Positions 1 through 23,205 of a DNA stretch of 23,205 bases are shown piece by piece. The position numbers were made by a program, and so were the translations under genes. The notes under the pieces were generated by a model, which saw only the letters and a program-made list of their open reading frames with translations, had not been told where the DNA came from and searched no databases. Within the stretch, counting starts at the first letter, position 1. The number at the start of each line of letters is the position of its first letter. The stretch is from a virus: positions 1 through 23,205 of IMG/VR virus record IMGVR_UViG_3300020468_000732. One strand, written 5' to 3'.

Positions 1-1
1 C

Positions 2-1765
2 AAAGCAACGTCCAATATATGCACTGCTCAAGCACTCCTCGCAAATATGGCAGGTTTTTACGCTGCTTACCACGGTTCGGAAGGTCTGAAAAGAATAGCA
101 ACCAGAGTATTAAAATATAGGCAATCGCTATTAACAGCATTGAAATGGATTGGAATAGAGGTTGATGAGTCTGAAGGATTTGATACTGTTAGATTTAAAA
201 GTTTCCTTGCTTTAGAAGGATTCAATGTTAGATACGAAGACGGTTGGACATTGATAACCTTAGATGAGTGTACCACAGAAGATGAATTAAAGCAACTTAT
301 TTGGTCTCAACAAGATATGGTTAATAGGTTTGATACTATTGAACATGTCCTAGATTCAGTAGGGGATTATAAATGGTTTTCTATTCCAGAAAGAAAAAAA
401 CCTTGGTTGACTCAAGAAGTATTTAATAAGTATCGTAGTGAGACTGATATGATGAGATACATTTATGAGTTATCATCTAAAGATTTTTCATTAGTAAATG
501 GTATGATGCCACTCGGTAGTTGTACTATGAAACTAAATGCAGCAGCAGAACTAATGCCTGTATCATGGGAAGGTATTAATAACATACATCCATTCGCACC
601 ACCATCTCAAACTCTGGGATATCAAAAAATTATGGATGATTTAAAAGAATGGTTATGTAATATTACAGGGTTTGATTCTATATCATTACAACCTAACGCA
701 GGGTCACAGGGTGAGTATGCAGGATTGTTAGCAATCAAAGAATACCATATGAGTATAGGTGAGAACAAAAGAAAGGTATGTCTCATACCAGAGTCAGCAC
801 ATGGAACTAATGGTGCATCAGCAGTGATGGCAGGTATGAATGTAGTTACTATTAAATGTGATGATAATGGCAACATTGATATGGCAGACCTAGAGGTAAA
901 GGCAACCATGAATATATTTGAGTTGTCATGTTGTATGGTTACATACCCATCTACTCATGGTGTATTTGAATCTACCATAAAAGATATCTGTAGGATAGTT
1001 CATGAGTGTGGTGGTCAGGTATATCTAGATGGTGCAAATATGAATGCACAGGTAGGACTAGCAAAACCAGGTGAGTTTGGTGCTGATGTAATGCATCTAA
1101 ATTTACATAAGACATTCTGTATTCCTCATGGAGGTGGTGGTCCTGGTGTAGGTCCTATAGGTGTAGCAAAACATCTGACTCCTTACGTAGAACAAAAAGT
1201 ATCAGCAGCACCTCAAGGTAGTGCATCTATCTTACCTATTAGTTGGATGTATATAAGGATGATGGGTGGAGATGGTTTAAGACATGCCACAGAGGTAGCA
1301 TTATTAAATGCAAACTGGTTAGCACATAAGATTGATAGTTCATTTAAAGTACTATACAAAGGAAATAATAATAGGGTAGCACATGAGTGTATCTTTGACT
1401 GTCGTAACTTACCAGTAACAGCAGAGGATATTGCTAAGAGACTTATGGATTATGGTTTCCATGCACCTACACTATCATGGCCAGTTCTAGGAACTATGAT
1501 GGTAGAACCTACAGAGTCGGAGTCACTCGATGAGTTACAAAGATTTGTATATGCTATGGACAAAATTAAAGAAGAGATCTATACTGTTCCTGATATAGTA
1601 AAGAATGCTCCACATACAGAATCAGAAGTCTGTGGTCAATGGACACACGCATACACAAGAGAAGAAGCATGTTTCCCTAATAAACCAAAGAAGAAATTCT
1701 GGGCAGCAGTAAGCCGTATTGATAACGTGTACGGTGATCGTAATCTGGTTTGTGCATGCTCGTAG
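2..1765 (+). CDS. gcvP: Glycine dehydrogenase (decarboxylating), P-protein, 3' part
   Basis: P-protein of the glycine cleavage system: with PLP it decarboxylates glycine and passes the aminomethyl group to lipoyl-H-protein, feeding C1 units to folate. The frame is open from base 2, and the residues before the first ATG (47) still match the family (ATSNICTAQALLANMAGFY), so the gene starts upstream and Met47 is internal. About 587 residues are visible; whole P-proteins are about 950. The PLP-lysine signature LHKTFCIPHGGGGPG is intact, with the lysine codon at 1109-1111, and the C-terminal domain runs to a normal stop, so the visible part looks functional. H-, T- and L-proteins are not in the window and would come from the host or from elsewhere in the phage. 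Family assignment is very secure; that it acts as an auxiliary metabolic gene is inference. Confidence 0.95.
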   Translation, partial: KATSNICTAQALLANMAGFYAAYHGSEGLKRIATRVLKYRQSLLTALKWIGIEVDESEGFDTVRFKSFLALEGFNVRYEDGWTLITLDECTTEDELKQLIWSQQDMVNRFDTIEHVLDSVGDYKWFSIPERKKPWLTQEVFNKYRSETDMMRYIYELSSKDFSLVNGMMPLGSCTMKLNAAAELMPVSWEGINNIHPFAPPSQTLGYQKIMDDLKEWLCNITGFDSISLQPNAGSQGEYAGLLAIKEYHMSIGENKRKVCLIPESAHGTNGASAVMAGMNVVTIKCDDNGNIDMADLEVKATMNIFELSCCMVTYPSTHGVFESTIKDICRIVHECGGQVYLDGANMNAQVGLAKPGEFGADVMHLNLHKTFCIPHGGGGPGVGPIGVAKHLTPYVEQKVSAAPQGSASILPISWMYIRMMGGDGLRHATEVALLNANWLAHKIDSSFKVLYKGNNNRVAHECIFDCRNLPVTAEDIAKRLMDYGFHAPTLSWPVLGTMMVEPTESESLDELQRFVYAMDKIKEEIYTVPDIVKNAPHTESEVCGQWTHAYTREEACFPNKPKKKFWAAVSRIDNVYGDRNLVCACS

Positions 1766-1789
1766 ACAGTTTACAAAGTGTCCACTATG

Positions 1790-1819
1790 TTGCACATCAG
1801 CATATAGACTTGCTATAAT
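1790..1819 (+). promoter_or_regulatory. Sigma70-type promoter before the CobT-like gene
   Basis: TTGCAC (1790-1795), an 18-base spacer and TATAAT (1814-1819), ending 23 bases before the ATG. No Shine-Dalgarno sequence lies before the start. The whole arrangement, including an ATAAGACA element and ACATGAC at the start codon, recurs before cobS, which suggests early, host-sigma-type transcription of both genes. Confidence 0.7.
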
Positions 1820-1842
1820 AATTACATAAGACACGAAAGCAC

Positions 1843-4008
1843 ATGACAGACATCAATCAAGAAGTTAAAGGAACACTCGCTAGATTACTAGCAACAGAGA
1901 ATCTAACAGTTGAGCATCGCAAAGTGTCTACAGCATTCTTTGATGTTGAGAAAAGACTTCTTTGCTTACCTATCTGGAAGACTGCTTCTAACACAGTGTA
2001 TGACCTTCTAGTAGGTCACGAAGTAGGTCATGCTCTATACACACCAAACGCTAGACCTGAAGGTGTTAACAAGTCTTTCCTTAATGTTTTAGAAGATGTA
2101 AGAATAGAGAAGTTAATGAGACAAACATATCCAGGTCTTAAGAAAACTTTCTTTGCAGGTTATGCTGAGTTATGGAGAGATGATTTCTTTGGTGTTGCAA
2201 ACGATGATGTAAACGAGATTGCTTTTATTGATCGTATCAACCTATTCTACAAAGGATGTTATGACATGGAGTTCACTGCAGAAGAGCAAGTATATGTAGA
2301 TCGTGCAGGTGCAACAAAAACTTTTGAAGAAGTTATTGAGTTAGCAAAAGAATTATATGATCTAATGGAAGAGAAGGAGCAAGAGAAACTAGAACAGTTA
2401 GGACAACAGCAAAGTCTAGATTTAGATTTAGATATGTTTGATGATGAGAGAGAGTTAACTCCAACTAATGAAGAGACTAATAATGAGTCAGAAAATGCTA
2501 AATCTAATGCTCCAAAGACTGCTCAAGAACTTAGTGATGAGATTGATGAGAAACTAGAACAACTAATAAATGGACAACATGGTTCGGAGACTGGTGATGT
2601 TAATGAGACAGAATCAATTACAGACAAAGCATTCCAAGAAGCATGTGAGCAACTAATTGATGAAGATGCTAAAGAGTGGGTTTACCTTGACTTACCTAAA
2701 ATAAACCTAGACAAGTACATCAAACCTGCTAAGGAAATCAAAGAACAACTATACTGGTGGTTCAACGGTAAAGCACATTCATCTGAAGAAGCACAAGACT
2801 GGCACAATGATCAACTTGATATTTCTTTCCGTAAGTATTTCACATTCAAAAAGTCTGCAAACAAGACTGTTAACTATCTTGTAAAACAGTTTGAAATGAA
2901 GAAGTCTGCAGAGAATTACAAGAGAGCAGCAACTGCAAAGACAGGTGTTATCGATACAAACTCTCTTCACAAATACAAGTTGACTGAAGATATCTTCAAG
3001 AAAATTACTGTTGTTCCAGATGGTAAGAATCATGGTCTTGTAATGTATCTTGACTGGTCTGGTTCTATGTCTTGGACTATCCTTGATACACTTAAGCAAG
3101 TTTACAATCTAGTTTGGTTCTGTAAGAAAGTAAACATACCATTCAGAGTTTACGGATTTGCAAGTGGTCACTATGGTAGATATGGTTATGGTCAGCACAT
3201 GCTTAATGACTGTATGGTTAATCCAAAAAGTAATACATTAGCAATCGGTGAAGACATTCAATTACTAGAGTTCTTATCTTCAAAACAAAGAACTAAAGAA
3301 CTAGAAGAGTCAATGAAGTACCTATTCCTTCAAGCAAATTCTTTCCACTGCAGTCAGTTACAGTATTTCCAACCTCTTGGATTAGGTGGAACTCCATTAG
3401 CAGAAGCGGTATATGCTGCACGTCAACTTGTTGATGATATGAAGAGAACAGAGAAAGTATCTAAAGTTAATGTTATATGCTTAACTGATGGTGAATCTCA
3501 ACCAATGAGTTATGTTTCAAAATCAGAGTATGAGCACAATTATGGTGAACTAACTCTTAAGTGTTTAGCATCTCAGTATGGTAAAGTGTTCTTCTTACGT
3601 GACAGAGAGACTGGACATACAAAGAAAATCTCTAACACTTCATACAATACTACTGCTCAGATAGTAGGATTCCTTAGAGAGATTACAGATTACAACTGGG
3701 TAGGTATTCGTCTATGCAGTAAAGGTGATGCAAATCGTATGTTCAGAGAGTATGCTCTTGACAACTATGATAAACTAGATAAGCAATGGAGAAAAGAGCG
3801 TTTCGCATCTATCAAAAATAACTGTGGATTTACTGAAGCATTCTTTATGCCAGATAGAGGTAACGGTGAAGATGCCCAAGAGATAGAAGTAAAACAAAAG
3901 GGCGAAGTTGCTACTAGAGGTGAACTACAACGTGCATTCAAAAAGCACATGGGTTCTAAGATGGCAAACAAAACTGTTCTAAACAGATTCATAGATCAAA
4001 TAGCATGA
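1843..4008 (+). CDS. cobT: CobT-like VWA-domain protein with HExxH motif
   Basis: 721-residue protein with a C-terminal von Willebrand A domain. The MIDAS metal site is visible as DWSGSMS (D404, S406, S408), with T517 in GGTPLAEAV and D549 in CLTDGES. The N-terminus has HEVGH (residues 59-63) followed by NVLEDVRIE with E84, an arrangement like the zinc ligands of gluzincin metallopeptidases. A highly acidic, low-complexity linker spans about 175-260. In bacteria CobT pairs with CobS (AAA+) and CobN for cobalt insertion into the corrin ring, but no CobN is here. A MoxR/VWA-type chaperone or protease pair with the phage CobS at 5765 is at least as likely. It has its own promoter and overlaps pebS by ATGA, so the two are probably translationally coupled. 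Family is secure; function is open. Confidence 0.85.
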   Translation: MTDINQEVKGTLARLLATENLTVEHRKVSTAFFDVEKRLLCLPIWKTASNTVYDLLVGHEVGHALYTPNARPEGVNKSFLNVLEDVRIEKLMRQTYPGLKKTFFAGYAELWRDDFFGVANDDVNEIAFIDRINLFYKGCYDMEFTAEEQVYVDRAGATKTFEEVIELAKELYDLMEEKEQEKLEQLGQQQSLDLDLDMFDDERELTPTNEETNNESENAKSNAPKTAQELSDEIDEKLEQLINGQHGSETGDVNETESITDKAFQEACEQLIDEDAKEWVYLDLPKINLDKYIKPAKEIKEQLYWWFNGKAHSSEEAQDWHNDQLDISFRKYFTFKKSANKTVNYLVKQFEMKKSAENYKRAATAKTGVIDTNSLHKYKLTEDIFKKITVVPDGKNHGLVMYLDWSGSMSWTILDTLKQVYNLVWFCKKVNIPFRVYGFASGHYGRYGYGQHMLNDCMVNPKSNTLAIGEDIQLLEFLSSKQRTKELEESMKYLFLQANSFHCSQLQYFQPLGLGGTPLAEAVYAARQLVDDMKRTEKVSKVNVICLTDGESQPMSYVSKSEYEHNYGELTLKCLASQYGKVFFLRDRETGHTKKISNTSYNTTAQIVGFLREITDYNWVGIRLCSKGDANRMFREYALDNYDKLDKQWRKERFASIKNNCGFTEAFFMPDRGNGEDAQEIEVKQKGEVATRGELQRAFKKHMGSKMANKTVLNRFIDQIA

Positions 4009-4628
4009 ACCTTTGGAAAAATTATCAGGAAGCAGTCTTCGAGACGTTTCCTGATTTAACATTTGAAAAACAACATGTCCACTGGATTAATAAACGAGGG
4101 GTAAACCTTACTGCTGATATGTACAGTGGAAAACATTTTATTAAATCTAGACACGTTGATATATGGGATGAGAAAATAAACATCCATAACAATGTGATCT
4201 ATCCTAAGACTGGACATAACCTACCATGTTTCGGTATGGACTTGATGGGATTCTTTGAGAAGAAAGTTATAATAGTATTTGACTTCCAACATCCTGTAGA
4301 AAAATTCCTGTTTTCACATCCTGATTTACCTAAAGCAGAAGGAACTTATAGATTTTTTGAACCAGGTAATCATTTTTCTGAAAACATTTATGTAAAGTAT
4401 TGCACTATGAGTGAGGTGGATGATCATCTACCTATGTTTAAAAAATATCTATCTGTATATAAAGATATGTTAGATGAAGCACAACCTACTGGGGAAGATA
4501 CTAGTTTGTATAATGACTTTGATAAGTATATGATTAAACTAGATCCTATCTCAGGTTATCTATCTAACAGTTTTGGTAAAGAAGAATCAGAGAAATTAAT
4601 TAAGGAGTTCTTTTTTAGTTATGCATAA
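4005..4628 (+). CDS. pebS: Ferredoxin-dependent bilin reductase, PebS type
   Basis: 207-residue HY2-family bilin reductase, very like the phage phycoerythrobilin synthase PebS. PebS reduces biliverdin IXa by four electrons, through 15,16-dihydrobiliverdin, to phycoerythrobilin, using reduced ferredoxin. Both catalytic aspartates of the PebS/PebB group appear to be present: D79 in CFGMDLM and D180 in KLDPISGY. Other family stretches are VIIVFDFQHP (88-97) and the tail EFFFSYA. It starts at an ATGA overlap with cobT and overlaps pcyA by 8 bases, so the three genes form one translationally linked unit. The N-terminus is shorter than my recollection of PebS from phage P-SSM2 but the core is complete. 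A PebA- or PebB-like two-electron activity cannot be excluded by sequence alone. No heme oxygenase gene is visible nearby. Confidence 0.88.
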   Translation: MNLWKNYQEAVFETFPDLTFEKQHVHWINKRGVNLTADMYSGKHFIKSRHVDIWDEKINIHNNVIYPKTGHNLPCFGMDLMGFFEKKVIIVFDFQHPVEKFLFSHPDLPKAEGTYRFFEPGNHFSENIYVKYCTMSEVDDHLPMFKKYLSVYKDMLDEAQPTGEDTSLYNDFDKYMIKLDPISGYLSNSFGKEESEKLIKEFFFSYA

Positions 4629-5331
4629 TTTAAACCAAGACGTAGCAGTATTATTAGCATATTGTATGCAGGACTTTGAGGGTGTTAAACCATTAGAGTG
4701 TCCTATGCCCGAAGTAAAAAAGGATGATCTTAAGATTAGGAATACAATGTATAGTACTCCTAAACTTAGAAAGATACATTTAGAATTAGCAGAATTAAAA
4801 GCATTAAAAATATTGCATTGTGTATTCTTTCCTGACCCTCATTATAATTTACCTATCTTTGGATGTGATATTGTTGCTACAGATAAAACAGTTACTGCTG
4901 CCATAGTTGATGTGTCACCTGTAAAAGGATTTGATGACTGGGAAAAGATTAGAGAGATTAGTAATGCTTTTGAGTTTAGTGAAACTAGACATATACCTGC
5001 ATGGGGTGATGATGTATTTTCTCCTTATGCTAAGTTTATGCGTTTAAGTAAAGAGAAAGACATATCAAACTTCTATGTTCTTTTAATAAACTATCTAAAA
5101 GTATATTGTGATATGGTAGATAAAGTTGAAAAGGATGACAACTGGATCATGACTATGCTAAGATATGATGACCAGATAAATTATTGCAAGCAACAAAAAA
5201 AGAATGACAAAACACGTGGCATTCTTGAAAATTTATTTGATAAGGACTGGGCAACTAATTACATAGATAATGTATTATTTGACCTTCCTAGGATTAGTGA
5301 TGTTCCATTCCCCAAAAGGGAAGATGTTTAG
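4621..5331 (+). CDS. pcyA: Phycocyanobilin:ferredoxin oxidoreductase (PcyA type)
   Basis: 236-residue bilin reductase of the PcyA branch, which reduces biliverdin IXa to phycocyanobilin by four electrons. The residues known as catalytic in Synechocystis PcyA are all matched: H53 and E55 in IHLELA (H74/E76), H66 in ILHCVFFPDP (H88) and D83 in IFGCDIV (D105). The C-terminal family stretch NDKTRGILENLF and VLFDLP are also clear. Length is close to the cyanobacterial enzyme. It follows pebS with an 8-base overlap. Its 3' end is overlapped by a small reverse-strand gene. Phage PcyA proteins are known; whether this one makes phycocyanobilin or stops at an intermediate needs an assay. Confidence 0.92.
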   Translation: MHNLNQDVAVLLAYCMQDFEGVKPLECPMPEVKKDDLKIRNTMYSTPKLRKIHLELAELKALKILHCVFFPDPHYNLPIFGCDIVATDKTVTAAIVDVSPVKGFDDWEKIREISNAFEFSETRHIPAWGDDVFSPYAKFMRLSKEKDISNFYVLLINYLKVYCDMVDKVEKDDNWIMTMLRYDDQINYCKQQKKNDKTRGILENLFDKDWATNYIDNVLFDLPRISDVPFPKREDV

Positions 5332-5457
5332 GTTGACCCACTTTGCATAATGTATGCCTCGATAACACAGGAGGGCAAAGACCCTATCTGGATTATGAAT
5401 TTCTGAATCGTACTCTGGAACTTCTGGTCGTTCCCAATTGATGTTAATGTGTAACAT
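5275..5457 (-). CDS. Small reverse-strand protein, unknown
   Basis: 60-residue protein with no recognised domain, reading MLHININWERPEVPEYDSEI at its start and ending in a basic NPRKVK. The case for a real gene is the start region: on the reverse strand a full AGGAGGT lies 8 bases before the ATG, one of the best ribosome sites in the window. An AATAAATA box, close to the T4-type late promoter, lies upstream (5480-5487). It faces pcyA and overlaps its last 57 bases. It therefore probably belongs to a different expression class from the early genes around it. No signal peptide or membrane segment is visible. Confidence 0.6.
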   Translation of the reverse strand: MLHININWERPEVPEYDSEIHNPDRVFALLCYRGIHYAKWVNLNIFPFGEWNITNPRKVK

Positions 5458-5474
5458 TTGTCTTTACCTCCTGT

Positions 5475-5490
5475 AACAATATTTATTGTT
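5475..5490. repeat. Inverted repeat in the divergent gap
   Basis: AACAATA-TT-TATTGTT, a 7-base perfect inverted repeat between the divergent starts at 5457 and 5529. It contains the candidate late promoter box. It could be an operator or simply AT-rich symmetry. Confidence 0.35.
5480..5487 (-). promoter_or_regulatory. Candidate late promoter for the small reverse gene
   Basis: Reverse strand reads AATAAATA, one base off the T4 late consensus TATAAATA and matching the NATAAATA motif described for cyanophage S-PM2. It lies about 23 bases before the start codon at 5457, which suits a late -10 element. The match is short and AT-rich, so chance is possible. Confidence 0.4.
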
Positions 5491-5528
5491 TGGAGATCCT
5501 CATAAAACAGTTAAACGCTATACAGTTT

Positions 5529-5693
5529 ATGAAAACTACTAAATGGTCTGCCTATATTCTATTACAGTCTAACCGATTGACTAAGGTAGAATTTACCTGC
5601 GAGTCTAATCTTAGACAGGATGCAGAGGAAAGATGTAAAGCAATATATGGTGCTACTGATATCAGACAGCTTAAAAGAGAGTGGACAATATAA
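5529..5693 (+). CDS. Small conserved-looking protein, unknown
   Basis: 54 residues from the ATG at 5529 (MKTTKWSAYILLQSNRLTKV), with a charged helix-like second half ending in QLKREWTI. A TTG at 5490 would extend it by 13 residues, but that extension overlaps the inverted repeat and has no ribosome site, so I prefer the ATG. There is no recognised domain. It lies alone between the reverse-strand gene and the cobS promoter, whose -35 box begins 18 bases after its stop. The balanced composition and steady alternation of hydrophobic and charged residues suggest a real protein. Confidence 0.55.
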   Translation: MKTTKWSAYILLQSNRLTKVEFTCESNLRQDAEERCKAIYGATDIRQLKREWTI

Positions 5694-5710
5694 TAAGTGT
5701 ACCATCTGGC

Positions 5711-5739
5711 TTGCACGTGATATAATTTGTGTGTATAAT
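5711..5739 (+). promoter_or_regulatory. Sigma70-type promoter before cobS
   Basis: TTGCAC (5711-5716), a 17-base spacer and TATAAT (5734-5739), ending 25 bases before the ATG. As before the CobT-like gene, there is no Shine-Dalgarno sequence, and the leader shares the ATAAGACA element and the ACATGAC start context. This is the clearest promoter in the window. Confidence 0.75.
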
Positions 5740-5764
5740 AAACGTATAAGACAAATACAAACAC

Positions 5765-6835
5765 ATGACTTTCAAAGCAATTTTCACAACAGACGATCTT
5801 CTATCATTTTTCGAGACAGGAGATATTGATACTAACCAAGTAAAATCATTTGCTGATAAGCACGGTGTTCAAATACAAAGTGTTACTAAGAGAATGAATA
5901 AGTTACCACAGTTCCAAAAACTTGGTCGTGGTCGTTGGAATCTTACAGCACAAGAGATTCATAAAGCATATGAAGCACCTTCTGCTCAACCTGCTGTAGA
6001 GGTATCATATGTTCCTGATAAAGATTCTTCTTTCGTTCAGTTCGGTAACTTCAATAGTCTCAAAAAGATTATATCATCTAGACTATTCTATCCTGCATTC
6101 ATTACAGGTCTATCAGGTAATGGTAAAACATTATCAGTAGAGCAAGCATGTGCTTCTCTAAATAGAGAACTCATCAGAGTAAACATCACCATCGAAACAG
6201 ATGAAGATGATCTTATCGGTGGATTCCGTTTGAATGATGGATCTACTGTATGGCACAACGGTCCTGTCATAGAAGCACTTGAGAGAGGTGCAGTACTTTT
6301 ACTAGACGAGATTGATCTAGCATCTAACAAGATCTTATGTTTACAATCTATCCTTGAAGGTAAGGGAGTATTCCTTAAGAAAATTGGAAGATTTGTAAAA
6401 CCTGCTGAAGGTTTCACAATTATAGCCACCGCTAATACAAAAGGTAAAGGTTCAGAGGATGGTAGATTCATCGGAACTAATGTTCTTAACGAAGCATTCC
6501 TTGAAAGATTCCCAATTACTTTCGAGCAAGACTATCCTGCTCAAGCAACTGAGACTAAGATACTTCTTAACCAAGGATGTCAAAAAGAATTTGCAGAGAA
6601 TCTTGTTAGATGGGCAAGTGTTATCCGTAAGACATTCTTTGACGGTGGAGTAGATGAAGTTATTACAACTCGTAGACTTGTCCACATTGTTCAAGCATTC
6701 AATATCTTCAATGATAAAATGACTGCTATCACTCACTGTGTTAATCGTTTCGATGACGATACTAAGCAATCTTTCTTAGACTTATACACTAAGGTTGACG
6801 CAGGAGAAGATACAGAGTATAATGAAGGGGAATAA
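5765..6835 (+). CDS. cobS: CobS-like MoxR-family AAA+ ATPase
   Basis: 356-residue AAA+ ATPase. Walker A is GLSGNGKT (115-122), Walker B is AVLLLDEIDLA with D181/E182, followed by a sensor stretch IIATANTKGKGS and an arginine-finger region FLERFPITF. The first 70 residues hold a small helix-turn-helix-like domain of unknown role. The protein is widespread in T4-like cyanophages and named after cobaltochelatase subunit CobS, but it is equally a MoxR-type remodelling ATPase. The partner is probably the VWA protein at 1843, since such ATPases act with VWA proteins and the two genes share promoter and leader. It has its own promoter, and the stop codon lies in a predicted hairpin. Confidence 0.9.
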   Translation: MTFKAIFTTDDLLSFFETGDIDTNQVKSFADKHGVQIQSVTKRMNKLPQFQKLGRGRWNLTAQEIHKAYEAPSAQPAVEVSYVPDKDSSFVQFGNFNSLKKIISSRLFYPAFITGLSGNGKTLSVEQACASLNRELIRVNITIETDEDDLIGGFRLNDGSTVWHNGPVIEALERGAVLLLDEIDLASNKILCLQSILEGKGVFLKKIGRFVKPAEGFTIIATANTKGKGSEDGRFIGTNVLNEAFLERFPITFEQDYPAQATETKILLNQGCQKEFAENLVRWASVIRKTFFDGGVDEVITTRRLVHIVQAFNIFNDKMTAITHCVNRFDDDTKQSFLDLYTKVDAGEDTEYNEGE

Positions 6836-6845
6836 TAACCCCCTT
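6825..6845 (+). other. Hairpin across the cobS stop codon
   Basis: AAGGGG (6825-6830) can pair with CCCCTT (6840-6845) around a 9-base loop that contains the cobS TAA. It ends 4 bases before the next start codon at 6850 and is not followed by a T-run, so it is not a typical terminator. It may affect translation of the next gene, which has no Shine-Dalgarno site. Confidence 0.4.
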
Positions 6846-6849
6846 TATT

Positions 6850-7164
6850 ATGAGGAAATACAATGAGGATGATTATCTCAAAGAGATATCTGAATACATT
6901 GCAAATACATACCGAGGTCATTATTCTGTAGGAAACGTACAGACTCTTGACCTCATTGACTCTGTTGGGGATGCTGAAGCATTCTGTAGGAGTAACGTCC
7001 TTAAGTATGCATCACGTTACGACAGAAAAGGAACAGCAAGAAAGGACATTCTAAAGATTATCCATTATGGATTACTTCTTTTACACTTTAGTGATAAAGC
7101 AGAAAGAGCTAACCAAAACATAGCAGATACACCAACTGCATTCTCAGTAGATTACGACAAATGA
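6850..7164 (+). CDS. DUF3310-like phage protein
   Basis: 104-residue protein. The stretch GDAEAFCRSNVLKYASRYDR followed by a lysine- and isoleucine-rich helix (KDILKIIHYGLLLL) resembles the DUF3310 family of small phage proteins, in which a Glu-Phe/Cys-Asn-Lys-Tyr pattern precedes a helix. T7 gp1.7, a nucleotide kinase, has been linked to this family, but no kinase motif is visible here, so no activity is claimed. The ATG at 6850 is the only usable start; the ATG at 6863 is out of frame and stops quickly. It overlaps gp45 by ATGA, joining it to the replication operon. Confidence 0.65.
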   Translation: MRKYNEDDYLKEISEYIANTYRGHYSVGNVQTLDLIDSVGDAEAFCRSNVLKYASRYDRKGTARKDILKIIHYGLLLLHFSDKAERANQNIADTPTAFSVDYDK

Positions 7165-7820
7165 TTATGATTACTAAACCCACTATTGAAATACTAAAGA
7201 ACTTCTGTTCTATTAACAAGTCTCTTGTTATTAAACCTGGTAATAGGTTAAGCACCTTGAGTATTAATAAAAATATTCTTGTTTATGCAGACGTAGAAGA
7301 ACAGTTTGATTCTGAAATGTCAATCTATGATCTATCTACATTCTTAGGTGGACTATCTTTATTTGAGAAACCATCTATAGATACATCAAAGAATAATTAC
7401 GTAACTGTTAGCGATGCAGCAGGACGTTCTAAGACTAGATTTTTCTATGCTGATCCAGATATTATTACACAACCACCTGCGAAAGAAATTAGTCTTCCTA
7501 GTGTGGATGTTAGTTTTAATATTGATGCTAATACACTTCAGCAACTTCAACGTGCTGCCTCAGTATACCAACTACCTGACTTATGTCTTTACGGTGATGG
7601 TGAGGTAATGAACTTAACTGTAACTGATAAGAAGAATGATACTTCTAATAGTTACTCAGTTGAGGTAGGAAATACAGATGCAGAATTCTGTTACTGTTTT
7701 AGAGTTGAGAACTTAAAGTTATTACCTGGTGCATATGATGTGTCAATAAGTAAAACTAACGTTGCACTATTCCAAGGTAATGGGATAAAATACTTTATAG
7801 CACTAGAACCAAATACATGA
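7161..7820 (+). CDS. gp45: Sliding clamp (T4 gp45-like)
   Basis: 219 residues, close to the 228 of T4 gp45. It forms the ring-shaped processivity clamp for gp43 and, in T4-like phages, a mobile activator of late transcription. The assignment rests on length, on stretches such as ITKPTIEILKNFCSINKSL at the N-terminus and CFRVENLKLLPGAYDVSISK near the C-terminus, and on position just before gp44 as in T4. A second ATG two codons in (7167) is an alternative start. It overlaps its neighbours on both sides by ATGA, so translation is probably coupled. Late transcription through gp45 fits with the NATAAATA-like box found at 5480. Confidence 0.88.
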   Translation: MIMITKPTIEILKNFCSINKSLVIKPGNRLSTLSINKNILVYADVEEQFDSEMSIYDLSTFLGGLSLFEKPSIDTSKNNYVTVSDAAGRSKTRFFYADPDIITQPPAKEISLPSVDVSFNIDANTLQQLQRAASVYQLPDLCLYGDGEVMNLTVTDKKNDTSNSYSVEVGNTDAEFCYCFRVENLKLLPGAYDVSISKTNVALFQGNGIKYFIALEPNT

Positions 7821-8314
7821 ACATTTTTGTGACTGACCCAGACCCCATTAAATCAGCACAAGTCTTACCAGACAAACACATAGTAAAGATGCCACTAGAG
7901 ACATGTCAAATGCTTGCTATTGTTGCATCAGAAAAATGGGGTCATGGATTCGGTGTTCTACCTAAAGTAGATGGAGCACCATACAAGACAGACAAGGGTG
8001 CATTTCGTAACCACCCTTGTACTATCTGGGCACAGACTAACTTTCGTTGGTTGATTGATCACGGTCTTGCATTGTGTGCAGAGTATACTCACAGATACAA
8101 CAAAGTCCACAGTTGCCAGTATACTATAGAGTGTGCTGATATCATATTTCCTGATTGCCCACCGCCAACATCATTCACCAGAGCGATGCCCGATGGGTTT
8201 AAACATGACACAAGCATTGACACTTTTACTGCTTACAAAAATTACATTAGCAGCAAACCTTGGGTTGCATCTAATTATTTACGTGACGAATCCAGAAAAC
8301 CAAATTGGGTATGA
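7817..8314 (+). CDS. Conserved-looking phage protein between clamp and loader, unknown
   Basis: 165 residues. The N-terminus MNIFVTDPDPIKSAQVLPDK leads into HIVKMPLETCQML, then NHPCTIWAQTNFRWLIDHGL and a His/Tyr-rich helix, EYTHRYNKVHSC. I recognise this layout as one found in several large phages but know no proven function. The clustered His, Asp and Cys residues suggest an enzyme or metal site. Some databases may link such proteins to DNA glycosylases; I see no clear match to T4 endonuclease V. It overlaps gp45 by ATGA and ends 7 bases before gp44, so it would be made together with clamp and loader. Confidence 0.7.
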   Translation: MNIFVTDPDPIKSAQVLPDKHIVKMPLETCQMLAIVASEKWGHGFGVLPKVDGAPYKTDKGAFRNHPCTIWAQTNFRWLIDHGLALCAEYTHRYNKVHSCQYTIECADIIFPDCPPPTSFTRAMPDGFKHDTSIDTFTAYKNYISSKPWVASNYLRDESRKPNWV

Positions 8315-8325
8315 TTAAATTATGA
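8311..8325 (+). promoter_or_regulatory. Possible RegA operator at the gp44 start
   Basis: ATGATTAAATTATGA overlaps the upstream stop and the gp44 start codon. It resembles the site I recall for RegA on T4 gene 44 mRNA (AAUGAGGAAAUUAUGA), sharing the AUGA, AAAUUAUGA parts. There is no other ribosome site here, so a repressor bound here would block initiation. Inference from similarity only. Confidence 0.35.
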
Positions 8326-9263
8326 ATGATTTTTTATGGGTAGAGAAGTATCGTCCTAAAAAGATTGAGGACTGTATACTTCCTACTGATGTGAAGAACA
8401 CCTTTAAAAGTTTTGTAGAGCAGGGAGAGATACCAAATCTTCTACTCTCTGGAACTGCAGGTGTAGGTAAAACAACTATTGCAAAAGCATTATGTTATGA
8501 ACTTGGAGCAGATTTTTATGTCATCAATGGATCGGACGAAGGAAGATTCCTCGATACAGTCCGAAATCAAGCGAAGACGTTTGCAGCAACTGTTTCTCTT
8601 ACAGCAGGAGCAAAGCACAAAGTCCTTATCATTGATGAGGCAGACAACACTACCCCAGATGTACAACTCTTACTTCGTGCATCGATAGAGGAGTTTCAAA
8701 AGAACTGTAGATTTATATTTACATGTAACTTCAAGAACAAGATCATTGAACCTCTACACAGTAGAACAACTGTAATAGATTTCAATGTGCGTGGAAAAAT
8801 TAAACAACAACTTGCATCTGAATTCTTTGGATCAACTCGTAACATACTTAACGCAGAAGGCGTACAATATGCTGATGCAGTGGTCGCTCAAGTCGTCCAA
8901 AAATACTTCCCAGACTTTAGAAGAACCTTAAATGAATTACAGAGATATGCTTCTACTGGTAATATTGATACTGGTATTCTAGCAACGTTAGGTGATGCTA
9001 AGATAGATCCACTAGTATCAGCATTGAAGGCAAAGAAATTTAATGATGTTAAGAAATGGGTGCAGCAAAATCTAGACAATGATCCTGTATCTATCATGCG
9101 TAAACTATATGACAATCTATCTACAACAGTAGATGGTCCTAGTGTTGCTGCAGCAGTTTTAATAATTGCAGAGTATCAATACAAGTCTGCCTTTGTTGTA
9201 GATCAAGAGATAAACCTACTGGCTTGTCTTACCCAAATTATGTTGGAGTGTAACTTCAAGTGA
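8322..9263 (+). CDS. gp44: Clamp loader large subunit (T4 gp44-like)
   Basis: 313-residue AAA+ ATPase, near the 319 of T4 gp44. In T4 four gp44 and one gp62 load the gp45 clamp on primer-template. The protein opens with the RFC-like WVEKYRPKKIEDCILP, then Walker A GTAGVGKT (44-51), Walker B VLIIDEAD (101-108), sensor 1 FTCN (N136) and the HSRTT arginine-finger region (R148). All ATPase residues are present. It lies next to gp45 as in T4, but its partner gp62 is 1.7 kb away because three genes are inserted between them. The start has no Shine-Dalgarno site and may be a RegA target. It shares a GTGA overlap with the next gene. Confidence 0.95.
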   Translation: MNDFLWVEKYRPKKIEDCILPTDVKNTFKSFVEQGEIPNLLLSGTAGVGKTTIAKALCYELGADFYVINGSDEGRFLDTVRNQAKTFAATVSLTAGAKHKVLIIDEADNTTPDVQLLLRASIEEFQKNCRFIFTCNFKNKIIEPLHSRTTVIDFNVRGKIKQQLASEFFGSTRNILNAEGVQYADAVVAQVVQKYFPDFRRTLNELQRYASTGNIDTGILATLGDAKIDPLVSALKAKKFNDVKKWVQQNLDNDPVSIMRKLYDNLSTTVDGPSVAAAVLIIAEYQYKSAFVVDQEINLLACLTQIMLECNFK

Positions 9264-9538
9264 CTAACAAATTAATGAGAAAACGTGAGAAGATCAGAGC
9301 ACAAATGAAGTCCAGATTTTATTACTGGTTCTGGGGTGCTACTGCTATAGCTGTTGTAGGAGGTCAACTATATGTTGGTTCATCCTATCGTTTTATGGCA
9401 AGATCAATGAACAGATGGTTTGAAGAAACTATTGATCTCATACAACAACCAATACAACCTATGATACCTGACAGGGGACGTGGATATTACATGCCTGTTC
9501 CAACTCCAGAAGATTATGGGATGACAATAATAGAATGA
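9260..9538 (+). CDS. Small single-span membrane protein
   Basis: 92 residues with a basic N-terminus (KLMRKREKIRAQMKSR), one hydrophobic span at about 20-41 (FYYWFWGATAIAVVGGQLYV) and a proline-rich tail. The positive N-terminus suggests the tail faces the periplasm. The GTG at 9260 overlaps the gp44 stop (GTGA), which supports it; ATG at 9275 is an alternative. It ends with an ATGA overlap into the oxygenase gene. No function is known to me. It is the first gene of a three-gene insert between gp44 and gp62. Confidence 0.7.
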   Translation: MTNKLMRKREKIRAQMKSRFYYWFWGATAIAVVGGQLYVGSSYRFMARSMNRWFEETIDLIQQPIQPMIPDRGRGYYMPVPTPEDYGMTIIE

Positions 9539-10155
9539 AAACCATAGGAATATTTCCAACAAATATCTTTGAGTTTCAATTACATGATCTCCAACTTCGG
9601 GATGATGTTTATAGTTATGTTGATACTCTTAAGATGACTCGGTTTAACTTTCCACATAGAGTCCTGAGTTCTCATGGTGATCTTCATAAACACGAAAAAC
9701 TTAAACCATTGTATGATTGGTTTCATCAGTGTTTAGAAGAGGCAAGAGTATCAGAAGGATTACAATGTGAAAGTTTAAAGATATCATTGTCATGGGCAAA
9801 CTGGGCACCTCCTCAATCTGGTGCAGGTCACCCAATGCATAGACATAACTATGCGTACTACTCTGCTGTATATTATCTTACAGAAGGATCACCTACAGTC
9901 TTTTTAGATCCTGTAGATATTAGAGGGTTAGATACTCTTGAAATATTACAAGGAGATAGAGAGAGTGTTCCTAATGAAAAAGAAATAATTGCAGAACCTG
10001 GTAAACTAATTCTATTTCCTGGTTGGTTAAGACATTGTTCAGCACCACATCATGATGAGTTTAATAGATTTACTATATCATTCAATAGTCTTCCTGATGG
10101 TGCCATTAACGGTGGTCCTGGTGGAGTTCCAGTTGCAACCTTGAAAGTATTATGA
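9535..10155 (+). CDS. 2OG-Fe(II) oxygenase, TIGR02466-like
   Basis: 206 residues. The likely iron-binding region is GHPMHRHNYAYYSAVYYL (H99, H102, H104), followed by a proline/glycine turn, IIAEPGKLILFPGWLRH with the distal H167, and R178 in NRFTISFN for 2-oxoglutarate. This order and spacing fit the 2OG-Fe(II) family common in cyanophages (TIGR02466/PF13759 type). The substrate is unknown. It overlaps the membrane protein before it and the adenine methylase after it by 4 bases each, so the three are made as a unit. One of three different 2OG oxygenases in the window. Confidence 0.82.
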   Translation: MKTIGIFPTNIFEFQLHDLQLRDDVYSYVDTLKMTRFNFPHRVLSSHGDLHKHEKLKPLYDWFHQCLEEARVSEGLQCESLKISLSWANWAPPQSGAGHPMHRHNYAYYSAVYYLTEGSPTVFLDPVDIRGLDTLEILQGDRESVPNEKEIIAEPGKLILFPGWLRHCSAPHHDEFNRFTISFNSLPDGAINGGPGGVPVATLKVL

Positions 10156-10973
10156 TGAAAACCCCATTGCGTTATCCTGGTGGTAAATCTCGTGCCACAA
10201 AAAAGATAGCACAATTTCTTCCAGATCTTACAAAGTATAAATCATATCGTGAGCCATTCTTAGGAGGTGGTTCTGTTGCTTTATACATTAGTCAAACCTA
10301 TCCTCACTTAGATATATGGGTGAGTGATTTATATAAACCGTTAATCGAATTCTGGCAAACACTAGCATCTCAAGGAGACGAACTCTACAATGAACTTATT
10401 CAACTTAAACGAAAGCATTACGAACCTGCGTCTGCCAAAATGCTTTTTATCGAAGCTAAAGAATATCTCACTAGAGAAACCTCGACCTTATTTGATCGCT
10501 CCGTTAGTTTTTATATCATTAATAAGTGTAGCTTTAGTGGTCTCACAGAGTCGTCGTCCTTCTCTCCCCAAGCCTCAGACAATAACTTTACCGTTAGAGG
10601 TCTTGAAAGATTAAAATACTATAGGGATATCATTGAAACTTGGAAAATTACCCACTCGACGTACGAAGAACTATACACTGATAGTATGGATACTTTTACT
10701 TACCTTGACCCACCATATGAAATCAAACCAAAGTTGTATGGGAAACGAGGAGAAATGCATAAAGGATTCGACCACGATAAGTTCTTTGAAGATTGTGACC
10801 GCCACTGTAGTCACATGATGGTATCCTATAATAGTTCTCAATTAATTAAAGATAGATTTAAGGACTGGGATGCTCAAGAGTATGATCACACATATACAAT
10901 GAGATCAGTTGGTGACTATATGAAGAATCAACAAGAACGTAAAGAACTACTTTTATTAAATTATGGCATATGA
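10152..10973 (+). CDS. dam: DNA adenine N6-methyltransferase (Dam/D12 class)
   Basis: 273 residues. It has the D12-class start PLRYPGGKSR, the SAM-binding motif REPFLGGGS (33-41) and the catalytic DPPY (186-189, in TYLDPPYE). Such enzymes methylate adenine N6 in short sites, often GATC. GATC is not absent from this DNA (for example at 1736 and 2230), so methylation rather than site loss could protect the genome. Specificity cannot be read from sequence. The gene opens with two in-frame ATG codons overlapping the oxygenase stop, and its end overlaps gp62 by 11 bases. Family very secure. Confidence 0.93.
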   Translation: MMKTPLRYPGGKSRATKKIAQFLPDLTKYKSYREPFLGGGSVALYISQTYPHLDIWVSDLYKPLIEFWQTLASQGDELYNELIQLKRKHYEPASAKMLFIEAKEYLTRETSTLFDRSVSFYIINKCSFSGLTESSSFSPQASDNNFTVRGLERLKYYRDIIETWKITHSTYEELYTDSMDTFTYLDPPYEIKPKLYGKRGEMHKGFDHDKFFEDCDRHCSHMMVSYNSSQLIKDRFKDWDAQEYDHTYTMRSVGDYMKNQQERKELLLLNYGI

Positions 10974-11361
10974 TGATCGCTATCCTCTAAAGGATTATTT
11001 GAACAGTATTAATTACACTAAGGATTACCTCATGGGTGAGGATCCAGACTGGGAAAGAAACTATCCAACGTATGTAATTAACAAGTGTCTTTCACATCAC
11101 ATGGACACTATTGTATTTGCAAATGAGATGAACAAGTATCCTAATTTAGACAAGCGTTTACAATATGACTTCTATATACATACTGTTAGACCTAAAAGGA
11201 GATTTTCTCCTTGGGCTAAAAAACAACAGGTGAAAGATCTTGACCTTGTGAAAAAATACTATGGATATAGTAGTGAAAAAGCACATCAAGCCCTACGGAT
11301 CTTAACTCCCGACCAACTTAACTACATTAGACAAAAACTGAACCGAGGAGGAAAGAGATGA
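10963..11361 (+). CDS. gp62: Clamp loader small subunit (T4 gp62-like)
   Basis: 132 residues, shorter than T4 gp62 (187) but typical of short cyanophage versions as I recall them. The sequence is rich in aromatic and basic residues (NYPTYVINKCLSHHMDTIVF, then RPKRRFSPWAKK). The assignment rests on this pattern and on position immediately before regA, as in T4. gp62 has no ATPase site and acts as the fifth member of the gp44/62 loader. It overlaps dam by 11 bases and regA by ATGA. Confidence 0.8.
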   Translation: MAYDDRYPLKDYLNSINYTKDYLMGEDPDWERNYPTYVINKCLSHHMDTIVFANEMNKYPNLDKRLQYDFYIHTVRPKRRFSPWAKKQQVKDLDLVKKYYGYSSEKAHQALRILTPDQLNYIRQKLNRGGKR

Positions 11362-11774
11362 ATGATGTGCAATGGACTAAAGATGATATGGTTGAAGTCA
11401 CTCTTAAAGAACCAGATGACTTCTTAAAGATAAGAGAAACTCTTACACGTATTGGTGTTGCTTCTAGAAAAGAAAGAAAGTTATATCAATCATGTCATAT
11501 TCTTCATAAGAAAGGGCAGTATTACATAGTACACTTCAAAGAACTATTTGCTCTAGATGGTAAGAAAGCAAATTTATCTGAGAATGATTTACAACGTAGA
11601 AATAGAATTATTAAACTACTATCAGACTGGGGTCTTGTAGAGATTGTTAAAGTATCAGAGGTAGTAAACGTAGCACCTCTAAGTCAGATAAAGGTAATAG
11701 CATACAGAGAGAAGGGAGAATGGATGCTTGAGTCCAAGTATAACATCGGTAAAAAGAGACAAGTTACCGAATGA
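11358..11774 (+). CDS. regA: RegA translational repressor
   Basis: 138 residues; T4 RegA has 122. RegA binds AU-rich sites around start codons of early mRNAs, in T4 including gp44 and gp45, and blocks initiation. Recognisable stretches are VEVTLKEPDDFLKIRETLTR, LYQSCHILHKKGQYYIVHFK and the ELFALDGK segment. It overlaps gp62 by ATGA, in the T4 order 62-regA, and is the last gene of replication block I. Many starts nearby lack a Shine-Dalgarno sequence and are AU-rich, fitting targets for RegA. Secure. Confidence 0.92.
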   Translation: MNDVQWTKDDMVEVTLKEPDDFLKIRETLTRIGVASRKERKLYQSCHILHKKGQYYIVHFKELFALDGKKANLSENDLQRRNRIIKLLSDWGLVEIVKVSEVVNVAPLSQIKVIAYREKGEWMLESKYNIGKKRQVTE

Positions 11775-11800
11775 TATATAGAGTAGAGTAACTCTAAGTC

Positions 11801-12211
11801 ATGGCAGAAGCAGTAAAAAAAGAAGAACCAAAGAAAGGTGTCCTTGGCAAGATCAAAGAGCATGTTGAGGATAAGGAAGAGCAACTAGCATTTCTATCTA
11901 CAATCGTGAGACTTTCGGTTCTTACATGGTCCGCAGGAATTTTAACATTAGCGTATGTTAAATTACCTGCAGCATTTAATATACCTGAGCAGAAACTGGA
12001 TCCAACTTTCATAGCTTCGGTCTTCACAGGAACTTTAGCTACCTTCGGTGTCGTTGGCACAGGTAAGAAGAAGAACGGTGCAGATGGTGGTAGTGCTAAC
12101 ATATCTAAAAAGGATATGGAGTTTCTTATCGCTAAGGCATCAGAGACTGCACCTGCTCAAACTATCAGGATTGAATCTGGTCCTGTAAAAATTGTCCCAG
12201 ACACTAAGTAA
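11801..12211 (+). CDS. Two-span membrane protein, unknown (possibly holin-like)
   Basis: 136 residues with a charged N-terminus (KKEEPKKGVLGKIKEHVEDK), membrane spans at about 29-53 and 69-87, and a hydrophilic tail after a KKKNG cluster. Small size, two spans and charged ends would suit a class II holin, but no lysis gene is adjacent and no motif proves it. It follows regA after 26 bases that include the short palindrome AGAGTAACTCT. No Shine-Dalgarno site is visible. First gene of the envelope-type module. Confidence 0.7.
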   Translation: MAEAVKKEEPKKGVLGKIKEHVEDKEEQLAFLSTIVRLSVLTWSAGILTLAYVKLPAAFNIPEQKLDPTFIASVFTGTLATFGVVGTGKKKNGADGGSANISKKDMEFLIAKASETAPAQTIRIESGPVKIVPDTK

Positions 12212-12213
12212 TC

Positions 12214-12423
12214 ATGCAGAAAATTATTAATGTACTTGCTATTGCGTCTACTATTGTATCTGCTACCGTTGTCGGTGGTGGGGTATACGTATATGTCAAT
12301 AGAGCATCCATCATTGATGGAGTTAAATCTAAAGTTATGGAATCAGTTATCCCAGATGTGGGAGTAGATATTCCTTCTAGTCCTATGCCCGAAGGCACTG
12401 GATTTGGTATACCATCGTTTTAA
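12214..12423 (+). CDS. Small membrane-anchored protein, unknown
   Basis: 69 residues: a hydrophobic N-terminal span at about 5-28 (INVLAIASTIVSATVVGGGV), then a short tail rich in Pro, Gly and Ser. It could be a signal anchor or an uncleaved signal peptide; no lipobox is present. It starts 2 bases after the stop of the preceding membrane protein and is followed, after an AAGG site, by the next one, so the three are probably co-translated. Confidence 0.65.
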   Translation: MQKIINVLAIASTIVSATVVGGGVYVYVNRASIIDGVKSKVMESVIPDVGVDIPSSPMPEGTGFGIPSF

Positions 12424-12432
12424 AAGGTTATT

Positions 12433-13026
12433 ATGAATAAGTGGATTGGAATTAGTTTAGGAACTCTTCTAGGCATATCACATATTGGTATGATTGGTTT
12501 TGTTGCTACACGAAATAAAAGTCAGTTACCTAGTTTAGATATACCTGTAGGTGACTATACATCATATGCTATTTCAGCAAACAAGGATGGATATAAGTTA
12601 AGTTATCAAGCTAACGATCCTAAGACTGCATTCATCAGTAAGGATATTAAGACTAAGGGTGGTTTCTTAGGTCTTGCAAATGAGACAACTAAGGTTGCTG
12701 AAGAATACTTTATGGATGGTCAGATCAATCAAGGTGCACCAGTATCAAATACTAGGTCTTGGATAGATCAACCACCTGGTTTATCAGTAGGACAGGCAGC
12801 AGAGATAACTGCCCTAAGACAAAGTGAAGCATGCATCAAAGCCGTTGGAGCAGCAGAAGGAACAGGAAGACTTGTAGGCACTAGTGTTGGTGCAGCAGCA
12901 GCACCTGCTGTTAGTAATATACCATTCGTAGGATGGGTTGCTGCAGGATGGGTAGCAATGTTTGGTGGAGACCAAGGTGCTACTATCGGTGGTAACATGG
13001 CAGAAGATTTGAATAAGAACTGCTAA
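12433..13026 (+). CDS. Membrane protein with glycine-rich C-terminal segment
   Basis: 197 residues. There is a signal anchor at about 4-25, a polar middle region, and a Gly/Ala-rich hydrophobic stretch at 149-178 (GTSVGAAAAPAVSNIPFVGW) with small residues repeated every four positions, like glycine-zipper membrane proteins. Cysteines at 134 and 197 could pair in the periplasm. An AAGG lies 5 bases before the ATG. It shares TAATG with the following oxygenase gene. Function unknown; an envelope role is inference. Confidence 0.7.
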   Translation: MNKWIGISLGTLLGISHIGMIGFVATRNKSQLPSLDIPVGDYTSYAISANKDGYKLSYQANDPKTAFISKDIKTKGGFLGLANETTKVAEEYFMDGQINQGAPVSNTRSWIDQPPGLSVGQAAEITALRQSEACIKAVGAAEGTGRLVGTSVGAAAAPAVSNIPFVGWVAAGWVAMFGGDQGATIGGNMAEDLNKNC

Positions 13027-13523
13027 TGCAGGTCATTGATAATTTTCTGAGTGCAGAACAATATACACAATTAGAACCAGTCCTGATGAGTGATCATCTA
13101 GACTGGTATTGGAATGATGGTATATGTTATGAGGATGATGGATTATTTCAGATGACTCATACTATATTTGATTCAAGTAAAGAACAAAAGAGTCCTTTAT
13201 TTTTTCATTGCAAATCTTTATTAAATAAACTAGGTGGATCTGCTCGTAGAATTAAAGCAAATCTAACTACTAAGTGTCATAAACATGTACACACAGGATT
13301 CCATACAGATTTTCAAGAAGATCAATTTGTAGGTAAGACTGCTGTTTATTATGTCAATACAAACAATGGTTATACAGAGTTTAAATCAGGTGTCAGGGTA
13401 AATAGTATTGCAAATCGTATGGTTATATTTGATTCTAAATATGAACATGCAGGAGTAACCTCTACTGATACTAATCGTAGAGTTGTTCTTAATATTAATT
13501 TTAATAGTATCTACTATCAATAA
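13026..13523 (+). CDS. 2OG-Fe(II) oxygenase, small
   Basis: 165 residues. The iron site HxD is HTDF (H93, D95), the distal histidine H141 is in KYEHAG, and R151 or R152 in NRRVVLNINF would hold 2-oxoglutarate. The N-terminal VIDNFLSAEQ is typical of prolyl-hydroxylase-like proteins. Substrate unknown. It sits inside a row of membrane-protein genes, with TAATG overlaps on both sides, so a substrate in that module is conceivable. It is different in sequence from the oxygenases at 9535 and 21494. Confidence 0.85.
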   Translation: MQVIDNFLSAEQYTQLEPVLMSDHLDWYWNDGICYEDDGLFQMTHTIFDSSKEQKSPLFFHCKSLLNKLGGSARRIKANLTTKCHKHVHTGFHTDFQEDQFVGKTAVYYVNTNNGYTEFKSGVRVNSIANRMVIFDSKYEHAGVTSTDTNRRVVLNINFNSIYYQ

Positions 13524-13783
13524 TGGACTTACAAAAGATAACAACAGGAGTAACCGCAGCAGCAGTCGTTGGAACTGGTGCAACTGTTGGTGTTCAACAT
13601 CAGATAGATAAAATGCAAGGCGGTCCTCAAGCAAGACAAGATGCACAGATAGAACAGATAAGACAAGTAGTAGCAGAAGAAGTATATAAACAATTAATAA
13701 ATGCTTGGCCAGAAACCTCAGGTCCTGTAAAAGGAATTCCAGTTCCTAAAGTAGATTATAAAACACAGATACCTAATCCTTAG
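13523..13783 (+). CDS. Small membrane protein, unknown
   Basis: 86 residues: an Ala/Gly/Thr-rich hydrophobic span at about 7-24 (TTGVTAAAVVGTGATVGV), a Gln-rich helical middle (about 38-60) that may form a coiled coil, and a proline-rich end. It starts in a TAATG overlap with the oxygenase. Its stop overlaps the stop of the facing gene, within CTAATCCTTAG, so forward and reverse transcripts converge with no visible terminator. Confidence 0.65.
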   Translation: MDLQKITTGVTAAAVVGTGATVGVQHQIDKMQGGPQARQDAQIEQIRQVVAEEVYKQLINAWPETSGPVKGIPVPKVDYKTQIPNP

Positions 13784-14591
13784 TTTTAAAAGGTGGTAAA
13801 CCTTTCTTTAATCTATATTCGTTAGCAATTATATCATTACGTGTTAGTCTAGTAGTACCTTTACCAAGTTTTTTCTTTACTGTATCAGTAATCTTTTTAA
13901 TTACAGGTTTGATGATTCTCAATAATATTGGTGTCGCAGTAGCTCCTGCTGTTGCAATTACTGCAACTGCTAGGGTTGTAGATGCTTGACTTGCAGTAGG
14001 TACAAACTGTTCTATAGTTGGAACAGGTTCCCAGATTAACTCACAGACTAGTCCATCTGGGGTTAGTTTATATTCTTTAACTTGTTCATCACCTTTCTGA
14101 CTTCTTTCACCTATACGTCTAGCATTTATAGGAGGACAATCTACTTCTTCTTTTTCGTTATCAGGTGTTTGTGGTGGTTCAACATCAGTCTCTGGAGGGG
14201 CTAAAGGATCACCTGTATCTACACCTTCTGTAACTTCCTCTTGTGGAATATACACTGTCTCCCAACTAAGTTCATCAGCACGATAATCAGGTGGTTCATA
14301 GTATGGCATACCTGCATCACATAATACTACATTCTGTTTTGGATCGTCATTAACCAACATCTTATTTTTAGATGGTGGGTTCTTTGCATTTTCTTTATTA
14401 ACCTTTACACAACCTGGCATGTTAATGATTGGAGTTCCTACAAGTTGTGTTACAGGAACTGTTATGGGTATTGCTGTATAACTATCCATCCACGTCCTAG
14501 TATCAACTATGGTGTTTACACCAATAGGTCTAACGTTAACATAGGGTATGGCTACATTAGGAACCTGTACCTTAATCGGTTCCATCAACAT
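13773..14591 (-). CDS. Proline/acid-rich membrane protein, unknown
   Basis: 272 residues, last gene of the reverse-strand group. The N-terminal part is hydrophobic but not a signal peptide (IKVQVPNVAIPYVNVRPIGV). The middle (about 115-150) is rich in Pro, Glu and Asp. One membrane span lies at about 204-227 (TTLAVAVIATAGATATPILL), followed by a strongly basic tail, so the tail is probably cytoplasmic and the large N-terminal part outside. Cysteines occur at 61, 91, 152 and 183. ATG at 14591 overlaps the preceding gene by 20 bases; ATG at 14585 is also possible. No family recognised. Confidence 0.7.
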   Translation of the reverse strand: MLMEPIKVQVPNVAIPYVNVRPIGVNTIVDTRTWMDSYTAIPITVPVTQLVGTPIINMPGCVKVNKENAKNPPSKNKMLVNDDPKQNVVLCDAGMPYYEPPDYRADELSWETVYIPQEEVTEGVDTGDPLAPPETDVEPPQTPDNEKEEVDCPPINARRIGERSQKGDEQVKEYKLTPDGLVCELIWEPVPTIEQFVPTASQASTTLAVAVIATAGATATPILLRIIKPVIKKITDTVKKKLGKGTTRLTRNDIIANEYRLKKGLPPFKTKD

Positions 14592-15444
14592 TACCTATGG
14601 AAAAAGTTTTTAGACTATTACTATCACCCATACTTACTTCTTTCTTTGGTGAATTCCATTTAGGTTGTGGTATCTGATGTTCATGTGGTGTTACTCTACC
14701 ACCAGGTGCTGTTACTACTACGTCAGCACATATAGCATGATAAGGAGAAGCTGGATGGAAAAATACTCCTGCCTTTTTTAATTCACCACAATTTTTTAAA
14801 CGAGCTAGCTCAAAGTCTAATCTCTTATTAGCAACAAGTTGTTTAGCCATCTCATTCTGTTGTTGTGCTGCCTCATGACATTGCTTTGTCAACTTCTTAT
14901 TCATTGGTATTGATAGTGTAGCAGAGAGTCCTAAGTTCAAAGATTGATTTGCTTTCATGTCAGTTCTTACTGGTTTTCTCCATAGAACTTGACCAGGATT
15001 ATCTGGTATACCATCAGGTCCATTTACATCAACTGTTATATCCATGTCTTCACCATCAGGAAACCACCTACTACCATCTGCCTTGGTTCGGGTATCATAC
15101 CATGTTTCCCAAGGATAGTTTTTTACCGTAACTGTTTGTTGGGTTGTCCTACCTGTAAAGTCTGTGCTGTTATATTGTGGTTCGTAATATACATCCTCCC
15201 AAGGATCCTTTCTGCTGTCAGCAAACTGGATATAAGGTGTAAGGTTAAATGTACTACCTTGACAGCTTACTCCACCACCATAAGTGTTAGTTATATAAGG
15301 ACCTTGTAAAACTTGTATTGCCTGGTTGGTCACTGAGCCTGAAGAATTGGCAATTGGATTTGCAGTAGCACTAACTCCTCCTACGTTTTCAGCTTGTAAT
15401 GGTAAAGAATTAACGCTGAGAACCGTTGCTATTACTGGGTAAAT
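14572..15444 (-). CDS. Secreted-looking protein without a standard start codon
   Basis: About 290 residues from an assumed ATT at 15444. The region opens with what looks like a signal peptide (YIYPVIATVLSVNSLPLQAE) and continues as a coherent Tyr/Trp/Asn-rich protein with WETWYDTRTKADG, a Gln/Lys-rich helix (about 190-230) and a late cysteine pair. No ATG, GTG or TTG lies in frame near the signal peptide. The frame stays open upstream to an ATG at 15747, but those extra 101 residues are Arg/Asn-rich and lie out of frame inside the preceding gene. Possible explanations are a rare start codon coupled to the upstream stop (15432-15434), a frameshift joining the two genes, or a sequence error. 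The body of the protein is convincing; the start is unresolved. Confidence 0.65.
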   Translation of the reverse strand: MYPVIATVLSVNSLPLQAENVGGVSATANPIANSSGSVTNQAIQVLQGPYITNTYGGGVSCQGSTFNLTPYIQFADSRKDPWEDVYYEPQYNSTDFTGRTTQQTVTVKNYPWETWYDTRTKADGSRWFPDGEDMDITVDVNGPDGIPDNPGQVLWRKPVRTDMKANQSLNLGLSATLSIPMNKKLTKQCHEAAQQQNEMAKQLVANKRLDFELARLKNCGELKKAGVFFHPASPYHAICADVVVTAPGGRVTPHEHQIPQPKWNSPKKEVSMGDSNSLKTFSIGNVDGTD

Positions 15445-15905
15445 GTACTTGTTGTATCTGTGACGCTTTGTATAGTTGTTGTTCTTTGTATTATTGTTTG
15501 GTTCGAGACCCCTGGTCCTTGATAACTCTGTGAAAATTGGAAGGCTCCCCCTTGAGTTGTCATGGTGAAGTTGTCTTGACTTGAAAAGTCCAAGGAGTCG
15601 AAGGAACTTGTTACCGTTCCTGTTATTATGTTTCCTCCTGCTGCTCCATTGGAACTGCTCGGAGTTACGTTCACCGTTGATGTATTCACGTTTGGATTCA
15701 AGGGTTGGTCGTTTGAAATGCCTACCCCTGTTACTGAGTATTCCCATCCTGTATTGTAGTCGATACTGTAGATTGTCTCCTGCACCGTAGAATTTGTCTC
15801 GGTGTGAGAAGTCATAGAGCCCTGTTGGAAATTTGGTACCACAGGCACTGCATTGGCTGCAGATCCAAGAAGACTAAGCCATATTACTGGTATAAACCTT
15901 CTCAT
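15432..15905 (-). CDS. Secreted Thr/Ser-rich protein, paralogue of the next gene
   Basis: 157 residues with a clear Sec signal peptide (MRRFIPVIWLSLLGSAANA, cleavage after A19). The mature part is rich in Thr, Ser, Asn and Gln with few charges. A good ribosome site, AAAGGTGA, lies 9 bases before the ATG. It is a diverged copy of the protein at 15921: both start M(K/R)RF(L/I)P(I/V)I, and VTPSS..GAAGGNI..TTQGGAFQFSQS aligns with ITPSGGSAASNLGGI..TTQGNSYSYTQS. The composition resembles beta-rich surface or fibre proteins, but no curlin repeat is present. Function unknown. Confidence 0.75.
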   Translation of the reverse strand: MRRFIPVIWLSLLGSAANAVPVVPNFQQGSMTSHTETNSTVQETIYSIDYNTGWEYSVTGVGISNDQPLNPNVNTSTVNVTPSSSNGAAGGNIITGTVTSSFDSLDFSSQDNFTMTTQGGAFQFSQSYQGPGVSNQTIIQRTTTIQSVTDTTSTFTQ

Positions 15906-15920
15906 AATTATATATCACCT

Positions 15921-16436
15921 TTATCGTATTGTGATTTCCGAGACGAATTGTCCAGTCGCTGATGTTCCAGCTCCACCTGCTGTTAGTGCCATCGCTCCAT
16001 TAGTTGCAATTGTACCAGCTAAGTTACCAACTGTTCCTCCTGCACTTGATGTCTGGTTTGAGTATGCTGCTACAGATCCTGTTGTAGGTGCTGCTGCTAC
16101 ACTATCTCCTAATCCTATAGACTGTGTATATGAATACGAATTACCTTGAGTAGTCTGAACTGCATCTGGGACAGCAAAAGTTGCTAGTCCTGTAGAAGCA
16201 CTAACTGCTGTTATGCCACCTAGGTTACTAGCAGCACTACCACCCGAAGGTGTAATTGTTGTTGTCACACCACTACCTGTTGTAGAGTATGTGTTTGGTG
16301 CTCGTGTTACTGCAGTTATTCCTGCATCCACTGTTAACTGAGTCGAGCTTGTCAAGCGGTGTGTAAGATCTGCCTTAACTGGTGTTACAAGAGATCCTAG
16401 ACCTGCGATCATAATAATGGGAAGAAATCTTTTCAT
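15921..16436 (-). CDS. Secreted Thr/Ala/Gly-rich protein, paralogue of its neighbour
   Basis: 171 residues with a signal peptide (MKRFLPIIMIAGLGSLVTPV, cleavage probably after A22 in VKA). The mature chain is very poor in charge and rich in Thr, Ser, Ala and Gly, suggesting an extracellular beta-structured protein. First gene of the reverse-strand group, and 15 bases before its paralogue at 15905. The start is preceded closely by AGGGG with only two bases between, a poor spacing. It faces away from hsp20 across a 153-base gap that should hold its promoter. Confidence 0.75.
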   Translation of the reverse strand: MKRFLPIIMIAGLGSLVTPVKADLTHRLTSSTQLTVDAGITAVTRAPNTYSTTGSGVTTTITPSGGSAASNLGGITAVSASTGLATFAVPDAVQTTQGNSYSYTQSIGLGDSVAAAPTTGSVAAYSNQTSSAGGTVGNLAGTIATNGAMALTAGGAGTSATGQFVSEITIR

Positions 16437-16589
16437 AACCCCTGATATTAATACCTACTGTATATAGGTGCTGTGATCCCTCTAAAAATGTTCGGAGTGT
16501 ACCATTTCTTAAAACCTTAGTCTATGGTTAAATAGTAGTGTCGCCTTCGGGGACAAAAACTTAACACTCGCTTTAAAAGGAGAACTATT
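16437..16589. promoter_or_regulatory. Divergent gap before hsp20
   Basis: Gap between the reverse-strand secreted gene and hsp20. It must hold promoters for both directions, but none matches a strong consensus. TATATA near 16460 could serve the reverse gene, and TTAAAT near 16528 hsp20. A clear AAGGAG lies 8 bases before the hsp20 ATG. The hairpin at 16540-16554 is listed separately. Confidence 0.4.
16540..16554 (+). other. UUCG-tetraloop hairpin in the hsp20 leader
   Basis: GTCGCC-TTCG-GGGAC: five base pairs with one bulged G around a C(UUCG)G loop, an unusually stable RNA hairpin, followed by AAAAAC rather than a T-run. It lies 36 bases before the hsp20 start and may stabilise the mRNA or affect translation. 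Confidence 0.5.
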
Positions 16590-17021
16590 ATGGGCAACGA
16601 ACTACAAAAGTATCGTTCATCAGATTTACCAGATCTACTTGATAAGATATCAAGAAACAGTATTGGACTAGACAATTACCTAGACCAGTTTTTCAACATT
16701 CCATCATCCAATTATCCACCTTATAACCTAATACATCTTAGTAATCATGAGTCTAAACTTGAGATTGCTTTAGCAGGATTTAAAAAGGATGAAGTCAAAG
16801 TCTTCACAGAATATGGAAAACTTACAGTTGAAGGTACTAAACCTGCAGCAGAAGAAGATACAACCTATTTACATAGAGGACTAGCATCTAGAAACTTTGC
16901 TAAGTCATGGACACTATCAGAAGATTGTGAAGTCTCTAACGTTTCATTTGAGGATGGATTGTTAGTAGTAGACTTAAAGAAAATTATTCCAGAGAAGCAT
17001 GCTCGTAAGGATTATATCTAA
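16590..17021 (+). CDS. hsp20: Hsp20-family small heat-shock protein
   Basis: 143 residues with an alpha-crystallin domain at about 45-132: LEIALAGFKKDEVKVFTEYG, then RGLASRNFAKSWTLSEDCEV and the closing GLLVVDLKK. These match the family's GxxxRxFxRxxxLPxxV and GVLxVxLPK-like motifs. Such chaperones hold unfolding proteins; in cyanophages hsp20 is a common core gene near gp43. The C-terminal I-x-I motif used for oligomer contacts is missing. A good AAGGAG site precedes it, its leader has a UUCG hairpin, and a strong terminator follows, so it is a self-contained transcript. Confidence 0.92.
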   Translation: MGNELQKYRSSDLPDLLDKISRNSIGLDNYLDQFFNIPSSNYPPYNLIHLSNHESKLEIALAGFKKDEVKVFTEYGKLTVEGTKPAAEEDTTYLHRGLASRNFAKSWTLSEDCEVSNVSFEDGLLVVDLKKIIPEKHARKDYI

Positions 17022-17044
17022 ACAGCATACATAGTTATACAACC

Positions 17045-17070
17045 AAAGAGACACTCGTGTCTCTTTTTTT
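17045..17070 (+). terminator. Intrinsic terminator after hsp20
   Basis: AAAGAGACAC and GTGTCTCTTT form a perfect stem with a tiny loop (the inner pair probably opens to a CTCG loop), merging into a run of seven T. It lies 24 bases after the hsp20 stop. This is the only classic terminator seen in the window. Confidence 0.92.
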
Positions 17071-17082
17071 ATTGATAAAACT

Positions 17083-17313
17083 ATGAACCTTTATTTAAAT
17101 CTGAAACCTAATAATTATACAGGAGATTCTGATTTGATAACTTTAGACTTGCCAAGTGGCATGACTGATGATATAATGAAATACGTTAGACCTATAGCAG
17201 ATGATTATGACAAATCTGAAGTTAAAGTTCTAAAGGACGTTGTGAAAAATTCCATCTACGAAATCGAACGGAGAGAAAATGAGCGTAAGAATCGTAAGAA
17301 CCCGAAACGGTGA
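17083..17313 (+). CDS. Small unknown protein
   Basis: 76 residues, beginning MNLYLNLKPNNYTGDSDLIT and ending in a strongly basic helix rich in Arg, Lys and Asn (ERRENERKNRKNPKR). No domain is recognised. It starts 13 bases after the terminator, without a Shine-Dalgarno site, and overlaps the next gene by 35 bases. First gene of replication block II; a nucleic-acid-binding tail is conceivable. Confidence 0.6.
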   Translation: MNLYLNLKPNNYTGDSDLITLDLPSGMTDDIMKYVRPIADDYDKSEVKVLKDVVKNSIYEIERRENERKNRKNPKR

Positions 17314-17725
17314 AGACATTATCTGCGATCTCTTTGAGGTAACAACCAAAGAGAAACCAAATGACCCTGTTGCTTTGCAATTAAAGAATCCATACAATGT
17401 ATGGTTAGAGGGTGTAGACAAACCCAGAGTTCTCATTGAAACAGATGCAGAACCAGAGGTTCAAAAACTTCCAGACCCAGAAATTCATTTCAGACCTTGG
17501 GCACCTTTGTCAGTTGATAAAAAGATTATGATGAAGATGGATGAAGTCGTATCAGCATACGAAACATATCCAGAGGTCGTCAAAAAATACAATCACCTAG
17601 TGGAGGCAGACAATGGAAGAGGAAATTCTACAACAACAGATCAAAGTGATCTTATTGAAACAAAGGAAGGAGTACCTGTTGGGGAAGGTGACGGAACTGG
17701 ACGAGGAGCCCAGCTTATTAATTGA
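17279..17725 (+). CDS. Unknown protein with Sm-like start and disordered tail
   Basis: 148 residues. The N-terminal part (VRIVRTRNGEDIICDLFEV) has a beta-strand pattern reminiscent of Sm/LSm folds, but this is only a suggestion. The middle has PDPEIHFRPWAPLSVDKKI, and the last 40 residues are polar and low-complexity (Thr, Asp, Gly). A GGAGA site lies 6 bases before the ATG. The tail is read from the same 113 bases as the start of the next gene in another frame, which probably explains its odd composition. Confidence 0.7.
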   Translation: MSVRIVRTRNGEDIICDLFEVTTKEKPNDPVALQLKNPYNVWLEGVDKPRVLIETDAEPEVQKLPDPEIHFRPWAPLSVDKKIMMKMDEVVSAYETYPEVVKKYNHLVEADNGRGNSTTTDQSDLIETKEGVPVGEGDGTGRGAQLIN

Positions 17726-17870
17726 AGGGTGTTATGAGATTATTTCTGAAAAAGAGATAGCTCCATTCCCTGCATTTACTGAACAGCGTGATGTCTTCTT
17801 GACATCTGATACAGTTATGACTATACTGGATCCTAGTCCCGCTTTGATTGACCTTTATAATAAACAGTGA
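17613..17870 (+). CDS. Small conserved-looking protein upstream of polymerase
   Basis: 85 residues. The first half is a leucine/glutamate-rich helix (MEEEILQQQIKVILLKQRKE); the second half holds PFPAFTEQRDVFLTSDTVMT and ILDPSPALIDLYNKQ, and looks well-formed. GGAGG lies 7 bases before the ATG, supporting this start inside the preceding gene. It ends in a GTGA overlap with gp43, so it is probably coupled to polymerase synthesis. No domain recognised; no function claimed. Confidence 0.75.
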   Translation: MEEEILQQQIKVILLKQRKEYLLGKVTELDEEPSLLIEGCYEIISEKEIAPFPAFTEQRDVFLTSDTVMTILDPSPALIDLYNKQ

Positions 17871-20347
17871 GCAAATTTTATACGAACATCCAACTAGCAG
17901 GTGATACAATCCTGTATAGAGGATATGAAAATGGAGAACCTGTGCAGTTTCGTGCAAGGTTCTCTCCAACTTTATATGTGTTGTCAAAGAATAAGGAGAA
18001 GTTTACTACACTCGATGGTAGATATGTTTCTCCTATTAAATTTGATAAACCACGAGAAGGCAGAGAGTTTATAAGACAGTATGATGGTGTAGAAGGATTT
18101 GAAGTTCATGGGTATGAACGTTTTGTATATCAATACATTCGTCAAGAGTATCCTAACGATGTAGAATATCGTATTGATCAGATGAAAATATACTCAATGG
18201 ATATTGAGGTTCAATGCGAAAATGGTTTCCCTGATGTAGAAGCAGTATCAGAAGAAATGCTATCAATTACCATTAAAGACATGGTAAGTAAAGAGTTTTA
18301 TATCTGGGCAGTAAAAGATTTTAAGACAGAATATAATAAGTTTGTATTTGATACTGAACGTGAGATGCTTATGCATTTCATAGACTGGTGGGCAAAACAT
18401 ACACCAGATATTTTAACAGGATGGAACGTAAACCTGTATGATGTACCATACATATGTCGTAGGGTGAAAAGAATTCTAGGATCTAAATGGATGAATTCTA
18501 TATCACCTTGGAACCGTGCTAACGAAAGAGAGGTCTATGTCCAAGGAAGAAAAAACTATGCTTATGACATTAGTGGTGTCAATATCCTCGACTATCTCGA
18601 TCTTTACCGTAAGTTTACTTATACTAACCAGGAATCATACAGACTCGATCACATCGCTTCTGTGGAACTAGGACAACGTAAGGTTGACCATAGTGAATAC
18701 GAGAACTTTAAAGATTTTTATACTAGTGACTGGCAGAAGTTTATAGAATACAACATTCAAGATACTGAATTGATTGACCGTCTTGAAGAGAAGATGAAGT
18801 TACTTGATCTTGCCATCACTATGAGTTATGATGCCAAGGTTAATTTTGAAGACGTATACTCACAAGTTCGTATGTGGGATACGATGATCTATAATTATCT
18901 TACGGATAGAAAGATTGTTGTGCCACCTAAGAAGGGTGCTAGAAAAGATGAGAAGTATGCAGGTGCTTATGTAAAGGAACCTATACCTGGTAAGTATGAC
19001 TGGGTAGTTAGTTTTGACCTTAACTCCCTGTATCCTCATCTTATTATGCAGTACAATATCTCACCAGAAACTCTCTGGGAGACTAGACATCCTAGTGCGA
19101 GTGTTGATAGGATTTTAAATGAAGAGATAGTTATTGAAGATGATGTATGTGTCTGTGCTAATGGTGCACAATATCGTAAAGACATACAAGGTTTCTTACC
19201 ACAAATGATGGACAAGATCTACAATGAAAGAACAATTTACAAAAAGAAAATGCTCCAAGCAAAGCGGGACTATGAGGTTAACCCAAGTGCCAAATTACAA
19301 AGAGACATTAGTAAATTTAATAACATTCAAATGGCGAGAAAGATCCAACTTAATAGTGCTTATGGTGCTATTGGTAATCAATACTTTCGCTATTACAACC
19401 TTGCCAACGCAGAAGCTATTACACTATCTGGTCAGGTTTCTATTCGTTGGATAGAACAACGAATGAACAACTACCTAAACAAAATTTTAAAAACTGAGGA
19501 CATTGATTATGTTATTGCTAGTGATACCGATTCTATCTATTTGCATCTTGGTCCTCTGGTGGAGAACGTATTTGCCAGTAGAAAGAAGGATGATAAAAGC
19601 ATCGTTACGTTCCTTAATAAGGTGTGTGAAGTGGAATTCGAGAAATATATTGAGAGTTCTTACCAAGCGTTGGCCAACTACGTAAATGCTTATGATCAAA
19701 AGATGTTCATGAAACGTGAGACCATTGCTAATAAAGGTATATGGACAGCGAAGAAAAGATATATGTTGAATGCATGGGACATAGAGGGAGTTAGATTTGC
19801 TGAACCTAAACTAAAAGTTATGGGTATTGAAGCGGTCAAGTCTAGTACACCTGGTGCATGTAGAGAAAAGATTAAAGAATGTATAACTGTCATTATGAAT
19901 AAGTCTGAAGAAGAAGCACAGAAGTTTATTTCAGATTTTAGAGATGAATTCTCAACGTTACCTGTTGAGGACATATCATTTCCAAGGGGATGTAATGGAA
20001 TAAATAAGTGGGCGAATCAATCTAGTATCTATAGTAAAGGAACTCCTATACACGTGCGTGGAGCACTGTTGTATAACCATTACAATAAGAAGAATAACTT
20101 GACTCATAAGTATCCTCTCATACAAGATGGGGAAAAGATTAAGTTTTGTTATTTAAAAACACCTAATAAGTTTGGGGAAAATGTTGTGTCATTTTTAAAT
20201 ACCTTTCCAAAAGAGTTTGGACTTGACAAACAGGTGGATTATGAGTTACAATTTGAGAAGAGTTTCCTTGACCCGATAAAGGTTATATTAGATACTATAG
20301 GTTGGAAGTCAGAACAAGTACCAAATTTGGAGTTTCTTTTCGGATGA
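17867..20347 (+). CDS. gp43: DNA polymerase, family B (T4 gp43-like)
   Basis: 826 residues; T4 gp43 has 898. Replicative polymerase with 3'-5' exonuclease. Exonuclease motifs: SMDIEVQ (D112, E114), GWNVNLYDVPY (N187, D192) and YNIQDTE (D299). Polymerase motifs: SFDLNSLYPHLI (D384), KIQLNSAYGAIGNQYF (492-507) and ASDTDSIY (D553, D555). The C-terminus LEFLFG may be the clamp-binding peptide. All catalytic residues are intact and no intein or split is present. The start is GTG, overlapping the preceding stop (GTGA), and the end overlaps a 50-residue gene by ATGA. Confidence 0.97.
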   Translation: MSKFYTNIQLAGDTILYRGYENGEPVQFRARFSPTLYVLSKNKEKFTTLDGRYVSPIKFDKPREGREFIRQYDGVEGFEVHGYERFVYQYIRQEYPNDVEYRIDQMKIYSMDIEVQCENGFPDVEAVSEEMLSITIKDMVSKEFYIWAVKDFKTEYNKFVFDTEREMLMHFIDWWAKHTPDILTGWNVNLYDVPYICRRVKRILGSKWMNSISPWNRANEREVYVQGRKNYAYDISGVNILDYLDLYRKFTYTNQESYRLDHIASVELGQRKVDHSEYENFKDFYTSDWQKFIEYNIQDTELIDRLEEKMKLLDLAITMSYDAKVNFEDVYSQVRMWDTMIYNYLTDRKIVVPPKKGARKDEKYAGAYVKEPIPGKYDWVVSFDLNSLYPHLIMQYNISPETLWETRHPSASVDRILNEEIVIEDDVCVCANGAQYRKDIQGFLPQMMDKIYNERTIYKKKMLQAKRDYEVNPSAKLQRDISKFNNIQMARKIQLNSAYGAIGNQYFRYYNLANAEAITLSGQVSIRWIEQRMNNYLNKILKTEDIDYVIASDTDSIYLHLGPLVENVFASRKKDDKSIVTFLNKVCEVEFEKYIESSYQALANYVNAYDQKMFMKRETIANKGIWTAKKRYMLNAWDIEGVRFAEPKLKVMGIEAVKSSTPGACREKIKECITVIMNKSEEEAQKFISDFRDEFSTLPVEDISFPRGCNGINKWANQSSIYSKGTPIHVRGALLYNHYNKKNNLTHKYPLIQDGEKIKFCYLKTPNKFGENVVSFLNTFPKEFGLDKQVDYELQFEKSFLDPIKVILDTIGWKSEQVPNLEFLFG

Positions 20348-20496
20348 CCATTTACATAGTTGAATATAAAAAATCTTTTGGAGCAGGTGAAAATGCACAG
20401 TTAAAGGAATTCCATGATAAAGGTGAAGCTGAATGGTTTGAAAGATCCAAAAAGCGATCCAATCATATAACAAATTTGTATAAACGTTCCCCCTAA
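20344..20496 (+). CDS. 50-residue protein between gp43 and uvsX
   Basis: MTIYIVEYKKSFGAGENAQL, then KEFHDKGEAEWFERSKKRSN and a short end. It begins at an ATGA overlap with the polymerase stop and ends directly against the uvsX ATG (TAAATG). This tight fit and its sensible charge pattern support a real gene. A longer frame opens at 20302 but would overlap the polymerase end for no reason. No function known. Confidence 0.7.
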   Translation: MTIYIVEYKKSFGAGENAQLKEFHDKGEAEWFERSKKRSNHITNLYKRSP

Positions 20497-21504
20497 ATGA
20501 ATTTTCTAAAAGACATTGCTAAGGAGATTGACAATGAATATGCTAGCCTGGTCAGTGACGGAGTATCAGCTGGTGACACAAGCGGCTTTATCGACACTGG
20601 TAGCCATATATTTAATGCTGTTGTCTCTGGGTCGATCTATGGTGGCATCCCAAGAAACAAAATCACTGCTCTTGCAGGAGAGTCTAGTACTGGTAAAACT
20701 TATTTTTGCCTTGGTGTTGTTCAACATTTCCTTGAGTCTGATCCCGATTCTGGTGTTATCTACTTCGAGTCGGAGTCTGCCCTTTCTAAATCCTTAATTG
20801 AAAGTAGAAGTATAGATTCTTCTCGTATGTTAATTGTTCCTATTACTACTGTTCAAGAGTTTAGGACACAAGCAATCAGGATTCTAGATAAATATCTACA
20901 ACAAGATGATCGCAAACCCTTAATGTTTGTTCTTGACTCTCTTGGTATGCTCAGTACCACCAAGGAGATTGAGGACAGTGAAGCAGGTAAAGAGACACGA
21001 GATATGACTCGTGCTCAGATAGTGAAATCTATATTCAGAGTCCTTACTCTTAAATTAGGTAAGGCAAATGTTCCCCTTATAGTCACAAACCATACATACG
21101 ATGTTGTCGGATCTTACATCCCTACTAAAGAAATGGGAGGCGGTAGCGGTCTCAAGTATGCCGCGTCTACAATCATTTATCTCAGCAAAAAAAAGGAAAA
21201 GAGTGAGAAAGAAGTTGTTGGTAACCTTATTAAAGCTAAGACAGCTAAATCAAGACTCACCAAAGAAAACTCTGAGATAACAACCAGACTCTTTTATGAT
21301 GAAAGAGGTCTAGACAAATACTATGGTCTACTTGAATTAGGAGAAAAGTATGGAGTCTTTAACCGTAAAGGAAATAGGATCGTTGTTGGTGATAGTTCTG
21401 TATATCCTTCTGCAATACTTAAGGATCCAGAAACGTATTTCACAACCGAAATAATGGAGAAACTAGACGACGCTGCCTCTAAAGAGTTCGGTTATGGTAA
21501 CTAG
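20497..21504 (+). CDS. uvsX: UvsX, RecA-like recombinase
   Basis: 335 residues; T4 UvsX has 391. It catalyses strand exchange in recombination-dependent replication and repair. Walker A is GESSTGKT (61-68) after [12 protein letters not shown]; Walker B is [12 protein letters not shown] with D147; the L2-like region is [20 protein letters not shown] with [11 protein letters not shown]. The end (about 295-335) is short compared with T4. The ATG directly follows the previous stop, with no Shine-Dalgarno site, so it depends on coupling. It overlaps the next gene by 11 bases. Confidence 0.95.
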
Positions 21505-22060
21505 ATTATCTGATTATATTAAGACATACGATGACAAACTTGATTCAGATTTTTGTGAAAATGTCATTAACACATTTCATGAATCCGACAGCATATATGT
21601 TGATCGAGAGCAGCGACCAACTTTCCGAGAGTTAAATATATCAGAAAGGTACTTGAATAAAGATCCTAAATGGATGTCTATTCAAGCAAGACTTTCTGAC
21701 ATCTTAACTGTAAGTGCTAAAAGTTATATTAATTACTTGGATGTAGGAGCTGACTTCCCTGCTCAATATGGGTTTGAACAGTTCCGTATGAAGATGTATG
21801 ATAATAATGGTAAGGATCAATTTAAAGATCACGTTGATGTTGGAGACCATGCTTCTGCCAAACGTTTTCTAGTTATGTTTTTATATTTAAATGATGTGAA
21901 GGAAGGAGGGGAAACTAATTTCCCTAACTTAAACGTTGCAATAAAACCGAAGTGTGGTAGAATACTTTTGTTCCCTGCCAATTGGCAGTATAGACACTCT
22001 GGACTTCCACCAGTGTCATCTCAAAAATACATTGTTGGATCTTATTTACATTACACATGA
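21494..22060 (+). CDS. Prolyl 4-hydroxylase-like 2OG-Fe(II) oxygenase
   Basis: 188 residues. Iron ligands H113 and D115 in [10 protein letters not shown], distal H168 in YRHSGLPP and the 2-oxoglutarate lysine K178 in [12 protein letters not shown] follow the P4H pattern, with the family stretch [20 protein letters not shown] between them. Substrate unknown; phage P4H-like enzymes have been suggested to modify proteins. It lies between uvsX (11-base overlap) and gp41 (ATGA overlap), so it is made with replication proteins. Third and most canonical of the 2OG oxygenases here. Confidence 0.92.
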
Positions 22061-23205
22061 ACTTAGAAGTTACTATACTTGGTAATTTAATATCACATGA
22101 AGAGTATACCCGAAAGGTATTACCCTTTTTAAAATCAGATTATTTTACTGTACGATCATACAAGGTAATCTATGCTGAGATTCATGAATACATTTCAAAT
22201 TACAATGCATTACCCTCTCTGAATGCATTAGGTATCGAGTGTCAAGAGAGGACTGATCTAACTGAAGATCAGTTCAAAGATATTATGGAGGTTTTACGTG
22301 AGTTATCCGATGAGAAAGCAGAACTGGATTGGATCCTTAATACTACGGAGAAATGGTGTCAGGAGAGAGCGATTTATCTATCTCTTATGGAGTCAGTTAA
22401 GATCGCTGATGGGCAGGATGAGAAAAGGGATAAGGGAGCTATTCCACAAATACTAAGTGATGCATTAGGTGTGTCCTTTGATCAAAATGTAGGTCATGAT
22501 TACTTCAGAAACTCAGAAGAAAGATTTGAGTTCTACCATAAAACTGAGGAGAAGATTCCTTTCGACTTGGAATTCTTCAACAAGATTACAAAGGGCGGTC
22601 TTCCTAACAAGACTCTCAACGTTGCTCTTGCAGGGACTGGTGTGGGTAAGTCTCTTTTTATGTGCCATGTTGCTAGTAGTTGTTTGCTCCAAGGTAAAAA
22701 TGTTTTATATGTCACGATGGAAATGGCAGAGGAAAGGATTGCAGAAAGGATAGATGCTAATTTATTAAACGTTCCTATTCAAAAATTACATGACTTACCA
22801 AGAGTAATGTATGAGAATAAGATATCAGCATTAAGTAAGAAGACTCAAGGTAAATTAATTATCAAAGAATATCCTACAGCATCTGCACATGTAGGTCATA
22901 TCAAAGGACTTCTTAGTGAATTGGAATTAAAAAGAAATATAACACCTGATATAATTTTTGTAGATTATTTAAACATCTGTGCTTCCCAGAGATATAAAGG
23001 AAGTATTGTTAATTCTTATACCTATGTTAAAGCGATTGCAGAAGAACTTCGTGGTCTTGCGGTTGAAGCAAATGTACCAATCGTCACTGCTACTCAGACT
23101 ACTCGTTCGGGTTTTGGGAGTAGTGACGTTGATCTTACTGACACAAGTGAGTCTTTCGGTCTCCCTGCAACTGCTGACCTTATGTTTGCTCTTATTTCTA
23201 CCGAA
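22057..23205 (+). CDS. gp41: Replicative DNA helicase (T4 gp41-like), 5' part
   Basis: 383 codons are open to the window edge with no stop, so the gene continues outside; T4 gp41 has 475 residues. It is a DnaB-family hexameric helicase acting 5'-3' on the lagging strand. After an N-terminal domain comes Walker A GTGVGKS (193-199, preceded by LPNKTLNVALA), then VLYVTMEMAEERIAERID and Walker B FVDYLNIC with D303. The last visible part (TATQTTRSGFGSSDVDLTDT) is the DnaB-like motif H3 region. The start is an ATGA overlap with the hydroxylase. Family secure. Confidence 0.93.
   Translation, partial: MNLEVTILGNLISHEEYTRKVLPFLKSDYFTVRSYKVIYAEIHEYISNYNALPSLNALGIECQERTDLTEDQFKDIMEVLRELSDEKAELDWILNTTEKWCQERAIYLSLMESVKIADGQDEKRDKGAIPQILSDALGVSFDQNVGHDYFRNSEERFEFYHKTEEKIPFDLEFFNKITKGGLPNKTLNVALAGTGVGKSLFMCHVASSCLLQGKNVLYVTMEMAEERIAERIDANLLNVPIQKLHDLPRVMYENKISALSKKTQGKLIIKEYPTASAHVGHIKGLLSELELKRNITPDIIFVDYLNICASQRYKGSIVNSYTYVKAIAEELRGLAVEANVPIVTATQTTRSGFGSSDVDLTDTSESFGLPATADLMFALISTE

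Follow-up and report, generated by a model that had tools for sequence, protein, structure and literature searches.

The window, by which we mean the whole stretch of 23,205 nucleotides that was analysed, is a fragment of the genome of an ocean virus, a T4-like cyanophage, with 36.9% G+C, and its replication region resembles that of P-SSM3 and P-SSM4. Two separate open reading frames on the plus strand make up its bilin gene pair: pebS (4005–4628), encoding a phycoerythrobilin synthase of 207 aa, and pcyA (4621–5331), encoding a phycocyanobilin:ferredoxin oxidoreductase of 236 aa. They share the 8 nucleotides ATGCATAA at 4621–4628 of the plus strand, which contain the pcyA start and the pebS stop. 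The pebS start in turn shares 4 nt (ATGA) with the stop of the upstream gene for a peptidase/VWA-like protein (1843–4008, plus strand; phrog_459, 950 bits against PHROGs), which is the left border of the insertion site. The right border is a gene for a cobS-like AAA ATPase (5765–6835, plus strand; phrog_249). A convergent gene of 60 aa on the minus strand (5275–5457) shares 57 nt with the 3' end of pcyA and carries AGGAGG upstream of its ATG. By tblastn it is kept beside pairs at the peptidase/cobS site, homologues are found elsewhere in many cyanophages, and it is possibly a local regulator. At 47–1765 (plus strand) the window also encodes 572 aa of a GcvP-like glycine dehydrogenase, for which the best phage matches, at 76% identity, are P-HM1, P-HM2 and MED4-213. 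These are phages of Prochlorococcus MED4, which may give a hint of the host.

The first protein of the pair is a PebS. It matches Pfam PF05996 over the cut-off with 57.9 bits and the PebS of phage P-SSM2 (PDB 2vck) with E 5e-73; its AlphaFold model (pLDDT 88.8) superposes on 2vck with a TM score of 0.97. In the tree it falls into the PebS clade with support of 100/100, apart from PebA and PebB. The two aspartates that the earlier note had named as catalytic, D79 and D180, align with D105 and D206 of P-SSM2 PebS, exactly the positions changed in the mutant structures 2x9i (D105N) and 2x9j (D206N). Across all loci with both genes, 110 distinct PebS sequences show no variation at the equivalents of N88, D105 and D206. 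A misannotated PebA is ruled out by the presence of both aspartates and by the grouping with PebS. The predicted product is thus phycoerythrobilin, formed from biliverdin IXa by four-electron reduction.

The second protein is a PcyA. PF05996 is matched over the cut-off with 178.7 bits, the NCBIfam PcyA equivalog PRK02816 with 228.7 bits against a cut-off of 206, and Synechocystis PcyA (PDB 2d1e) with E 3e-42. The AlphaFold model has a pLDDT of 90.7 and TM scores of 0.87–0.88 to PcyA. In the tree the protein lies within a cyanophage PcyA clade (100/99), inside the PcyA tree together with cyanobacterial PcyA. The residues H53, E55, H66 and D83, also singled out beforehand, align with H74, E76, H88 and D105 of the Synechocystis enzyme. 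Equivalents of these four and of N219 and Y238 are invariant in 114 distinct PcyA sequences from all loci with both genes. Glu76 is specific to PcyA and missing from PcyX (PMC10151467); at its site the PcyX-like protein of the pelagiphage Mosig has Asp, where the window protein has Glu55. Retention of this glutamate rules out that the second protein is a PcyX.

The same answer comes from family models, trees, matches to solved structures, AlphaFold models and catalytic residues, and the assignment of the two enzymes is strong. The proposal of an overlapping pair of four-electron reductases of PebS and PcyA type is borne out by these data, including the phylogeny that had been suggested as a check. 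Since the active-site residues are invariant, the pink phycoerythrobilin (PEB) and the blue phycocyanobilin (PCB), light-harvesting pigments from the one precursor biliverdin IXa, are supported as the predicted products of PebS and PcyA respectively. Both proteins are ferredoxin-dependent bilin reductases (FDBRs), a family in which phylogeny is an unreliable predictor of product specificity (PMC13193486).

The pair is not a peculiarity of this genome. At a threshold of E 1e-5, 50,697 phage records contain a pebS match in 31 records (~21 distinct phages) and a pcyA match in 26 (~15 phages); among the isolates with either gene, a single one, Cyanophage P-RSM6, has both. Adjacent pairs amount to 139 distinct DNA sequences, a tally that takes in P-RSM6 and the window, and nearly all of the others come from uncultured marine viral contigs. 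Conservation in so many distinct sequences argues that the pair is not due to chance. The junction pattern was matched by at least 119 stretches. Among the best 80 PebS relatives in IMG/VR, 55 are paired, 19 are single and 6 lie at contig edges; the best 75 newly fetched PcyA relatives divide into 73 paired and 2 at contig edges. Culture collections therefore underrepresent the pair, as only P-RSM6 has both genes among the isolates with either. The search of other phages that the earlier note had called for thus yielded a single isolate, and the numbers in the databases weaken the novelty that it had expected. In the open-access literature that we searched, we found no paper that treats the pebS–pcyA pair. 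It appears to be frequent yet undiscussed, and GenBank already annotates the P-RSM6 example.

In P-RSM6 (HQ634193, CPXG_00107/00106) the genes stand in the same order as in the window, with an 8-nt overlap, and the proteins are 68% (PebS) and 56% (PcyA) identical to those of the window. However, its pair is located between petE and terminase instead of between the peptidase gene and cobS, and its PcyA belongs to another cyanophage PcyA lineage. The Prochlorococcus phage P-SSM4 has a pcyA at the same peptidase/cobS site, likewise sharing 4 nt with the peptidase gene, but without pebS, and its PcyA is 47.5% identical to that of the window. P-SSM2, the source of the characterised PebS, and S-SSM7 share the PebS fold and residues, but have no adjacent pcyA. 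The hemO-pcyX and alaS-hemO-pcyA/X cassettes of pelagiphage type (PMC11480375; Mosig) are likewise phage cassettes of bilin genes. They differ in having one FDBR with an adjacent heme oxygenase, and their PcyX lacks the PcyA glutamate and makes PEB. From the host pebA-pebB operon together with pcyA the same end products are expected as from the window pair, but there PEB is made by two enzymes and pcyA lies elsewhere.

Several sequences at the margins of the survey are recorded here. Synechococcus phage S-T4 retains at 3983–4183, at the cobS/GC152 site, only a C-terminal remnant of pebS (~60 aa) that is annotated as hypothetical. Synechococcus phages Sf-CH3 and Sf-FP1, from marine sponge cortex, encode a very divergent PcyA (37% identity) on a long branch, with an uncertain product. 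One genome assigned to the cyanobacterial phylum (L194; G092:C109) encodes an FDBR that branches off close to the base of the PebA/PebB/PebS group and whose branch is very long. An apparent pebS in a cyanobacterial genome (L121) was dismissed, its contig being among those shown as phage DNA in PMC13198022.

Pairs are found at four or more genome positions: besides the peptidase/VWA–cobS site of the window, they adjoin petE and terminase (P-RSM6 type), neighbour gp46 or lie elsewhere. Single pebS genes lie mostly between cobS and GC152, and single pcyA genes adjoin terminase in P-RSM1 and MbCM1. In some phages one or two genes intervene between pebS and pcyA. At four loci (L203, L215, L252 and L281) a gene of 131–132 aa of no known function lies between pebS and a pcyA of ACG-2014j type, and L281 has a further gene of 185 aa in the same interval. 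At one locus (L384) pcyA comes first and pebS follows ~1.2 kb later.

The paired PebS proteins form a single clade (99/95), in which the lone "unpaired" member stems from a contig cut just past the pcyA start. On the PcyA side, 21 paired proteins form a clade (100/99), and those of P-RSM6 type and that of L038 lie outside, among single PcyAs. Monophyly of paired PcyA is only marginally rejected (AU test, p 0.044). At 57 representative loci with both genes, the PebS and PcyA distance matrices are correlated (Mantel r = 0.69, with 0 of 2000 permutations as high), and the two trees have 132 conflicting well-supported split pairs against 3 shared splits. The Mantel correlation shows partial co-inheritance only, and the tree conflict rules out a strictly co-inherited unit. 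The cassette thus travels together in part, and partner exchange is frequent. With trees in such strong conflict and partners swapped, an obligate complex of the two enzymes is unlikely. Both genes are under purifying selection, with dN/dS mostly 0.08–0.19 for PebS and 0.09–0.38 for PcyA; paired PcyA evolves faster than PebS.

Among the first 72 pair loci examined, pebS and pcyA overlap at all, by 8 nt at 67 and by 11 nt at 5. Unpaired pebS has an identical 8-nt overlap with the unrelated next gene GC152, so that the overlap is a property of the pebS 3' end. In some pair loci an AAGGAG-like stretch lies ~13 nt 5' of the pcyA start, which is beyond the usual spacing, and it is not conserved. 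Translation of pcyA may therefore depend on ribosomes that complete pebS.

Regarding the substrate, P-RSM6 and three long pair-bearing contigs carry heme oxygenase genes, and a fourth contig gave a partial match. No heme oxygenase was detected in one pair contig of 163 kb, nor within the 23-kb window, itself a genome fragment. CpeT-like genes are present in several pair records. The long pair-bearing records contain no credible phycobiliprotein gene; matches of this kind fall inside giant open frames of >8500 aa and were discounted as spurious. Three FDBRs are usual in genomes of the Prochlorococcus/Synechococcus family, and in the one that we inspected in detail pebA and pebB are adjacent and pcyA is separate. 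According to Dammeyer (2008), as cited in PMC3037559, PebS, PcyA and HO of other cyanophages are functional in vitro. What phage bilin genes do in Prochlorococcus has been called a mystery (PMC3037559; PMC4928673).

The reading that we consider probable is that the two genes form a mobile cassette for two bilins in a T4-like cyanophage. The data show the identity of the enzymes, their active sites, the conservation of the genes, purifying selection on them, the mobility of the cassette and the exchange of partners; the products, their use and their benefit are inferred. Further support comes from the 73 paired genes among the 75 best environmental PcyA relatives, from the heme oxygenases of several pair phages, from the other layouts in which pebS and pcyA have also come to co-occur, and from the in vitro function of PebS, PcyA and HO of other cyanophages. 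PebS and PcyA would draw on shared biliverdin IXa, supplied by the host or by a phage heme oxygenase encoded elsewhere in the genome, with reduced ferredoxin as electron source for both. PebS would yield PEB and PcyA would yield PCB, each acting independently of the other. During infection the bilins could serve host acceptors, PEB going to phycoerythrin and PCB to allophycocyanin/phycocyanin or GUN4. The cassette has moved among genome sites, and its PcyA partner has been replaced. Counting against this reading are the poor predictability of FDBR products from phylogeny (PMC13193486), the lack of a heme oxygenase in the window and in the 163-kb pair contig, and the absence of phycobilisomes in Prochlorococcus, which makes the use of the pigments uncertain (PMC4928673). 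That PEB synthesis goes along with PCB synthesis in many uncultured marine cyanophages, so that host targets receive both bilins simultaneously from the paired enzymes, or that the paired PcyA makes a product unforeseen from its active site, we regard as a tentative possibility.

Hitch-hiking of pebS and pcyA that merely meet at shared hypervariable sites, where pairing adds no function beyond that of each gene, would account for the single pcyA at the peptidase/cobS site of P-SSM4 and those next to terminase in P-RSM1 and MbCM1, for the single pebS between cobS and GC152, and for the identical overlap of unpaired pebS and the conflicting gene trees. Nevertheless it is unlikely: the 139 distinct adjacent pairs occupy several unrelated sites, the paired PebS proteins form one clade and the pair stays intact while the sites change, which together suggest selection for keeping both genes. 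The linkage might instead set a PEB:PCB ratio, as the earlier note had proposed from the overlap, or channel intermediates, with the overlap coupling translation and fixing the enzyme proportion in a complex. This we consider improbable. The constancy of the stop/start overlap and the AAGGAG-like motifs of some loci make re-initiation after pebS plausible, but unpaired pebS overlaps its unrelated neighbour equally, partners have been exchanged and the genes are separated by others in some phages. The overlap is thus ruled out as proof of ratio control, and the data do not support a novel linkage that sets a ratio.

An altered paired PcyA, which makes PEB as PcyX does or acts on the product of PebS in a sequential or redundant pathway, has a precedent in PcyX itself, which is related to PcyA but makes PEB (PMC11480375). 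In its favour, too, predictions of FDBR specificity are difficult (PMC13193486), the faster evolution of paired PcyA fits such a change and the gene order resembles the pebA-pebB operon. Against this stand the Glu76 equivalent, missing from PcyX, replaced by Asp in the Mosig protein and invariant here, the equally invariant H88, D105 and Y238 equivalents in the 114 PcyAs, and the position of the window protein within the cyanophage/cyanobacterial PcyA clade. The new product that had been envisaged is therefore not suggested by the active site, and we rate an altered PcyA as very unlikely. For the new receptor envisaged along with it, the data speak neither in favour nor against, the long pair-bearing records having no credible phycobiliprotein gene. 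Finally, the pair could act mainly as a sink for biliverdin, iron release or electrons in infection, with the pigments as by-products. Iron supply has been discussed as a role of phage cassettes with heme oxygenase and an FDBR (PMC11480375), and several pair phages possess a heme oxygenase; yet a sink would not require two different product specificities or active sites that are both strictly conserved, and of all the alternatives this is the one to which we give least credence.

From isolates one would gather that a cyanophage carries either pebS or pcyA, whereas the close environmental relatives of both genes are nearly all paired. Culture collections thus misrepresent the gene set, and the question moves from why a phage needs one bilin to why it needs both. 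The interest of the pair lies in its frequency in uncultured phages, set against a single occurrence in isolates, and in a purpose that is testable; the cassette can be expressed and assayed directly. If a dual supply of bilins or an unforeseen PcyA product proved true, it would help to explain why phages of the phycobilisome-poor Prochlorococcus carry bilin genes.
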